64,000 nt of DNA from Halorientalis persicus. GTDB lineage: Archaea; Halobacteriota; Halobacteria; Halobacteriales; Haloarculaceae. Every line of letters starts with the position of its first letter. Positions within the stretch are counted from its first letter, which is position 1. The notes below the pieces were generated by a model. It had not been told where the DNA came from. It saw nothing but the letters and a program-made list of their open reading frames with translations, and searched no databases. Positions 1 through 64,000 of the stretch are shown in pieces. The stretch lies in NCBI RefSeq assembly GCF_900110215.1, contig NZ_FOCX01000007.1, positions 62,001-126,000 of the forward strand. The letters are read 5' to 3'. The translations under genes were made by a program, and so were the position numbers.

Positions 1-109
1 TGGGAGACGGGACGCTTCCGAACCCAGCCGCGGGCAGGAGGGCGGCGGCGAGGAAAACGGCGAGGGCCGCGAGGGCGACTGGCCCCACCCGATCTGCGTC
101 GGGGACCAC
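1..109 (-). CDS. N-terminal fragment of a membrane or exported protein (runs off the window)
   Basis: Read on the minus strand from a GTG at 109, the frame stays open to the window edge. It gives a short charged start (VVPDADRVG) followed by an Ala/Leu-rich hydrophobic stretch of about 20 residues (from PVALAALAVF), typical of a signal anchor or first membrane segment. An in-frame stop lies 33 nt upstream of the GTG and no ATG lies between, so GTG is the only likely start. The gene is divergent from the M48 protease with about 30 nt between starts. Only 36 residues are visible, so no function can be given. Confidence 0.5.
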   Translation of the reverse strand, partial: MVPDADRVGPVALAALAVFLAAALLPAAGFGSVPSP

Positions 110-140
110 TGTTACCGGGAGGTACTTGTCACTCGATCAT

Positions 141-1196
141 ATGGTTTGGGATGTGCCCTCCAGCACGGACCGAACGCTGACCCGGCGGATCGGGACGACC
201 CTCGCGGCAATCGTGCTCGTCGACCTGCTGGTGGCCGGTCTGCTCGCCGCCCTGCTGGTGCCGTGGCTGGCACCGCTCGGGACAGCCGCGGCCGCGCTGG
301 GCGTCTCGCTCCCGCCGGCGGTCCGGTGGCTCGCCGTCCTCGTTCCGGGGGTCACCGTTCTGGCGGCGGCTCAGTTGTGGTACGCGCGACGGCGACTGCT
401 GGCCAGCGTCGATGCGACACCCGCGACCGAGGCGAGCCACCCCGATTTGCTCGCGCGCGTCCGCCGACTGGCGACGCTGGCCGACCTGTGTCCGCCCGCG
501 GTGGCGATCGTCGACAGCGACACCCCCAACAGCTTCACCGTCGGCGGCCTCACCGGGTCGACACTGGTGGTCACGACGGGGTTGCTGGCGGAACTGGACG
601 GCGACCTGCTGGACGCCGTGCTGGCCCACGAACTCGCACACGTCGCCAACCGGGACGCCGCGGTGCTGACGCTCGCCACCTTCCTCCCGGCGCTGGTCGA
701 GGACCGGACCGCGCTGGTCCGCCCGCGGACCGCGACGGGGGTCGCGACGTGGCTCGGCTGTCTCGTGGTCGGCTATCCGCTGGCGGCCGCGGTCGTGGAC
801 GCGCCACTGTTCAGCGCGGCGTACGCGGCCCGCTACGTCGCGCTGGTGTTTGCCTGTCTCCTGCTCGGGGGGATCGTGGTCGGTATTCTGGCCGTTCCCG
901 CGACAGTGCTGGCCGGGCGACTCGCGCGCGACCGGGAGTTCGCGGCCGACCGCGCCGGGGCGCTGTTGACGGGCGATCCGGCGTCGCTGGCGCTGGCGCT
1001 GGAACGACTCGACGGACACGACCGACCGTCGACCGACGCCCGGCGGAGCGAAGCCCTGGCACACCTGTGTCTGTTGCCCCAGGAATTCGGATCGGACACC
1101 GAGAATGAGGGGTTCACGCTCGACGTGCGAACCCACCCCAGCACCGGCCGCCGGATCGAGCGCCTCCGGTCGCTGACGGCCGAACTGGAAGGATAG
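141..1196 (+). CDS. M48 family (HtpX-like) membrane zinc metalloprotease
   Basis: A predicted integral-membrane zinc endopeptidase of the M48/HtpX family, which degrades misfolded membrane proteins. The zinc motif HELAH lies at about residues 163-167 (from the ATG at 141), and the third-ligand region DREFAADRAG lies near residue 265. Two hydrophobic spans precede the catalytic domain (about residues 20-75) and two more lie between the motif and the third ligand, the usual M48B topology. An upstream TTG at 126 is in frame, but the ATG at 141 is preferred. At about 351 residues it is slightly longer than bacterial HtpX. Haloarchaea carry several such paralogs, so no symbol is assigned. It converges on the small acidic gene with no gap. 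Confidence 0.9.
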   Translation: MVWDVPSSTDRTLTRRIGTTLAAIVLVDLLVAGLLAALLVPWLAPLGTAAAALGVSLPPAVRWLAVLVPGVTVLAAAQLWYARRRLLASVDATPATEASHPDLLARVRRLATLADLCPPAVAIVDSDTPNSFTVGGLTGSTLVVTTGLLAELDGDLLDAVLAHELAHVANRDAAVLTLATFLPALVEDRTALVRPRTATGVATWLGCLVVGYPLAAAVVDAPLFSAAYAARYVALVFACLLLGGIVVGILAVPATVLAGRLARDREFAADRAGALLTGDPASLALALERLDGHDRPSTDARRSEALAHLCLLPQEFGSDTENEGFTLDVRTHPSTGRRIERLRSLTAELEG

Positions 1197-1343
1197 TTAC
1201 TGCTCGACCGGCGAGACTGTGTTCGACTGGATCCACGCCGCCTTGGCGTCGCGGTCGTAGACGATCAAATCGCCGTCGTCGGTCTCGAACTCGCCGTACT
1301 TCTCGTCGATCTCGGTATCGATCCGTTCTGCTGGTTCTGCCAT
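1197..1343 (-). CDS. Small acidic protein of unknown function (48 aa)
   Basis: A 48-residue, strongly acidic protein beginning MAEPAERIDTEIDEKYGEFE and ending in QSNTVSPVEQ. The core EFETDDGDLIVYDRDAKAAWI looks like a small beta-hairpin unit resembling short conserved haloarchaeal proteins. No catalytic motif is visible. The ATG at 1343 is chosen because a strong TATA-like element lies about 75 nt upstream and the longer frame (to 1463) reads through that promoter region. It ends directly against the stop of the M48 gene (stops at 1194-1196 and 1197-1199). A 20-nt palindrome sits in its probable 5' leader. Confidence 0.7.
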   Translation of the reverse strand: MAEPAERIDTEIDEKYGEFETDDGDLIVYDRDAKAAWIQSNTVSPVEQ

Positions 1344-1363
1344 TGTTGTGTTCACGCGCGGCC

Positions 1364-1383
1364 GTGGTGTGCCATCACACCAC
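1364..1383. repeat. 20-nt inverted repeat, copy 1 (8-bp stem, 4-nt loop)
   Basis: The sequence GTGGTGTGCCATCACACCAC forms an 8-bp stem with a CCAT loop. An identical copy lies at 56930-56949. Here it lies between the TATA-like element at 1416-1428 and the ATG at 1343 of the small acidic gene, so it would fall in that gene's 5' leader. Confidence 0.75.
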
Positions 1384-1415
1384 GTCCGTCGCGTCTCACC
1401 CGTATGGGAGCCGTT

Positions 1416-1428
1416 GGCAAATATAAGC
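1416..1428 (-). promoter_or_regulatory. TATA-like promoter of the small acidic gene
   Basis: On the minus strand the sequence reads GCTTATATTTGCC inside an AT-rich island (about 1416-1470) that stands out against the GC-rich surroundings. A start about 25 nt downstream would give a leader of roughly 50 nt containing the palindrome. Confidence 0.45.
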
Positions 1429-1560
1429 ATTGTGCTGAATGTTGTATGGAATATTGTTAGCATACTAGGACGGATAAGGGACGGCGCTCGCTCGCGGTCG
1501 ATGGCTCGCCGACGGGAGTCACCGCTAGCAACTTAGTGCGTGCCGACCCGACTCCGGGGT

Positions 1561-2928
1561 ATGAACCGACGAGCGGCACCGGAGTCCCGGCCGGTCGCGT
1601 TGACCGTCGCCGGGAGCGATTCCGGCGGCGGCGCGGGCATCCAGGCGGACCTGAAGACGATGGAAGCCTGCGGAGTGTTCGGGACCAGCGCGATCACGAG
1701 CGTCACGGCACAGAACACCCGCGGCGTCGCGGGGACCCACCTGCTGCCGACCGGAGAGATCGAGGCCCAACTGGACGCCGTCCTCGACGACTTCGACGTG
1801 GGCGCGGTGAAGACGGGGATGCTCGGGACCGCCGAAGTCGTCGAGACGGTCACAGCGTACGCCGACCGCCTCCCGAACCTCGTGGTCGACCCGGTGATGG
1901 TGGCGGCCTCGGGCGACCGCCTGCTCGAACCGGAGGCGGAATCGGCCTACGAGGACCTGATCGGCGCGGCCACGCTCGTGACACCCAACGCCGACGAGGC
2001 GGCGGTCCTGACCGGGATCGAACCCGGGACCGAGGACGAGATGCGGGCGGTCGGCGAGCAACTGCGCGACCTCGGCGCGACCGCCGCGCTGGTCAAGGGC
2101 GGCCACGTCGAGTTCGCCGACGACGACCGAGCCGACGAGGTCGTGGACGTGCTGGTGACCGACGAGACCGTCGAGACGGTCCGACATCCCCGCGTCGAGA
2201 CCGACGCGACCCACGGATCGGGGTGTACCCTCTCCAGCGCCATCGCGGCCCATCTGGCACGCGACGAGGACCTCACGACGGCCGCCGAGGCCGGCGTCGA
2301 CCTGCTCGCACGGGCCGTCCGCTATCCGCTGGACGTGGGTGAGGGACCGGGGAGCGTCCACCACACGGTCGAGGCCCGGGATCGCGCCGCCCGCGAACCG
2401 ACGGCCGAGCGCGTCACCGAAGTCGTCGAGCGGTTCGTCGACCGCGACGTGTCGTCACTGGTCCCGGAAGTCGGGATGAACGTCGTCGGTGCGACACCCT
2501 ACGCCGAACGGCCCGACGAGACCGCTGCCGTCGAGGGCAGAATAACGCGAACGCGCTCGGGCGTCCGGCCCAACCGCGGCGTCCGCTTCGGCGCATCGAG
2601 TCACGTCGCACGCTTCCTGATCGCTTGCCGGGAGTTCGACGCCGCCCGGCGGTTCGCGGTGAACTGCCGGTTCGGCCACGACGTGGCGGCGGCGCTGGCC
2701 GATCTGGACGGCGAGGTCGTTACGGTCGACGATGACGCCCCCGACTCGGCGGGGTCGATCCAGCGGTGGCTGGCCGAGACAGCGTTCGAGCGGGCCGACG
2801 GGTCACCCGTCGCGGTCGTCGACCAGGGCGGGGTCGATCGGGAACCGATGGTGAAACTGCTGGCCGACGACGCCGCGGCGCTGGCGGCTCGGACGCTCGC
2901 GGTGTGTGACACCATCGACACCGCGTAG
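1561..2928 (+). CDS. thiD: Bifunctional HMP/HMP-P kinase ThiD fused to ThiN thiamine-phosphate synthase domain
   Basis: A cytosolic thiamine-biosynthesis fusion of 455 aa. Residues about 12-265 are ThiD, which phosphorylates hydroxymethylpyrimidine and then HMP-phosphate: N-terminal [14 protein letters not shown], and the C-terminal anion-hole motif THGSGCT with Cys near 222. Residues about 285-455 match ThiN, the archaeal thiamine-phosphate synthase that replaces ThiE and joins HMP-PP to the thiazole phosphate; the [12 protein letters not shown] and [12 protein letters not shown] segments are typical. The fusion order ThiD-ThiN is the usual archaeal one. ATG 1561 is preferred over the GTG at 1540, because a TATA-like cttagtgc lies about 25 nt upstream. 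I saw no TPP riboswitch before it. Confidence 0.93.
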
Positions 2929-3007
2929 GCTGATATACCAGGTATTTTTCCACCGTTCGATTCCGGAAAACATTCAATGGGGTCGGCAAGACTGGCAAGC
3001 AAGACTG

Positions 3008-4852
3008 GTGACGACCGACGACACAGCTCCAGGGGTGGTGGTAGCCGACCTCGCGGACACCGCGTTCGACCTCGGGACCCACCTGAACGGGGACGCGGTC
3101 GAACGGGTAGTGACGGCCTCCGCGATCCGTCGTGTGATAGTGGACACCGAGCCGGATTGCGTCGTCGTGACCGGCGAAGCGCCGGACGGAGCGTGGCGGC
3201 GGGGCGTCGACACCGTTCGCGCTGTCGACTCGACGCTACCCGTCGTCCTGGTCGCGCCGGACGGGAGCGAGCGACTGGCGGCCGCGGCGGTCGAGGCCGA
3301 CGTGGCCGCGTACGTCAACCGCGCGGCGGAGTCGGACCCGGGCGGTCGGCTCGCGGCGGCGGTCGAGGCGGCCGTCGGGCAGGGTTCGGGAGACCGCCCC
3401 GCCCGGAGCGGGTCAGCCGCCGAAGACACCCGGATCGATCACTACCGGACGCTCGTCGAGACCGCCGGCGATCCGATGTACGTGCTGGACGCGGACGGGA
3501 ACCTGCGGCTGTACAACGATGCCATGGCCGAGCGGGTGGGCTACGAGGACGCGGACCTCGTCGGCGAGAGCGTCGAGCGGTTCACGACGGCCGATTCGCT
3601 GGCGACCGCCGACGCGGCCATCGAGCGCCTGCTCGCCAACGGCGGCGGGACCCACGAGACCGTCGAGATCGACCTGCTGACCGCAGCCGACGAGCGAGTG
3701 CCCTGTGAAGTGTCGCTCGCGCCCGTCCGGGACGACGACGGGGCTTTCACCGGGTCGGTCGGCGTCATCCGTGACATCACCGACCGGCGGGCGCGCGAGC
3801 GGGAACTCGAACGCGACAAGCGGATCTTCGAGACCGTCCCCGACGTGATCTTCGCGGTCGACGCCGACGGGATCGTCGAGACGACCAACGAGCGCGCGAG
3901 CGACGTGTTCGGGATCGACCGGGCGGATCTGATCGGGCGGTCCTACACCGACCTGCTCGACGCGGACGTGGTCGGCCGGGAGGCAGTCGACCGCTATCTG
4001 GAGACGATCGCACGACTCCTCGATTCCGACACCGACGCGCCGGGACGGTTCGAGGTCACGCTGACGACGCCCGACGGCCGGGACCGCACCTACGAGGTCC
4101 ACGTCACGCTCCGGTCGATCGACGGCGAGTTCCGGGGCACCGTCGGGGTCATGCGCGACATCACCGAACGGACGCGCCGCGAGGCGGAACTCGAACGCCA
4201 GAACGAGCGGCTCGAACGCTTCGCCAGTGTCGTCTCCCACGACCTGCGCAACCCGCTCGAAGTCGCACGCGGCCGGCTGGAACTCGCCCGTGAACGCGGC
4301 GACGACCGCCACCTCGAACACGTCGACAGTGCCATCGACCGGATGGAGACCATCGTCGACGACCTGCTCGCGCTGGCTCGCCAGGGGACCGCGGTGCAGG
4401 ACACCCAGCTGGTCCGACTCGACCGGATCGCCCGGTCGGCCTGGGAAGTCGTCGACACGGGCGAGGCCACGCTGACGGTCGCGAGCGACTGCACCGTCCG
4501 CGCCGACGGGAGCCGCCTCCAGCAACTGTTCGAGAACTGCTTCCGAAATTCAGTCGAACACGGCGACAACGACGCCACGTCCTCGCCCGTCTCGGTCCGG
4601 GTCGGCCTGCTCGCCGACGACGGCCGCCCCGACGGCTTCTACGTCGAAGACGACGGCCCCGGTATCCCCGCCGACCAGCGCGACCAGCTCTTCGAGTACG
4701 GGACCGCCGGAAGCGACGGCGGGATGGGGCTCGGGCTGGCCATCGTCAAGGACATCGTCGACGCCCACGACTGGCGGATTCGCGTCGCGGACGGCACAGC
4801 CGGGACCGGCGCACGCTTCGAGATCACCGGCGTCACCGTCCGCGAACAGTGA
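3008..4852 (+). CDS. PAS-domain sensor histidine kinase with degenerate receiver-like N-terminus
   Basis: A soluble haloarchaeal histidine kinase of about 614 aa. Residues about 1-120 have a receiver-like alternation (VVVADLAD, CVVVTGEAP, LPVVLVAPDG) but lack the phospho-acceptor Asp after the third strand. Two PAS domains follow (about 145-270 and 275-400; each ends in GVIRDIT or GVMRDIT). The HisKA motif VVSHDLRNPLE carries His near 411. The HATPase has an N-box (ENCFRNSVEH), G1 (DDGPGIP) and G2 (GMGLGLAIVKD). There are no membrane segments, so the signal is probably cytosolic. The GTG at 3008 is chosen because the upstream frame overlaps thiD-thiN and an AT-rich promoter-like region (2930-2975). 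No partner regulator is adjacent. Confidence 0.88.
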   Translation: MTTDDTAPGVVVADLADTAFDLGTHLNGDAVERVVTASAIRRVIVDTEPDCVVVTGEAPDGAWRRGVDTVRAVDSTLPVVLVAPDGSERLAAAAVEADVAAYVNRAAESDPGGRLAAAVEAAVGQGSGDRPARSGSAAEDTRIDHYRTLVETAGDPMYVLDADGNLRLYNDAMAERVGYEDADLVGESVERFTTADSLATADAAIERLLANGGGTHETVEIDLLTAADERVPCEVSLAPVRDDDGAFTGSVGVIRDITDRRARERELERDKRIFETVPDVIFAVDADGIVETTNERASDVFGIDRADLIGRSYTDLLDADVVGREAVDRYLETIARLLDSDTDAPGRFEVTLTTPDGRDRTYEVHVTLRSIDGEFRGTVGVMRDITERTRREAELERQNERLERFASVVSHDLRNPLEVARGRLELARERGDDRHLEHVDSAIDRMETIVDDLLALARQGTAVQDTQLVRLDRIARSAWEVVDTGEATLTVASDCTVRADGSRLQQLFENCFRNSVEHGDNDATSSPVSVRVGLLADDGRPDGFYVEDDGPGIPADQRDQLFEYGTAGSDGGMGLGLAIVKDIVDAHDWRIRVADGTAGTGARFEITGVTVREQ

Positions 4853-4876
4853 ATCCGAACGAAGGGTGCCGGGCGG

Positions 4877-6388
4877 CTACCGCGGTCGCTGTGGCAGACT
4901 CACGCTGGACTCGCCGGGGCGGACCGTGACGCCGTCGGACTCCCGGGAGTTCAGGTAGTACGGACTGGAGACCTCGATCTGGAGGCCCAGCGTGTCGCTC
5001 GGTGAGACGAACCGCTGGAGCGTCGGGAACTCGAAGCTGATACGGGAGACACCCGAGCCCTCGATCCGGTAGGCTTCCCCGATACCGTTGATGGGGTCGC
5101 CGTTCCGGAGCATATTGACGAAGATGCGGGCCTCGGGGCCGTGCACGTCCAGCGAGAGGTCGATCTGTGGCGTGCCGTACCACTCGGCGCGGTCGCGCAC
5201 GTCCCAGGTGTAGGTGACGTTCGAGTCGTACCACCAGCTCCACTGCTCGATGCGGTCGTCCCCGTTCGCGTCGGCGGTCCCGAGGTCGTAGGTGACGACC
5301 TCGGTGTCGTCCGGTGGGAACTGCTCCTCAGCACGGAACTCCTCGCGCTGTTTGAGGTAGGTGTTCGACTGTGCGATGTCGGTGCGCTCGCCGCGGAGGT
5401 GGCGGTCGAACCACGTGTTCACCAGTCCGTTCATGTGCCCCCGCTGGTCGAACGGGACGGTGATCTCCTCGGGGGCGTGGCCGCCCTCGTAGAAGGCCAG
5501 TCGGGACTCGACGCCCCGATCCTGCAGGGCCCGGTAGGTCCGGACGGCCTCGATGGGCTTGAACAGCGAGTCGTCCCATCCCTGTACGAGGAACGTCGGC
5601 GTGTCGTAGTCCTCGAAGTACGGGAAGGAGCGGGATTCGTTGGCCTCGAGGATGCCCGGTGGCAGGTCGTTGGTTTCGAGCGCCTGCTCGTACCAGTCGT
5701 ACAGCCGCGGGTCGATGTTGGTGTCCGGGCCGATCAGGTTCGAGCTGATCCCCCCGAGTCCGAGCAGGATCGACAGCCAGCCGATCTTGATGACGCCGTT
5801 CGGTGCCAGCGAGTACTGCAGGTCGTTCCACGTGATCCGCGGCGCGACCGCGTCGATCCGGTCGTCGGCCGCCGCCGCCGAGAGCTGGATACCACCGGCG
5901 TAGGAGACGCCGTCCATCCCTACTTTCGGGTCGTCGGTAGCGTCCAGCGCCACCTCCGGCCGGTTGGCCAGCCAGTCGACCAGCCGCCGGGCGTCTTTGA
6001 TCTCGTTGGGTCCGTCGAGCCCGACGGTCCCCTGGGAACTCCCGAAGCCGCGCGAGTCGTAGGTCAGGACGTTGTAGCCGTTCTTGGCGTGGAACTTCGC
6101 CTTCGGCGCTGTCAGCGGCGACTCACGGAACGCCCCCCAGCCGTGTGTCATCAGCACCGCGGGCTGTGGCTCGCTGGCGTCTGGCGTGTACAGCGTCGCC
6201 TCGAGCTGTGTACCGTCCCAGGACTCGATGGTGTAGTCCTCGGTCGTGACGCCCGACCCGAACGACGCCGTCGCCGTGCCGACCCCCGTCGCGAGCGCCG
6301 TCAGGGCCGCCCCCGAGGCCCCGAGGAATCGTCGCCGGTTCACGCGTCCGTCTGTACCACTGTCGCCTGCACTGTGGTTCTCCCCCAT
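4877..6388 (-). CDS. Tat-exported CocE/X-Pro dipeptidyl-peptidase-like alpha/beta hydrolase
   Basis: A predicted secreted serine hydrolase of 503 aa. The N-terminus carries the Tat signal NRRRFLGASGAALTALATG followed by an Ala-rich region. The S15/CocE catalytic domain shows HGWGAFRES, the nucleophile motif GVSYAGG (Ser near 162), an Asp in QGWDDSLF and a His in GGHAPEE. The C-terminal third (from about residue 365) resembles the beta-rich XPD domain of CocE enzymes. The substrate could be an ester, amide or peptide; it cannot be read from sequence. ATG 6388 is preferred over TTG 6403 because it keeps the usual short charged n-region. It lies downstream of the ABC exporter on the same strand with an 82-nt gap. 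Confidence 0.87.
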   Translation of the reverse strand: MGENHSAGDSGTDGRVNRRRFLGASGAALTALATGVGTATASFGSGVTTEDYTIESWDGTQLEATLYTPDASEPQPAVLMTHGWGAFRESPLTAPKAKFHAKNGYNVLTYDSRGFGSSQGTVGLDGPNEIKDARRLVDWLANRPEVALDATDDPKVGMDGVSYAGGIQLSAAAADDRIDAVAPRITWNDLQYSLAPNGVIKIGWLSILLGLGGISSNLIGPDTNIDPRLYDWYEQALETNDLPPGILEANESRSFPYFEDYDTPTFLVQGWDDSLFKPIEAVRTYRALQDRGVESRLAFYEGGHAPEEITVPFDQRGHMNGLVNTWFDRHLRGERTDIAQSNTYLKQREEFRAEEQFPPDDTEVVTYDLGTADANGDDRIEQWSWWYDSNVTYTWDVRDRAEWYGTPQIDLSLDVHGPEARIFVNMLRNGDPINGIGEAYRIEGSGVSRISFEFPTLQRFVSPSDTLGLQIEVSSPYYLNSRESDGVTVRPGESSVSLPQRPR

Positions 6389-6470
6389 GATACCCACCAA
6401 CAATCATCGAGGACACACACATCAAGGTGTTTTTATTCACCGTTTATTGCCGGTAATATTTGTATTCGTG

Positions 6471-7736
6471 CTACAGGTCCTGCCAGGTAGTCAGGCGGAT
6501 AGCCGCGACGAGCGCGAGGGCCGCGCCGACGCCGAGGATCGCGAACGGGACCGCGACGCCGTCCGTGGTGTCGAGGACCATCAGCCGACGGAGTCCCCGG
6601 TGGAAGTGATACACCGGGAGCAGTGTGGCGGCGGTCTGGAGGGACGCGGGCATCAGGTCGAGTTCCCAGAACACACCCGAGACGAACATCGTCGGGAGCG
6701 CGACGGCCATGCCGAGACTCGTCGCGGCGTCGGGACTCCGCACGAGGCTCCCCAGCGCCATCCCGAAGCCGGCGAACGTCACGGCGCCGAGCAGGATCAG
6801 GGCGATCGAGAGGGGACCGGGGATCACGGTCACGCCGAAAGCGAGGTGAGCCACGACGACCATGAGCGCGGTGACGAGGACGGCCAGCACGGCCTGCATG
6901 ACGACGTTCGCGAGGATCCAGTCCCGCTTTCGCAGGGGCGTGGCGGCGAGTCGCTTGAGGGTGCCGTCGCTCCCGAATCCGGCGACGATCGACGGGAGCG
7001 TGACCAGTCCGTTGATCAGCACGACCGCCGCGATCAGCGCGGGGAGGAAGTAATCCACGCCCGTCAGATTCCGGCTCCCCAGATCGCCGGTCGTCACCGT
7101 CGTCGGTGGCTCCTCCACGCCCAGTGCCTCGTCGTTGAAGCGGGCCACGACGCTCCCCAGAACGCCCCTGACCGCGGGGGCCGTCTCGTCGTCGCTGGCC
7201 GCGTAGAAGACGATCTCGGCGGGACCGCTCACGTTCGTCCCGTTGGTCATCGCCCTCGTGCCACGACGTATCTCCGTCCGGTTCGTCCCGTTCAGTCGTG
7301 TCTCCGTTTCGTTTTCGTCGAGGCCGGAGAGGGCCCGATTCACCGTGTCGAGGATGACGGCCCGGCGGGCACGCGCGCTCCCCGCCCGCACCTGCTCGTC
7401 GAAGCCGTCGGGGACGACCACGACACGGGTCGCACCCGTCGTATCGCTCTCCCGGTTCCACGCGGTGACGTTCCGGTCGGGGTCGATCGTCCGGACCGAG
7501 AGGACGTCCGTCTCGTTCAGCGCCGTCACGAACGTCTCTGAGAGGTTCGTCGGCTCGCCGTCTGCCGTCCGGTCCTGGTTCTGGACGTAGACGGTAAACT
7601 CGCCGACGCCGCCGCCGAACACGGCGCTGAAGATCACGAGCAGGACGACCGGAAACAGGAAGGCGAAAAACACCGCTTCGCGGTTGCGCAACCAGTCTTT
7701 CGACAGCGCGGTCAGCAGGGCTGGAACGCGTCTCAC
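6471..7736 (-). CDS. ABC-2 type exporter permease
   Basis: The membrane subunit of an ABC-2 exporter, 421 aa. The first hydrophobic segment (about residues 22-42, VFFAFLFPVVLLVIF) is followed by a large extracytoplasmic loop of about 180 residues. Five hydrophobic segments then occupy roughly 230-415 (YFLPALIAAVVLINGLVTLP onward). This is the architecture of ABC2_membrane_3/YhgE-like permeases. It overlaps the ATPase gene by 4 nt (7733-7736), so the two are translationally coupled. The substrate is unknown; drugs, lipids and other small exported molecules are all possible. Confidence 0.9.
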   Translation of the reverse strand: MRRVPALLTALSKDWLRNREAVFFAFLFPVVLLVIFSAVFGGGVGEFTVYVQNQDRTADGEPTNLSETFVTALNETDVLSVRTIDPDRNVTAWNRESDTTGATRVVVVPDGFDEQVRAGSARARRAVILDTVNRALSGLDENETETRLNGTNRTEIRRGTRAMTNGTNVSGPAEIVFYAASDDETAPAVRGVLGSVVARFNDEALGVEEPPTTVTTGDLGSRNLTGVDYFLPALIAAVVLINGLVTLPSIVAGFGSDGTLKRLAATPLRKRDWILANVVMQAVLAVLVTALMVVVAHLAFGVTVIPGPLSIALILLGAVTFAGFGMALGSLVRSPDAATSLGMAVALPTMFVSGVFWELDLMPASLQTAATLLPVYHFHRGLRRLMVLDTTDGVAVPFAILGVGAALALVAAIRLTTWQDL

Positions 7737-8671
7737 CGGAGGTCACCTCGGCTGTCGACCGTGCCGCCCGCCAGTCGCAGGAACACGTCTTCCATGCCCG
7801 CGCCGGTGAGGTCGATCGACCGGTCGCCGTCGAGCTCGTGGAGGCGGCCAAACGCCGCCTGGGCGCGCGAGCGGTCCTCGAAGAGCCCGACGAGATCCCC
7901 CACGTCGTCGCGGTACACCTCCGTCGCCGCCTCGCGCAGGGCCGTCTCGACGGCGTCGTCGTCACCCGTCGTCTCGACGACGAGTTTGATCTCCCCGCCG
8001 TACTGGTCGACGAGCGCGGACACGGCGTCGACCGCGACGGTCGCCCCATCGACCAGCAGCGCGGCGCGGTCGGCGAGTTCCTCGACTTCGGCCATGTTGT
8101 GGGTCGTCAGCACGACCGTCGTCCCGAGGTCGGTCAGGCGCTCGATCTGCGCCCAGGTGGTCCGTTTGGCCGCGGGGTCGAGGCCGGTCGTCGGTTCGTC
8201 CAGAAAGAGGATATCCGGATCGCTCACCAGGGCCATCGCGATTCCAGTCCGGCGCTGGTACCCGCCCGAGAGATCGCCGAAGCGCGTCCCCGCATACTCG
8301 GTCAGGTCGAGGCGGTCGAGGACCGCACCGGGATCGGACCCGTCGTCGTACAGCCGGCGGGCCAGCGCGACGTTCTCCCGGACGGTCAGCCGGTCGAACG
8401 TGTGAAACGACTGCGGGACGACGCCGATCCGGGCCTTGATCGCGCGGGGGGATTCGGTCACGTCGTGCCCGAGGACGGTCGCGGACCCGCTCGTCGGCGA
8501 CCGGAGACACTCCAGAATCTCGACTGCCGTCGTCTTGCCCGCGCCGTTGGGGCCGAGCAGTGCGAAGATCTCGTCGGCCCGCACGTCGAAGGTCGCGCCG
8601 TCGACGGCGACCGTGTCCCCGTACACCTTGGTGAGCCCGTCGACGCTGATGACCGGATCGGCCGCTGTCAT
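7733..8671 (-). CDS. ABC exporter ATP-binding protein
   Basis: The ATPase partner of the ABC-2 permease, 312 aa. Visible motifs are Walker A (GPNGAGKTT, about residues 39-47), Q-loop region (VVPQSFHTF), signature (LSGGYQRR), Walker B (DILFLDEPTTGLDP) and H-loop (TTHNMAEVE). The C-terminal region after residue 215 is the accessory domain common in DrrA/CcmA-like exporters. The order ATPase then permease with a 4-nt overlap marks a two-gene operon, divergent from mutS. Confidence 0.93.
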   Translation of the reverse strand: MTAADPVISVDGLTKVYGDTVAVDGATFDVRADEIFALLGPNGAGKTTAVEILECLRSPTSGSATVLGHDVTESPRAIKARIGVVPQSFHTFDRLTVRENVALARRLYDDGSDPGAVLDRLDLTEYAGTRFGDLSGGYQRRTGIAMALVSDPDILFLDEPTTGLDPAAKRTTWAQIERLTDLGTTVVLTTHNMAEVEELADRAALLVDGATVAVDAVSALVDQYGGEIKLVVETTGDDDAVETALREAATEVYRDDVGDLVGLFEDRSRAQAAFGRLHELDGDRSIDLTGAGMEDVFLRLAGGTVDSRGDLR

Positions 8672-8761
8672 CGGTTCTCTCTCGATCCATCACGACCACT
8701 GACCCTAAATCCTGTCACTGATTCGATGTTGCGAGCGCGACCGCGTCGGCCGGACCCACAG

Positions 8762-8770
8762 CGTTTTATC
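8762..8770 (+). promoter_or_regulatory. TATA-like element of mutS
   Basis: The AT-rich cgttttatc is centred about 28 nt before the mutS ATG at 8794, the spacing expected for a leaderless or near-leaderless haloarchaeal transcript. Confidence 0.4.
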
Positions 8771-8793
8771 CGGTGTCGCTCCCAGACCAGGGT

Positions 8794-11475
8794 ATGACAG
8801 AGGCGACGGGCATCGTCGGGGAGTTTCTCGCCCTCAAGGCGGAGACGGATGCGGATCTGCTGGCGATGCAGTGCGGTGACTTCTACGAGTTCTTCGACGA
8901 GGACGCCGAGACGGTCGCGGACGAACTGGATCTGAAGGTGTCACAGAAGTCCTCACACGGGTCGTCGTATCCGATGGCGGGCGTGCCGGTCGACGACCTC
9001 ACCCCCTACCTGACGGCGCTGGTCGAACGCGGCTACCGGGTGGCCGTCGCCGACCAGCACGAGACATCGGACGGCCACGAGCGGGCGATCACGCGGATCG
9101 TGACGCCGGGGACGTTGATCGAGACGCCCGACGACGACGCCCAGTATCTCGCGGCCGTCGTCCGCGAGGGCGACGGGTACGGCGTCGCCGCCGCGGACGT
9201 GACGACCGGGCAGTTCTTCGTGACCAGCGTCGACGGCGAGGACCGCGAGGGGGCGCTGTTGACCGAGTTGTACAAGTTCGATCCCGCGGAGGTGTTGCCC
9301 GGGCCGGACGTGCGGGCCGACGAAGCCCTGCTTGATCGGATCCGCGAGCGGACGACGGCGACGCTGACGCTCCACGCCGCGGAGTCGTTCGCGCCGGGGC
9401 GAGCGCGCCACCGCGTCCGCGAGCAGTTCGGCGACGATACCACCGAGAGCGTCGGCATCGACGACGACGAGGCCGCGATCCGGGCGGCCGGCGCAGTGCT
9501 TTCCTACGTCGAGGAAACCGGCCAGGGGGCGCTGGCTTCGGTGACCCGTTTGCAGACCTACAGCGGGAGCGACCACGTCGAACTCGACGCGACCACCCAG
9601 CGCAACCTCGAACTCACCGAGACCATGCAGGGCGACCGGTCGGGCTCGCTGTTCTCGACCATCGACCACACCGTCACCAGCGCCGGCGGTCGCCTGTTGA
9701 GCCAGTGGCTCGTCAGACCGCGGCAGTCCCGGCGAGAACTGGAACGGCGACAGTCCGGGGTCGCCGCGCTCGCCGAGGCTGCGATGGCCCGCGAGGACCT
9801 CCGGGAGGTACTCGACGGCGCGTACGACCTCGAACGGCTGGCCAGCCGGGCGGCCTCGGGGAGCGCCGACGCGGGCGACCTCCTGCGGGTCGCCGAGACG
9901 CTGGCACTCCTGCCCCGGTCGGCCGAGGTGATCGAGGGAACGGACCGGCTGGCGGAGTCCCCGCTCGCCGAGGTCGTCGCCGACGCCGACCGCGAGTCCG
10001 CCGCCGATCTGGCCGCCGAGCTGGACGAGGCGTTGGCAGACGATCCCCCGAGCACGGTCACGCAGGGCGGCCTCTTCCGGCGGGGCTACGACGACGAACT
10101 CGACGAAATCATCGAACAACACGAGGCCGCCAAGGAGTGGATCGAGACGCTCGATCAGCGGGAGAAGGGGCGGCATGGAATCACTCACCTGCAGGTCGAC
10201 CGGAACAAGACCGACGGCTACTACATCCAGGTCGGCAAGAGCGAGGCCGACGACGTGCCCGACGAGTACGAGGCGATCAAGACGCTCAAGAATTCCGAGC
10301 GGTTCACGATTCCCGAACTGGAGGAGAAAGAACGGGAGATTCTCCGACTGGAGGAGCAACGGGGGGAGCTGGAGTACGAACTGTTCCAGAACCTCCGCGA
10401 GCGGGTGGCCGACCGGGCGACGCTCCTGCAGGACGTGGGCCGGGCGCTGGCGGAACTCGACGCGCTGGCGAGCCTCGCGACCCACGCCGTCCGCAACGAC
10501 TGGACCCGGCCGGAACTGGTCGAGGGCCGGGACCTGGACATCCGGCAGGGTCGCCACCCCGTCGTGGAACAGACCACCTCCTTCGTCCCGAACGATCTCT
10601 CGATGGACGACGACCGCCGCTTCCTGATCGTTACTGGGCCGAACATGAGCGGGAAGTCGACGTATATGCGCCAGGCGGCGCTGATCACGCTGCTGGCCCA
10701 GATCGGGAGTTTCGTCCCCGCCGAATCGGCACGGGTGGGGCTAGTCGACGGTATCTTCACACGCGTGGGCGCGCTGGACGAGTTGGCCCAGGGCCGGTCG
10801 ACGTTCATGGTCGAGATGCAGGAACTGAGCAACATCCTGCACTCCGCGACCGACGAGTCGCTCGTGATTCTGGACGAGGTAGGCCGGGGGACCGCCACGT
10901 ACGATGGCATTTCCATCGCGTGGGCCGCGACGGAGTACATCCACAATCAGGTCCGCGCGAAGACGCTTTTCGCGACCCACTACCACGAGTTGACGGGACT
11001 GGCCGACCACCTCGACAGAGTCGAGAACGTCCACGTGGCCGCCGACGAATCGGACGGCGACGTGACCTTCCTCCGCACTGTTCGGGACGGTCCGACGGAT
11101 CGCTCCTACGGGATCCACGTCGCCGACCTGGCCGGCGTCCCCGATCCGGTCGTCGACCGCTCGCGGGACGTGCTGGAACGACTCCGCGAGGAGGAGGCCA
11201 TCGAGGCGAAAGGGAGCGGCGACGGCGAACCGGTCCAGGCCGTCTTCGATCTCTCCTCGGGGAGTTTCCAGCAGGATGGAGAGCGCACAGCCGAGCGAGC
11301 GACGGCCGACGGGGGAGCGGCGGCCGACGAGAGTGCGGACGATTCGACACTCGACCCGGAAACCGAAGCTATCCTCGACCAGTTGCGGGACCTCGACGTG
11401 AACGAGACGCCGCCGGTCGAGTTGCTGGCGAAAGTACAGGAGTGGCAGGCCAAACTCGACGGCGACGACGGGTGA
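8794..11475 (+). CDS. mutS: DNA mismatch repair protein MutS
   Basis: A MutS1-type mismatch-recognition ATPase of 893 aa. The N-terminal domain carries the mismatch-wedge motif GDFYEFF, with Phe and Glu at about residues 30 and 32. The connector, core lever and clamp regions occupy about 110-570. The ATPase domain has Walker A TGPNMSGKST near 614-623, Walker B LVILDEVGRGT and the helix-turn-helix that completes the dimer interface. The acidic tail after residue about 800 ends with a region (LDVNETPPVELLAKVQEWQ) typical of MutS C-termini. The in-frame GTG at 8773 upstream is rejected because it lies next to the TATA-like element. The partner mutL is about 12 kb downstream on the same strand. 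Confidence 0.97.
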   Translation: MTEATGIVGEFLALKAETDADLLAMQCGDFYEFFDEDAETVADELDLKVSQKSSHGSSYPMAGVPVDDLTPYLTALVERGYRVAVADQHETSDGHERAITRIVTPGTLIETPDDDAQYLAAVVREGDGYGVAAADVTTGQFFVTSVDGEDREGALLTELYKFDPAEVLPGPDVRADEALLDRIRERTTATLTLHAAESFAPGRARHRVREQFGDDTTESVGIDDDEAAIRAAGAVLSYVEETGQGALASVTRLQTYSGSDHVELDATTQRNLELTETMQGDRSGSLFSTIDHTVTSAGGRLLSQWLVRPRQSRRELERRQSGVAALAEAAMAREDLREVLDGAYDLERLASRAASGSADAGDLLRVAETLALLPRSAEVIEGTDRLAESPLAEVVADADRESAADLAAELDEALADDPPSTVTQGGLFRRGYDDELDEIIEQHEAAKEWIETLDQREKGRHGITHLQVDRNKTDGYYIQVGKSEADDVPDEYEAIKTLKNSERFTIPELEEKEREILRLEEQRGELEYELFQNLRERVADRATLLQDVGRALAELDALASLATHAVRNDWTRPELVEGRDLDIRQGRHPVVEQTTSFVPNDLSMDDDRRFLIVTGPNMSGKSTYMRQAALITLLAQIGSFVPAESARVGLVDGIFTRVGALDELAQGRSTFMVEMQELSNILHSATDESLVILDEVGRGTATYDGISIAWAATEYIHNQVRAKTLFATHYHELTGLADHLDRVENVHVAADESDGDVTFLRTVRDGPTDRSYGIHVADLAGVPDPVVDRSRDVLERLREEEAIEAKGSGDGEPVQAVFDLSSGSFQQDGERTAERATADGGAAADESADDSTLDPETEAILDQLRDLDVNETPPVELLAKVQEWQAKLDGDDG

Positions 11476-11604
11476 CGGATGTCGACACTGCCTCGTACCA
11501 CCGGTCCGACCACCGACGCGACCAGTCGCCACTGATATATGCCCGATGTTCTGGAGGAGTGGCTTTAATTGGAGCCAGCCATTGGATATGGCCAGTGATA
11601 CACA

Positions 11605-13287
11605 GTGTCTGACGCGGACGTGGACGCGGCCGGGGGGAGTGAGGAGACCGACGTGGACGCCGTCGTGATCGGCGCGGGATTCTCGGGCCTGTATATGCTG
11701 CACAAACTGCGCGAACAGGGACTCGACGTTCGCGTCTACGAGAAAGGCGACGAGGTCGGCGGGACGTGGTACTGGAACACGTACCCCGGCGCGCGCTGTG
11801 ACAGCGAGAGTCACATCTACTGTTTCTCCTTCGACGAGGGCCTGCACCGAGAGTGGGAGTGGAGCGAGCGCTACCCCGAACAGCCCGAGATTCTGGACTA
11901 TCTGCAGTGGGTGGCAGACCGGCTGGACCTGCACCGGGATATCGCGTTCGAGCGGGAAGTCACGTCGGCGACCTACGACGACGAGACGGCGACCTGGACC
12001 GTCGAGCTGGCCGACGGGGAGCGGGTCAGGACCCGATACTTCGTCACGGCGGTCGGCTGTCTCTCCGAGCCGTTCCTGCCGGACTTCGACGGACTCGGCG
12101 ATTTCGAGGGCGAGTGGTACCACACGGCCCGCTGGCCCGACGAGGAGATCGACTTCGGCGACGACCACGTCGGCGTGATCGGCACCGGTTCGACCGGCAT
12201 CCAGTTCATCTCGGAAGTCGGCGGCCGAGCCGACCATCTGACGGTCTTCCAGCGGACGCCCAACTACGCGGTGCCCGCACGGAACCGCCCGCTAGAAGAC
12301 GACGAGTACGAAGAGATTCGCGAGAACTACGACGACATCTGGGCGCGGGCGCGTGACTCCCGGCTGGGGATGCCGTTCGACCACGAACACGAGACCGACT
12401 ACGGCCTCTCGGAAGAGGAGATCCGAGAGGTGCTCGAAGAGCGCTGGCAACAGGGCGGCTTCCGCTTTCTCCACAGTTTCGAGCCGGGATCGATCCTGTC
12501 GAATCCCGAGTTGAACGACGTGGTCTCGGCGTTCATCCGCGAGAAGATCCGCGAGAGAGTCGACGATCCCGAGACCGCCGAGACACTCGTCCCGACGGAC
12601 CATCCCTACGGCGCGAAGCGCCCGCCGATGGACTACGACGACTACTACGGGACCTACAACCGCGACGACGTGAGCCTCGTCGACGTGGACGAGAACCCCA
12701 TCGAACGGGTGACGGCCGACGGGATCCGGACCACGGCCGCCCACTACGACCTCGACATGCTCGTGTTCGCGACGGGGTTCGACGCGATGACGGGCGCGAT
12801 TCTGGCGATGGACATCGAAGGCAAGAACGGTCAGACGCTCGACGAGAAGTGGGAAGCCGGTCCCCGGACCTACCTCGGGCTCATGACTCACGGGTTCCCG
12901 AACCTGTTCACCATCACCGGGCCCCAGAGCCCCTCCGTGCTGACGAACATGCCGCTGTCCATCGAACAGCACGTCGAGTGGATCGCCGACTGCATCGCGT
13001 ACATGGACGAACACGGCTACGACCGCATCGAGGCCACCGAGGACGCTGAGGACCAGTGGGTGCAGAATACCAACATGCTGGCCGAGAATATGCTGTTCTC
13101 CGAGGCCGACTCCTGGTACCGCGGCGCGAACGTCCCCGGGAAGACACAGGTGTTCACCCCCTTCCCCGGCGGGCTCGACAACTACCGGGAGATCTGTGCC
13201 CGGGTCGCCCGCGACGACTACGACGGCTTCGAACTCGGGCGGGCCAGTGGCACGGCGGACGAAGCCGTCTCCGAGCCCGGCGACTGA
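11605..13287 (+). CDS. Baeyer-Villiger-type flavin monooxygenase
   Basis: A cytosolic FAD- and NAD(P)H-dependent class B monooxygenase, 560 aa. The first Rossmann motif is VVIGAGFSGLYM at about residue 22, followed by the class-typical GGTWYWNTYPGARCD. The Baeyer-Villiger fingerprint FxGxxxHTxxW[PD] is present as FEGEWYHTARWP (about 167-178), immediately before the NADP-binding motif VGVIGTGSTGIQ. Established knowledge: this fingerprint separates ketone-oxidising enzymes (cyclohexanone or phenylacetone monooxygenase type) from plain FMOs. The substrate is unknown. Translation starts at GTG 11605, about 40 nt after a TATA-like ctttaatt. A small ABM-like protein follows after 50 nt. Confidence 0.92.
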   Translation: MSDADVDAAGGSEETDVDAVVIGAGFSGLYMLHKLREQGLDVRVYEKGDEVGGTWYWNTYPGARCDSESHIYCFSFDEGLHREWEWSERYPEQPEILDYLQWVADRLDLHRDIAFEREVTSATYDDETATWTVELADGERVRTRYFVTAVGCLSEPFLPDFDGLGDFEGEWYHTARWPDEEIDFGDDHVGVIGTGSTGIQFISEVGGRADHLTVFQRTPNYAVPARNRPLEDDEYEEIRENYDDIWARARDSRLGMPFDHEHETDYGLSEEEIREVLEERWQQGGFRFLHSFEPGSILSNPELNDVVSAFIREKIRERVDDPETAETLVPTDHPYGAKRPPMDYDDYYGTYNRDDVSLVDVDENPIERVTADGIRTTAAHYDLDMLVFATGFDAMTGAILAMDIEGKNGQTLDEKWEAGPRTYLGLMTHGFPNLFTITGPQSPSVLTNMPLSIEQHVEWIADCIAYMDEHGYDRIEATEDAEDQWVQNTNMLAENMLFSEADSWYRGANVPGKTQVFTPFPGGLDNYREICARVARDDYDGFELGRASGTADEAVSEPGD

Positions 13288-13337
13288 GTGGCGAATCGCA
13301 CCCCTGATCCTTTCCCCCTCCCGCTCGCACGGCCGGT

Positions 13338-13628
13338 ATGGCCTACATCTACGCGAAACACGAGATCGAGGACTACGAGCGGTGGGAGCGCCACCACGAG
13401 GCAAACGCCGACCGGCGGGCGGCCCACGGGTCGCTCGGGACGCAGGCGTTCCGCCCGAGTGACGACGAGAATACCGTGATCGTCCTGCAGGAAGTCGCCG
13501 ACGACCGGCTGGACGAGGCGCTGGGCTACTACGACTCAGCGGAGTTCGCCGAAACGCTCGAATCGGCCGGCGTCGTCTCGATGGCTGAGTCGGCGGTGCT
13601 GGAGAAAGTTCACGAACAGGACGCCTGA
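13338..13628 (+). CDS. Small dimeric alpha/beta-barrel (ABM-like) protein
   Basis: A 96-aa protein beginning MAYIYAKHEIEDYERWERHH. Its pattern of strand, helix with a 'DYERW' motif, strands (NTVIVLQEV) and a helix with aromatic and acidic residues (YYDSAEFAETLE) is typical of the dimeric ferredoxin-like/ABM fold used by small monooxygenases, cyclases and stress proteins. No catalytic residue can be named. It lies 50 nt downstream of the Baeyer-Villiger enzyme on the same strand and may be cotranscribed; a role on the same substrate is only an inference. Confidence 0.7.
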   Translation: MAYIYAKHEIEDYERWERHHEANADRRAAHGSLGTQAFRPSDDENTVIVLQEVADDRLDEALGYYDSAEFAETLESAGVVSMAESAVLEKVHEQDA

Positions 13629-13679
13629 AGAACTGTCCAGCCCCCTACAGCTATCAGTCGTCGCTGCGAGGGCCCGACA

Positions 13680-14612
13680 ATGACCGCGCCGCTTCGCACG
13701 CTGTCGGCGTACGGGGACGCCGCCCGCCTGGTCGACGCCCGCCGGGTCCGGGGAATGGCCCGCGCGCTCGGCCACGACGTGGAACAGTACGACCCGCCGG
13801 ACACCCCCGACGCCGATCTGGTCGCCGTCGCGCAGGGCGCGTTCGAATCGGTCGAGGACGCCGCCGAGCGCCTGCGTGAACTGGAGGACCTGCTCCGGGA
13901 ACGCGACGACCGCCGAGCTGTCTTCCTGACGATCTACACCCGCATGACCGAGCGTATCCGCGCCCGGATCGAGGCCGACGGCTTCGGGGACCCGGCGTGG
14001 ATGCGCGCCTACACCACGGCGTTCGCGAACTACTACCGGCGGGCGTTCCTGGCCTTCGAGCGCGGCGAACTCGGGGCCGTGCCCGACCCCTGGCGGATCG
14101 CCTTCGGCACCGCAACCGGCGACGCCCTCGTGCTCCAGGATGCCTTCCTGGGGATCAACGCCCACATCAACTACGACCTGGCGCTCACCCTGCGGGACGT
14201 GGGGATCGATCCCGACAGGGCGGCAAAGCGGGCCGATCACCGCGCGGTGAACGAGGTGTTGGCCCGGTTGATCGACGCCCAGCAGCGGGCGCTGGCCGAG
14301 GTGTACGCCGACGGAGTGGAGGACGTGGACGACGCGCTCGGTCGGCTGGACGAGCAACTGTCACTGCTCGGCCTCAGAGAGGGACGGGAGCAGGCCTGGC
14401 GGGTCGCAGTGGTCCTCACGGACGTGGGGTTCCCGCCGGTCGCGTCGCTGGCGCGGTGGGTCCTCCGGGCGACCGCGACGGGCGGGGCCGCGTTCGTCCT
14501 CGGGCCGTCGCCCGATTCGGACCTGCTGGCGGAGCTACGGCGGTTCGAGCGGGAGGGGATCGAACTGACGGCCGTGCTGGACCGGCTAGCCGACGAGTTG
14601 GCCGTCGCGTAG
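13680..14612 (+). CDS. DUF5995 family protein
   Basis: A 310-aa, largely helical soluble protein. The centre contains the family-like segment FLGINAHINYDLALTL (near residue 160), with His and Asn in a hydrophobic helix. It is preceded by RRAVFLTIYTRMTERIR and followed by the long helical region DVDDALGRLDEQL. Proteins of this family occur in actinobacteria and haloarchaea and have no established function. The gene follows the ABM-like gene after 51 nt and may be the last gene of the BVMO cluster. The family name comes from recall of the NAHINYDL pattern. Confidence 0.75.
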   Translation: MTAPLRTLSAYGDAARLVDARRVRGMARALGHDVEQYDPPDTPDADLVAVAQGAFESVEDAAERLRELEDLLRERDDRRAVFLTIYTRMTERIRARIEADGFGDPAWMRAYTTAFANYYRRAFLAFERGELGAVPDPWRIAFGTATGDALVLQDAFLGINAHINYDLALTLRDVGIDPDRAAKRADHRAVNEVLARLIDAQQRALAEVYADGVEDVDDALGRLDEQLSLLGLREGREQAWRVAVVLTDVGFPPVASLARWVLRATATGGAAFVLGPSPDSDLLAELRRFEREGIELTAVLDRLADELAVA

Positions 14613-14651
14613 CCGAAAACGGCGCGGGAGCCGGTCGCCGGGACTCGTCGG

Positions 14652-15509
14652 TCACTCCTCGGGCATCCGGACGGTCAGCACGGGGACCGAGGCCGTCCGG
14701 ACGAGTTTCTCGGCGACACTGCCCAGCAGGTAGCGGTCCAGCCCGCTCCGGCCGTGGGTCCCCATCACGATCAGGTCGATTCGCTCGTCGTCGGCGTAGG
14801 ACCGGATCGCGTCGTGTGCTCGCCCCTCTAGCACGGCCGTCTGCGTGTCCTCGACGCCGGCTTCGCGCGCGGTCTCGGCGACCGTCTCGACGGCGGTCCG
14901 GGCCCGGTTCTGGAGCTGGTCCATGATCACGTCGAACTGCACGTCGGGGGCCATCGCGCCGGTGTCGACGACCGAGACCGTGTGCAGCTCCGCCCCGTAG
15001 GTCGTCGCGAGGTCGGTCGCGCAGTCGACGGCCACGCTGGCCCTGTCGCTCCCGTCGGTCGGGACGAGGATGCGCTCGTAGGGGACGCTACCCACATCTA
15101 CCTCCGCGGGGTGGACGTTGAGGACGGGCACGTCCGACAGCCGGACGACTTTCTCGGCGACGCTGCCCAGCAGGTAGCGACGCACGCCGGTTCGGCCGTG
15201 GGTCCCCATCACGATCAAATCCATCCCCGCATCGTCGGCGTAGTCCAGAATCTCCTCGTTCGGGATGCCGGCGCGGACGACGCCCTCGGGCGTCGGATCG
15301 ACGGCGAGTTCGTCGAGGGCGTCGTCCAGTTCCGCCCGGGCCGCCGCCGTGCGCTCGTCGACCCCGGAGCCACCATCGAGTTCGCGCGTGTCGACGACGT
15401 GGAGTGCGGTGAGGGTCGCGTCGTATCGCGTCGCGAGATCTGCGGCCTGTTCGAGCGCCCGCCGCGCCGGGTCGCTGCGGTCGGTCGGCACCAGGATCCG
15501 TTCGAACAT
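14652..15509 (-). CDS. Tandem-domain universal stress protein (UspA)
   Basis: A 285-aa protein made of two UspA domains in tandem (about 1-140 and 147-285). Each starts with ERILVPTD and ends with the ATP-binding pattern MGTHGRTGVRRYLLGS or MGTHGRSGLDRYLLGS plus a final strand (SVPVLTV). Both G-x2-G-x9-G-S motifs are intact, so both halves should bind nucleotide. Two-domain UspA proteins are common in haloarchaea and are linked to general stress. The gene is divergent from the DUF211/VIT-like pair. Confidence 0.93.
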   Translation of the reverse strand: MFERILVPTDRSDPARRALEQAADLATRYDATLTALHVVDTRELDGGSGVDERTAAARAELDDALDELAVDPTPEGVVRAGIPNEEILDYADDAGMDLIVMGTHGRTGVRRYLLGSVAEKVVRLSDVPVLNVHPAEVDVGSVPYERILVPTDGSDRASVAVDCATDLATTYGAELHTVSVVDTGAMAPDVQFDVIMDQLQNRARTAVETVAETAREAGVEDTQTAVLEGRAHDAIRSYADDERIDLIVMGTHGRSGLDRYLLGSVAEKLVRTASVPVLTVRMPEE

Positions 15510-15530
15510 GGTTCGCCCTAACGACGGGGA

Positions 15531-15540
15531 GGGATATAGG
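15531..15540 (-). promoter_or_regulatory. TATA-like element of the UspA gene
   Basis: The minus strand reads CCTATATCCC, centred about 26 nt before the ATG at 15509. This suggests a leaderless transcript. Confidence 0.45.
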
Positions 15541-15613
15541 TGTGGTCCGAACCGAACCCGCTGTCCCCCGCGGTGGGTAGAGGCTTTAGGTGCGTCCGGG
15601 TGCCAGTCGGGGT

Positions 15614-15904
15614 ATGGTCGCCGTCCGAAGACTCGTCATCGACGTGTTGAAACCGCACGAACCGTCCTTGCTCGCGTTCACGGAGCAGGTCGCCGCCGTC
15701 GACAGCGTCGAGGGCGCGACCGGCTCGCTGATCGAACTCGATCAGGAAGTCCAGAACGTCAAGATCACCGTCGAGGGGACGGATCTTGACTTCGACGACC
15801 TCGAATCGACCGTCGAGGAACTCGGCGGGACCGTCCACTCCGTGGACGAAGTAGGGTGTGGCGATATCCTGGTCGAGGAACGGCCGACCCACCAGGACGG
15901 GTGA
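15614..15904 (+). CDS. DUF211 domain protein
   Basis: A 96-aa protein matching the archaeal DUF211 family, a small ferredoxin-like fold. The N-terminal strand VRRLVIDVLKPHEPS, the central VEGATGSLIELDQEV, the strand VKITVEGTDLDFDDL and the closing VHSVDEVGCGDILVEE are characteristic. The function is not established. Its stop overlaps the start of the VIT-like gene (GTGA at 15901-15904), indicating translational coupling and a shared process. A TATA-like ctttagg lies about 28 nt upstream of the ATG. Confidence 0.85.
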   Translation: MVAVRRLVIDVLKPHEPSLLAFTEQVAAVDSVEGATGSLIELDQEVQNVKITVEGTDLDFDDLESTVEELGGTVHSVDEVGCGDILVEERPTHQDG

Positions 15905-16494
15905 TCGCAGTGGGGCTGGGTCAGCGCCTGCGTCGACTGCTCGGCAAGGAGGACGTGCTGTCTATCTCGCGGCGCTACTTCGTCTCGAACGGGTTCGACG
16001 GGACCCTGACCTGCATCGGCGTCGTCATCGGGGCGGTTCTCTCGGGGGTCACCGACGGGTTCGTCGTCGTCAAGATCGGACTGGGCGCGGCGGTCGGCCT
16101 GGGCACGTCGGCGGTCTGGAGCGTCTGGGAGATCGAACGCGCCGAGACTCGCGCGGAGATCATGCGGATGGAACAGGCGATGCTTACCGACCTCGGAGAC
16201 ACGCGAATCGAGAGCCAACAGCGCGGCGTGCGCCTGCTCCACGCGACCGCGAGCGGGCTCGGCCCGCTGATCGGCGTGCTCGTCCCCCTCTCCCCGTTCG
16301 TCGTCTCGGGGACGGAGTCGATCCTGACGATGGTCGAGGCGGCCGCCGTCGCCGTTGTCCTCGGTGTCGGCGTCTTGAGCGTCTTCGGCGCGTACATGGG
16401 CTCGATCTCGGGCCAGCGGTGGTACGTCTCGGCCGCCCGCATGGGGCTGGCCGGGCTCGTGGTGGCACTCCTGAACATCGTCCTGCCGGGGTAG
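15901..16494 (+). CDS. VIT1/CCC1-like membrane transporter
   Basis: A polytopic membrane protein of about 197 aa with roughly five hydrophobic segments. The segment FVSNGFDGTLTCIGVVIGAVLSG resembles the first substrate-binding helix of VIT1/CCC1 Fe2+/Mn2+ transporters. The loop WEIERAETRAEIMRMEQAM resembles the acidic/Met-rich cytoplasmic metal-binding helices of that family, though shorter. Start choice: GTG 15901 overlaps the DUF211 stop; GTG 15910 is a possible alternative. Function as a metal transporter is inferred from family resemblance. Confidence 0.7.
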   Translation: MIAVGLGQRLRRLLGKEDVLSISRRYFVSNGFDGTLTCIGVVIGAVLSGVTDGFVVVKIGLGAAVGLGTSAVWSVWEIERAETRAEIMRMEQAMLTDLGDTRIESQQRGVRLLHATASGLGPLIGVLVPLSPFVVSGTESILTMVEAAAVAVVLGVGVLSVFGAYMGSISGQRWYVSAARMGLAGLVVALLNIVLPG

Positions 16495-16503
16495 CCGGAG
16501 CGG

Positions 16504-19077
<2,574 letters not shown>

Positions 19078-19202
19078 CGATTGTCCCCGTCGGTCCGGCG
19101 GACGGCGAGTCCATCCGCCACCCGCGATTCGAGAAACGATTCACTCGGGGACGGCATAATAGTGAGCGTCGGGGCAGTTCGTGTCCGAGGGCGACGGGAC
19201 GC

Positions 19203-20000
19203 TTACTGCAGGCCCAGATCGTGTTGCATCGAGTTCCCGGGGCGGGGGACGCCCTTGACGGTCACCGTCTCGCCGGTCATGAACGCGGCGGCGGGCGAGA
19301 CGAGGAACTGCACCACGTCGGCGATGTCCTCGCCGTAGCCGATCCGGCGGTCGGTCTGCTCCCGGGGCGGCATATCCTCGCTGTCGATGCCCAGCGTCTC
19401 GGCGACCCCCGGCGTCTGGATCAGGCCGGGCGCGACGCAGTTGACCCGGATGCCGTCGTCGGCCCACTCGGTCGCGACGGTCTCGGTCAGCTGGATGATC
19501 CCCGCCTTCGCCGTCGCGTAGTGGCTCTCGTTGGGCGCGGGGTGCTGGCCGTTGACGCTGGCCATGTTGACGATCTTGCCGCCGCCGTCCTCGCGCATAT
19601 GTTCGCCCGCGACCTGCATCCCGTGGACGGTGCCCATCACGTTCAGATCGAGGATGGAGTCGAAGCCGTTGGGCGAGATGTCCTCGAAGGGCGCGACGAA
19701 CTCCCCGCCGGCGTTGTTGACCATGATATCGAGGCCACCGAACTCCTCGACGACTTCCTCGACGAAGGCCTCGACCTGCTCGCGCTCGCGGACGTTACAC
19801 TCCACGGCGAGGGCCTCGCCGTCGGCGTCGCTGTCGTTGATCGCCTCGGCGACGGGGCCGACCCGATCCATCTCCCGCGAGCAGATGCCCACGTTCGCGC
19901 CGCCAGCCGCGAGTGTCTCAGCGATCGATCGACCGATACCCTGACTCGCACCGGTGACGATGGCCGTCTCGCCGGCCACGCCGAAGTCTGCTTCGTGCAT
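19203..20000 (-). CDS. Short-chain dehydrogenase/reductase (SDR 1)
   Basis: A 265-aa classical SDR. The cofactor motif is TGASQGIGRSIAE (near residue 16), then NNAGG and the catalytic Ser/Tyr/Lys as NMASVNG...HYATAKAG. The C-terminus (FMTGETVTVKGVPRPG) differs from the usual 'xxVDGG' ending. ATG 20000 aligns with the family start; the frame extends much further upstream without homology. The TATA-like TCTTTTCGC lies about 25 nt upstream. The best guess is a 2,4-dienoyl-CoA reductase-like or 3-oxoacyl reductase-like enzyme; the substrate is not deducible. Confidence 0.88.
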   Translation of the reverse strand: MHEADFGVAGETAIVTGASQGIGRSIAETLAAGGANVGICSREMDRVGPVAEAINDSDADGEALAVECNVREREQVEAFVEEVVEEFGGLDIMVNNAGGEFVAPFEDISPNGFDSILDLNVMGTVHGMQVAGEHMREDGGGKIVNMASVNGQHPAPNESHYATAKAGIIQLTETVATEWADDGIRVNCVAPGLIQTPGVAETLGIDSEDMPPREQTDRRIGYGEDIADVVQFLVSPAAAFMTGETVTVKGVPRPGNSMQHDLGLQ

Positions 20001-20136
20001 CGGCGGATTGGCGAGCGCGAGCGAAAAGACGCTTCCGGTGGGTTCCGCACTGCGAAGCGCTCGAAGGAACTCAGCCCGCTTTCCGAGGGCATACACCGAC
20101 CGGAACCATGCCACAGGTTCTCGTGACGGCCACAAG

Positions 20137-20143
20137 AGATATT
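20137..20143 (+). promoter_or_regulatory. TATA-like element of the DUF4382 lipoprotein gene
   Basis: The heptamer agatatt lies 24-30 nt before the ATG at 20167, leaving almost no leader. Confidence 0.4.
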
Positions 20144-20166
20144 CCCGCCATCGGTAACTACCGGGT

Positions 20167-21408
20167 ATGCAACGGAAAGCACTCACAGCGCTGGCACTCG
20201 CCGGGATGCTCGTCCTCGCGGGCTGTTCCGGTGGCGTCGGCGACGGGACGCCCACCGCCACGGACGGCGCACCGACCACGGCGGACGGCGAACCGGCACA
20301 GGGAACGAGTAGTGTCGTGATCACGCAGGCGGCCGAGTCAGGCGTCAACTTCTACGTCAGCGACCAGGAGAACGCGATCGCGGACTTCGATCACCTGAAC
20401 GTCACCATCGCGGAGATCGGCTTCCAGCGGGCCGAGGGCGGATGGTCCGAACACGCCGTCGACAACAGGACCGTGGATCTGACCCGACTGCAGGGCGCGA
20501 ACGCGACGCGGCTGACCACGGTCCAGCCCGAGAACGGGACGTACACGAAGGTGTTCGCGTACGTCAGCGACGTGAACGCGACGCTGACCACCGGGGAACA
20601 GGTCCGGGTGAAACTCCCCAGCGAGAAGTTGCAGTTGAACTCGGAGTTCACCGTCGGCGCGAACGAGTCGACCGACTTCGTGTTCGACATCGCCGTCCAC
20701 AAGGCAGGCAAGAGCGGCAAGTACATCCTCCGGCCGGTCGTCAGCCAGTCCGGCACCGACGTCCCCATCGAGTCCGTCGACGAGGACCTGGAGGTCGAGT
20801 TCGCCGACGAGGACTCGGTCACCCGGGGCGGGAACGCCACCCTCGCGGTGACGCGTGACGACGAACCCGTCGAGAACGCTACGGTCGAGATCGACGGCGA
20901 ACAGGCCGGCACCACCGACGCCGACGGTCGCGTCACCGTCGCGATTCCCGACGAGCCGAAGTTCAAACTGATCGTCGAGGCCGGCGACGACGTGGCCGAC
21001 CTCCGCGTGACGTTCGAGCGCGAGGACGGCGAGAGCGAGATGGAGGCCGAGGAAGACGACCGCGAGGAAGCCGACGACGACGATGACGAGGCCGAGCGTG
21101 ACGACGAGCGAGACGTAGACGACCGCGAGGAGAACGAAACGGAGTCCGGCGACGATGACGAGGCCGACGACGAGCGGAGCCTGAACGCGACGTTCGTCGG
21201 CGAGGTCGCGCCGGGCGGGAACGCGACGGTCTCGGTGACGGCCAACGGCTCGGCCGTCGAAAACGCCACGGTGACCGTCGACGACGAACAGGTCGGCACC
21301 ACCGACGCCGACGGTCGGCTCACGGTTGCCGTGCCGGCCGACGCCGAGGCGTTCGAGGTCGAGATCAGCGCGGGCGAGCGTGAAGCGGAACTCGAAGTCG
21401 ACTTCTAG
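20167..21408 (+). CDS. DUF4382 lipoprotein with duplicated C-terminal beta domains
   Basis: A 413-aa predicted lipoprotein. The signal peptide ends in a lipobox (LVLAGCSGG, Cys at about 20), followed by a Thr/Ala-rich linker. Residues about 44-205 are a DUF4382 domain (VVITQAAESGVNFYVSD to LRPVVSQSG). Two copies of a carboxypeptidase-regulatory-like beta module follow (about 220-285 and 345-413). Each contains GNAT, VENATV and a GTTDADGR loop, and they are joined by a nearly pure Asp/Glu/Arg linker of about 50 residues. The protein is anchored at the outer membrane face; its role is unknown. Its stop overlaps the convergent SDR stop in a shared CTAG. Confidence 0.87.
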   Translation: MQRKALTALALAGMLVLAGCSGGVGDGTPTATDGAPTTADGEPAQGTSSVVITQAAESGVNFYVSDQENAIADFDHLNVTIAEIGFQRAEGGWSEHAVDNRTVDLTRLQGANATRLTTVQPENGTYTKVFAYVSDVNATLTTGEQVRVKLPSEKLQLNSEFTVGANESTDFVFDIAVHKAGKSGKYILRPVVSQSGTDVPIESVDEDLEVEFADEDSVTRGGNATLAVTRDDEPVENATVEIDGEQAGTTDADGRVTVAIPDEPKFKLIVEAGDDVADLRVTFEREDGESEMEAEEDDREEADDDDDEAERDDERDVDDREENETESGDDDEADDERSLNATFVGEVAPGGNATVSVTANGSAVENATVTVDDEQVGTTDADGRLTVAVPADAEAFEVEISAGEREAELEVDF

Positions 21409-22163
21409 GCGCAGGAGAAGCCGCCGTCGATCACCAGCGCCTGGCCGGTGATCCAGTCGGCTTCGTCCGAGGCCAGGAACAACATCGCGTTGGCCACGTC
21501 CTCCGGTTCACCCAGCCGTTTCAGCGGGTAGTGACGCGACATCTCCTCTTTTCGGGTCTCCCACTCCTCGTCGGTCTGGCCCTTCCGGGGCATCGGCGTG
21601 TCGGTCACGCCGGGACAGACCGCGTTGACCCGGACACCGGCTGGCCCGACCTCGGCAGCGATGGCCCGCGTGAAGTTCACGACCGCGCCCTTCGAGAGCG
21701 AGTAGCCCGTCAACTGGGGCGCGCCGATGACCCCCGCCAGCGAGGCCGTGTTGACGATGGCCCCCGAACCCTGTTCCTTGAAGTGGGGCAAGACGGCCTG
21801 ACAGCCGTTCCAGACGCCCTTGACGTTCACGTCGAGGACGCGGTCGCGCACGTCGTCGTCGATGGCCTCGAAGTCCATCCGGTCGTGGCTGACACCGGCG
21901 TTGTTCAGCAGAATGTCCAGCCCGAACTCCTCGGCGGCGGCGTCGACCGCCGCCCGGAACGCGTCGCCGTCCCGCACGTCGAGTTCGTGTGTCGCGACCT
22001 CGCCACCCAGATCCTCGACGAGGTCGGCGGTCGCTTCGAGGCCCTCGGTGTCCACGTCGGCCGCAACGATGGTCGCGCCTTCGGTCGCGAACCGTTCGGC
22101 CGCCGCGCGGCCCAGTCCCGAGCCAGCACCAGTGATAAACGCCGTTTTGCCTTCGAGTCGCAT
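21405..22163 (-). CDS. Short-chain dehydrogenase/reductase (SDR 2)
   Basis: A 252-aa classical SDR: TGAGSGLGRAAAE near residue 12, Asp after strand 2 (AADVDTEG, suggesting NAD rather than NADP), NNAGV, catalytic NTASLAG and YSLSKGA, and the closing ALVIDGGFSCA. It is clearly paralogous to SDR 3 at 29690-30463: shared VNVKGVWNGC versus VNLKGVWNGC, and similar tails with SDEADWITG versus SEEASWITG. It is divergent from an MFS transporter. The substrate is unknown. Confidence 0.9.
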   Translation of the reverse strand: MRLEGKTAFITGAGSGLGRAAAERFATEGATIVAADVDTEGLEATADLVEDLGGEVATHELDVRDGDAFRAAVDAAAEEFGLDILLNNAGVSHDRMDFEAIDDDVRDRVLDVNVKGVWNGCQAVLPHFKEQGSGAIVNTASLAGVIGAPQLTGYSLSKGAVVNFTRAIAAEVGPAGVRVNAVCPGVTDTPMPRKGQTDEEWETRKEEMSRHYPLKRLGEPEDVANAMLFLASDEADWITGQALVIDGGFSCA

Positions 22164-22186
22164 ACCCCTGCCTGTCGCGGATGGGA

Positions 22187-22195
22187 CTTAAGCGA
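22187..22195 (-). promoter_or_regulatory. TATA-like element of SDR 2
   Basis: On the minus strand CGCTTAAGT is centred about 28 nt before the ATG at 22163. Confidence 0.35.
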
Positions 22196-22287
22196 CGGGG
22201 GCAGGGCGGTACTCGACCTGTTGGCCGACCGACTCGGGGACAACCGAGAGGACGGCCTTTAGTATCGGCGACTCCACCCTCCGTCGA

Positions 22288-23493
22288 ATGGCTCCGTCGG
22301 TCGCGTCGCGGCGCTACGGCCTCGTCGTCGCCGGGGCGCTCTGTTACACCAGCCTCACCTTCGTCTGGTTCAGCCTGCCGGCCTACCTGGCGACGATCAT
22401 CGCCGAGGTCGGGCTCTCGGGTACCGAAGCAGGCCTGCTCGCCGGCGCGGTGCCGCTGACGTACATCCCCATCGCGCTGTTCTCGGGCCTCGCCGTCGAC
22501 CGGATCGGCCCGGCCCGGAGCCTCGCGGCCGGCCTCGTCGTGACCGGGATCGCCCAGATCGCCCGCAGCGTCGCCGGCGGCTTCCCCTCACTGCTGGCCG
22601 CCACCCTGCTCCTGGGGATCGGTGCGACGGCGATCACCTTCGGCCTCCCGAAACTCGTCTCCGTGCTCTTTCCCCCGGCCGAAACCGGCCTCCCCTCCTC
22701 GCTGTACATGGTCGGCGCGGCCGTCGGGACGGCGGGCGCGTTCGGGGTCGGTCGCCCCGTCGTCGGCCCGCTGCTGGGCGGGTGGCGGCCCCTCTTTCTC
22801 TACAGCGGCGTCGCCGCCCTCGGGTACGCGGTGGTCTGGCTGGCGGTCGTCCGGGTCGTGCCCGTCGGCGGCGAGAACGGGACGGACGACGCCGAGCGTG
22901 CGTCGACCTCGGTCCGGACGGACCTCCGCCGCGTGCTGGGCCACCGCGACCTCCGGCTGATGGTCGTCCTCGGAGTGGTGTACCTCGCGCTGGTCCACGG
23001 GTTGCAGGGCTGGCTCCCGACGGTGTTGGAAGCTCGCGGGCTGTCGGCCGATCGGGCGGGCCAGACGACGACACTGCTGGTCGGTGCGAAGGTCGTCGGC
23101 GTGCTCGCCATCCCGACGCTGGCCGACCGGATCGACGCACGGCGCGGGGCGGTGATCGGCTGTGGCGGGCTCGCCGCGGTCGGCGTCACGGGCGTCGTCG
23201 CTGGCGGCGCGACAGCCACCGCCGCGCTGGGCATCGTGATCGCTGGGCTCGGCGTCGGTGGCCTCTCGCCGCTGATCAGGGCGATCCCGCCGAACCTGGA
23301 GGGAATCGGGCCGGAGTTGACCGGCGTCGCCGTCGGGCTGGTCTTCGCGGTCGGTGAGATCGGTGGCTTCCTCGGCCCCGTCCTCGTGGGGACGCTCCAC
23401 GATCTGACGGGCTCGTACGTCGCCGGCCTCGGCGTGCTGGTCGGGGGCGGTGTCGTCGCGGTCGTCGTCGGCGCGGCGCTTGGCGACGTGTAG
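22288..23493 (+). CDS. MFS transporter (MFS 1)
   Basis: A 401-aa major facilitator with about 12 hydrophobic segments in two halves. The loop 2-3 motif appears as GLAVDRIGPARSLAAG (near residue 70), and a related pattern in the second half is IPTLADRIDARRGAVIG. The middle loop (about 190-215) is acidic and cytoplasmic. The overall pattern resembles CynX/NimT-type or nitrate/oxalate-like MFS families, but the substrate cannot be stated. It is divergent from SDR 2 with a 124-nt gap and a TATA-like ctttagtat about 27 nt before the ATG. Confidence 0.9.
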   Translation: MAPSVASRRYGLVVAGALCYTSLTFVWFSLPAYLATIIAEVGLSGTEAGLLAGAVPLTYIPIALFSGLAVDRIGPARSLAAGLVVTGIAQIARSVAGGFPSLLAATLLLGIGATAITFGLPKLVSVLFPPAETGLPSSLYMVGAAVGTAGAFGVGRPVVGPLLGGWRPLFLYSGVAALGYAVVWLAVVRVVPVGGENGTDDAERASTSVRTDLRRVLGHRDLRLMVVLGVVYLALVHGLQGWLPTVLEARGLSADRAGQTTTLLVGAKVVGVLAIPTLADRIDARRGAVIGCGGLAAVGVTGVVAGGATATAALGIVIAGLGVGGLSPLIRAIPPNLEGIGPELTGVAVGLVFAVGEIGGFLGPVLVGTLHDLTGSYVAGLGVLVGGGVVAVVVGAALGDV

Positions 23494-23575
23494 GGGCCAC
23501 CGACCGTTTGCCTCGGCAACAGCACCGCACCGCCGGCGGGGAACGCGAGGTCTTTGACCTCGGTTCGAGCGGGCC

Positions 23576-23631
23576 ATGCCGGCGGTCTCGAGGCCTCGTG
23601 CGCTTTGCGCACTCGGCCTCGCTGTCGGCAT
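23576..23631. repeat. Long imperfect inverted repeat between MFS 1 and mutL
   Basis: The outer arms ATGCCG (23576-23581) and CGGCAT (23626-23631) pair. An inner stem of GTGCGC and GCGCAC closes on a TTT loop (23604-23606) and is extended, after a 2-nt mismatch, by CGAGGCC pairing with GGCCTCG. It lies about 30 nt before the mutL ATG and could act as a terminator for MFS 1 or a protein-binding dyad. Confidence 0.55.
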
Positions 23632-23663
23632 ACTCAAGTACGTGAGACTGTCACTCCTGTCCA

Positions 23664-25838
23664 ATGAGCGAGGACGGGTCGATCAGGGAACTTGACGGGA
23701 AGACCGTCGAGCGGATCGCGGCCGGCGAGGTCGTCGAGCGCCCGGCCTCGGTGGTGAAGGAACTCGTCGAGAACAGCTTAGACGCCGACGCCACAAGAGT
23801 CTCGGTCGCCGTCGAGTCCGGCGGCAAGGACGGCATCCGCGTCGAAGACGACGGGATCGGCATGAGCGAGGCCGAGGTACGCAAAGCCGTCGAGGAACAC
23901 ACGACCTCCAAGATCCGGGACATCGAGGACCTCGAAGCCGGTGTCACGACGCTTGGCTTCCGCGGCGAGGCACTGCACGCCATCGGCGCGGTCTCGCGAC
24001 TGACCGTCGAGACGCGACCGCGGGGCGGTGACAGGGGCACCCGACTCCGCGTCGAAGGCGGCGAGGTGACGAGCGTCGAGCCCACGGGCTGTCCCGAGGG
24101 GACGACAATCGAGGTCGAGGACCTGTTCTACAACGTTCCGGCCCGGCGAAAGTACCTCAAACAGGACGGAACGGAGTTCGCCCACGTCAACGACCTGGTC
24201 ACGAGCTACGCGCTGGCGAATCCGGACGTGGCCGTCGCGCTCGAACACGACGGCCGCGAGACGTTCGCCACCACCGGCGACGGAAACCTGCAGAGCGCCG
24301 TGCTGTCGGTCTACGGCCGCGACGTGGCCAAAGGAATGGTCTCGGTCGACGCCGACGGGGCCGGAGATGGCGACGACTTCCCGGAGGGCCCCCTCGACGG
24401 CGTCTCGGGGCTGGTGAGCCACCCCGAGACCAACCGGGCCAGCCGCGAGTACGTCACGACCTACGTCAACGGTCGCTACGTCCGGTCCGCGACGGTCCGG
24501 GACGCGGTGGTCGAGGCCTACGGCAACCAGCTCGCGCCCGACCGCTACCCCTTCGCCGTCCTCGATCTCTCCCTGCCGGCCGACACCGTGGACGTGAACG
24601 TCCACCCACGGAAGATGGAGGTCCGCTTCGCCGACGCCGAGGGCGTCGCCGAGCAGGTCCGCACCGCCGTCGAGGACGCCCTGCTCCGGGAAGGTCTGCT
24701 CCGCTCGTCTGCCCCCCGCGGTCGGAGCGCACCCGAACAGACCGAGATCGCGCCCGACCGCAGCGACGACGCGCCCGACGAACGAGAGTCCGACGAGCCG
24801 ACAGACGGGGACGACCGGGAGCTCGAGGCTGGCGACACCGCCGAACCGCCCGAGACCACGACCCGCACGCCCATCGGCCCGGGCGACGTGCGGGACGCCG
24901 GCCCGGAGCGGGCGAGCGGGACCGACCGGGCGGCCGAGTCAGCGGCGGACACCAGCGCCGAAGTCGACGCCAGCACGGTCGAGCGTGGAGAGACCGAGCG
25001 GACCCGAAACGAGGGTGGCGAACGGGCGACCGGCGGGACGGCCGAGGAGGCCAGCGCCGAGTCGGGGCTCGCCGGTGATGTCGATTCGGGATCGGCCGAC
25101 GGAGAGAGAGACGAAGACGAACCGCCGGCCCCGCACGACCGCGGGAGCGGCGGGCGGTTCCGGCCGGGGACCGATCAGGCGCGACTCGGTGACGGCGAGC
25201 CCGCGACCGGCGAGCGCGAGTCGTTCGAGCGCCTGCCGTCGATGCGGGTACTGGGCCAGTACCGCGATACCTACCTCGTGGCCGAGACCGACGACGGGCT
25301 GGTGTTGATCGACCAGCACGCGGCCGACGAGCGGGTCAACTACGAACGACTCCGCGAGCGCTTCGCGGAGGGGGCGACGAGCCAGGCGCTGGCCGACCCC
25401 GTGGAGTTGTCGCTCACGGCCCGCGAGGCGGCGCTGTTCGAGGAGTACGAGCCGGCCCTGCGGCGGCTGGGATTCCGGGCCGAGCGGGAAGCTGAGCGAA
25501 CCGTCGAGGTCCGGACCGTCCCGGAACTGGTCGCACAGACTGCCGGGCCGGAGTTGATCCGGGAGGTGCTGTCGGCGTTCGTCACGGGCGAGTCGGCGGC
25601 CACCGAGACCGTCGACGCGGTGGCCGACGACCTGCTGGCGGACCTGGCCTGTTACCCCTCGATCACGGGCAACACGTCGCTGACGGAGGGGTCGGTCGTG
25701 TCCCTCCTGTCGGCGCTGGACGACTGTGAGAACCCCTGGGCCTGCCCGCACGGGCGGCCGGTCGTCATCGCGTTCGATCACGGGGAGATCGAAGACAGGT
25801 TCGAGCGGGACTACCCCGGCCACAGCGGCCGGGAGTGA
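23664..25838 (+). CDS. mutL: DNA mismatch repair protein MutL (endonuclease type)
   Basis: A 724-aa MutL. The N-terminal GHKL ATPase has ELVENSLDADA, VEDDGIGM and TLGFRGEAL (about 30-105), then the transducer domain to about 335. A very acidic linker of roughly 190 residues follows (about 340-525). The C-terminal domain carries the endonuclease motif DQHA-x2-E-x4-E as DQHAADERVNYE (about 550-561), plus ACYPSI, CPHGRP (about 694) and FERDY. Established knowledge: these motifs mark nicking MutL proteins that do not need MutH, and no mutH is seen here. Together with mutS this supplies the core of mismatch repair. Confidence 0.97.
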   Translation: MSEDGSIRELDGKTVERIAAGEVVERPASVVKELVENSLDADATRVSVAVESGGKDGIRVEDDGIGMSEAEVRKAVEEHTTSKIRDIEDLEAGVTTLGFRGEALHAIGAVSRLTVETRPRGGDRGTRLRVEGGEVTSVEPTGCPEGTTIEVEDLFYNVPARRKYLKQDGTEFAHVNDLVTSYALANPDVAVALEHDGRETFATTGDGNLQSAVLSVYGRDVAKGMVSVDADGAGDGDDFPEGPLDGVSGLVSHPETNRASREYVTTYVNGRYVRSATVRDAVVEAYGNQLAPDRYPFAVLDLSLPADTVDVNVHPRKMEVRFADAEGVAEQVRTAVEDALLREGLLRSSAPRGRSAPEQTEIAPDRSDDAPDERESDEPTDGDDRELEAGDTAEPPETTTRTPIGPGDVRDAGPERASGTDRAAESAADTSAEVDASTVERGETERTRNEGGERATGGTAEEASAESGLAGDVDSGSADGERDEDEPPAPHDRGSGGRFRPGTDQARLGDGEPATGERESFERLPSMRVLGQYRDTYLVAETDDGLVLIDQHAADERVNYERLRERFAEGATSQALADPVELSLTAREAALFEEYEPALRRLGFRAEREAERTVEVRTVPELVAQTAGPELIREVLSAFVTGESAATETVDAVADDLLADLACYPSITGNTSLTEGSVVSLLSALDDCENPWACPHGRPVVIAFDHGEIEDRFERDYPGHSGRE

Positions 25839-25925
25839 CCGACGGCGGCGCAGTCGGGAGCCGGGGCCGGGTCAGCGTGCGAACGCACCACACGAATTAA
25901 ACCCCCCGACTTCGATGTTGCCTGT

Positions 25926-26897
25926 ATGACACAGCTGGTGACGTTCGGGGAGGCGGTTCTCAGGCTGTCGCCGCCGCCGACGGCGCGACTGGAGACGGCC
26001 GATCAGTTCGACGTGTGGACGACTGGTGCGGCGAGCAACGTCGCGGTCGCGGCGAGCAGACTGGGGACCGACGTGACGTGGGTGTCGAAGCTGTCGGACA
26101 CGCCGCTGGGTCGGCGGGCGGTCTCGACGCTTCGCGGGCACGGGCTCGCGACCGACGTGAACTGGGTCGACGCCGACGAGAGCCGGCAGGGGTTAACATT
26201 CTACGAACACGGCACGACGCCCCGTGAGAGTACGACCATCGACGACCGCGACAGGACGGCCATGGAGACCATCGAGCCGGGCGGGTTACCGATGGACACC
26301 GTCCAGGGCGCCGAGACAGTGTTCGCCAGTGGTGAGTCGCTGGCACTCTCCGAGGACGTCGTCGAGACGACACAGGCCGTACTGCGGGCCGCTGGCGGCA
26401 AATCGGTGCTGGGGCTGGATCACCGACCCGACCTGTGGTCGAGCGAGGAGGCCCGGGAGACGATCACGGAGCTGTTCCCGGCGGTCGACGTGTTCGTCAC
26501 CAACACAGAGGAGGCCCAGCGCGTGCTGAAACAGACCGGTAAACCGCCGGAGATGGCCCACCAGATCGCCAACGAGGGTGACTTCGAGACGGTCGTGATG
26601 ACCCGCGGGGAACACGGGGCCCTGGTCTGGCACGACGCGACGATCCACGAGCGCGACGCCGTCGAGACCGACGCCGTCGACGTGACCGGGCAACACGACG
26701 CCTTCGTCGGAGCGTTCCTGGGCCGGCGGCTGGCCGGCGACGACGTGGGCGACGCGCTGGCCCACGGCGTGGCGGCGGCGGCGCTGACCCGCACGATCCA
26801 CGGGCCGGTGCCGACCATCGACCCCGCGGAAGTCGAGCACGTCATCGAGAACCTCGACGACGGGGCCCCGGGCGCGAGTGGGGGTCCGCTCAGATAA
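25926..26897 (+). CDS. PfkB family carbohydrate kinase (KDG-kinase-like, variant active-site motif)
   Basis: A 323-aa ribokinase-fold sugar kinase. The N-terminus LVTFGEAVLRLSPPPTARLE and the HGTTPRESTTIDDR segment resemble haloarchaeal 2-keto-3-deoxygluconate kinases. The substrate-binding GGxxxN motif reads GAASNVA (about 38). The C-terminal PfkB signature, normally DTTGAGDAF, reads DVTGQHDAF (about 256), so the catalytic Asp is present but the GAG anion hole is changed. It may be a KDG-kinase paralog with altered activity or a non-catalytic homolog. It stands alone, with a TATA-like gaattaaac about 25 nt upstream. Confidence 0.85.
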   Translation: MTQLVTFGEAVLRLSPPPTARLETADQFDVWTTGAASNVAVAASRLGTDVTWVSKLSDTPLGRRAVSTLRGHGLATDVNWVDADESRQGLTFYEHGTTPRESTTIDDRDRTAMETIEPGGLPMDTVQGAETVFASGESLALSEDVVETTQAVLRAAGGKSVLGLDHRPDLWSSEEARETITELFPAVDVFVTNTEEAQRVLKQTGKPPEMAHQIANEGDFETVVMTRGEHGALVWHDATIHERDAVETDAVDVTGQHDAFVGAFLGRRLAGDDVGDALAHGVAAAALTRTIHGPVPTIDPAEVEHVIENLDDGAPGASGGPLR

Positions 26898-26976
26898 CTC
26901 GATACGGGGCGAGAGCGGTGATACCGCTCTCACAGGAATCATTTCCGGACAGCGCCGGTCGGAGATAGCCGACAAA

Positions 26977-26984
26977 CGTATATG
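26977..26984 (+). promoter_or_regulatory. TATA-like element of the PGF-CTERM protein gene
   Basis: The octamer cgtatatg is centred about 27 nt before the ATG at 27007, fitting a leaderless start. Confidence 0.42.
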
Positions 26985-27006
26985 AGAGTGTTCCGACTTC
27001 TCGGAC

Positions 27007-28227
27007 ATGAACCGGACAACGACGTTACTTCTCGCGGTCGTCGTCGTGGTGGCCGCCGTTCCGGCGGTAACGACCGCAGAGCGGACACAGAGTGACCTCG
27101 TCACGCTCACCGTCACTGTCGAGAACGAAGCGGACATGGCGGTCGGCGGTGCGACCCTGACGGCGAGTTGGGACGGCGGGAACCGGACGGCGACGACCGC
27201 CTCGAACGGCCAGGCGCTGATCGACGTGCCGCGGGGCGCCGACGTGGACATCTCCGTCCAGAGCGACGAGTACGTGCGGAACACGCCCTACGAGGTCGAC
27301 AACGTCGGCCAGGAGTCGGTGACGGTCACCGTCGCCGAGAAGGGGACCGCCGAGGTCCAGGTGCGCGACAGGAGCGGTGTGCCAGTCAACAACGCCATCG
27401 TCCAGTTGTTCCACGACGGCGAAACCGTCGTGAACGCCCGGACGAACTCGAACGGCGTGCATCAGAGCGGGACCATCGAACAGGGCGAGTACACGCTCCG
27501 TGCGTTCAAATCCGGATACAAGTCCAACGGGACGACGATCGACGTGGACGGTGACGTGAGCATCACGACCCGCATCCAGACGGGGTCGGTGATCGCGACG
27601 TTCGAGGTCCGAGACGATCACTTCGACCCGGCGGAACCGGTCGAGGGCGCGTCGATCTCGATCCCGGCGATTCCGACCAGCACGACGACGCTCGCCGACG
27701 GCGAGGCGACGGCCAGCGTCCCCGTCAACTCGGACCTGAAGGTGAGCATCACCAAGGAGGGCTACGAGACGGTCAACGAGACGCTCGAAGTGGACGAGCG
27801 GGACACGTCGCTCGACGCCACCATCCGGAAGACCGAGGCGCTCAACATGGCCATCTCGGACGCACAGATTCTGGCGAACGGTAGCATCCGGGTCACGCTC
27901 ACGAACGAGTACGGAACGCCACAGGAGGGCGTTCCGGTCACGCTCGACGGCGAGGAGGTCGGGGAGACCGACGAGAGCGGCGAACTCGAGATTCGGATCG
28001 CTGATCCCGGCGAACACACGATCAGCGCCGAGTCCGAGGGGCTCTCGGACAGTTCGACCGTCGAAGCCGTCCGGCCGGGCGGTCCGACAACCGAGGACAC
28101 CGCCACCGAAGTCGAGACAACCGACGACGAGTCGACGACTTCCAGCGGCATCGGCCCCGGCTTCACGCCCGTGGCCGCCGTCGTGGCCGCCCTGCTGGCC
28201 GCCCTCGTCCTGCGGCGGCGCGCCTGA
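27007..28227 (+). CDS. PGF-CTERM anchored surface protein with carboxypeptidase-regulatory-like repeats
   Basis: A 406-aa exported protein. The Sec-type signal peptide (LLLAVVVVVAAVPAVTTA) is followed by four or so beta-sandwich repeats in the style of carboxypeptidase regulatory/Big domains. The repeats are visible at about 35-110, 112-185, 190-275 and 285-350, with recurring 'V..A.V.L...G...T..NG' patterns. A Thr/Glu-rich, probably O-glycosylated stalk precedes the C-terminal SGIGPGFTP motif, a transmembrane helix (VAAVVAALLAALV) and LRRRA. This is the PGF-CTERM signal processed by archaeosortase ArtA, which attaches the protein to lipid. Its biological role is unknown. Confidence 0.9.
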   Translation: MNRTTTLLLAVVVVVAAVPAVTTAERTQSDLVTLTVTVENEADMAVGGATLTASWDGGNRTATTASNGQALIDVPRGADVDISVQSDEYVRNTPYEVDNVGQESVTVTVAEKGTAEVQVRDRSGVPVNNAIVQLFHDGETVVNARTNSNGVHQSGTIEQGEYTLRAFKSGYKSNGTTIDVDGDVSITTRIQTGSVIATFEVRDDHFDPAEPVEGASISIPAIPTSTTTLADGEATASVPVNSDLKVSITKEGYETVNETLEVDERDTSLDATIRKTEALNMAISDAQILANGSIRVTLTNEYGTPQEGVPVTLDGEEVGETDESGELEIRIADPGEHTISAESEGLSDSSTVEAVRPGGPTTEDTATEVETTDDESTTSSGIGPGFTPVAAVVAALLAALVLRRRA

Positions 28228-28348
28228 TCGCCACGACGGACAGTCGATTCGCACGCTTCGACTACCGGACATTCGTTTTGGGTTGGGTACGTTCCACACG
28301 GGAGCCGTCGGAACCGCGATTTAACTCGGTCGCTTGCCAACGGAGTCC

Positions 28349-29689
28349 ATGGCCGATGCTGCCGGCGAGACCGCTGTCGACGACGGGGAGAGTGCGCTGG
28401 GGACGCTCCGGGCCTTCTTCGCGCTGGAACGGGACGTGCTGGTCCTCTCGGTGGCGATGTTCGCCTTTAGCCTCGGCTTCCAGATGACCGGCCGCTACGT
28501 CCCCCGATACATGAGTCTGCTGGGGGCTGGCGGGCTGGCCATCGGGCTGTACGGCACCGTGGGCAACCTCATCAGCGCGGTCTACCCCTATCCCGGCGGG
28601 GCCGTCTCCGACCGGATCGGCTCGCGACTCGCGCTGACGGCGTTCGGCCTGGCCTCGACGGTCGGCTTTCTGGTGTGGGTGGCCGCGCCGCTCGTTGGCA
28701 CCGTCACCGTCGACCTCTCCGTCATCCCGCTCGTGACCGTCGAAGCGGTCGTCCTCCCCGTGGGAATCTTCCTCGGGCTCTTTCTCGCCCAGGCCTGGAA
28801 GTCGTTCGGGCTGGGCGCGACGTTCGCGGTGGTCAAACAGGCCGTCCCACCCGAGCGACTGGCGACGGGCTTCGCGAGCACCGAAACGGTGCGCCGACTG
28901 GCCTTTCTCGTCGGCCCCCTGCTCGCCGCCGCGCTGATCGCCGTCTTCGGGTTCGACCTCGGATTCCGGGCGGTCCTCCTCGTGGCCGCCGCGTTCGGGC
29001 TGGTCGCGACGGTCGTCCAGCACGTCCTCTACGACGCGAGCGAGGACACCGTCGGAAAATCCTTCGAAGGCATCTCGGCCGTCGCCGAGGACCTCCGGTC
29101 GATGCCGCCCGCGCTCCCGCCCCTGCTGGCGGGCGACACGCTCGTGCGGTTCGCCAACGGCATGGTGTACGTCTTCTTCGTCATCGTCGTCACGGAGTTT
29201 CTGGCGGTGGACGCGACCCTTCCGCTCGTGGGTTATCTCTCGCCCGACGCCCTCTTTGGCGTCCTGCTGGCGGTCGAGATGATGGTCGCGCTGGCGTCGA
29301 TGGTCCCGATGGCGAGACTCGCCGACCGGGTGGGGTTGAAACCCGTCGTCGCGCTCGGCTTTTCGGTCTACGCGATCTTTCCGATCCTGCTGATCAACGC
29401 ACCCGCCGACCCGGTGATCGTCGGCCTGCTGTTTGCCTTTTCGGGGTTCAGATTCGCTGGCCTGCCCGCACACAAGGCCCTGATCGTCGGCCCGGCCGAG
29501 CAGGACGCCGGCGGCCGGGTCACGGGCGCGTACTACCTCCTGCGGAACACGCTCACCATCCCGAGCGCGCTGGTCGGCGGCTACCTCTACGACGCCGTCT
29601 CGCCGGAACTGGCCTTCGGCGTGGCGACGGCTATCGGACTGGTCGGGACCGGCGTCTTCCTCGTGTTCGGCAGAGAGTTCGACCCCTAG
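28349..29689 (+). CDS. MFS transporter (MFS 2)
   Basis: A 446-aa major facilitator with about 12 membrane segments. The loop 2-3 signature is GGAVSDRIGSRLALT (near residue 90), and the matching second-half signature is MARLADRVGLKPVV (near 328). An acidic cytoplasmic region of about 20 residues precedes the first helix. ATG 28349 is chosen; an in-frame TTG lies 15 nt upstream. It ends one base before the convergent SDR 3 frame begins. The substrate is unknown. Confidence 0.9.
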   Translation: MADAAGETAVDDGESALGTLRAFFALERDVLVLSVAMFAFSLGFQMTGRYVPRYMSLLGAGGLAIGLYGTVGNLISAVYPYPGGAVSDRIGSRLALTAFGLASTVGFLVWVAAPLVGTVTVDLSVIPLVTVEAVVLPVGIFLGLFLAQAWKSFGLGATFAVVKQAVPPERLATGFASTETVRRLAFLVGPLLAAALIAVFGFDLGFRAVLLVAAAFGLVATVVQHVLYDASEDTVGKSFEGISAVAEDLRSMPPALPPLLAGDTLVRFANGMVYVFFVIVVTEFLAVDATLPLVGYLSPDALFGVLLAVEMMVALASMVPMARLADRVGLKPVVALGFSVYAIFPILLINAPADPVIVGLLFAFSGFRFAGLPAHKALIVGPAEQDAGGRVTGAYYLLRNTLTIPSALVGGYLYDAVSPELAFGVATAIGLVGTGVFLVFGREFDP

Positions 29690-30463
29690 TTATCCGCCGC
29701 CGGAGGCCCGGTAGCCGCCGTCGACCAGCAGGCCCTCGCCAGTGATCCAGGAGGCTTCCTCGGAGGCCAAAAAGAGGATAGCGTCGGCAATCTCCTCGGG
29801 TTCGCCCAGGCGACCGAGCGGATACCCGTCCTCCATCTTCTCGCGGGCGGCCTCGGGATCGTCCGAGGTGGCCAGCATCTGCTCGACCAGCGGCGTATCG
29901 GTGAAGCCCGGACAGACCGTGTTGGCCCGGACGCCGTCGCGGCCGGCCTCGGCGGCGACGGCGCGCGTGAAGTTCAGGACCGCACCCTTCGTCATCGAGT
30001 AGGCGGCGTTGCGCGGCAGGCCGAACACGGAGGCCAGCGAACCGACGTTGACGATCGCGCCGTGGCCCTGCTCTTTCATCAGGGGCAGCGCGGCGTGACA
30101 GCCGTTCCAGACCCCTTTCAGGTTCACGTCGATCACGAAGTCACGCATCGACTCGTTGATGTCCTCCACGACGGCGGGCGGGTGGCCCGTCCCGGCGTTG
30201 TTGACCATCACGTCCAGTCCGTGCTCCTCGTGGACGGCCTCGACGGCCGCCTGGAACTCGTCGGCCTGTGTCACGTCGACACGGTGGGCTTCCGCGCCAC
30301 CGGTGTCGAGTTCTTCGACTTTCTCGGCGGTCTCCTCGGCACTCTCCTCGTCGATGTCCGTCGCGATGACGTAGGCACCCTCCTCCGCACAGCGCAGGGA
30401 GGTGGCCTGCCCGATACCGGACCCGGCACCGGTGATGAACACCGTCTTGTCTTCCAGTCGCAT
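29690..30463 (-). CDS. Short-chain dehydrogenase/reductase (SDR 3)
   Basis: A 257-aa classical SDR: TGAGSGIGQATSL near residue 12, Asp after strand 2 (ATDIDEES, NAD preference), NNAGTGHP, catalytic NVGSLAS and AYSMTKGA, and C-terminal WITGEGLLVDGGYR. It is a close paralog of SDR 2 and, like it, neighbours an MFS transporter, here convergently with no gap. ATG 30463 aligns with the start of SDR 2 (MRLEDKT versus MRLEGKT). The TATA-like GATTTATGA lies about 30 nt upstream. Confidence 0.9.
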   Translation of the reverse strand: MRLEDKTVFITGAGSGIGQATSLRCAEEGAYVIATDIDEESAEETAEKVEELDTGGAEAHRVDVTQADEFQAAVEAVHEEHGLDVMVNNAGTGHPPAVVEDINESMRDFVIDVNLKGVWNGCHAALPLMKEQGHGAIVNVGSLASVFGLPRNAAYSMTKGAVLNFTRAVAAEAGRDGVRANTVCPGFTDTPLVEQMLATSDDPEAAREKMEDGYPLGRLGEPEEIADAILFLASEEASWITGEGLLVDGGYRASGGG

Positions 30464-30523
30464 GGCCCGAACGATTCGCCCCACCGTCATAAATCTACCA
30501 GAATTAGCAGTGCCAGGGTTCGG

Positions 30524-30569
30524 GTTTCCAGAGTTAGCCGAGAGTGGTTTTTCAACACCATCTGGAAAC
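30524..30569. terminator. Inverted repeat downstream of the surface-protein operon
   Basis: GTTTCCAGA (30524-30532) and TCTGGAAAC (30561-30569) are perfect 9-nt arms. The right arm continues as ACCA pairing with TGGT at 30545, with TTTTCAAC in the loop. It lies 28 nt after the stop of the 30597-32129 gene, read on the minus strand, and could terminate that operon. Confidence 0.35.
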
Positions 30570-30596
30570 GGAAACGGGTAGAGACGGGAACGACGG

Positions 30597-32129
30597 TCAG
30601 GAACGGCGGCGTGCGAGCAGGGCGACCGCGACCAGTGCGAGGGCGGCGACGGCGAGACCGAAGCCGGGGCCGTCCACGTGCGAGGTCGTCGGAGCGGTCG
30701 CGGACTGCTCACGATTGCCCCCATCCGTCTCAGTTTCGGTGCCGGGCGGTGTCGTGGTGACTGGCGAGATCCTGGCAGTATCCGATACCGGTTGCCGATT
30801 CGAGCACTGTGGGAAGTCACCACCGGGATAATCGAACCGACCGTCCTCGTCTCGGTCGTAGTGAACGAGTGCGAGAAGTCGAGTGGACCGGTCGAGATCA
30901 GTCGTGAGGTCGACCGAGAAGGCCTGCTGCCCGGGACCGAGATGGTCGCTCACGCCGACCAGCCGCGACTCGGCGGCGCGACGGTCGAGATAGGGCGGGA
31001 AGGAGCACCACCCGGAGTCGTTCCCGAGGGTGAGTGCGTCGATCGACCGCGCGCGATAGAGCGCGACGAACCCCGGATCGGAGAGGGTGGCGGTGCCGCT
31101 GACGGTCCCGTTCGTCGCGTTCTGGTCGTCGAGCGCTATGGAGAGCAGTCCGCCGTGGCCGACGACGGCTGTCACACCCCCACGGAATCCGTCACCTGTC
31201 AGTCGAAGCGTGACGTTCTGTGGGACGTTCATCATGTTGACGCAGGCCGCGAACCAGCCGTCGGCTCTCGTCTCGGTGGTCACCGCAACGTCGAGCGAGT
31301 CGGACTCCGGAGACCGAACGTCGGCATCGATGTCGACGTCCGCACCCGGATAGGCCCGTCCGGTGACGAGCGAACAGCGCCCACTGACACTGAGTCTGAC
31401 GACCGATCCAGCGTCGGTATCGAACGAGATCGGCGGTTCCACGAACCGCCACACGGTCGTGGACGACTGTGCGGTGTCGCCCGTGGCACTGAGGGTCGCC
31501 TCGAAGGCCATGCCCGGGGACAGGGCGGGATCGCTGCCACGCCAGGTGTCCGGGTAGTCGAGGGCGATCCGGGAGACGCGGAACACGAGAAACAGCGTTC
31601 CGTTGCGCTCGTCGGGCACCACCTGGAGCCCGTCGGCCGCGACCGTTCCCGACAGGTTCAGTCGACTCTCGACGATCCCGGCTGGAGTCGAATCATAGGT
31701 CTGTTCCATCCGGAAGTCGTACGATGAACCGTCCAGCACCCGGAGGAAGGTCGTCGCGTCCGATCCGGAACCGTTCGCAGTCGCGACCGCAGTTGCGAGT
31801 TCGGGTGCGGGCGCTTCGATCACGAGGGTCTCGTTGCGCGACGCCGTGGCGTTCCGACGGAGTCGTCCATCGCGCCTAGCCGCGCGGACGGCCGCCGGAT
31901 CGGTCAGGTTCAGAGCGCGGTTCGACCCGACCCACGTCGTCAGGTTCCCGACCGTCGGGGTGGTCGCGTTCGCGGTTTCGTCGGCCGTTTCGTTCGTTAC
32001 CGTCTCGTTCGTCGACTGTACTCCGTCAATCACGGGCGACCCGGCCGCCCCGACGGCTGGCGATCCGGCGAGGACGATCGCCAGCAGTGCCACGAGCGCG
32101 AGTCCCGAGAGTGTCGATTTCAGGTGCAT
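30597..32129 (-). CDS. PGF-CTERM surface glycoprotein with one surface module and a DUF7282-like domain
   Basis: A 510-aa exported protein. The signal peptide (LALVALLAIVLAGSPAVGA) is followed by an Asn/Thr-rich stretch with several N-glycosylation sequons. A module of about 270 residues contains LTDPAAVRAARRDG, FRMEQTYD and VVPDERNGTLFLVFR. A DUF7282-like domain (about 325-445) shows GFVALYRA, GVSDHLGPG and ALVHYDRDEDGRFDYPG. After a Thr-rich stalk comes DGPGFGLA, a hydrophobic helix and LARRRS: a complete PGF-CTERM anchor. The ATG at 32129 lies 9 nt after the restored stop of the upstream gene, so the two form an operon. The domain family names are from recall. Confidence 0.88.
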   Translation of the reverse strand: MHLKSTLSGLALVALLAIVLAGSPAVGAAGSPVIDGVQSTNETVTNETADETANATTPTVGNLTTWVGSNRALNLTDPAAVRAARRDGRLRRNATASRNETLVIEAPAPELATAVATANGSGSDATTFLRVLDGSSYDFRMEQTYDSTPAGIVESRLNLSGTVAADGLQVVPDERNGTLFLVFRVSRIALDYPDTWRGSDPALSPGMAFEATLSATGDTAQSSTTVWRFVEPPISFDTDAGSVVRLSVSGRCSLVTGRAYPGADVDIDADVRSPESDSLDVAVTTETRADGWFAACVNMMNVPQNVTLRLTGDGFRGGVTAVVGHGGLLSIALDDQNATNGTVSGTATLSDPGFVALYRARSIDALTLGNDSGWCSFPPYLDRRAAESRLVGVSDHLGPGQQAFSVDLTTDLDRSTRLLALVHYDRDEDGRFDYPGGDFPQCSNRQPVSDTARISPVTTTPPGTETETDGGNREQSATAPTTSHVDGPGFGLAVAALALVAVALLARRRS

Positions 32130-32138
32130 CAGTGAGTG

Positions 32139-34501
32139 TCAGTGTCGGCGGTGCGCGAGCAGGGCGACCGTGAGCAGCGCGAGGGCGGCGGCGGCGAAAC
32201 CGAAGCCGGGGCCGTCGGCAGTCGTCGTCGGGACGTTCGCGGTCGGCGAACCATCGACAGGCGGATCGGCGATCACGGTCGTCGGCGGGACGGTGGTCCG
32301 ATCCGATCCGATCCCTCAGTGTCGTTCGCGGACGGCGGGCCCTGGAGATTTACGACGGTACCGACGAGCGCGCCGTCGCGACAGACCGGCGGATCGGTCG
32401 TCGGAGCTTCGAAGTCGAACTTGCCGTCCCGGTTCCGGTGGGCCACGGCGATCAGCGCCCGGTCGTCGGCGATGCTGGGACGGTCGAGCTCGGCGTACCC
32501 GTAGCCCGACCAGTCGAAATCGCCCACGGCGAGGTGGGTCCAGTTCGCGACGGTACGATTGATCGCCGACTGTGCGCAGTTCGGCGGTCGAGCGGGGTCA
32601 GTGAGCGCGGTAGCGGCCTCCGGTGCCGCGTAGAGTGCCACGAAGCCAGTGGTGTTGCGGAAGATCCCCCCGATTTCGATCTCGTCGTCGGTCACCGCGC
32701 GGACAGACACGTCCAGCAGGCCGGTCCGGTTCTCGATGAGAACGCCCTCGAAGTCGGGAGCTTCGTCGATGCGGAGGTCCAGCACCGCGTCGTCCGGGAT
32801 GCCGGTCGTATCGGCACAGACCGAGAATCGCCCGGATCGGTTGACCGTGGTGGCGTGGGTCGTCCGGACGGTTCCGTTCCGGGAGCGCAGGTCGACCCGG
32901 ACAGACGTGCCGGGGGCGACCGAGGTCCGTCCCGAGAGGCGCGTACACTGCTGTCCGAGGTCATCGACGACGATACCTGCCGACCGCTCGTCGTCGAAGG
33001 TCACCGTCCGGTCGACGGCGCTCACCCTGACGGCGGACGTGTTCGCAGTCGGTCCGGTACCAACCGTGACGTTTACGCGATAGTCCTCGCCGCCGGCAGG
33101 GGGCTCACCACGAAGGGAACCGAAATCGAGAGCGACGAGGTCCGTCCTGAGTGCGACGTAGAGTGTTCCGTTGTGCTCGTCGGGAACGACCCGGGTTGCA
33201 CCCCTGGCGAGTGTCATCGAGAGGTTCAGTTCCTTCTCGTCGAGCTCGGTCAGCGTCGTGTCCTCGGTCTGTTCCATCCGGAAGTGGTAGACAGACGACC
33301 GGTTCACCAGCTCCACGAACCGCTCGGTAGCCGAGGCGTTCCCGCGAGACAGTTCGATCTGGGTCGTCAGTTCCGGCGCACGCACCGCGAACACCGCGGT
33401 GTCGTTGACCGCGACCGTCCGGTTCCGGGTCAGCCACCCGTACTGTTTGCCATCGTCGACCGCGGCCGGCGACGTGAGGTCCCCGAACCGTTCGGTCGGT
33501 GCGATCCAGACCGCTGGGTCACCGTCCGGGGTCGCGGGTGGGGCGGAAGCATTGTGCCGGACGGGATGGTCGTAATCGTCGTTGAACGTCGCGGCTCCAA
33601 GATGGAACGTCGTGTCCCGATCCACGCCGGTCGTGTCGAGACAGGTGGCGAACTCGCCGGATGGACCGACGGTCGCCCGCGCGGTCGCCTGAAGTCGATG
33701 GGTCTCCGTCGAGCGCAGACGTACCTCGATGTCCGTCCCGGGCGCGGCCGCGGTCTCGCCCGAGACGACCGTGCACGGCTGGCCGAGACGGACGACGACC
33801 GGTTCCCCAGATTCCTCGAAGGCAAGCCGCCGTTCGACGATTCCCCACTCGACTTCCGAACTGGTCGTGGCGTTCCCGCTGGTGAGGGTGAGATTTACGC
33901 GGTAGTCCTCGCCGTCCTCGAACGATCGCTCGCGATCGCCACCGTAATCGAGGACGGCTCGCTCCGTCCGGAGCGCAACGTACAGCGTCCCGCTCCGTTC
34001 GTCCGGGACGACACGAAGCCCGTCGGCCGCGAGTGTCGCCGAGAGGTCGAGTTCTTTCCGTCCCATTCCGGTCGTCAGTTCCATCCGAAACTCGTCAGTG
34101 TCCGACCGACCCAGAACCGCCAGAAACGCCGCCGCGTCCGACTCGGTGTCGTTCGCCTCGGTGACCGCCTCGACCAACCCCGGTGCGGGCAGGCCGAACA
34201 CGACAGTATCGTCCTCGGCAACCGTCCGACTTCGGGTCAGCCAGCCCTCGCGCTTGGCCGCCTGTACGGCCGCAGGCGAGGTCAGGTTCGCGAAGTCGTC
34301 CCCTGGCGCGGTCCAGACCGTGAGGTTGCCCAGCGTCGCGTTCGCAGTCGAGTCGTTTGCAGTGGTCGTGTCCGCGGTCTCGTTCGTCGTCTGTTCCAGT
34401 TCGGCCGCAGTGACCCCGGCGACAGCGACTGAAGACACCGTGAGGAAGGCAACAGCGAGCAGTACACCGACGAGCAGGTGTGTCGTTCGTTCCAGAGACA
34501 T
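32139..34501 (-). pseudogene. Two-module surface glycoprotein, anchor out of frame at a 5-bp tandem repeat (phase-variable or frameshifted)
   Basis: As given, the frame from ATG 34501 stops at 32273 (742 aa) with a non-homologous tail (IGPPSRRRP). The protein has a signal peptide (LLVGVLLAVAFLTV), two tandem copies of the module found once in its downstream paralog (LTSPAAVQAAKREG and LTSPAAVDDGKQYG; FRMELTT and FRMEQTE; VVPDERSGTL and VVPDEHNGTL), and a DUF7282-like domain. In another frame the DNA continues to a textbook PGF-CTERM (TTTADGPGFGFAAAALAL, then LLAHRRH and stop at 32139). The slip falls in TCCGA repeats (32297-32314); deleting one unit or adding two restores the frame. Otherwise the gene is intact, so it is not decayed. 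Confidence 0.8.
32297..32314. repeat. Pentanucleotide tandem repeat (TCCGA x3.6) in coding sequence
   Basis: Three full TCCGA units and a partial TCC, reading GGATC repeats on the coding strand, sit between the DUF7282-like domain and the PGF-CTERM. Because 5 is not a multiple of 3, each change in copy number moves the downstream frame. Two or five units put the anchor in frame; three and four do not. Confidence 0.9.
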
Positions 34502-34582
34502 CCGTGGAGGGCCGTGATCGATACCCAGTCGATCACCGGTTGCCGAAGAAGGTGTCGCTCGTCCTAAATATCTTCCCGTCGG

Positions 34583-35761
34583 TCACTCCCCGAGAGAGGG
34601 AGTGGCGGCGCAGTTGTTCGGCCCGAGTTCCACCTCGAAGGCCGCGTCGTCGTCCAGCCGTTCGAGGCCGAGATTCGCGGCGACGATGCGCTCGAAGTTG
34701 TCGGGCTGGGGCGGGATGTCCCGCATGATCCGGGCAGTGAACGCCGTCCGCTCCATGTCGAAGACGGGCAGGCGGTCGCGCAGGTCTCCGAGGCGGGCCA
34801 CGTAGCCGCCGTCCGCGGCGGGGTCGGTCCCCTCGCTGTAGTGGCCCGGCGCGACGAGCGTGTCGTCGTCGAAGTCGGCCAACCGTTCGGTCAGCGACTC
34901 GTACAGCTGAGCCGCCAGCGCCTCCGCGCCGCCCTCGCCGCGCTGGAGGTCCGGCCGGGCGACCGATTCGAGGAAGAGGCTGTCTCCCGACAGGAGCACG
35001 TCGCCGACGGCGAACGCGGTCATCCCGGTCGTGTGGCCGGGCAGGTGGACTGCACGGATGGTGGCATCGCCGACCGCGAGTTCCTCGCCGTCGATGATCG
35101 TCTCCACGTCGTACTCGACGCCGCGCTGGACGCTCAGCCGGGGCAATACGGGAGTTGCGCCGGTCTCGGCGGCTAATTCCCGAAGGCCACTGACGTGGTC
35201 GGCGTGGACGTGCGTGTCGACCACGGTCGTGATTTCGGCGTCCCGTGCGGCGGCCGCGTCGAGGTAGCGGTCGGTGAACGCTCTGAGGGGGTCGATCACG
35301 GCCGCTTCGTCGCCGGCGACGAGCAGGTAGGAGAGACAGCCGCTGGCGGGGCGCTGGAACTGGACGACAGTCGCAGTATCGCCGGGGAGTTCGACCGTGC
35401 GGGCGACGCGGGCCCAGCCCTGCATACCGTCGTCGAGGTTGTGGGCGTCGATCCCGGCTTCGGTGAGCAGGCCGGCGACGTAGGCGCTGGCTTCGCCCCT
35501 GCCACAGACGACGGTGATCGGCCCGTCGCCGTCGACCTCGCCGGCGCGGTCGGCGACGCTGTCCTGTGCGTCGGCCTGCAGCCACTGCATATACGGGACG
35601 AGCGTGGACTCGACCGACGGCCCGGAGATCTGCCAGTCCTCGAACTCGTCGCGGTTGCGCACGTCGAGCAGGCGGACGGGATCGCCGGCGGCCAGTCGGT
35701 CGGCCAGCCAGTCCGGCGACCGTGAATCGACCGCCACGTCGGGTTCGGGGTAGTCGCTCAT
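34583..35761 (-). CDS. Rhodanese-metallo-beta-lactamase fusion (persulfide dioxygenase-like)
   Basis: A 392-aa two-domain protein. Residues about 10-115 are a rhodanese domain with the persulfide loop VVCGRGEAS (Cys near 87). Residues about 120-350 are a metallo-beta-lactamase fold with THVHADHVSG, the HLPGHTTGMT His, the DSLFLE Asp and APGH. The layout matches ETHE1/persulfide-dioxygenase-like enzymes fused to a sulfurtransferase; these oxidise glutathione or low-molecular-weight persulfides to sulfite. Here the rhodanese is N-terminal, unlike the C-terminal rhodanese in bacterial PDO fusions such as CstB. A role in sulfide or persulfide detoxification is inferred. Confidence 0.87.
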   Translation of the reverse strand: MSDYPEPDVAVDSRSPDWLADRLAAGDPVRLLDVRNRDEFEDWQISGPSVESTLVPYMQWLQADAQDSVADRAGEVDGDGPITVVCGRGEASAYVAGLLTEAGIDAHNLDDGMQGWARVARTVELPGDTATVVQFQRPASGCLSYLLVAGDEAAVIDPLRAFTDRYLDAAAARDAEITTVVDTHVHADHVSGLRELAAETGATPVLPRLSVQRGVEYDVETIIDGEELAVGDATIRAVHLPGHTTGMTAFAVGDVLLSGDSLFLESVARPDLQRGEGGAEALAAQLYESLTERLADFDDDTLVAPGHYSEGTDPAADGGYVARLGDLRDRLPVFDMERTAFTARIMRDIPPQPDNFERIVAANLGLERLDDDAAFEVELGPNNCAATPSLGE

Positions 35762-35867
35762 GCCCGTGGGTAGGCCGCCGTCGTGAATAAACGACCCGGG
35801 AATGAACGTCGGCGAGTGGCCGCGACGGGCCCGGGAAGCTAAGCCGCCGGCTCACCAACGCGAGGGT

Positions 35868-36491
35868 ATGGACGGACAGCAGTTTCTCGACCGGGTGCGG
35901 GAGAACGAACGGACCGCCCTCGAACGCCTCGGCTCCGATAAGGCCCTGCTAGCCGCGACCGGGGCCGACCTCGACACCGACACCGTGCTGGGCGTGCTGG
36001 CTGCCACGGAACTGTTCCACGCCGACGCCTTCCGGCGGTGGAGCGAGGAAACCGACGACGAGCGCGTCGCCGACGCCTTCCGGACGGCGGCCGAGACCGC
36101 GGGCGACCACGCAGACCGCCTCGACGCGGACCTGGACGCGGTGCCCGACGACAGTGGACTCGAAACGGGGGTCGGTGGGCAGGACGACGACGTGACACGC
36201 GCCGGAGCCGGCCTCGTCGGAGCCGCGCTGGTGCTGGACCGCGTTCTGTTACAGGCGGTCAACTTCTTCGTCAACGAGGCCGACGAGCGACGGGCGGACC
36301 TGATCCGCGAGGTCCGGACCGGGGCGAACGACCGTCGGGATGCGGGGCTGGCACTGCTCGACGTGGTCTGTGCGTCCGACGGCGAGTGGAACCGGGCCGC
36401 GACGGCAGCCGAGGACGCCATCGCGGCGGCCTACGACGACTACGTCGACCGGCTGGAAGAGATGGGGATCGACCCGAAACCGGTGTGCTAG
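35868..36491 (+). CDS. Haloarchaeal helical protein of unknown function
   Basis: A 207-aa acidic, mostly helical protein. It begins MDGQQFLDRVRENERTALER, and the helical segments (VLGVLAATELFHADAFRRWS; VADAFRTAAETAGDHADRLD) have His, Glu and Asp spaced as in ferritin-like or rubrerythrin bundles, but no clear ExxH metal motif pair is complete. Similar haloarchaeal proteins carry inconsistent labels (rubrerythrin-like, antitermination protein); I would not adopt either. It is divergent from the rhodanese-MBL gene, with 106 nt between starts. Confidence 0.75.
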   Translation: MDGQQFLDRVRENERTALERLGSDKALLAATGADLDTDTVLGVLAATELFHADAFRRWSEETDDERVADAFRTAAETAGDHADRLDADLDAVPDDSGLETGVGGQDDDVTRAGAGLVGAALVLDRVLLQAVNFFVNEADERRADLIREVRTGANDRRDAGLALLDVVCASDGEWNRAATAAEDAIAAAYDDYVDRLEEMGIDPKPVC

Positions 36492-36509
36492 AGTCGGTTC
36501 GAGACGCGG

Positions 36510-36947
36510 TCAGTCGTCGGGCTGTTCCGGCGGCGTATCCTGAAACGCGGCGACGGCCTCCCGGAAGTCGTCTGGGATGCGGGTCGGCTCGCCGGTCTCG
36601 CTGTCGACGGCGACGTGGGTGACAGTCCCCTCCGCGAGGAGTGCCTCGTCGTCGGCCCGGCGGGCGACGTACTCGCCGGTCATGCTCGACTCGCCGATGC
36701 GCTCGATCCGGTAGCCGTGGACCAGGTCGTCGGCGAAGGTGGCCTGCCCGCGGTAGTCCATGTCGACGTTGACGACGTGGACGTCCCACCCGGCCGTCTC
36801 GACGTCCTGGTAGCTGTACCCGATCTCGCGGAGAAAAGCCGAGAAGGTCTCGTCCTGAAACGTGACGTAGTTGGCGTAGAAGACGACACCCTGCATATCG
36901 GTCTCCTCGAAGCGGACGCGGTTCTCCCAGACGACGGGGACGTTCAT
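36510..36947 (-). CDS. Acyl-CoA thioesterase, 4-hydroxybenzoyl-CoA thioesterase type
   Basis: A 145-aa hotdog-fold thioesterase. The N-terminal active-site pattern FEETDMQGVVFYANYVTFQDE matches the D-x-x-G-x-V-x-Y-x-x-Y signature of YbgC/4HBT enzymes, with the Asp as the catalytic residue. The DYRGQATFADDLVHGYRIERIG strand region follows. Likely a cytosolic hydrolase of short or medium acyl-CoA. It converges on the helical protein (18-nt gap). Confidence 0.88.
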   Translation of the reverse strand: MNVPVVWENRVRFEETDMQGVVFYANYVTFQDETFSAFLREIGYSYQDVETAGWDVHVVNVDMDYRGQATFADDLVHGYRIERIGESSMTGEYVARRADDEALLAEGTVTHVAVDSETGEPTRIPDDFREAVAAFQDTPPEQPDD

Positions 36948-37005
36948 GCCCGAGGGAGGCGAGCGCCCGGCAGTTAATCCTGCCGGTGGGGCCGGGGTGG
37001 TCCGG

Positions 37006-37362
37006 TCAGGCCGTCTCGACGGTTTCGAGGACGCGCTGTGAGAACTGGGTCTCGGTGATTTCCTCGCGGCCGAGCTGGCGGAACCACGCGGCCTCGGCTT
37101 CCCACGAGCCCAGTCGCTCGCCGTCGAGGTCGATGACGGTCGCCCGGAGGTCGACGGGCTCCCAGCCCTCCTCGCGGAAGTCCCGGAGGACGTTACAGAG
37201 GCGGCCGATATCCCGGTCAGGGACCGCGTCCGCGTCGCCGTCGGCGTGGACGGTCTCGTAGGTGATCTCGAGGGGGTCGCCCCGGTCGAAATCGGTCACG
37301 TAGATGCCGTGGCTCACGAGACGGTTCTCGATGCGCTCGTAGATATCCTCGGGCGCGGACAT
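37006..37362 (-). CDS. Conserved haloarchaeal protein of unknown function (118 aa)
   Basis: A small acidic protein (SAPEDIYERIENRLVSHGIYVT at the N-terminus) with alternating strands and helices: LEITYETVHAD, a helix DIGRLCNVLRDFREEGWEP, then VDLRATVIDLDGERLGSWE. The C-terminal part (FRQLGREEITETQFSQRVLE) is helical. No catalytic motif is visible. It lies between the thioesterase and the 37404-38006 gene on the same strand, with gaps of 58 and 41 nt, and may be cotranscribed. Confidence 0.75.
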   Translation of the reverse strand: MSAPEDIYERIENRLVSHGIYVTDFDRGDPLEITYETVHADGDADAVPDRDIGRLCNVLRDFREEGWEPVDLRATVIDLDGERLGSWEAEAAWFRQLGREEITETQFSQRVLETVETA

Positions 37363-37403
37363 AGCCAGTCTAGCGGCGACCGGGGCTTGGCTCTTGGGGG
37401 CGG

Positions 37404-38006
37404 TCAGGGGTGTTCCGGGTCGTACTCGTCGTGGAGTGTCTCGGCGAGCAGGCCGCCGGCGTCCAGCGCGATGTAGATCACGAAAAACGGTTCGGTCGCG
37501 GGACGGATGTAGAATACCTCGTAGGGCGGATCGACGCCACCGCCCTCGATCTTTCCGAGCATGGGCTCGATGGTCTTGCGACCGTCACGGAACTCGGCGA
37601 ACAGATCCCGCTCGCCGGGCTGTCTGGCGACGACGTAGAGGACGCCGTTTGGCTCGCCGTCGGTGTCGAACGTCTGTGTGGGGTAGATCGGCATCTCCTC
37701 GGTGCGAGCCTGCTGGAAGGTCTCTTTGGCGCGCTCGAAGATATCGGGCGTGTCGTCGGCGACGAACAGCAGTGTGCGATTCAGGACGGTCAGGTCGGTG
37801 ATCGTGGCCGGTTCCTCGCTCCAGTCGAGCGTGGCCTCGACGAGATGGCCCGGGCGGAGGTCGGCGACGGCCTCGGCCAGGGGGTCGTCGTACCCGTCGG
37901 TGCGGACGTAGGTCGGCTGTTCGGTCCCCTGCTCGACGAAACTCAACTCCCCCGCGCCGCGGTCGCTCCCGTAGACCCGATAGGTCCCGGACTCGGTCGC
38001 CGTCAT
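37404..38006 (-). CDS. DUF6663-like haloarchaeal protein
   Basis: A 200-aa soluble protein beginning MTATESGTYRVYGS. It has a beta-rich first half (VYGSDRGAGELSFVEQG; LRPGHLVEATLDW; TITDLTVLNRTLLFV) and a second half with the segment ERAKETFQQARTEEMPIYP and the closing FFVIYIALDAGGLLAETLH. The pattern recalls a haloarchaeal DUF6663 family of unknown function; the name is from memory. ATG 38006 is chosen because the 48-nt upstream extension runs into the intergenic promoter region. It is divergent from the 38111 gene. Confidence 0.72.
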   Translation of the reverse strand: MTATESGTYRVYGSDRGAGELSFVEQGTEQPTYVRTDGYDDPLAEAVADLRPGHLVEATLDWSEEPATITDLTVLNRTLLFVADDTPDIFERAKETFQQARTEEMPIYPTQTFDTDGEPNGVLYVVARQPGERDLFAEFRDGRKTIEPMLGKIEGGGVDPPYEVFYIRPATEPFFVIYIALDAGGLLAETLHDEYDPEHP

Positions 38007-38110
38007 CACCGATACTTGCCCGGCCGGCCATTTAGATTCACGGATGTGATACACCCCGGAACCCTAATAGTCGGAACGCGAAACCTTGCGGAGAGCCAGA
38101 GTGAACGCGC

Positions 38111-38713
38111 ATGGGCAAGGTTTCAATAGCCGAGAGTGAGTTCGAGAGCGAAGTCGTCTCGCGTGGCGAACAGGTTACGTTTCGGCTCGTCGTCGAGTAC
38201 GAGACGCCGAGCGGGGACGAGTTCGTCGAACGGTCGACGCTGGCCGCCGACTCGCGCTCGGACCTGACGACCGAGGCAGTGTCGGCGGCGCTGACCGAGT
38301 GGGCGGACGAGCGCGACGTGGCGGCGGTCAGCGGGTTCAGCGTCGTCGAAGAACAACTCGCACGTCGCGGCGGCGAGGCACCGGACACTGGAGACGAGGC
38401 GTTGCTGGTCGACCCATCGGACCGCGAAACGAAGTCCGAACGGACCACGGAGGAGGCGGTGGCCAGGTCCTCGCGGTACGTCGAGGGCGACCACCTGCTC
38501 TACTACGAGGGCGGGCCGGACAGTACGGTCTACGGGCACACGACGGAAGGCATCGTCGCGGAAGCGCCGCCGATCGAACACCAGCACCGCGAGAACGAAC
38601 CGGACAAGATCCGCCTCGACGTGGGCAAGCGAACCAAGATCGTCCCGCTCGAGTGGGTGATCGGCCACGCCGACGAAGCCGACGAGCCCATCGACAAACC
38701 CCGGGATCTCTGA
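38111..38713 (+). CDS. Conserved haloarchaeal protein of unknown function (200 aa)
   Basis: An acidic, soluble protein. Residues 1-70 alternate strands and helices (VSIAESEFESEVVSRG; TFRLVVEYETPSGDEFVER). The central linker (about 75-120) is Glu/Asp/Arg-rich. The C-terminal region (DHLLYYEGGPDSTVYGHTT; DKIRLDVGKRTKIVPLEWV) looks like a small beta domain. I recognise no family. It is followed after 30 nt by the BtuF-like gene, with a T-run (38713-38720) between. Confidence 0.75.
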   Translation: MGKVSIAESEFESEVVSRGEQVTFRLVVEYETPSGDEFVERSTLAADSRSDLTTEAVSAALTEWADERDVAAVSGFSVVEEQLARRGGEAPDTGDEALLVDPSDRETKSERTTEEAVARSSRYVEGDHLLYYEGGPDSTVYGHTTEGIVAEAPPIEHQHRENEPDKIRLDVGKRTKIVPLEWVIGHADEADEPIDKPRDL

Positions 38714-38723
38714 TTTTTTTAGG
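38711..38723 (+). promoter_or_regulatory. T-rich element: terminator of the upstream gene and TATA-like site of the btuF-like gene
   Basis: The tract tgattttttta starts at the stop codon of the 38111 gene and is centred about 27 nt before the ATG at 38744. It therefore suits both a T-tract terminator and a TATA-like promoter; the sequence alone cannot separate these. Confidence 0.4.
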
Positions 38724-38743
38724 ATGGGGGCCGTAGCCGGCCC

Positions 38744-39658
38744 ATGCGCATCGTCTCGCTGCTCCCCTCGGCGACGGAGATCGTCTACGCCCTGGGACTG
38801 GAACCCGTCGGCGTCTCCCACGAGTGTGACTACCCGCCGGCGGCCAGGGAGCAACCGGCCGTCAACCGCTCGCGGGTCGACCCCGAGGCGAGCAGTCGAG
38901 AGATCAACCAGCAGGTCGCCGACGCCGAGGACAGCGGCGACGGCGTCTACGAGATCGACCTCGATACCCTGGAGCGACTGGACCCGGATCTGGTCATCTC
39001 CCAGGGCATCTGTGACGTGTGTGCCGTCGACGAGGTGCTGGTCCGGGACGCCGTCGAACGGCTCAATCTGGACGCCGCCGTGCTCACGACCGATCCCCAC
39101 AGCCTGGACGACGTGTTCGCGGACATCCGCCGGATCGGGGACGCGACGGGGACGAGCGAGCGCGCCGCGGACCTCGTCGCGGACCTGCGCGAACGGGTCA
39201 CGGCGGTCGAGCGAACGGCGGCGGCCGCCGAGGATCGCCCGCGTGTGGCGGTACTGGACTGGCTCGACCCCGTGATGGTCGCGGGCCACTGGGTCCCCGA
39301 GATGGTCGAACTGGCGGGCGGCGCGTACGGCATGGCCGACCCGGGCGCGCGGTCCGAGCCCCGGGAGTTCGACGAAGTTCGGGAGTACGACCCCGAGGTC
39401 CTCGTGGCCGCGCCATGCGGCTTCGAACTGGACCAGACCGAGCGCAATCGCGACGACCTGCTCGACCGCGAGGGGTGGAGCAAGCTGACCGCGGTGCAGA
39501 ACGGGCAGGCCTTCGCGATGGACGGGCACCACTACGTGAACCGGCCCGGCCCGCGGCTGGTCGACACGCTCGAACACCTGGCGGCGTGCGTCCATCCGGG
39601 CCTGTTCGACGTGCCGCCGAGTTCCGTCGTCCGACCGTACCCGAACGCGCTGGCCTGA
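38744..39658 (+). CDS. Cytosolic BtuF-like cobalamin-binding/periplasmic-binding-fold protein
   Basis: A 304-aa protein of the BtuF/FepB substrate-binding fold. The start MRIVSLLPSATEIVYALGLE is typical and directly begins the first strand, so there is no signal peptide or lipobox, unlike true ABC binding proteins. Other hallmarks are GVSHECDYPP, LDPDLVISQGICDVCAVD with two Cys, and VLDWLDPVMVAGHWVPEM. Such signal-less versions are frequent in haloarchaea and bacteria, often annotated 'cobalamin-binding protein'. Ligand binding is inferred; no ABC partner is near. The following JAMM gene starts one base after its stop. Confidence 0.82.
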   Translation: MRIVSLLPSATEIVYALGLEPVGVSHECDYPPAAREQPAVNRSRVDPEASSREINQQVADAEDSGDGVYEIDLDTLERLDPDLVISQGICDVCAVDEVLVRDAVERLNLDAAVLTTDPHSLDDVFADIRRIGDATGTSERAADLVADLRERVTAVERTAAAAEDRPRVAVLDWLDPVMVAGHWVPEMVELAGGAYGMADPGARSEPREFDEVREYDPEVLVAAPCGFELDQTERNRDDLLDREGWSKLTAVQNGQAFAMDGHHYVNRPGPRLVDTLEHLAACVHPGLFDVPPSSVVRPYPNALA

Positions 39659-39659
39659 G

Positions 39660-40130
39660 ATGCTCGAACTGACGCGCGCGGTGTACGACGACCTGATCGC
39701 TCACGCTCGCGAGAGTACGCCCGAGGAGTGCTGTGGGGTGCTGGGGGGCGCACGCGAGGGCGACTGGAAGGAGCCCTCGGAACGAGCGAGCGGGCGCAGC
39801 GCGCCCGCGAGCACCGCCGACCGCTACCGGCGAGCCGAAAACGTCGCCGCGGAGCCGCGGACGGCCTACGAACTCGATCCCGAAGAACAGCTGGCGCATA
39901 TGCAGGCCATCGAGGACGCGGGGCGGGAGGTCGTCGGGTTCGCCCACTCGCATCCGGCGGGGCCGCCGGTACCGAGCCGGACGGACGAACGGCAGGCGAC
40001 CTGGTCGGGCTACTCGTACGTCATCGTCGCACTGGGCGGGGCGGAACCGTTCGTGGGGTCCTGGCGCTGGACGGGGGAGACCTTCGAGCAAGAGACCGTG
40101 GCCGTTCAGAGCGCCGACAGCCCGACGTAG
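39660..40130 (+). CDS. JAMM/MPN+ metalloprotease (desampylase-like)
   Basis: A 156-aa JAB1/MPN+ zinc protease. The JAMM signature is complete: an upstream Glu in the first helix region (PEECCGVLGG), then His96-x-His98 and Asp109 as HSHPAGPPVPSRTD, the H-x-H-x10-D pattern. Established knowledge: haloarchaeal JAMM1 removes ubiquitin-like SAMPs from target proteins, while related enzymes act on Cys-containing sulfur carriers. The E1-like ubaA lies about 0.4 kb away, which supports a role in SAMP biology. Residues about 37-55 (WKEPSERASGRSAPASTA) look like an insert and are encoded by a GC palindrome. Confidence 0.88.
   Translation: MLELTRAVYDDLIAHARESTPEECCGVLGGAREGDWKEPSERASGRSAPASTADRYRRAENVAAEPRTAYELDPEEQLAHMQAIEDAGREVVGFAHSHPAGPPVPSRTDERQATWSGYSYVIVALGGAEPFVGSWRWTGETFEQETVAVQSADSPT
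39790..39808. repeat. Perfect GC palindrome inside the JAMM gene
   Basis: GCGGGCGC (39790-39797), a 3-nt AGC loop and GCGCCCGC (39801-39808) form an 8-bp stem within the insert-like segment of the JAMM protein. The flanks carry GAGCGA and GCGAGC. Short palindromes of this kind recur in haloarchaeal genomes at poorly conserved sites. Confidence 0.6.
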
Positions 40131-40474
40131 ACGTTCGTGACGACGATGAGGGTTCCCAGGCCCGTGACGGAGAGGATCCAGGAGCGCCACAGCGGCACCC
40201 GCTCGATGGTGTCGCGGTAGGTCAACAGCGTGACGCCGACGATCAACGCGACGGCGGCCTTCATCGCGAGCATCAGCAAGGGGTGGTGGGCGAGCAACTG
40301 CCGCACGAAGGGGTTGGCTTCCATCCCGACGTCGCCGGTGAACGCCAGCGCGATCAGCGTCGAGACGGCGTCGCCGAAGCCCCAGACGAACACCAGGGCG
40401 AACACCGACTCGACGTAGCCGGGCTTTTCGAGGCCGAACGCCGGCAGTCCAGTTTCCAGTGATGAGATCGACAT
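40106..40474 (-). CDS. DUF5658-like small membrane protein
   Basis: A protein of about 122 aa with three hydrophobic segments. The first contains SVFALVFVWGFGDAVSTLIAL with a polar Gly-Asp-Ala-x-Ser-Thr motif. The loop GMEANPFVRQLLAHHP follows, then MLAMKAAVALIVGVTLLTY and a final segment (WILSVTGLGTLIVVTNVY). The 'GD..ST......EANP' arrangement is typical of DUF5658, whose function is unknown. ATG 40474 is preferred over the upstream start at 40537. Its 3' end overlaps the JAMM gene by 25 nt, convergently. Confidence 0.78.
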   Translation of the reverse strand: MSISSLETGLPAFGLEKPGYVESVFALVFVWGFGDAVSTLIALAFTGDVGMEANPFVRQLLAHHPLLMLAMKAAVALIVGVTLLTYRDTIERVPLWRSWILSVTGLGTLIVVTNVYVGLSAL

Positions 40475-40560
40475 CGAGAGGAGGCCACCTGACTGCCTAC
40501 ACGTTGGCGAAAATCCCCCATAAACATACGCGCCCAATTATAGAAAATGAAAGCAGCAGA

Positions 40561-41397
40561 TCAGTCCGCGCCGATGGCGCAGGTCTCGACGTACGCCACG
40601 TCCTGGACGGAGGAGATGGCGGGGTCGTCAGAACAGACCGGGCAGTCGGGGGCGGGCTGGACCGGGATTTCCTCGAAGGTCATGTCCATGGCGTCGTAAA
40701 AGATCATCCGGCCGTCCAGCGTGTCGGCCTCGGGGGCGAGGCCCGCGTCCTGCAGGATCCACTTTACCGTTTCAGTCGCCTGGATGCAGCCCACGGTGCC
40801 CGGGAGGACGCCGAGGACGCCCGCCTCCGAGCAGTCGGGGATCTCCCCGGCCGGCGGTGCCTCGGGGAACAGACACCGGTAGCATGGCCGGCCCTCGGTG
40901 AAAGAGGTGATCTGGCCCTCGAAGCGGTAGATCGCGCCATGGGAGAAGGGGACGCCCGCGAGCGTGCAGGCGTCGTTGACGAGAAAGCGCGTCTCGAAGT
41001 TGTCGCTGCCGTCGACGACGAAGTCGTAGTCGGCGATCAACGCGTCGACGTTGTCGGCGGTCACGCGGGTCTCGTGAGCGTCGACGGTCACGTCAGGGTT
41101 GAGGTCGGCGACGAACTCGGCGGCGCTCTCGACTTTCTGCCGGCCCACGTCGGCGTCGGCGTGGACGATCTGGCGCTGGAGATTGGAGCGTTCGACCACG
41201 TCGTCGTCGGCGATGCCCAGCCTACCGACGCCCGCGGCCGCCAGGTACTGGATGATCGGCGAGCCGAGGCCGCCGGCCCCGAGGACGAGTACGTCGGCGT
41301 CGAGGAGCGCTTTCTGGCCGTCCGGGCCCACGTCGTCCATGATGATGTGCCGGGAGTACCGGTCCAGTTGCGTGGGATCGAGATTGAGGTCGCTCAT
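40561..41397 (-). CDS. ubaA: E1-like SAMP-activating enzyme UbaA (ThiF/MoeB family)
   Basis: A 278-aa ubiquitin-activating-like enzyme. The N-terminal RYSRHIIMDDVG and nucleotide site LGAGGLGSPIIQYLAAAGVG (about 40-59) define the ThiF/MoeB family. VDGSDNFETRFLVND carries the ATP/Mg residues. A likely catalytic Cys is in DCSEAGVLG at residue 189, matching C188 described for Haloferax UbaA. Zn-binding pairs are CYRCLFP and CPVCSD. Established knowledge: UbaA adenylates SAMP proteins for protein modification and for sulfur transfer in molybdopterin and tRNA thiolation. Confidence 0.93.
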   Translation of the reverse strand: MSDLNLDPTQLDRYSRHIIMDDVGPDGQKALLDADVLVLGAGGLGSPIIQYLAAAGVGRLGIADDDVVERSNLQRQIVHADADVGRQKVESAAEFVADLNPDVTVDAHETRVTADNVDALIADYDFVVDGSDNFETRFLVNDACTLAGVPFSHGAIYRFEGQITSFTEGRPCYRCLFPEAPPAGEIPDCSEAGVLGVLPGTVGCIQATETVKWILQDAGLAPEADTLDGRMIFYDAMDMTFEEIPVQPAPDCPVCSDDPAISSVQDVAYVETCAIGAD

Positions 41398-41454
41398 ATC
41401 CCGGTTTGGCGGGCGGGGCGGTTAAGCGTGCGGTCGAACCGGCGTTGGGGAGAA

Positions 41455-42957
41455 CTACAGGTCGTAGAGGTCGCCGAACTTCCCGCGGGCGTAGTCGACG
41501 AAGTAGTCCGCGGTGAACGCCTCGCCGGTCGCCTCCTCGATCAGGTCGTCGGTGGTGTACCGACAGCCGTGCCGGTGGACGTTCTCGGTGAGCCAGTCGT
41601 GGAGCCCCTGGAACTCGCCCGCACGGATGTCGTCGTCCAGGTTTCCGAGGTCGTCTTCTGCGGCCGCAAAGAGCTGCGCCGCCAGCACGCTCCCCAGCGA
41701 GTAGGTCGGGAAGTAGCCGAAGTTGCCGTGGGTCCAGTGGATGTCCTGCAGACAGCCCTCGGCGTCGGTGTCGGGCCGCACACCCAGATACTCGTCCATC
41801 TTGTCGTTCCAGACCTGCGGGATCTCCGCGACCTCCAGATCGCCCCGCACCAGATCGCGTTCGATCTCGAACCGGAGGATGATGTGGAGGTGGTAGGTGA
41901 GTTCGTCCGCCTCGACCCGGATCAGGTTGTCCGGGTAGATCTGGTTGGCCGCCTCGTACAGTTCGCGGGGGGACACGTCGCTCCCGAGGTGGTCGTTCAC
42001 CGTGTCCCCGAACAGGTCCCAGAACGGCCGGGAGCGGCCGACGTGGTTCTCCCAGAGCCGGGACTGGGACTCGTGGACCGACAAGTCACGGGACTGGCCC
42101 AGCGGTGTCCCGTACTCGTCCTGTGGCAGACCGAGCGTGTAGGTGGCGTGGCCGAACTCGTGGATCGTCGAGCCCAGCGCGTCCAGGGGATCGTCCGGTT
42201 TGAACCGCGTCGTCACGCGGGCGTCGAACTGCGTCCCCATCGAGAAGGGGTGAGCGGCGGTGTCGAGTCGGCCCCGATCCCAGTCGTAGCCCAGCGTGTC
42301 CAGCGCGTCCCGGACGAGATCCTCCTGGGTCTCGTCGTCGTACGTGCCCTCGAAGGGATCGGCGAGGTCGGCGTCGCTGTCCTCGATGGCCTCGATCAGC
42401 GGTACCAGTTCCTCGCGCAGGCGTTCGAGGATGCGCTCGGCGGTGTCGATCCCGAGGTAGGGCTCGTACTCCTCGAACAGCACTTCGTAGGGGTCCCGGT
42501 CGGGGTCGATCTGGGCGGCGTACTCGCGTTTCAGTTCGACGATCCGTTCGAGCGTGGGCGCGAATTCGTCCCAGTCGTCCTCGGCCTTGGCCTGCTCCCA
42601 CGTCGGAAGGGCGTTGGCGGTGGTCTCGGAGATCTCCTCGACCAGATCGCCGTCGACGCGGGTCGCACGTTCGTGTTCGCGGCGGACCTCGCGGACGACG
42701 GCGGCCTGGTCGTCGTCCAGATCCTGGCCGTCCAGTGTGTCCAGATACTCGGCGAGGTCGTCGTCGGTAAGTAGTTCGTGGTGGAGCGCCGACAGCGCAG
42801 CGGTCTGCTGGGAGCGGGCGGGCGTCCCGCCCTCGGGCATCGTCACCTGCTGATCCCAGTTGAGGATACCGGCGGCGTTGCCGACGTTGGTCATCCGGCG
42901 GACGTGCTCCGTGAGGGACTCGTACGCGTCCGGATGCTCGGCCTGATCCGTTGCCAT
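41455..42957 (-). CDS. M32 family metallocarboxypeptidase
   Basis: A 500-aa carboxypeptidase Taq-type enzyme, a cytosolic zinc carboxypeptidase that trims C-terminal residues. The HEXXH motif is STIHEFGHATYTLG (about 258), with the third-ligand helix in LSVHESQSRLWENHVGRS. The M32-specific N-terminal segment NAAGILNWDQQVTMPEGG and the HWTHGNFGYFPTYSLG region near the C-terminus are also present. The length agrees with the family (about 500). It is upstream of and on the same strand as ubaA, with a 57-nt gap. Confidence 0.95.
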   Translation of the reverse strand: MATDQAEHPDAYESLTEHVRRMTNVGNAAGILNWDQQVTMPEGGTPARSQQTAALSALHHELLTDDDLAEYLDTLDGQDLDDDQAAVVREVRREHERATRVDGDLVEEISETTANALPTWEQAKAEDDWDEFAPTLERIVELKREYAAQIDPDRDPYEVLFEEYEPYLGIDTAERILERLREELVPLIEAIEDSDADLADPFEGTYDDETQEDLVRDALDTLGYDWDRGRLDTAAHPFSMGTQFDARVTTRFKPDDPLDALGSTIHEFGHATYTLGLPQDEYGTPLGQSRDLSVHESQSRLWENHVGRSRPFWDLFGDTVNDHLGSDVSPRELYEAANQIYPDNLIRVEADELTYHLHIILRFEIERDLVRGDLEVAEIPQVWNDKMDEYLGVRPDTDAEGCLQDIHWTHGNFGYFPTYSLGSVLAAQLFAAAEDDLGNLDDDIRAGEFQGLHDWLTENVHRHGCRYTTDDLIEEATGEAFTADYFVDYARGKFGDLYDL

Positions 42958-43126
42958 GCGCGGACCTTCGGCCGACGCGGCAAAAGGATTGGTTCCCCGG
43001 CAGTCACCCCCACACCAGTTCCAGAGTTGATAATCGCGGCGTAACAGCTATTCAATGGGGTTCGTGAGATAGAGTGACAGGCCCGGTCGATGGAGTGTCG
43101 GCGGGACCCGGCCGCTGGGGACAACG

Positions 43127-44626
43127 ATGAAAATCGACATCGACGCCTTGGAGGAACTGAATCTACTCACCCGTGACGGCACGGAGCGAGCCAACGGTGC
43201 GCTCACCGACATGACGGCGGCCAGTACCGCCATCGGGACCACCAAGATTCTGCTGGTGAACCACGAGGACATCATCGAGCGGATCGACAGCGGCGGCTAC
43301 GAGGTCGTGCGCTTCGACATCGAGGGGAAACTGTCCGGGACCGCCCTCCTCCTGTTCGACCGGCCGGCGACGGAGGCCGTCGTCGAGGCGCTGGTCCCCG
43401 GCGAGGCCGACGAGTCGATGGCCTCCGCGGGGCTCAAGGAGATGGCCAACATCATGATGGGATCGTTCACGACCGACTGGGGCGATCACCTGAGTGCCGG
43501 TCTCTCGATGACCGCGCCGACGTACCTCGACGACCCGGACGCCGACGCGCTCCAGCTCGACCCCACCGGCCCCGAAACCGACAGCACGCTCGTCTTCCAG
43601 AGTTCGATCACCTGGCGGTCGGGCGAGGGCCGCATCGACATCTACCTCGCGCCCGACCGGTCGGCGCTCGATCCCGTGTTCTCGGAAGCCGAGCGCGACG
43701 AGATCGCGGAGCGAGACGACGAACTCGACGGCCTGATCGCCCCCGACGAGGACGACGAACCGACCACCGCGGCCGCCGACACTGCGACGCCCGACCCCGC
43801 GGCCGCAGACACAACCACCGACGACGAGCGCGAGGACGGCGACCCCTTCGGCGGGAGCGCCGAGGGCGCGTTCGGCGCGAGCGACGACGCCGACGGCTTG
43901 GGTACCGACGACGCGACGAGTGACGGCCCGGGCTCGTTCGACCCCGGCGACGAGGACGACCTCTTCGGCTTCGAGGAGGGAGCCGAGGGGGCCGACGAGA
44001 TCCCGCTGGAGAAGCTGTCGGTGTTCAGCGACCTGACCAAGGAGGGCACCGAGGCGGCGGCCGAACGCGTGACCCAGATGACCGGCATCGAGACCAGCAC
44101 GGAGATCGCCGGAATCACGTTCACCCCCATCGACGACATCGCCGCGCAACTGGAGGACGGCGACTACGTCGGCACGACCGTCGAGTTCGACGGGACACCC
44201 AGCGGGTCGCTGGTGATCCTCTTCGACGAGGACTCCGCCGAGAACATCGCCGAGGAGATGCTGCCCGTCGATCCCGACGAGGACGGCCTCACCGGGATGC
44301 ACGAGAGCGCCATCGAGGAACTGGGCAACATCATGACCAGCGGCTTCATCGACGGCTGGGCCAACGTCCTCGAAACCGGCGTGGAACACACCCCGCCCGA
44401 GTACGTCGGCGACATGAACATGGCCTTCGTCGAGTTGATCACCGAGCAACTGGGCCCGTTCCAGACCCACGCGTTCACCATCGAGTCGACCCTCCAGACC
44501 GACGACGTGGAATTCACCTGTGAGATCCACGCCCTGCCCGACGAGGGCGACCTCAGCTCGGCGCTGAAGGCGCTCGCGGTCGACCGGAAAGACCAGACCG
44601 ACGCCGATCCGAGCGACCTGTTCTAG
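43127..44626 (+). CDS. CheC-type chemotaxis phosphatase with two CheC domains
   Basis: A 499-aa protein with two CheC halves (about 1-190 and 300-480) separated by an acidic linker of about 110 residues. Each half keeps the phosphatase motif [DS]-x3-E-x2-N-x22-P: SAGLKEMAN followed 22 residues later by P, and SAIEELGN likewise. Established knowledge: CheC dephosphorylates CheY-P and works with CheD. No che or archaellum gene lies nearby, so this is an orphan copy. ATG 43127 directly begins the first domain (MKIDIDALEELNLLTRDG). Its stop overlaps the convergent lipoprotein stop in a shared CTAG. Confidence 0.9.
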   Translation: MKIDIDALEELNLLTRDGTERANGALTDMTAASTAIGTTKILLVNHEDIIERIDSGGYEVVRFDIEGKLSGTALLLFDRPATEAVVEALVPGEADESMASAGLKEMANIMMGSFTTDWGDHLSAGLSMTAPTYLDDPDADALQLDPTGPETDSTLVFQSSITWRSGEGRIDIYLAPDRSALDPVFSEAERDEIAERDDELDGLIAPDEDDEPTTAAADTATPDPAAADTTTDDEREDGDPFGGSAEGAFGASDDADGLGTDDATSDGPGSFDPGDEDDLFGFEEGAEGADEIPLEKLSVFSDLTKEGTEAAAERVTQMTGIETSTEIAGITFTPIDDIAAQLEDGDYVGTTVEFDGTPSGSLVILFDEDSAENIAEEMLPVDPDEDGLTGMHESAIEELGNIMTSGFIDGWANVLETGVEHTPPEYVGDMNMAFVELITEQLGPFQTHAFTIESTLQTDDVEFTCEIHALPDEGDLSSALKALAVDRKDQTDADPSDLF

Positions 44627-45324
44627 GCGTACCGCATCGTCGTCTCCGAGACCCACACCGACACCGTCGCCGTGTGTTCCTGATCGGCCAGCCGTACGGT
44701 CGCCTCGACGGCACGGGGTGTGACCTCGACGATCCGCTCGAACGGCACCGACGGCTCCGAGACGACCTCGCCGTCGCGGTCACGTACCGTTGTCTGCTGG
44801 ACGGAGACCGCCATCTCGCCGTTCTCGCGGGTGATCCCGACGCTTGCCGCGGGGTCACCATCGATCCGCTCCTCGATCCGCTGGGCGACCGCGTCGGCTC
44901 CCACCGATGCACACTCGGTCGTCGCCCAGTCCTCGAAGGGCGTCGTCTCGTACACCGGTTCGCGCTCCGGTGGCTCGCCCTGCTCGATCTCGGTCCGGTT
45001 CGTGTGCCGCCACGCGGCGACGTACTTGACCGCGTGCTCGTCTTCGAGGTACTCCAGTTCGTCGTCCGCGACCGTTCGGTCGGCCGTGATCGGTTCGGCC
45101 CCACCGCGAACGGGGTCGGACGTATCCCGGCCGTCGGCGGTCCCCGTCTCACCATCTGTGTCATCGCCACCGGCCGCCTCGGTCGGATCGGGCGTCGATT
45201 CGGTCGCGGTCGGTGCGGCCGTCGCACCGTCGTCGGGTCGCGATCCCGGTTCGCTCACACAGCCGGTCAGGCCACCGAGACCGGCGAGCGCGAGCCCGCG
45301 GAGGAGGGGCCTGCGTCGCGTCAT
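44623..45324 (-). CDS. Haloarchaeal lipoprotein of unknown function
   Basis: A 233-aa predicted lipoprotein: twin-Arg n-region (TRRRPLLRGLALAGLGG), lipobox LTGC with Cys near 22, then a low-complexity Thr/Asp/Gly linker to about 75. The folded part (about 80-233) has a helix-rich start and a strand-rich end (GEMAVSVQQTTVRDRDG; VEATVRLADQEHTATVSVWVSE). I recognise no family. It is predicted to be Tat-exported and lipid-anchored outside the cell. Confidence 0.78.
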   Translation of the reverse strand: MTRRRPLLRGLALAGLGGLTGCVSEPGSRPDDGATAAPTATESTPDPTEAAGGDDTDGETGTADGRDTSDPVRGGAEPITADRTVADDELEYLEDEHAVKYVAAWRHTNRTEIEQGEPPEREPVYETTPFEDWATTECASVGADAVAQRIEERIDGDPAASVGITRENGEMAVSVQQTTVRDRDGEVVSEPSVPFERIVEVTPRAVEATVRLADQEHTATVSVWVSETTMRYA

Positions 45325-45359
45325 TCGTTCGAACGTCCGTGGCGACCCATAAGTGCTTT

Positions 45360-46457
45360 CTACCCCGTGAACGACTCGGCCAGCCGCCGGTAGATCCGTT
45401 CACAGCGCTCGATCACCGCGAGCGACGCGCTCTCGTTGGCGGTGTGAGCTTCACCGGGTTCGGCGATGCCACAGATCACGCAGTCGGTTCCTGCCTCGGA
45501 CAGCCACCCGGCGTCGGTCGCGTGGGGCTTGACGACGTGCTCCGGACTCGCCTCCTGTACGGCCTCGGCCGCATCGAGCACCGCGTCGGCGAAGTCGGCG
45601 TCGCCACAGGCCATCGGCGGGAGGTCCTGGTCGACGGTCCACTCTACGCCCGGGACCTCCTCGACCCGCGAAAGCGGCGCGCGCTCGCCCGGGACCGTCC
45701 GCTCGTCCACGGTGAGTCCACAGCGCTCGGGGAGCACGTTCATCGCCGACCCGCCCTCGACCTCGGTGACGGCGACGCTCCCTCGCATCTCGTGGCCCAG
45801 CACCTCGGTCGACGGGAAGTCGAGGTCCCGGACGATCCCCACGGCGTCGGTCGCCCGGTAGATGGCGTTCTCGCCCTGCTCGACCTCGCTGGCGTGGGCG
45901 GCCTCGCCGCTGGCCGTGATCGTACTCCCGCGCCGGCCCTTGTGGGCGACCGCCACGTCGGTCGTCTGCGGTCCGGAGTAGCCGGTCGACCCCTCCGTGA
46001 CGACGGCGTAGTCGGGGCCGAAGCCGTCGTCGATCGCCGCTCGCGCGCCGACGCCGCCGACCTCCTCGCCGACGAACGAGGCGACGACGAGTTCACAGGC
46101 CGGGTCCGCCTCAGCGAAGGCGACCATCGCCGCGGCGAGCGCCCCCTTCATGTCGGCGGTACCACGACCGTGGATGCGGCCGTCGCGTTCCTCGATCACG
46201 TACTCCCCGCTATCGGTGACCTGCGAGTCGTCCGGCGGCACCACGTCGTGGTGACCGACCAGCGCGAGCGTGGGCTCGCCCGAGCCCTTGCGAGCGAACA
46301 CGTTACCGCCGCGGCCCTCGTCGGCCCCTGCCTCGTCGCGGCGAACCGCGGCGTCGGTGTGCTCGCGGAGCCAGTCCTCGACGTAGTCGCCGGCGGCGGC
46401 TTCCGAGTCGTGGCTCGGGATCGCGACCAGTTCCCGGGTCAACTCGATGGCGTTCAT
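45360..46457 (-). CDS. M20 family metallopeptidase (ArgE/DapE/ACY1-like)
   Basis: A 365-aa dinuclear zinc amidohydrolase. The first zinc ligand set is LVGHHDVVPP (His/Asp), then GRIHGRGTADMKGALA (bridging Asp), catalytic Glu-Glu in SFVGEEVGG, and Glu in VVTEGST. The dimerisation domain lies in about 170-270, and the last His is in GEAHTANES. It hydrolyses an N-acylated amino acid or peptide; ArgE, DapE or LysK-type roles cannot be separated from sequence, and no arg/lys genes are next to it. ATG 46457 is chosen over the 46514 start because the upstream part is non-homologous. Confidence 0.9.
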   Translation of the reverse strand: MNAIELTRELVAIPSHDSEAAAGDYVEDWLREHTDAAVRRDEAGADEGRGGNVFARKGSGEPTLALVGHHDVVPPDDSQVTDSGEYVIEERDGRIHGRGTADMKGALAAAMVAFAEADPACELVVASFVGEEVGGVGARAAIDDGFGPDYAVVTEGSTGYSGPQTTDVAVAHKGRRGSTITASGEAAHASEVEQGENAIYRATDAVGIVRDLDFPSTEVLGHEMRGSVAVTEVEGGSAMNVLPERCGLTVDERTVPGERAPLSRVEEVPGVEWTVDQDLPPMACGDADFADAVLDAAEAVQEASPEHVVKPHATDAGWLSEAGTDCVICGIAEPGEAHTANESASLAVIERCERIYRRLAESFTG

Positions 46458-46547
46458 GTTCGGCGGTGTGGGCGGCCGGAGCATAAGCGCGGCGCGTGCC
46501 GACCCGTTTCCCAAGAGACAAGACGTTGTTCGTGGAACTGCGAGTGA

Positions 46548-47555
46548 ATGCCGTCATCGCCGGACCACGCGACCGACGAGACCCCACGGCTCGGGGCGTC
46601 GGTGCCGCCGCTCAGGGAGTGGGCGTCGACGTACCTGATCGGGATCTTCATGGGGAGCGCCGACGCCGTCCCGGGCGTCTCGGGCGGGACGATCGCGCTG
46701 ATCGTGGGGATCTACGAGCGACTCATCACCGCCATCACCGCCGTCACGCCGCGGGCAGTGCTGGGCTTCCTGAAGGCTCTCACGCCCCTCGATGGGGGAG
46801 TTTCGGTCCGTCGGGCCGAGGCTATCTTCGACGACGTGGACGGCTGGTTCCTCCTCACGCTGTTGCTCGGCATCCTGACGGCCGTGATTATCGTCACCCG
46901 GATCATCACCGTCCTGAACGAGAGCGCGCCGGTCGTCCTCTACGGCTTCTTCTTCGGGCTGATCGCCGCGTCGGCGGTCGTCCTGCTCCGTGCCATCTCG
47001 ATCCGAACGGTGAGTGCCGGCGTCGCCGCCGTCGCGGGCTTCCTGCTGGCCTTCCTGATGTCCGGACAGGCCGAGGAGCTGTTCGGCGGGGGCCTCCCGC
47101 TGGTGTTCGTCGCTGGAACCCTCGCCGTGAGCGCGATGATCCTCCCCGGCCTCTCGGGCTCGTTGATCCTCGTCATTCTCGGCCAGCACGCCAGGTTGTC
47201 CGAGACGCTCTCGGAGTTCGTCGACGGGCTGGCCGCGCTGGCGACGGGCGGGTCCGTGGACGCCGTGACCGGGCCCGGGACGGTGGTCGTCACGTTCATC
47301 GCGGGCGGACTGATCGGGCTGTTCACGATCTCCCGGGCGGTCAGGTACGCGCTGAATCGCAACCGTGAGGTGACGCTGGCCTTCCTCGTCGCGCTCGTCG
47401 TCGGGGCGCTCCGGGCCCCCGTCGCGACGGTCCGCGGAGAAGTCGGGTTCTCCACGGAGACACTGGTCACCTTCCTCGGCGTCTCCGTCGTCGGCGCGGT
47501 GGTCGTCCTCGCGCTGGACTACTACGCCGCCGACTTCGAGATCGAGGAGATCTAG
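46548..47555 (+). CDS. DUF368 (PopT-type) polyprenyl-phosphate transporter family protein
   Basis: A 335-aa membrane protein of the DUF368 family, with about eight hydrophobic segments in two related halves. The repeated Pro-Gly/Ser-Gly motifs DAVPGVSGGTIALI (about 43) and MILPGLSGSLILVIL (about 203) mark the two inverted re-entrant elements. Established knowledge: bacterial DUF368 proteins (PopT) were shown to flip undecaprenyl phosphate across the membrane; in an archaeon the analogous cargo would be dolichyl phosphate, which is inference. It is divergent from the M20 gene. Confidence 0.88.
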   Translation: MPSSPDHATDETPRLGASVPPLREWASTYLIGIFMGSADAVPGVSGGTIALIVGIYERLITAITAVTPRAVLGFLKALTPLDGGVSVRRAEAIFDDVDGWFLLTLLLGILTAVIIVTRIITVLNESAPVVLYGFFFGLIAASAVVLLRAISIRTVSAGVAAVAGFLLAFLMSGQAEELFGGGLPLVFVAGTLAVSAMILPGLSGSLILVILGQHARLSETLSEFVDGLAALATGGSVDAVTGPGTVVVTFIAGGLIGLFTISRAVRYALNRNREVTLAFLVALVVGALRAPVATVRGEVGFSTETLVTFLGVSVVGAVVVLALDYYAADFEIEEI

Positions 47556-47616
47556 GCCGTCCCGCTCGGCCGACAGCATCACGACCCTTATGAGGCGAGC
47601 GGCACCTACTGTGAGT

Positions 47617-49491
47617 ATGAACGTTGTACCGGACACCAGCGTCGTCATCGACGGTCGCGTGTCCGACCACGTCGAATCCGGCGAGTTCGCCGGGGCGACG
47701 ATCCACGTGCCGGAGGCCGTCGTCGGCGAACTGGAGTCACAGGCCAACGAGGGGCGCGACAGCGGCTGGGACGGGCTGACCGAACTCCAGGCGCTCGCCG
47801 ACCTGGCCGACGCGGGGGAGATCGACCTCGAATACGTCGGCCGCCGCCCCGACGCGGGCGAGATCGGCGACGCGGGGGAGGGCGAGATCGACGCGCTCAT
47901 CCGCGACACCGCCGCCGAGCACGACGCGACGCTGTTCACCTCCGACATCGTCCAGAGCGAGGTCGCCACGGCGAAAGGCATCGAGGTGGAGTACGTCGAG
48001 CCCATCGTCGAGGAGACCGCCGTCGAGAACCTCACGATCGAACAGTTCCTCGACGAGACGACGATGAGCCTCCACCTGAAGACGGGGGTCCCGCCGATGG
48101 CCAAGCGGGGCGAACTCGGCGAGATGCACTACGAGGAGATCCGCGACGAGCCCTCGACGGAGGCCCAGCTGAAAGAGTGGGCCCAGGAGATCGAAAACAG
48201 CGCCCGCGCCAGCCCGGACGGGTTCATCGAACTCTCCGAACCCGGCATGACCATCGTCCAGTTCCGGGATATGCGGATCGCCATCGCCAGCCCACCGTTC
48301 GCTGACGGTCACGAAATCACCGCCGTCCGGCCCATCGTCAAGACGGAGCTGGACGACTACGAGTTCGCGGACGAACTCCGGGACCGGCTCACCGACCACC
48401 AGCGCGGTGTCCTGATCTCCGGTGCGCCCGGGGCCGGGAAGTCCACCTTCGCACAGGCTGTCGCGGAGTTCCTCGCCGACGCCGACTTCGCGGTCAAGAC
48501 GATGGAGAAACCGCGGGACCTGCAGGTCGGCCCGAACATCACCCAGTACACGGAACTGGGTGACGAGATGGCAAAAACCGCCGACTCACTGCTCATGGTC
48601 CGGCCCGACTACACCATCTACGACGAGGTCCGCAAGACCGACGACTTCGAGGTGTTCGCCGATATGCGCCTCGCGGGCGTCGGGATGATCGGGGTCGTCC
48701 ACGCGACGCGGGCCATCGACTCGCTCCAGCGCCTCGTCGGCCGCGTGGAGCTGGGGATGATCCCGCAGGTCGTCGACACCGTCGTCTACATCGAGGAGGG
48801 CCGCGTCGAGAAGGTCTACGACGTGACGACGGAGGTCAAGGTGCCGGAAGGCCTGATGGAAGAAGACCTCGCCCGGCCGGTCATCATGATCCGGGACTTC
48901 GAGACGGGCCAGCCCGAGTACGAGATCTACACGTTCAACCGGCAGGTCGTCACCGTACCCATCGGTGAGGAGGGCGACGGCGGCTCCCGCGAGACCGGCG
49001 TGGACCGCATCGCCAAGCAGGAGGTCGAACGCGAGATCCGGTCGATCGCCCACGGCCACGTCGAGGTCGAGTTGCAGAACTCGAACACCGCCGTCGTGTG
49101 GGTCGAGGACGACGACATCTCGCAGGTCATCGGCAAGGGCGGCGGCCGCATCTCCGACGTGGAGAACCGGCTGGGGATCGACATCGACGTGCGGACGCTC
49201 TCGGAGAAACCCGGCGGGCGGTCGGGCGGCGGTGGTGGCGGAGGCAGTAGCGGCGGTGGCGGCGGCCAACCCGGCCAGATCGTCACGCCCGAAGTGACCT
49301 CCCGGCACGTCATCGTCCCGATGGAAGGCCACGCCGGCGAGACCGTCGAGGTGCAGGCCGACGGCAAGTACCTGTTCACCGCCACGGTCTCGCGGGGCGG
49401 GGAGATTCAGGTCTCGCGAGGGAGTGCCATCGCCGAGGAACTGGAGCAGGCCATCGACCGCGGAAAGACGATCCAGGTCGTCCCGTCGTAG
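47617..49491 (+). CDS. PINc/VapC-family ATPase with KH domain
   Basis: A 624-aa archaeal protein combining nuclease and ATPase modules. Residues about 1-130 are a PIN domain (VVPDTSVVIDGR; acidic positions in EAVVGELE and FTSDIVQSE). A PilT-like ATPase follows at about 210-440 with Walker A GAPGAGKSTFAQ and DSLLMVRPDYTIYDEVR. A KH domain (VIGKGGGRISDVENRLG, near 505) follows, then a Gly-rich hinge (about 536-552) and a beta-rich C-terminus. Members are conserved across archaea; the biological role is not settled. ATG 47617 directly begins the PIN strand. Confidence 0.93.
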   Translation: MNVVPDTSVVIDGRVSDHVESGEFAGATIHVPEAVVGELESQANEGRDSGWDGLTELQALADLADAGEIDLEYVGRRPDAGEIGDAGEGEIDALIRDTAAEHDATLFTSDIVQSEVATAKGIEVEYVEPIVEETAVENLTIEQFLDETTMSLHLKTGVPPMAKRGELGEMHYEEIRDEPSTEAQLKEWAQEIENSARASPDGFIELSEPGMTIVQFRDMRIAIASPPFADGHEITAVRPIVKTELDDYEFADELRDRLTDHQRGVLISGAPGAGKSTFAQAVAEFLADADFAVKTMEKPRDLQVGPNITQYTELGDEMAKTADSLLMVRPDYTIYDEVRKTDDFEVFADMRLAGVGMIGVVHATRAIDSLQRLVGRVELGMIPQVVDTVVYIEEGRVEKVYDVTTEVKVPEGLMEEDLARPVIMIRDFETGQPEYEIYTFNRQVVTVPIGEEGDGGSRETGVDRIAKQEVEREIRSIAHGHVEVELQNSNTAVVWVEDDDISQVIGKGGGRISDVENRLGIDIDVRTLSEKPGGRSGGGGGGGSSGGGGGQPGQIVTPEVTSRHVIVPMEGHAGETVEVQADGKYLFTATVSRGGEIQVSRGSAIAEELEQAIDRGKTIQVVPS

Positions 49492-49587
49492 GGCGAGCAT
49501 CCGGCGACCGAAGGGAGTCGGTTCAGTGCCACGTCGTCACACCGGTCGCGACCGTCGTTTCGCTCCTATCTCCCGACCACACACTAT

Positions 49588-49595
49588 CTTTATCC
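49588..49595 (+). promoter_or_regulatory. TATA-like element of the glycine-zipper gene
   Basis: The octamer ctttatcc lies 24-31 nt before the ATG at 49619, consistent with a leaderless mRNA. Confidence 0.45.
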
Positions 49596-49618
49596 GACCC
49601 TTCGCCCTCTGTTGGGAT

Positions 49619-49840
49619 ATGGGACGCATCAAACGCGCACTCGGTCGTGCTCGGTACGCAGCTATCGGCGGAGCCATCGGCGGCGCAGTCGGGGGATTGT
49701 TCAGTCGAAACGCGGCGAGTTCCGGCGCGGCAGTCGGTGCCCTGATCGGCGCGACACTCGGCGAGAAGCGGACCGACGTCGACGCCGTCGTCGAGCGAGT
49801 CAAGGAGAAAGGCGAGCAGGCGACAGCCGACGCCGATTGA
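49619..49840 (+). CDS. Small glycine-zipper membrane-associated protein
   Basis: A 73-aa protein. A basic N-terminus (MGRIKRALGRARYAA) precedes a glycine-zipper segment with regularly spaced Gly (IGGAIGGAVGGLF, then GAAVGALIGATLGE), suited to a packed membrane or oligomeric helix pair. The C-terminus is a short charged helix (VDAVVERVKEKGEQA). No enzymatic motif is present, and the small size makes family assignment uncertain. It has its own promoter and converges on the winged-helix gene. Confidence 0.75.
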   Translation: MGRIKRALGRARYAAIGGAIGGAVGGLFSRNAASSGAAVGALIGATLGEKRTDVDAVVERVKEKGEQATADAD

Positions 49841-49906
49841 TCTGGCCGGTGGCGACGCAGTACCAGTGGCTCAGGGTCCAGGCGAGAACCTGACGGGACC
49901 GAACAC

Positions 49907-49921
49907 GACGGGTGTCCCGTC
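49907..49921. terminator. Hairpin between convergent genes
   Basis: GACGGG-TGT-CCCGTC is a perfect 6-bp stem with a 3-nt loop, placed between the convergent ends of the glycine-zipper gene and the winged-helix gene. No T-run follows, so its role in termination is a guess. Confidence 0.3.
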
Positions 49922-49937
49922 GGGAGACTGCAGTGAG

Positions 49938-50216
49938 TCAGTCAGAGACGGCCGATTCGGTGCTTTCGGAGGGCTGTTCCTCGACGTCGTCGACGATCTC
50001 GTAGAGGTTCTGGCGAGCGTCGGCGAAGTAGACGTCCTCGTCGACGGCACTCACCTCTTCGAGCCGTTCCAGGGCATATCGGACAGTACGGGCGGACAAC
50101 ATAGACTCTTCGACGATCCCCTTCTGGGTGAGCGGCCCGTTGTACTCCAGCACCTTGTACACGAGCTTCGCGCTCGGCGGAAGGTCCGCGATAGTCTCCC
50201 CATCGGATTCTGCCAT
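49938..50216 (-). CDS. Small winged-helix transcriptional regulator (MarR-like)
   Basis: A 92-aa protein almost entirely one winged helix-turn-helix: LPPSAKLVYKVLEYNGPLTQ (helix 1-2), KGIVEESMLSARTVRYALERLEEV (recognition helix) and the wing VSAVDEDVYFADARQ. An acidic Ser/Glu tail follows. Similar short MarR-like proteins are abundant in haloarchaea. The target is unknown. ATG 50216 fits the TATA-like site at 50241-50250; the longer upstream frame is not supported. Confidence 0.85.
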   Translation of the reverse strand: MAESDGETIADLPPSAKLVYKVLEYNGPLTQKGIVEESMLSARTVRYALERLEEVSAVDEDVYFADARQNLYEIVDDVEEQPSESTESAVSD

Positions 50217-50240
50217 CGCGTAGACGGTGGCGCGCCTGGT

Positions 50241-50250
50241 CCATAAAGAT
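50241..50250 (-). promoter_or_regulatory. TATA-like element of the winged-helix gene
   Basis: On the minus strand ATCTTTATGG is centred about 29 nt before the ATG at 50216. Confidence 0.45.
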
Positions 50251-50401
50251 TGATGCACAGACTGACGGAACAGTCCGAATCCAGCCCCGTCGCGGCCGCT
50301 CGGCGTGTGTCGGTTCGTGACGAGCCGCGACGGACGGTCGGGCCCGCCGGAAGCGACCCGACAACGAACGGTTTTTGGGGCCCGATGGCTGACAGTGGGG
50401 T

Positions 50402-50722
50402 ATGGCAACGGACACGGCCGAACGGCGGGCAGCCCACGTCCGCGGGCTGAAGGTGACGACGCTATCCTCGATCGCCGGGATCGGGGCGGCCGTCGCGTCC
50501 TCGGCAGTCACCGCCGGGATGGAAAATCCTGCGACCAGTGACACCGCACTGCTGGTCGTCCTCGGGGCGATCCTCGTCCAGTTCCCGATCCTGAAGGGAC
50601 TGGGCGTCGATGTCGATGATTTCGGGGCGAAAGACTACCTCTACGTCGGCTTCATGACCTTCGCACTCTGGTTCGTCTCCTGGGGCGTCCTGCTGACCGC
50701 GAACACCACGCTCCCCTTCTAA
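50402..50722 (+). CDS. EMC6-like small membrane protein
   Basis: A 106-aa membrane protein with three hydrophobic segments: LSSIAGIGAAVASSAVTAG (about 21-40), LLVVLGAILVQFPIL (about 50-65) and LYVGFMTFALWFVSWGVLL (about 80-98). An acidic loop VDVDDFGAKDY lies between the last two. The size and pattern fit the archaeal EMC6-like family, relatives of the eukaryotic ER membrane complex and Oxa1-type insertase partners. Its stop lies one base before the ATG of ABCE1, so the two are probably cotranscribed. The family call is from recall. Confidence 0.7.
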   Translation: MATDTAERRAAHVRGLKVTTLSSIAGIGAAVASSAVTAGMENPATSDTALLVVLGAILVQFPILKGLGVDVDDFGAKDYLYVGFMTFALWFVSWGVLLTANTTLPF

Positions 50723-50723
50723 C

Positions 50724-52550
50724 ATGGCCGAAGACAGCATCGCCGTCGTCGACCTCGATAGATGTCAGCCCGACCGGTGTAACTACGAGTGTGCGAACTT
50801 CTGTCCACCGAACCGGACGGGCGAAGAGTGCATCGTGACCCGGGAGGAACGGTACGACGATCCCGACCTCTACGAGGGCGGCCCCGACCAGATCTCGATC
50901 AGCGAGGAGCTCTGTCTCGGCGAATCCTGCGGCATCTGCGTCGAGAAGTGCCCGTTCGACGCCATCGAGATCATCAACCTCCCACAGGAACTCGACGAGG
51001 AACCCGTTCACCGCTACGGCGAGAACGCCTTCGCACTTTATGGCCTCCCCGCCCCCGAGGAGGGGCAGGTCACCGGCATCCTCGGTCCGAACGGGATCGG
51101 GAAGACGACGGCCGTCCACATCCTCGCCGGCGAGATGCGCCCCAACCTCGGGCTGTTCAACCAGGAACCCGACTGGGAGGCCATTCTGGAGGAGTACCGC
51201 GGCACCGAACTCCAGGGCTACCTCGAAGAGTTGCGCGACGACGAGGTGACCGTCGCGCGCAAGCCCCAGTACGTCGACCAGATTCCCGGCCAGTTCGACG
51301 GCAAGACGCGCGAACTCCTCGAACGGACCGACGAGCGCGGAGCGCTGGACGATCTGGTCGAGCGATTCGGCATCGAGGCCGTCCTCGATCAGGACATCGA
51401 CTCCATCTCCGGCGGTGAACTCCAGCGCGTGGCCATGACCGCCACGCTGGCGCGCGAGGCCGACTTCTACTTCCTCGACGAGATCACGCCGTATCTGGAC
51501 ATCGGCCAGCGCGTCACCGCCGCCCGGATCGTCCGCGAACTCGCCGAGGAGGAGAACCGCTCGATGCTGGTCGTCGAGCACGACCTCGCGATCCTCGATC
51601 TGCTGGCCGACAACATCCATCTGGCCTACGGGAGTCCGGGGGCGTTCGGGATCATCACGCCGCCGAAGTCGGTCCGTAACGGGATCAACGAGTACCTCTC
51701 GGGCTATCTCGAGAACGAGAATATGCGCATCCGTCAGGACGCCATCGAGTTCGAGGAACACGCGCCTCGCACCGTGACCAGCGGGCAGGTGGTCGCGGAG
51801 TACCCCGAACTCACCAAGTCCTACGGGGACGGCGAGTTCAGCCTCGAAGCCGAGGCCGGCCAGATCCACGAGGGCGAAGTCCTCGGCGTGGTCGGTCCCA
51901 ACGGGATCGGGAAGTCCACCTTCGCCCAGTTGCTCGCCGGCCGACTCGACCCCGACTCGGGCGAGGTCGACGCGGACCTGGACATCTCTTACAAGCCCCA
52001 GTACATCGAGATCGACCAGCATATGCGGGTCGACGCGTTCCTCCGGTCGATCACCGACGACTTCGGGTCGTCCTACTGGAAGACCGAGATCGCAGAGCCA
52101 CTCCAGTTGAACCGGGTGATGGAGCAGAACCTCACCGACCTCTCGGGCGGGGAGCGCCAGCGGGTCGCCATCGCGGCCTGTCTCTCGAAGGACGCCGACC
52201 TCTACCTGCTGGACGAGCCCTCGGCCCACCTGGACGTGGAACAGCGCGTGCTGGCGACCGACGCCATTCGCCGGTACACCGAGATCCACGACGCCACCGC
52301 GCTGGTCATCGACCACGACATCTACATGATCGACCTGCTGGCCGACCGCCTGCTCGTCTTCGACGGCGAACCCGCCGAACACGGGCAGGCCTCCGCACCC
52401 AAGGGGATGCGCGAGGGCATGAACGAGTTCCTCGCGAACCTCGACGTGACCTTCCGCCGCGACGAGCGGACCTCGCGACCGCGGGTCAACAAACCCGGCT
52501 CGCAACTCGACCGCCAGCAGAAGAAAGACGGCGAGTACTACTACAGCTGA
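50724..52550 (+). CDS. Ribosome-recycling ATPase ABCE1/RLI
   Basis: A 608-aa ABCE1. The N-terminal iron-sulfur domain has eight Cys in two ferredoxin-like sets (CQPDRCNYECANFC...C; CLGESCGICVEKCPF). Two ABC domains follow: Walker A GPNGIGKTT (near 116) and GPNGIGKST (near 391), and signatures ISGGELQRV and LSGGERQRV. Walker B regions are FYFLDEITPYLD and LYLLDEPSAHLD. The hinge is GDGEF-like between domains. Established knowledge: ABCE1 splits ribosomes after termination and is essential in archaea. The length matches the family. Confidence 0.97.
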   Translation: MAEDSIAVVDLDRCQPDRCNYECANFCPPNRTGEECIVTREERYDDPDLYEGGPDQISISEELCLGESCGICVEKCPFDAIEIINLPQELDEEPVHRYGENAFALYGLPAPEEGQVTGILGPNGIGKTTAVHILAGEMRPNLGLFNQEPDWEAILEEYRGTELQGYLEELRDDEVTVARKPQYVDQIPGQFDGKTRELLERTDERGALDDLVERFGIEAVLDQDIDSISGGELQRVAMTATLAREADFYFLDEITPYLDIGQRVTAARIVRELAEEENRSMLVVEHDLAILDLLADNIHLAYGSPGAFGIITPPKSVRNGINEYLSGYLENENMRIRQDAIEFEEHAPRTVTSGQVVAEYPELTKSYGDGEFSLEAEAGQIHEGEVLGVVGPNGIGKSTFAQLLAGRLDPDSGEVDADLDISYKPQYIEIDQHMRVDAFLRSITDDFGSSYWKTEIAEPLQLNRVMEQNLTDLSGGERQRVAIAACLSKDADLYLLDEPSAHLDVEQRVLATDAIRRYTEIHDATALVIDHDIYMIDLLADRLLVFDGEPAEHGQASAPKGMREGMNEFLANLDVTFRRDERTSRPRVNKPGSQLDRQQKKDGEYYYS

Positions 52551-52933
52551 ATTTCCGCGGCGATCTCCTCGGTCAGGAACGCCTCGATCTCCGTGGCAGC
52601 CTCGACACCGACCGAGCTGTCGCGGTCGAGCGTGATCAAAAAGCCCGCCTTCTCGTCGGGCTGGTCCGGCCAGGAGAACACCCACACGTCCTCGAAGATG
52701 CGAACGGTACCGTGGAACTCGCCAAGGTCCGCGGCCCCCGACTGCGTGCCCAGGTTCAGGTAGTTGACGATCACTTCGTCGACGAACGACTGGACGTCGT
52801 CGTCGGAGTACTGCGACCGGAGATCCGCACGCATCTGCGCCTCGAAATCCGTCGGATGGTACCGGATCACAGTCCGGAGCGCCTCCCCGTATCGGTCCCG
52901 GAGCTCCGACCAGACGCGTTCGCACACGCTCAT
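52541..52933 (-). CDS. Conserved haloarchaeal protein of unknown function (130 aa)
   Basis: A small acidic protein. The N-terminal helix MSVCERVWSELRDRYGEALR and helix VQSFVDEVIVNYLNLGTQSG are followed by a beta-rich half (FHGTVRIFEDVWVFSWPDQ; EKAGFLITLDRDSSVG) and a closing helix. It looks like a small sensor or regulatory domain without visible catalytic residues. ATG 52933 is chosen over 52963. It overlaps the 3' end of the ABCE1 gene by 10 nt, convergently. Confidence 0.72.
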   Translation of the reverse strand: MSVCERVWSELRDRYGEALRTVIRYHPTDFEAQMRADLRSQYSDDDVQSFVDEVIVNYLNLGTQSGAADLGEFHGTVRIFEDVWVFSWPDQPDEKAGFLITLDRDSSVGVEAATEIEAFLTEEIAAEIQL

Positions 52934-53029
52934 GCCTCCAGTCGAGTCGGTGCAGAAACACATCGATTGGGACGAGTTCGCGCGAGTGAGGGCCGGCCGG
53001 CTTTTGTCCCGGGGGTCGCTACCACGGAT

Positions 53030-53272
53030 ATGGTCGGTTCGAGAACCGTGACCGCGGCGGTCGGACTCGCGGTGAGTCTGCTCGTCACCGTCGTGCTGTG
53101 GTGGTACTTCGAGACACTGGCGGTATTTCTCTTTCTCCCGTTCGTCCCGTTCCTGTTCCGGGGCGACGGCGACGACGAGACCGAACGCGTCCGGGAGTGT
53201 CCACAGTGTGGATTCCGGACGACCGCCGACGAGTACGAGTTCTGTCCGCGGGACGGGGCCCGACTCGACTAG
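53030..53272 (+). CDS. Small membrane protein with C-terminal zinc ribbon
   Basis: An 80-aa protein. The first half is two hydrophobic segments (VTAAVGLAVSLLVTVVLWWYF and LAVFLFLPFVPFLF). The second half is a zinc ribbon with CPQCGFRTTADEYEFCPRDG, giving the C-x2-C and single-C pattern plus nearby Cys. Such membrane-tethered ribbons occur in many archaea, and the function is unknown. It is convergent with the CNNM-type gene and shares its stop through a 20-bp palindrome. Confidence 0.75.
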   Translation: MVGSRTVTAAVGLAVSLLVTVVLWWYFETLAVFLFLPFVPFLFRGDGDDETERVRECPQCGFRTTADEYEFCPRDGARLD

Positions 53273-53280
53273 TCGAGTCG
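53261..53280. terminator. Perfect 20-bp palindrome containing both convergent stop codons
   Basis: The sequence CGACTCGACTAGTCGAGTCG is its own reverse complement. It contains the TAG of the zinc-ribbon gene (53270-53272) and, on the other strand, the TAG of the CNNM-type gene (53269-53271), so both proteins end in the same residues (RLD). It can form a hairpin in either transcript. Confidence 0.6.
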
Positions 53281-54351
53281 CCGTTCTTCCGCCGAGAGGT
53301 CGACGTTCTCGTCGAGGGGGTCCTCGATGTCGCCCATGACGGCTTCCAGCGCGTCGGTCGCGGTGAGCAGGCCGACGACCTCGCCCTCGGAAAGGACCAG
53401 CGCGAGTTCCTGACTCTCGGCCTGGAACTGGTCGACGGCGTCGCTGATGATCGTGTCGGGCGTCATCGTCATCGGCGGCGCGGCGATCTCCTCGAAGGCG
53501 GTGTCGCCGGCCCGGAGGTCGTCGATCCGGTCGACCACCGAGGGGACGTAGACGATGCCGAGGAAGTCCTCGGGGCCCTCGCCGACCAGCGGGAAGCGAG
53601 TGTGTGGGCTGGAGCCGATCCGGTCCAGGTTCTCCGCGACGGACGCCGCCGTCGAGAGAAAGACCACGTCATCGACGGGCGTCATGACTTCGCTGATGGG
53701 TTCCTCGCCGACCCGGAGGGCGTTGCGAATCTCCTCGCGTCGTTCCTCAGAGAGGTCGCCCTGTTCGAGCAGGTAGTCCAGCCGGTTGCGCAGGTCCGCG
53801 CGGGACTCGATGATGTCCTCTTCGGCTTCGAGCCACGCGCCGGTCATCTCGACGCCGAACAGTTTCAGCGTCCACTTGGCGATCCCGTCACCGACCTTGA
53901 TGATCGGCGAGATGAGCCAGGCGAACCAGTACAACGGCGTCGCACCCCAGCGGGTGACGAACTTCGTCCGCTCGACGCCGAGGTAGGTCGGGGTCTGTTC
54001 GCCGTGGGTCAGGTGGACGAGGTTGATGATCAGGAAGGCGATGATCCCGCCGGCACCGATCGAAGCCAGCGCGGTGTTTGCGATGTACGGTTCGAAGATG
54101 GCCGCCAGCGCCGGTTCGGCGACGATCCCGACCGCGATGGACGAGGCGGTGATCCCCACCTGACAGCTGGTCAGGTAGATCTCCAGGTCGTCGGTCATCT
54201 CCCAGGCGCGGCGGAGTCCTGGCTTGTCGAACTCCGCTTCGGGGTACTGTCGGACGCGAGTCAGGGCGAACTCGATGGCGACGAAAAAGCCGTTCGCGAG
54301 GATCAACGCGAGGCCCGCCGCCAGTCGAATCCACAGTTCGAGCGCGTTCAC
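53269..54351 (-). CDS. CNNM/CorC family membrane protein (DUF21 plus CBS pair)
   Basis: A 360-aa protein of the HlyC/CorC-like group. The N-terminal DUF21/CNNM domain (about 1-190) has three to four hydrophobic segments, FFVAIEFALTRVR, GEQTPTYLGVERTKF and AWLISPIIKVGDGIAKW. The linker EQGDLSEERREEIRNALRVG and two CBS motifs follow (MTPVDDVVFL; TMTPDTIISDAVDQF). Established knowledge: CNNM proteins handle Mg2+ or related divalent cations. The usual C-terminal CorC_HlyC domain is absent. The start is a GTG at 54351. Confidence 0.9.
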   Translation of the reverse strand: MNALELWIRLAAGLALILANGFFVAIEFALTRVRQYPEAEFDKPGLRRAWEMTDDLEIYLTSCQVGITASSIAVGIVAEPALAAIFEPYIANTALASIGAGGIIAFLIINLVHLTHGEQTPTYLGVERTKFVTRWGATPLYWFAWLISPIIKVGDGIAKWTLKLFGVEMTGAWLEAEEDIIESRADLRNRLDYLLEQGDLSEERREEIRNALRVGEEPISEVMTPVDDVVFLSTAASVAENLDRIGSSPHTRFPLVGEGPEDFLGIVYVPSVVDRIDDLRAGDTAFEEIAAPPMTMTPDTIISDAVDQFQAESQELALVLSEGEVVGLLTATDALEAVMGDIEDPLDENVDLSAEERRLD

Positions 54352-54485
54352 GGGCGGCCTTTGGCGGACCTGTCAAAAAGACGTGGTGGTCTCGGCCGTG
54401 GGGGAACCCAGGTGGATCGGGCCTACATCGAACGCTGAAACGCAACGGGGCGTTATGGAGCGAGAGCCGGTAGCACACACGTCAG

Positions 54486-55259
54486 ATGGACCGGGATTAC
54501 CACGTCCACTCGACGTACTCGGACGGACGCTTCCTGTTCCAGATGGTTCGGGCGGCTGCCGAGGCCGGCCTCGCGGGCGTGGGAATCGCCGATCACTGCA
54601 ACGTCTCGGACCGCGAGGAGATCAGAGAGCAGAAGAACCTGCTCGGGTTCAACCTCGACGAGACCTACGAGCGCCGTCGGGAGGCGATCCAGCGACTCCG
54701 CGAGGAGTCAGAGATCGCCATCTACGACGGTGTCGAGATGGACTACCATCCCGAGGAGGAGGCCGCGATCCGCGCGTTTCTCGACGAGGCGGACTTCCAG
54801 TACACCATCGGCAGCGTCCACTACCTCGACGGCGTCAACGTCCACGTCGAACCATACTTCGCCGACCAGTCCGAGAGCGACCGCCAGGCCGCCGTCGACC
54901 GCTACTTCGACCACCTCGTGGCGCTGATCGACTCCGAACTGTTCGACGTGGCTGCCCACGTCGATCTCGTGGAGCGCAATCCCGCGCTCCGGAATCTCGC
55001 GACCGAGGGCCACTACCGACGCGTCGCCGAGGCCTTCGTCGACTCGCCGACCATTCCCGAACTCAACGCCGGCCGTGCGCTGGCCGACTACGGGGAGTTT
55101 CACCCGTCGCCGGCCTTCCTGGACGTGCTGACCGACTACGACATCCCGATCACGGTCGGCTCGGACGCCCACCAGCCCGAGGAGATCGGCGAACGCCACC
55201 CCCACATCGACAGATACCTGGATGCGCGGCGGATCGAGCCGGTGACGCTGGACCTGTAA
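54486..55259 (+). CDS. PHP domain phosphoesterase (histidinol-phosphatase-like)
   Basis: A 257-aa PHP-fold metal phosphoesterase. Motif I is DYHVHSTYSDG (residues 4-14), then GIADHCNVSD, GVEMDYHPEEE, the IGSVHYLDG His, AAHVDLV and the final ITVGSDAHQPEEIG. All the metal ligands of the trinuclear centre appear present. It resembles HisK-type histidinol-phosphatases and related PHP proteins; the substrate is not certain. ATG 54486 follows a TATA-like gcgttatgg about 30 nt upstream. Confidence 0.9.
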   Translation: MDRDYHVHSTYSDGRFLFQMVRAAAEAGLAGVGIADHCNVSDREEIREQKNLLGFNLDETYERRREAIQRLREESEIAIYDGVEMDYHPEEEAAIRAFLDEADFQYTIGSVHYLDGVNVHVEPYFADQSESDRQAAVDRYFDHLVALIDSELFDVAAHVDLVERNPALRNLATEGHYRRVAEAFVDSPTIPELNAGRALADYGEFHPSPAFLDVLTDYDIPITVGSDAHQPEEIGERHPHIDRYLDARRIEPVTLDL

Positions 55260-55274
55260 GAATCGAGGTCGGTC

Positions 55275-55943
55275 CTACTGGAACCGCACGCCCAGGTCGT
55301 GCATCCCGTCGTTGTTCTTGGCGACGTTGATCAGGAGGGGCGTGATCGCCTCGATCTCGGCGGCGTTGGCGAGCGGGCCGGCGTCGACGGGGCGCAGGCC
55401 CTCGATCGCCTCGGTCAGCCGGGTCACGGTAGCGACGGCGTCGGCGTCGTCGCCGACGATGGCCGTGTCGATGTCCAGATCGGCGTCGAGGTTGGCCAGC
55501 CGGGCCGCAGGGAGGTTGTGGTACGCGCCGACGACGGGGACGTCCGCGGGGGCGGCCTCGGCGGCCAGCGCGGTCACGCTGCCCGCACCGGGGCGGTTGT
55601 AGTGGAAGCCGTCCTCGTCGCGTTTCATCCCGACGGCGGGGGTGACGAGGACGGTGTTCTCGCCCAGTTCGGCTTCGATGGCCTCGACGGTGTCGGCGAG
55701 GTGGTAGGCCGGGACTGCGAGGACGACCACGTCGGCGGCCGCGGCGGCGTCGACGTTGTCGTGGCCCGTAACCTCGACCTCGACGCCGCGGCTGTCGAGT
55801 TCGGTCTCGTACTCCCGGGCCTTGGTTTCGGCGCGGCTCGCCTCGCGGGAGCCGATCAACACGTCGTGGTCGGTGTCGTAGGCGAAGCGAAGCGCCAGTC
55901 CTTCACCGATGTCACCGGTGCCACCCAGCAGTGCGATTTGCAT
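55275..55943 (-). CDS. npdG: F420H2:NADP+ oxidoreductase (Fno/NpdG)
   Basis: A 222-aa coenzyme F420-dependent NADP reductase. The Rossmann motif LLGGTGDIGEGLA (residues 4-16) is followed by the NADP phosphate-binding IGSREASRAE, the family-characteristic LAVPAYHLADT, and the PAVGMKRDEDGF segment in the F420 site. The size fits the family (about 220). It couples reduced F420 to NADPH. The gene converges on the PHP gene with a 15-nt gap. Confidence 0.93.
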   Translation of the reverse strand: MQIALLGGTGDIGEGLALRFAYDTDHDVLIGSREASRAETKAREYETELDSRGVEVEVTGHDNVDAAAAADVVVLAVPAYHLADTVEAIEAELGENTVLVTPAVGMKRDEDGFHYNRPGAGSVTALAAEAAPADVPVVGAYHNLPAARLANLDADLDIDTAIVGDDADAVATVTRLTEAIEGLRPVDAGPLANAAEIEAITPLLINVAKNNDGMHDLGVRFQ

Positions 55944-56000
55944 ACTCGTAGGTACGGCGAGACCCCGAAAAGCGTTGCGCGAGCGGTCGACGTTGCCGCG

Positions 56001-56870
56001 TCAGTCGTCCAGCCGACCGGGGAGGTCGTTGACGGAGTCGATCACCAGATCCGCCCCCGCGCGTTCGTACTTCTCGCGACCCGACTCGCCGGTGAGGCCG
56101 CCGGTGAGCACGCCCACACCGTAGTAGGTCCGGTCGGGGTCGGCCTCGGCGGCGTTGCCGGCGGTGCGCACGTCGTCGAGCGTGTCGCCGGCGAAGGCGA
56201 CGGCGTCGGCCCCGAACCGCTCGGCCAGCGTCGTCAGCGCGCGCGGATGGGGTTTTCCCTCCTCCCAGTCGTCCATCGTGAAGCGGTGGTCGTCGGGCAC
56301 GTCCAGACCAACGCGGTCGAGCGCGATGTCGGCCTCGGCGGCGGGGCGGCCGGTGAGCACGCCCACGTCGAACTTGCGCTGGAGGCGCGAGAGTGCTTCG
56401 GGGTCGACGAGCTTCGGTTCGTCGTTGATGAACCCTGCCGTATCGAGGTCGGGATCGCCGCCCTCCAGTTCGCGGTACAGGTCGCTCCCGAGGTAGAGTT
56501 GCTGGAAGACCTCGCGCAGGCGCTCGGTGTCCCAGGCGTCGTAGATGCGTTCGCGCTCGGCCGGGCCGACGGCGTTGACCACGACCGTCTCGGCGGCGTC
56601 GAGGCCGCCGCCGGTCGCGGCGATCATGTCGGTGAACGATTCGAGATCACGGTCGAGTCCGTACTGGGTGGCCAGCACGTACAGCGCCGCCGCGTAGGTG
56701 AGTTCCCAGTCGTTGTTGAATCCCCCGGCGTCCTTGAACTGCTGGATGGCCGCCCGGTCGACCGTGTCCCCGTAGACGTGTTCGATAGACTCGACGATAG
56801 CCCGGCGGTAGGAGTCGGCGACATCGACGAGCACTCCGTCGATGTCGAGCACGACCGCGTCTACCTGCAT
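56001..56870 (-). CDS. HAD family hydrolase (TIGR01548-like)
   Basis: A 289-aa haloacid-dehalogenase phosphatase. Motif I is [11 protein letters not shown] (residues 6-16), motif [15 protein letters not shown], and motif [14 protein letters not shown]...[17 protein letters not shown] helical cap lies at about 20-180, making it longer than simple HAD phosphatases. The combination matches the haloarchaeal TIGR01548 group, whose substrate is not established. ATG 56870 starts exactly at motif I. A 20-nt palindrome lies about 60-80 nt upstream. Confidence 0.85.
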
Positions 56871-56929
56871 ACTGTTCTCATAACGGGCCGCCTTGAAAAC
56901 CGCTTCTGACCTGTCGAGTTCTGAAGGGA

Positions 56930-56949
56930 GTGGTGTGCCATCACACCAC
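56930..56949. repeat. 20-nt inverted repeat, copy 2 (8-bp stem, 4-nt loop)
   Basis: An identical copy of the palindrome at 1364-1383. Here it starts 4 nt beyond the minus-strand stop of the UPF0146 gene and lies about 60 nt upstream of the HAD gene start, so it could act as a 3' hairpin of the former or an upstream element of the latter. Confidence 0.75.
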
Positions 56950-56953
56950 ACAG

Positions 56954-57361
56954 TCAGCCGGGTCGGGCGTCGTCGGCCACGAACAGCGTCCTACCGGTCC
57001 CGGCGAGGGACTCGCGGGTAACCGGCACCAGCGGCGGGTCACCACCCAGCGTGGTGAACAGAAAGTCCGCACCGGCCTCGCGAGCGACGGCGCGGGTGGG
57101 TCGGTGGAGTTCCGGCGGCAGATTCAACGCGTAGACGGCGTCGGCGTCGGCGTAGACGGCGGCGTCGGGGTCGGTCACGTCGTCGCGGACGAAAGCGACG
57201 CTCGCGGGAACCGGACGGTCGTGCACGTCGGTGGCGGTGACGGTACAGTTCCGGTCAGCCAGGGCGGCGGCGACGGCGGGGCGATGCCCCACGCCGACCT
57301 CCACGAGGGTGTCGTAGACGGCCAATCTGTCGACGAGGGCGGCGTGACGAGCGTCGGACAC
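56954..57361 (-). CDS. UPF0146 family protein
   Basis: A protein of about 135 aa with a truncated methyltransferase-like Rossmann fold: [19 protein letters not shown], then [46 protein letters not shown], and [16 protein letters not shown]0146 proteins are conserved in archaea, with no proven function. The GTG at 57361 is the likely start; the long frame upstream overlaps the archaemetzincin gene on the other strand. Confidence 0.85.
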
Positions 57362-57400
57362 GGCGGGATGTTTATGGGCAGGCCGGTCATATGCGTTGGC

Positions 57401-57922
57401 ATGCACGTCGACATCGTGCCGGTCGGCGAGGTGGCCGCCCCGGTCAAGCGGGAAGCCTCCGCCGGGTTGCGGACCGTCTACGACTGCGAGGTCACGGTCC
57501 ACGACGCCCAGCCGGTGCCTGACGGGTCCTACGACGCCAATCGGGACCAGTTCCGCGCCGAGGAGTTCATCGAACTCGCGAGCCACGTCGGCTCCGGGGA
57601 GAAAAACATCGCGATCACCCCGAAAGACCTCTTCTATCGCCGCCGCAACTACGTCTTCGGGCTCGCCTACCTCGACGGAAACGGCAGCGTCATCTCGACC
57701 TATCGGCTCCAGACCTCCTCGGACGGCGGGTTCTCGAATCGCTCCGCGGAAGACATCTTCAGCGATCGCGTCCGCAAAGAGGTCGTCCACGAGATCGGCC
57801 ACACGCTCGGTCTGGAACACTGTGACAACAAACGCTGTGTGATGAACTTCTCGCCGACCGTGCGCGAGGTCGACGTGAAAGAGGAGAACCTCTGTGGGAC
57901 CTGTCAGCGACAGGTCCTCTGA
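57401..57922 (+). CDS. Archaemetzincin (AmzA) zinc metalloprotease
   Basis: A 173-aa archaemetzincin. The extended zinc motif is HEIGHTLGLEHCDNKRC (about 130-146), with three His ligands, followed by the family-specific VMNF Met-turn and structural Cys (CGTCQRQ). The N-terminus MHVDIVPVGEVAAPV matches the family start. An in-frame ATG lies 27 nt upstream (57374), close to the divergent UPF0146 start; 57401 is preferred. The proteolytic substrate is unknown. Confidence 0.94.
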   Translation: MHVDIVPVGEVAAPVKREASAGLRTVYDCEVTVHDAQPVPDGSYDANRDQFRAEEFIELASHVGSGEKNIAITPKDLFYRRRNYVFGLAYLDGNGSVISTYRLQTSSDGGFSNRSAEDIFSDRVRKEVVHEIGHTLGLEHCDNKRCVMNFSPTVREVDVKEENLCGTCQRQVL

Positions 57923-57954
57923 GCGGGGACCCGGAAAATACGATCGTCGTCAGA

Positions 57955-58221
57955 CTACGCGCCAGCCTTCTCGAGGGCGTCCTCGATGTCGTCGGCCTGC
58001 GTGACGCCCACGAACCGGTCGACGATGCCGTCGTCGTTCTCGACGATGAGCGTGGGCAGGGATCGGACCTGGTACTCGTTGGCCACGTCCTGCTCCTCGT
58101 CGACGTTTACCTTCTCGAACTCGACGCTTTCCCACTCCGTCTCCAGCTCCTCCAGGATGGGGTCCTGAGTTTTACACGGACCGCACCAGTCCGCGTAGAA
58201 GTCCTTGAGCGTGACTGTCAT
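57955..58221 (-). CDS. Thioredoxin
   Basis: An 88-aa thioredoxin of short form. The active site WCGPC sits at residues 12-16 (FYADWCGPCKTQDP) and the cis-Pro loop is VRSLPTLIV. The usual first strand-helix of full-length thioredoxin is missing, so the start at 58221 was checked: it places the protein at MTVTLKDFYADW with no upstream homology. It is a cytosolic dithiol reductant or electron donor, converging on archaemetzincin with a 32-nt gap. Confidence 0.93.
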   Translation of the reverse strand: MTVTLKDFYADWCGPCKTQDPILEELETEWESVEFEKVNVDEEQDVANEYQVRSLPTLIVENDDGIVDRFVGVTQADDIEDALEKAGA

Positions 58222-58326
58222 AGATCTACGACGGATGTAACCCTCGGTTCCCGATAAGGGTTTTCACTGCCAGGGCGCCCTCGTACCCGGCGACAGCCGC
58301 CGTGAACGGGACTGGCACGACAGAAC

Positions 58327-58333
58327 ATTTATT
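58327..58333 (+). promoter_or_regulatory. TATA-like element of HTH-10 regulator A
   Basis: The heptamer atttatt is centred about 28 nt before the ATG at 58358, consistent with leaderless transcription. Confidence 0.42.
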
Positions 58334-58357
58334 CGCCGGGTCACGAAAGTGGCGCGT

Positions 58358-59050
58358 ATGCGGTTCGCTTCCTACGTCATCACGCCGAATCGGGGGTACT
58401 TCGATCCGGGGGAGGAGGTCTTCAGGGATCACGGGGTGATTCTGCGGACCATCGAGGACGTCAGCATCCTCACCGACGGGTCGTTCGTGGCGCTCTACTC
58501 GGTGTCGGCCGACGTCGACGACATCCACGCGAGTCTGTCGGGGGCCGGCGACAAGGTGATCGGCTACGATACCGCCGGCGGCGAGGGGACGCGGCGGCTC
58601 CAGGTCCACTACCACCCGAGCGACGCCGTCAGGAGCCTCTTCGATCTCCACCGGTCGCACGCCACCCATCTGGAATACCCGCTGGAGTTCGTCCGCACGG
58701 ACACGTCGAGCCTGCGGATCTCGCTGCTGGGGCCCGAATCGGAACTGCAGGACCAGATCACGGCGACCCGCGAGGCCATCGACGTGACGATCGAGAAGGT
58801 GAGCAGTTACGAACCGGCGGCCAGCCGCGAGTTCGGGACGCTCACCGAGCGCCAGCGCGAGGTGTTACAGACCGCCGTCGAGAAGGGGTACTACGACGTG
58901 CCACGGCAGGCGACTTACGAGGACATCGCGGCCGATCTCGACTGTTCGGCCGGGGCCGTCGGCCAGCACCTCCGCCGGATCGAGAGCGAACTCCTGACCG
59001 GTGTCGTTCCCGAAACCGGCGTCCGGGCGGACGCCGACGGAGCGAACTGA
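58358..59050 (+). CDS. HTH-10 (bat-type) transcriptional regulator A
   Basis: A 230-aa haloarchaeal regulator. Residues 1-150 form the sensory half (FASYVITPNRGYFDPGEE; VHYHPSDAVRSLFDLHRSH). The C-terminal HTH-10 domain begins LTERQREVLQTAVEKGYYD (about 167) and continues with ATYEDIAADLDCSAGAVG and HLRRIES as the recognition segment. It closely resembles regulator B at 59424-60125 in both halves, so the pair is a tandem duplication. The ligand and target genes are unknown. Confidence 0.9.
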   Translation: MRFASYVITPNRGYFDPGEEVFRDHGVILRTIEDVSILTDGSFVALYSVSADVDDIHASLSGAGDKVIGYDTAGGEGTRRLQVHYHPSDAVRSLFDLHRSHATHLEYPLEFVRTDTSSLRISLLGPESELQDQITATREAIDVTIEKVSSYEPAASREFGTLTERQREVLQTAVEKGYYDVPRQATYEDIAADLDCSAGAVGQHLRRIESELLTGVVPETGVRADADGAN

Positions 59051-59112
59051 TCGACACGACCGCGCCCGAAAAGTGAGAGTCGGGGCGCCTGCGTGGGGAA
59101 CAGACGCGACGT

Positions 59113-59131
59113 GGTGTCGGGTCCCGACACC
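59113..59131. repeat. 19-nt dyad between HTH-10 genes
   Basis: GGTGTCGGG and CCCGACACC flank a central T, giving a perfect 9-bp dyad about 60 nt downstream of regulator A. It is suited either as a hairpin (terminator) or a dimer-binding operator. Confidence 0.45.
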
Positions 59132-59303
59132 GCGGGGCAGGTCCCACAGGCACACCACGGAGCCGGGCGCTCGAACGGACGCCGACCGCCGGCGGGACCG
59201 ACCCGGCGAACCGGTGGGGGATTCGAGACACCGGCCACCGACGCCCGTATCGCCGGCGAGCGTCCGTATCGCAGTCACACCACAGTACTCCTCAGCGCCG
59301 CCT

Positions 59304-59345
59304 GATTGCTTAAATTTCTGCTTTCAAAGTGAATAATTTTATCAG
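59304..59345 (+). promoter_or_regulatory. AT-rich promoter island of HTH-10 regulator B
   Basis: A roughly 70% AT stretch includes cttaaatttc and aataatttta, the latter a strong TATA-like element. A start about 25-30 nt beyond it would be near 59366, leaving a leader of about 55 nt before the GTG at 59424, or almost none before an in-frame TTG at 59370. Confidence 0.45.
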
Positions 59346-59423
59346 GAGCGGTCACAGTGGGCGGCCGTATTGAGCCTCGAAACGGGGACAATCACTATTG
59401 AGACGGTTCGCGGTACAGGTACT

Positions 59424-60125
59424 GTGAGATACGTCACGTACGCGCTGACGCCGGAACGGGGGTATTTCGACCCCGGGGAGGTGATCTTTCGCGAGTGTGG
59501 GGTCGTCCTCCGGTCGATCCGGGACCTCGACCTGCTGACCGACGGGACGGCGGTGATGCTGTACGAGGCGACGGCGACCCGCGATCAGATCGACGAGAGT
59601 CTCGCCCACGCGGACGGGAAGGTGATCGACTATCAGGTGGCCGACGCCGGGGATCACGTCATGCTACAGGTTCACTACTACCCGAGCGACCTCATCAGGA
59701 ACCTGATCGAACTCCACGACACCTACGCGACGCATCTGGACTTCCCACTCGAGTTCGTCGACCCGTCGATCTCGACGCTCCGGGTGTCCGTGATCGGTGC
59801 GAAAGACCAACTGCAAGAACAGATCGCGGCGACGCGCGAGAAGATCGACGTGACCATCGAACGCATCGGCGACTACGACCCGGGAACGGACCGGCGCTTC
59901 GCCGGCCTCACCGAGCGCCAGCGCGAGGTGTTGCTGGTCGCCGTCGAGAAGGGCTACTACGAATCGCCACGCGAGGCCACCTACGACGACATCGCGGCCG
60001 ACCTGGACTGTTCGGCCAGCGCGGTCGGCAAACACCTCCGCCGGATCGAGAGCGAACTCGTCGACGCGACGGTGTCGGATCGGGCGATGGGCGAGTTCCG
60101 CGACACGGTCGCGGAGATGCAGTAG
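59424..60125 (+). CDS. HTH-10 (bat-type) transcriptional regulator B
   Basis: A 233-aa paralog of regulator A: YALTPERGYFDPGEVIFRECG, VHYYPSDLIRNLIELHDTY, LTERQREVLLVAVEKGYYE and TYDDIAADLDCSASAVGKHL match position by position. GTG 59424 aligns with the start of A; a TTG at 59370 would add 18 residues not found in A, and it is the better fit to the predicted transcription start. Both keep the complete HTH-10 domain, so both are likely functional. Confidence 0.9.
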   Translation: MRYVTYALTPERGYFDPGEVIFRECGVVLRSIRDLDLLTDGTAVMLYEATATRDQIDESLAHADGKVIDYQVADAGDHVMLQVHYYPSDLIRNLIELHDTYATHLDFPLEFVDPSISTLRVSVIGAKDQLQEQIAATREKIDVTIERIGDYDPGTDRRFAGLTERQREVLLVAVEKGYYESPREATYDDIAADLDCSASAVGKHLRRIESELVDATVSDRAMGEFRDTVAEMQ

Positions 60126-60159
60126 CCGCGATTGCGGCGTCGGACCGCCGGGAGACCGC

Positions 60160-61107
60160 TCACCACCAGCCGTCGTCTTCGTTCTCCTCGCTCTCTGCCT
60201 CCGCCCCACCGCCGTCGAATCGGTCGACGACCTCCGGGACACAGCCTCTGTCGGGCCGGAAGTAGTCACAGTGGTTCAGTACGGCGTCGCTGACGTCCAC
60301 GTCGGTGTAGGTGTCCGGCGTCGAGCCGTCGTCGAACCAGCCGTCGTCACACTCGGCACCAACGGCACCGACGCCTTCGGTCATCTCGAGGAGCCTGTAC
60401 GCCGTCGCCACGATGTCGTCGTTCTCGGAGTGGAAGTTGTACACCGCATCGGCCGAACTGGCGATGCCGTCGCCGAACCGCCCGTCTTCACAGACGGTGT
60501 CGGGGTCGTTCGCGGCACCGATGGCCGAGACCGACGTGACCGAGCCCTCGAGGGCATCGAGCATCGCGTAGGCGGCGCGCCCGCCCAGCGAGTGGCCGAC
60601 GATCCGGACCGTGGTGTCGGGGTTGTCGCTCGTGTACCCGTCCAGCCAGCCGGCGAACGCCTCGCCGGCGGCTTCGGCAGCGTCCTTGCCGGCCCACCAG
60701 TTGAGCGTGTTCGAGTCCCAGAGGACCGAGACGACCGGCGCGTCGTGCCCGTTCGCGTCGAGTGCGTCCGCCAGCGCCTGGCCCTGGTTCTCGCCGCCGC
60801 CGGAGGCGTCTTCGAGCCAGCCGTGGATGTAAAACAGCACCTCGTCCGCGCCCGACGGCATCGCGCCGCGAGTCGCCAGCCCCTCGCCGGTCAGGTCGAC
60901 GATGGGTGCGTCGTCCGGTGCCGCCGGCAGGTCGGCCAGACAGTTCCCGAGGAACGCTTCTTCGGCCTCCTCGGCCGTGGCCGTCCCGGTCGCCGCGCCG
61001 AGCCCCATCGTCCCGACCGCGGCCGCCGACGTGGCCTTCAGCACGCTCCGGCGGTTCAATCGCGAGTCCCGATCCTGTTCGTCCTGGTGAGTGGTCTCGT
61101 CTGTCAT
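60160..61107 (-). CDS. Tat-exported lipase-like alpha/beta hydrolase
   Basis: A 315-aa secreted hydrolase. The Tat signal is RLNRRSVLKATSAAAVG followed by an Ala/Gly-rich h-region and likely cleavage near ATA-E. The alpha/beta domain has the oxyanion HG in LFYIHGWLEDASGG, the nucleophile motif VGHSLGGRAAY, an Asp in the HSENDDIVATA region and His in LNHCDYFRPDRGCVP, with several Cys that could form disulfides. The substrate is unknown; lipids or esters are plausible. The C-terminus is acidic (EAESEENEDD). Confidence 0.87.
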   Translation of the reverse strand: MTDETTHQDEQDRDSRLNRRSVLKATSAAAVGTMGLGAATGTATAEEAEEAFLGNCLADLPAAPDDAPIVDLTGEGLATRGAMPSGADEVLFYIHGWLEDASGGGENQGQALADALDANGHDAPVVSVLWDSNTLNWWAGKDAAEAAGEAFAGWLDGYTSDNPDTTVRIVGHSLGGRAAYAMLDALEGSVTSVSAIGAANDPDTVCEDGRFGDGIASSADAVYNFHSENDDIVATAYRLLEMTEGVGAVGAECDDGWFDDGSTPDTYTDVDVSDAVLNHCDYFRPDRGCVPEVVDRFDGGGAEAESEENEDDGWW

Positions 61108-61170
61108 CGCTTCCCCCAGTGACACACAGTAACGTGTGCCAGTGCGTGAGCGTTCTCTGCCGTATCTGAA

Positions 61171-61184
61171 CTGATTTAAATAAC
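61171..61184 (-). promoter_or_regulatory. TATA-like promoter of the lipase-like gene
   Basis: The minus strand reads GGTTATTTAAATCAG in a GC-rich background, about 65-78 nt before the ATG at 61107. A leader of roughly 40-50 nt is implied. Confidence 0.45.
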
Positions 61185-61257
61185 CGGTCGATTGGGGCCG
61201 TTCAAATAGCCGTGGCGAGGCGAAACACTTACGCCGGGTGACCGGCCACACTCGGGT

Positions 61258-61416
61258 ATGAGCAGCAACGACGGCGGGGGGCTGATGTCGAGTGCCGGGC
61301 TGGTCCGGTACTTCGACGCCGAGGACAACAACGCGATCCGGATCGATCCGAAGACTGTCGTCGCCTTCGGCGCGTTCTTCGGCGTCCTCGTGCAGATCCT
61401 GAACCTGATTCTTTAG
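61258..61416 (+). CDS. Preprotein translocase subunit Sec61-beta
   Basis: A 52-aa tail-anchored subunit of the archaeal SecYE-beta translocon. The sequence [20 protein letters not shown] is the family hallmark, followed by the acidic [15 protein letters not shown] and a single C-terminal membrane helix ([17 protein letters not shown]). It is easily missed because of its size. The gene heads a cluster with a hypothetical gene (26-nt gap) and the FAU-1 gene, suggesting cotranscription of translocon and RNA-related functions. Confidence 0.92.
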
Positions 61417-61441
61417 GACCCCGGCCCGCCAACGCCCGGGT

Positions 61442-61816
61442 ATGCACTTCGATCAGCGGACACAGCGGGCGCTCCGCGAGGCCGGCCTGTCGACCGACGA
61501 GATCGACGCGGCCTCCGAGCGCGTCGTCGACGCGACGGCCGAGACGGCCGACGCCATCGAGGACTTCTTCGCGGACCTCGAGACCGTCCACTCGGACATG
61601 GACATCGCCCACAGCGCCAGCGATATCGTCGAACACGACGTGGAGTACATCGATCTCTACACCCACGCCGCGGACCTGCGGGGCTATCTGAAGTTCGACG
61701 GCTGGGGCGTCTACGTCGAAGGAGGACGGGTCCTCACCGACGACACCGTCGAGTTGACGCTGGGACCGACCGTCCACGACCGGGTACGGTTCACGACCGA
61801 CCCCGACTCGCTATGA
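61442..61816 (+). CDS. Conserved haloarchaeal protein of unknown function (124 aa)
   Basis: A small acidic protein with two helices in the first half (LREAGLSTDEIDAASERVVD; ETADAIEDFFADLETVHSDM) and a beta-rich second half (LYTHAADLRGYLKFDGWGVY; VELTLGPTVHDRVRFTTD). No catalytic motif is visible. It lies between Sec61-beta and FAU-1, and its stop overlaps the FAU-1 start by 4 nt (ATGA at 61813-61816), so it is translationally coupled to FAU-1. Confidence 0.8.
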   Translation: MHFDQRTQRALREAGLSTDEIDAASERVVDATAETADAIEDFFADLETVHSDMDIAHSASDIVEHDVEYIDLYTHAADLRGYLKFDGWGVYVEGGRVLTDDTVELTLGPTVHDRVRFTTDPDSL

Positions 61817-63219
61817 ACGTCCGCGTCCGCGGCATCTACAGCACGGCTCTGACGGGCACCTTCACCGACCGCGAGGACCTGTCGGTGGTGCAGGCCTCCG
61901 ACACCATCGCCGACCGCTTCGGGGACGCGTTCCCGCCGGTTCACGCCGACGCGAGCGTCGAGACGACGGGCGACCGGCAAGGCGTGGGCGTCGTCGGCGA
62001 CCCCGAGGCCGTCGAGAGGGTGACGGCCCTGCTCGCCGACGTGGGGCGAGACACACTCGTCTGGGCAGATCCCGCGCCGCGGGACGCGGTGTTCGACGGC
62101 CGGGTGACAGAGACGCTGGGTAGCGGTGCGGTCGTCCGCCTCGACGACGGTGTGGAGGGGTTCCTGCCCTACGACCGCACCGACGACCGCGTGGAGGCCG
62201 ACGACCGGGTTCGCGTGCAGGTACGGGAACCCGCCCCGCCCTGGGGTTCGAACAGGGCCGTCCTCGACACGGAACTCGGGTTCGCGGGCGCGCTGGCCGA
62301 ACTGGTGCGGGGCGGGTCGACCACCCGCGGCAGCGGCCCGGCGGACATCGTGGACCTCATCGCGGCGGACCCCCGGGACGGCTGGGGCGTCCGCTGGGGA
62401 CACCTGTCCGACGACGCGGAATTCGACGCGCTCGCCGACGCCCTGCGGGCTCACAACGAGCGCGCCGAGTCGCTGGACGCGGCCCTCGAAGCCGCTCCCG
62501 ACCCTGGAGAGACGGTCGGACGGCGCTGGGACGGGTCGGCGACACGGTGGATATGGTTCGGGCGCGAGTCCCGCTTCGCGCTGGACGAGCGCCGGCGCGA
62601 CGTGGTGCCGACGATGCCCGGTCACCACCGCATCAAGGCCGGCGACGACCGGGCGAGCGCCGCCGTCGACTTCGCGGAGGCGATCTGTGGCTCGGCGGAC
62701 GGCGAGGACGGCGACGGGCTGGACTTTCCCTTCGGTGTCGTAACCCGGCAGTTCGGCCCCCGCGAGGGCGACTCCGTCGAGATCGGGCACGGCAAGCCAG
62801 ACGGCCGCTACATCAGCCTGGGCCGGGGCGAGGTCGCCGCGTACGACCCCGACGGGACCGTCACGGTCTCGCGGGAACTCTCGCCGGGCGGGACGCTCGA
62901 CGCCATCGGCGAGCCAATCGAGGCCGGCGACGTGGCAGTCACGAAGTTCAAGGAGGGCCGCTGGTGGTACGCGACGGTCTACCGGGACGCCGAGGACCGC
63001 CGGAAGGGGACCTACGTCAACGTCTGTACGCCCGTAGAGGTCTTCCCCGACACCGTGCGCTACGTGGACCTGCACGTCGACGTGGTCAAACACGGCGACG
63101 GCCGGGTCGAGCGCGTCGACGACGACGAACTCGACGCCGCGGTCGAGGCCGGTGACGTGCCGGAAGATCTGGCCGAGAAGGCCCGGAGCGTGGCCGGCGC
63201 GGTCGAGAACGCCCTCTAA
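61813..63219 (+). CDS. FAU-1 family RNA-binding protein (probable ribonuclease)
   Basis: A 468-aa FAU-1 protein. An RNase E/G-like N-terminal part (MNVRVRGIYSTALTGTF) precedes an S1-like RNA-binding domain (about 95-150: DGRVTETLGSGAVVRLDDG and FLPYDRTDDRVEADDRVRVQV). The middle region leads into a DUF402-like C-terminal domain (about 300-440) including GRYISLGRGEVAAYDPDG and KFKEGRWWYATVYRDAE. Established knowledge: archaeal FAU-1 binds AU-rich RNA and shows RNase activity on 5S precursor RNA. The start is coupled to the upstream gene (ATGA). Confidence 0.9.
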   Translation: MNVRVRGIYSTALTGTFTDREDLSVVQASDTIADRFGDAFPPVHADASVETTGDRQGVGVVGDPEAVERVTALLADVGRDTLVWADPAPRDAVFDGRVTETLGSGAVVRLDDGVEGFLPYDRTDDRVEADDRVRVQVREPAPPWGSNRAVLDTELGFAGALAELVRGGSTTRGSGPADIVDLIAADPRDGWGVRWGHLSDDAEFDALADALRAHNERAESLDAALEAAPDPGETVGRRWDGSATRWIWFGRESRFALDERRRDVVPTMPGHHRIKAGDDRASAAVDFAEAICGSADGEDGDGLDFPFGVVTRQFGPREGDSVEIGHGKPDGRYISLGRGEVAAYDPDGTVTVSRELSPGGTLDAIGEPIEAGDVAVTKFKEGRWWYATVYRDAEDRRKGTYVNVCTPVEVFPDTVRYVDLHVDVVKHGDGRVERVDDDELDAAVEAGDVPEDLAEKARSVAGAVENAL

Positions 63220-63223
63220 CTTG

Positions 63224-64000
63224 TCAGTCCTGCCGCCCGTACCGCCAGGCCCCCAGTCCGAGCCCGGCCAGTCCCGCCAGCACGCCGAAACCGGGGCCGC
63301 TGGCGTCGGTCGTCGCAGTCCCGGTCCCGGACGACTGGTCGGTCGCGCCGTCGGTCGACGGTCCGGTCCCGTCCGCGGGCGTCAGCCCCGATCCGGGCAC
63401 GGGGAACGTGTAGAGCCGTTCGGTGATGTCGACCCCGGGCGGCTGGTCGACGCTGGGGGCGACCAGAAAATCGCCCGCCGGGCACGCGGTCCAGAAGCAG
63501 GCGTCGTACGTATCGCGCCAGGCGGCGATCTCGGTGGGGTTCGCGGGGTCGCTCACGTCGAAGACCTTCACGCCGCCCTGGTACCAGGAGGTGTAGAGCC
63601 GGTCACCGTCGAACACGAAGTTGTGGGCGGTGGTCCAGACGCCGTTCGAGTAGCTCGCGCTCTCCCCCTCGGGAATCGGCGGCGGGTCGATCCGGGTGAG
63701 GCGTTCGGGATTCTCCACGTCGGACACGTCGTAGAGGACGATCCCGCCGGGGCCGGGCTGGAACCACGCCTCGATCCCGATGCCGAGCAGGTCGCCGGTG
63801 TCGTTCACGGCGACGTAGTGGTCGTTGCCGGGGAGCCGAAACCCGTCCTCGTCGGCTGCATTCGGACCGAACTCCCGGAGTTCTTCGACCGGCCGACCGC
63901 GGACCCGGGAGACGAACGACGGATTCGCGGGGTCGTCCACGTCCACGACCCAGGTGCCGGCGTCCCAGTGGGCCAGGTAGGCCAGTCCGCCCTGGACGAA
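63224..64000 (-). CDS. PGF-CTERM anchored LVIVD-repeat surface protein (5' part outside the window)
   Basis: The C-terminal 258 residues or so of an exported protein; the frame remains open to base 64000. Repeated beta-propeller-like LVIVD units are visible: GTWVVDVDDPANPSFVSRV, GGIVLYDVSDVENPERLT and GGVKVFDVSDPANPTEIA. A Thr/Asp-rich stalk follows (TGPSTDGATDQSSGTGTAT), then SGPGFGVLAGLAGLGLG and AWRYGRQD, a PGF-CTERM anchor. The protein would be attached to lipid outside the cell by archaeosortase. Its substrate or role is unknown, and the signal peptide is not in view. Confidence 0.9.
   Translation of the reverse strand, partial: FVQGGLAYLAHWDAGTWVVDVDDPANPSFVSRVRGRPVEELREFGPNAADEDGFRLPGNDHYVAVNDTGDLLGIGIEAWFQPGPGGIVLYDVSDVENPERLTRIDPPPIPEGESASYSNGVWTTAHNFVFDGDRLYTSWYQGGVKVFDVSDPANPTEIAAWRDTYDACFWTACPAGDFLVAPSVDQPPGVDITERLYTFPVPGSGLTPADGTGPSTDGATDQSSGTGTATTDASGPGFGVLAGLAGLGLGAWRYGRQD

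Follow-up and report, generated by a model that had tools for sequence, protein, structure and literature searches.

Organization of the locus

The window analysed here is a 64,000-nt stretch of contig NZ_FOCX01000007.1 of Halorientalis persicus. On its minus strand, an ORF of 742 amino acids (32273..34501) encodes a surface glycoprotein with two BGTF-type surface domains. The N-terminus was judged by eye to be a Sec-like signal, and the two BGTF stretches matched NF045517 with 58.0 bits (cut-off 40). The C-terminal residues of the ORF are ANDTEGSDRIGPPSRRRP (GALVGTVVNLQGPPSANDTEGSDRIGPPSRRRP), followed by the stop codon. The gene is flanked on the same strand by a downstream paralogue of 510 amino acids with an intact PGF-CTERM anchor (30597..32129) and by an upstream neighbour encoding a rhodanese / MBL-fold metallo-hydrolase (34583..35761), which was also found at loci L002, L003 and L005. 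In the plasmid collection, this neighbouring MBL gene alone was matched, among the matches listed.

The stop codon of the 742-aa ORF lies approximately 21 codons upstream of a PGF motif and is separated from the ATG of the paralogue by 143 nt, instead of 9 nt. A first-pass annotation of this DNA had described a gene open for 742 codons that then loses its anchor to a frame slip. Both the ORF and the out-of-frame tail were recovered in the present analysis, and every one of the coordinates checked was correct.

The detached PGF-CTERM tail

The tail occupies a separate minus-strand frame of 58 codons plus a stop (32139..32315; TIGR04126, PF18204), which runs without interruption from 32315 to its stop codon at 32139-32141 and reads GIGSDRTTVPPTTVIADPPVDGSPTANVPTTTADGPGFGFAAAALALLTVALLAHRRH, or SDRTTVPPTTVIADPPVDGSPTANVPTTTADGPGFGFAAAALALLTVALLAHRRH from the tandem array described below onward. 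It comprises a Thr/Pro linker (TTVPPTTVIADPPVDGSPTANVPTTTADG), a PGF motif, a hydrophobic stretch and an HRR end. The tail scored 33.7 bits against NCBIfam TIGR04126 (curated cut-off 24.5) and 21.1 bits against Pfam PF18204 (curated cut-off 18.8). Of the 58-codon stretches in the two other frames of this gene, 27-57% contain no stop, so the openness of the tail alone is unremarkable; it is the PGF-CTERM match and the orthologue, not the 58 stop-free codons, that place the tail beyond chance.

Archaeosortase A (ArtA) cuts and lipid-anchors PGF-CTERM proteins (PMC8875312, PMC8559796), and this genome carries its gene (TIGR04125, 253.9 bits; contig C63). The window gene shares with ArtA substrates the N-terminal signal (judged by eye), a Thr-rich linker, the PGF motif, the hydrophobic stretch and the basic end. 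It differs from them in that the signal lies one 5-nt unit out of frame with the body, whereas the corresponding signal of a sister-species orthologue is in frame. As assembled, therefore, the product carries no anchor signal in its frame, as the earlier annotation had stated, and the tail itself is real.

The tail contains no stop codon, and its dN/dS against the orthologue was approximately 0.70, compared with 0.63 for the tail of the intact paralogue. Together with the high PGF-CTERM score and the conserved 9-nt junction to the paralogue, these values point to a recent loss of the frame. Among the 22 PGF-CTERM tails of this genome, the 58-aa frame is by far the shortest open frame; in six sister species, the tails listed lie in frames of at least 236 aa, with one 117-aa remnant as the exception.

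Ancestral reading frame

A syntenic orthologue with 66% identity was found in a congeneric sister species (G003, locus L002), flanked in the same order by the rhodanese/MBL gene and by an intact copy of the downstream paralogue. It forms an unbroken frame of 801 aa that ends in DGPGFGALGTVLAVFTVVLIARRRN, and its tail matched PGF-CTERM with 26.9 bits. The orthologue sequence ANDSKGPTRTTLGSTT aligned without gaps to the window sequence read with two repeat units (ANDTEGSDRTTVPPTT), and no tandem repeat was present at the corresponding site of the orthologue, where the sequence is GCGAACGATTCCAAAGGACCGACCAGAACCACC. In both species exactly 9 nt separate the stop of the tail from the ATG of the paralogue; in the window, where the 9-nt gap had been noted before, these positions are 32139 and 32129. 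The unbroken orthologue, its gap-free alignment to the two-unit form and the shared 9-nt gap indicate a derived tandem duplication of +5 nt in the window. On the evidence of one orthologue at 66% identity and the integrity of the tail, the anchor tail is accordingly placed in frame in the ancestor, as a recently functional signal that now appears detached. In its two BGTF stretches and in the synteny of orthologue and paralogue with a sister species, the window gene is like other BGTF haloarchaeal proteins (NF045517), but its C-terminal anchor lies outside its reading frame.

The TCCGA array

The array (32297..32314, minus strand; GGATC on the coding strand, TCCGA on the plus strand) was resolved by TRF as 3.6 units with a 100% match over 18 bp, and it contains an extra unit relative to the ancestral frame. 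From the window alone, the slip could lie anywhere in the overlap of the two frames, at about 32276-32315; it is localised to the repeat because the orthologue alignment narrows this overlap. The earlier placement of the slip in the TCCGA repeat is thus borne out by the gap-free alignment with the two-unit form. With its 5 nt the unit is not divisible by 3, and it lies inside the coding frame, so gain or loss of a unit toggles the frame as at an SSR locus. By arithmetic, -5 or +10 nt restores the frame, in agreement with the previous proposal that a change from three units to two or to five rejoins it.

Repeat statistics were obtained from a 466-kb sample of this genome and from an order-3 simulation of 5 Mb. 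The 18-bp array was the longest period-5 array in the 466 kb, and no longer array of period 2, 4, 5 or 7 was found in this sample. Arrays of at least 18 bp occurred once in the simulated 5 Mb (~0.2 per Mb). Two-unit arrays of at least 13 bp occurred 9 times in the 466 kb and 127 times in the simulated 5 Mb (~25 per Mb). The two-unit 13-bp array is therefore at chance level, and the three-unit 18-bp array is rare. Across eight genomes of the genus, GGATCGGATCGGATC (GGATCx3) occurred once, at this locus, and was absent from every other genome. In viral contigs, neither a relative of the protein nor an exact match to the 21-base two-unit stretch was found. Since chance supplies the two-unit precursor, the third unit would be the remnant of one tandem-duplication slip, and nothing indicates a maintained tract.

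Origin of the frameshift

The two-unit form matches the ancestral frame exactly, as would also be expected if the true gene had two units, intact and anchored, and the third unit were an assembly or sequencing error. The genome is a draft of 121 contigs, in which another tandem repeat is interrupted by a gap of N (contig C44). However, the 18-bp array should be far shorter than any read, so that collapse or expansion of the repeat is not expected, and the gain of a whole 5-nt unit would be atypical of read errors. In addition, few other frame breaks came to light when orthologues were surveyed across about 290 genes and 290 kb of coding DNA. Antisense ORFs and over-extended 5' ends made up most of the initial hits; after filtering, few candidate breaks were left, with two or three putative ones on contigs C62 and C60. 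The small number of breaks argues for good base quality and for an assembly that is not riddled with frameshifts. The first-pass annotation named such an indel as its main alternative; it keeps a modest but appreciable share of the probability and is not favoured, given the few breaks in about 290 kb.

The two frames overlap by approximately 40 nt, a space in which a programmed frameshift of the ribosome (-1 or +2) or slippage during transcription might yield both forms of the protein from one allele. No slippery heptamer or homopolymer was seen in the overlap, the RNA structure was not unusual (fold z = +1.36), and the orthologue, with its single frame, needs no frameshift. A programmed frameshift gene was accordingly rejected, and recoding of either kind is regarded as very improbable.

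The tail DNA of the two paralogues was compared between the window (30597-30746 and 32139-32288) and the sister species (L002:1339-1488 and L021:1294-1443). The paralogue tail matched the first gene of the sister species unusually well (112/133), with a shorter match to its own orthologue (82/101), which suggests exchange of tails between the tandem paralogues in these sequences. Recombination between the two tails, instead of slippage, could likewise be imagined as the source of the frame error. The linker is gap-free against the first-gene orthologue through and just past the repeat, however, and a perfect extra unit is explained most simply by a slip, so this origin is scarcely credible.

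Pentanucleotide repeats are known to control bacterial surface proteins by SSR phase variation, as in Neisseria Opa with its CTCTT repeats. The window gene shares with these systems a pentanucleotide repeat in a surface-protein gene, where the number of units sets the frame; it differs in having only 3.6 units in a tract that is not conserved, and in the position of the repeat, which lies close to the 3' end and not to the 5' end. By the same logic, the TCCGA tract would change length at a high rate and toggle the protein between an anchored form (2 or 5 units) and a released form (3 units); a phase switch between two such forms had been proposed in the earlier annotation. A switch of this kind would fit the unit length, which 3 does not divide, the exact coincidence of lesion and array, the perfect preservation of the out-of-frame tail, and the target, a surface protein, which is the usual class. 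However, at 3.6 units the tract is very short to be hypermutable, the two-unit ancestral state is at chance level, the orthologue has no repeat, the other genomes of the genus lack the tract, and the 466 kb of genome held no longer array of the periods searched. Background indel rates in haloarchaea are also low, at 3.6-4.8e-11 per site per generation in mutation-accumulation lines, in which pentamer tracts were not singled out (PMC9997560). Phase variation by definition is a demonstrated, reversible change at a high rate (PMC11868660), and the paper that gives this definition warns that tracts near the chance limit are indistinguishable from accident. The short tract, the orthologue without a repeat and the chance-level precursor thus speak against a slipped-strand switch, to which we assign only a small chance.

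Other PGF-CTERM genes and detached tails

On contig C63, beside the archaeosortase A gene, an S-layer-type BGTF/PGF-CTERM glycoprotein gene contains an in-frame TAG (L028:2295-2297). The position is Gln in three sister species (G002, G003 and G005), and past the TAG the frame is intact, with a PGF-CTERM tail of 47 bits. Two anchor losses by unrelated types of mutation would make relaxed constraint or a laboratory strain likelier than a repeat-based switch.

Another detached tail was seen in the sister species G006 (L124:1200-1596), where a PGF-CTERM tail lies behind a small lipoprotein-like ORF but in a different frame, open for 117 aa; no tandem repeat was seen at this break. A PGF-CTERM tail in a short frame (146 aa) was found in G059. 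Three further candidates were rejected as detached tails: L134 (174 aa) is a natural small protein, L072 is intact, and L077 is interrupted by a gap of N, which lies inside a GSDDSDGND-coding tandem repeat of a PGF-CTERM protein (contig C44, near 268201) and is a gap of the draft assembly. In this genome, two S-layer-like genes (L073 and L074) whose PGF-CTERM ends are almost identical lie on short contigs (C109 and C105, respectively); their tails are intact in the stretches read, and a transposase-like ORF adjoins one of them.

Proposed course and implications

In summary, the frameshift is probably an ordinary, recent loss of the anchor by one tandem-duplication slip, specific to the lineage or culture, and not an evolved switch. 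The ancestral BGTF surface glycoprotein gene would have carried a PGF-CTERM (archaeosortase A) anchor signal at its end, and a single slip would have added one GGATC unit in the lineage or culture of this genome. With the stop approximately 21 codons ahead of the PGF motif, export of the product should end in its release, without ArtA processing or lipid-anchoring. Translational coupling to the paralogue may suffer from the earlier stop as well, with a lower coupled expression of that gene. The change would be neutral or mildly selected, and is possibly a minority allele or a laboratory variant.

A limited literature search found no described case of phase variation by repeat slippage in an archaeal surface protein. 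If a switch did operate here, it would be the first as far as this search shows, and ArtA anchoring would be toggled, with consequences for interactions with viruses and neighbours. On the preferred reading of a single recent slip, the locus would offer a clean natural loss-of-anchor allele and a caution for the annotation of PGF-CTERM proteins from single genomes.
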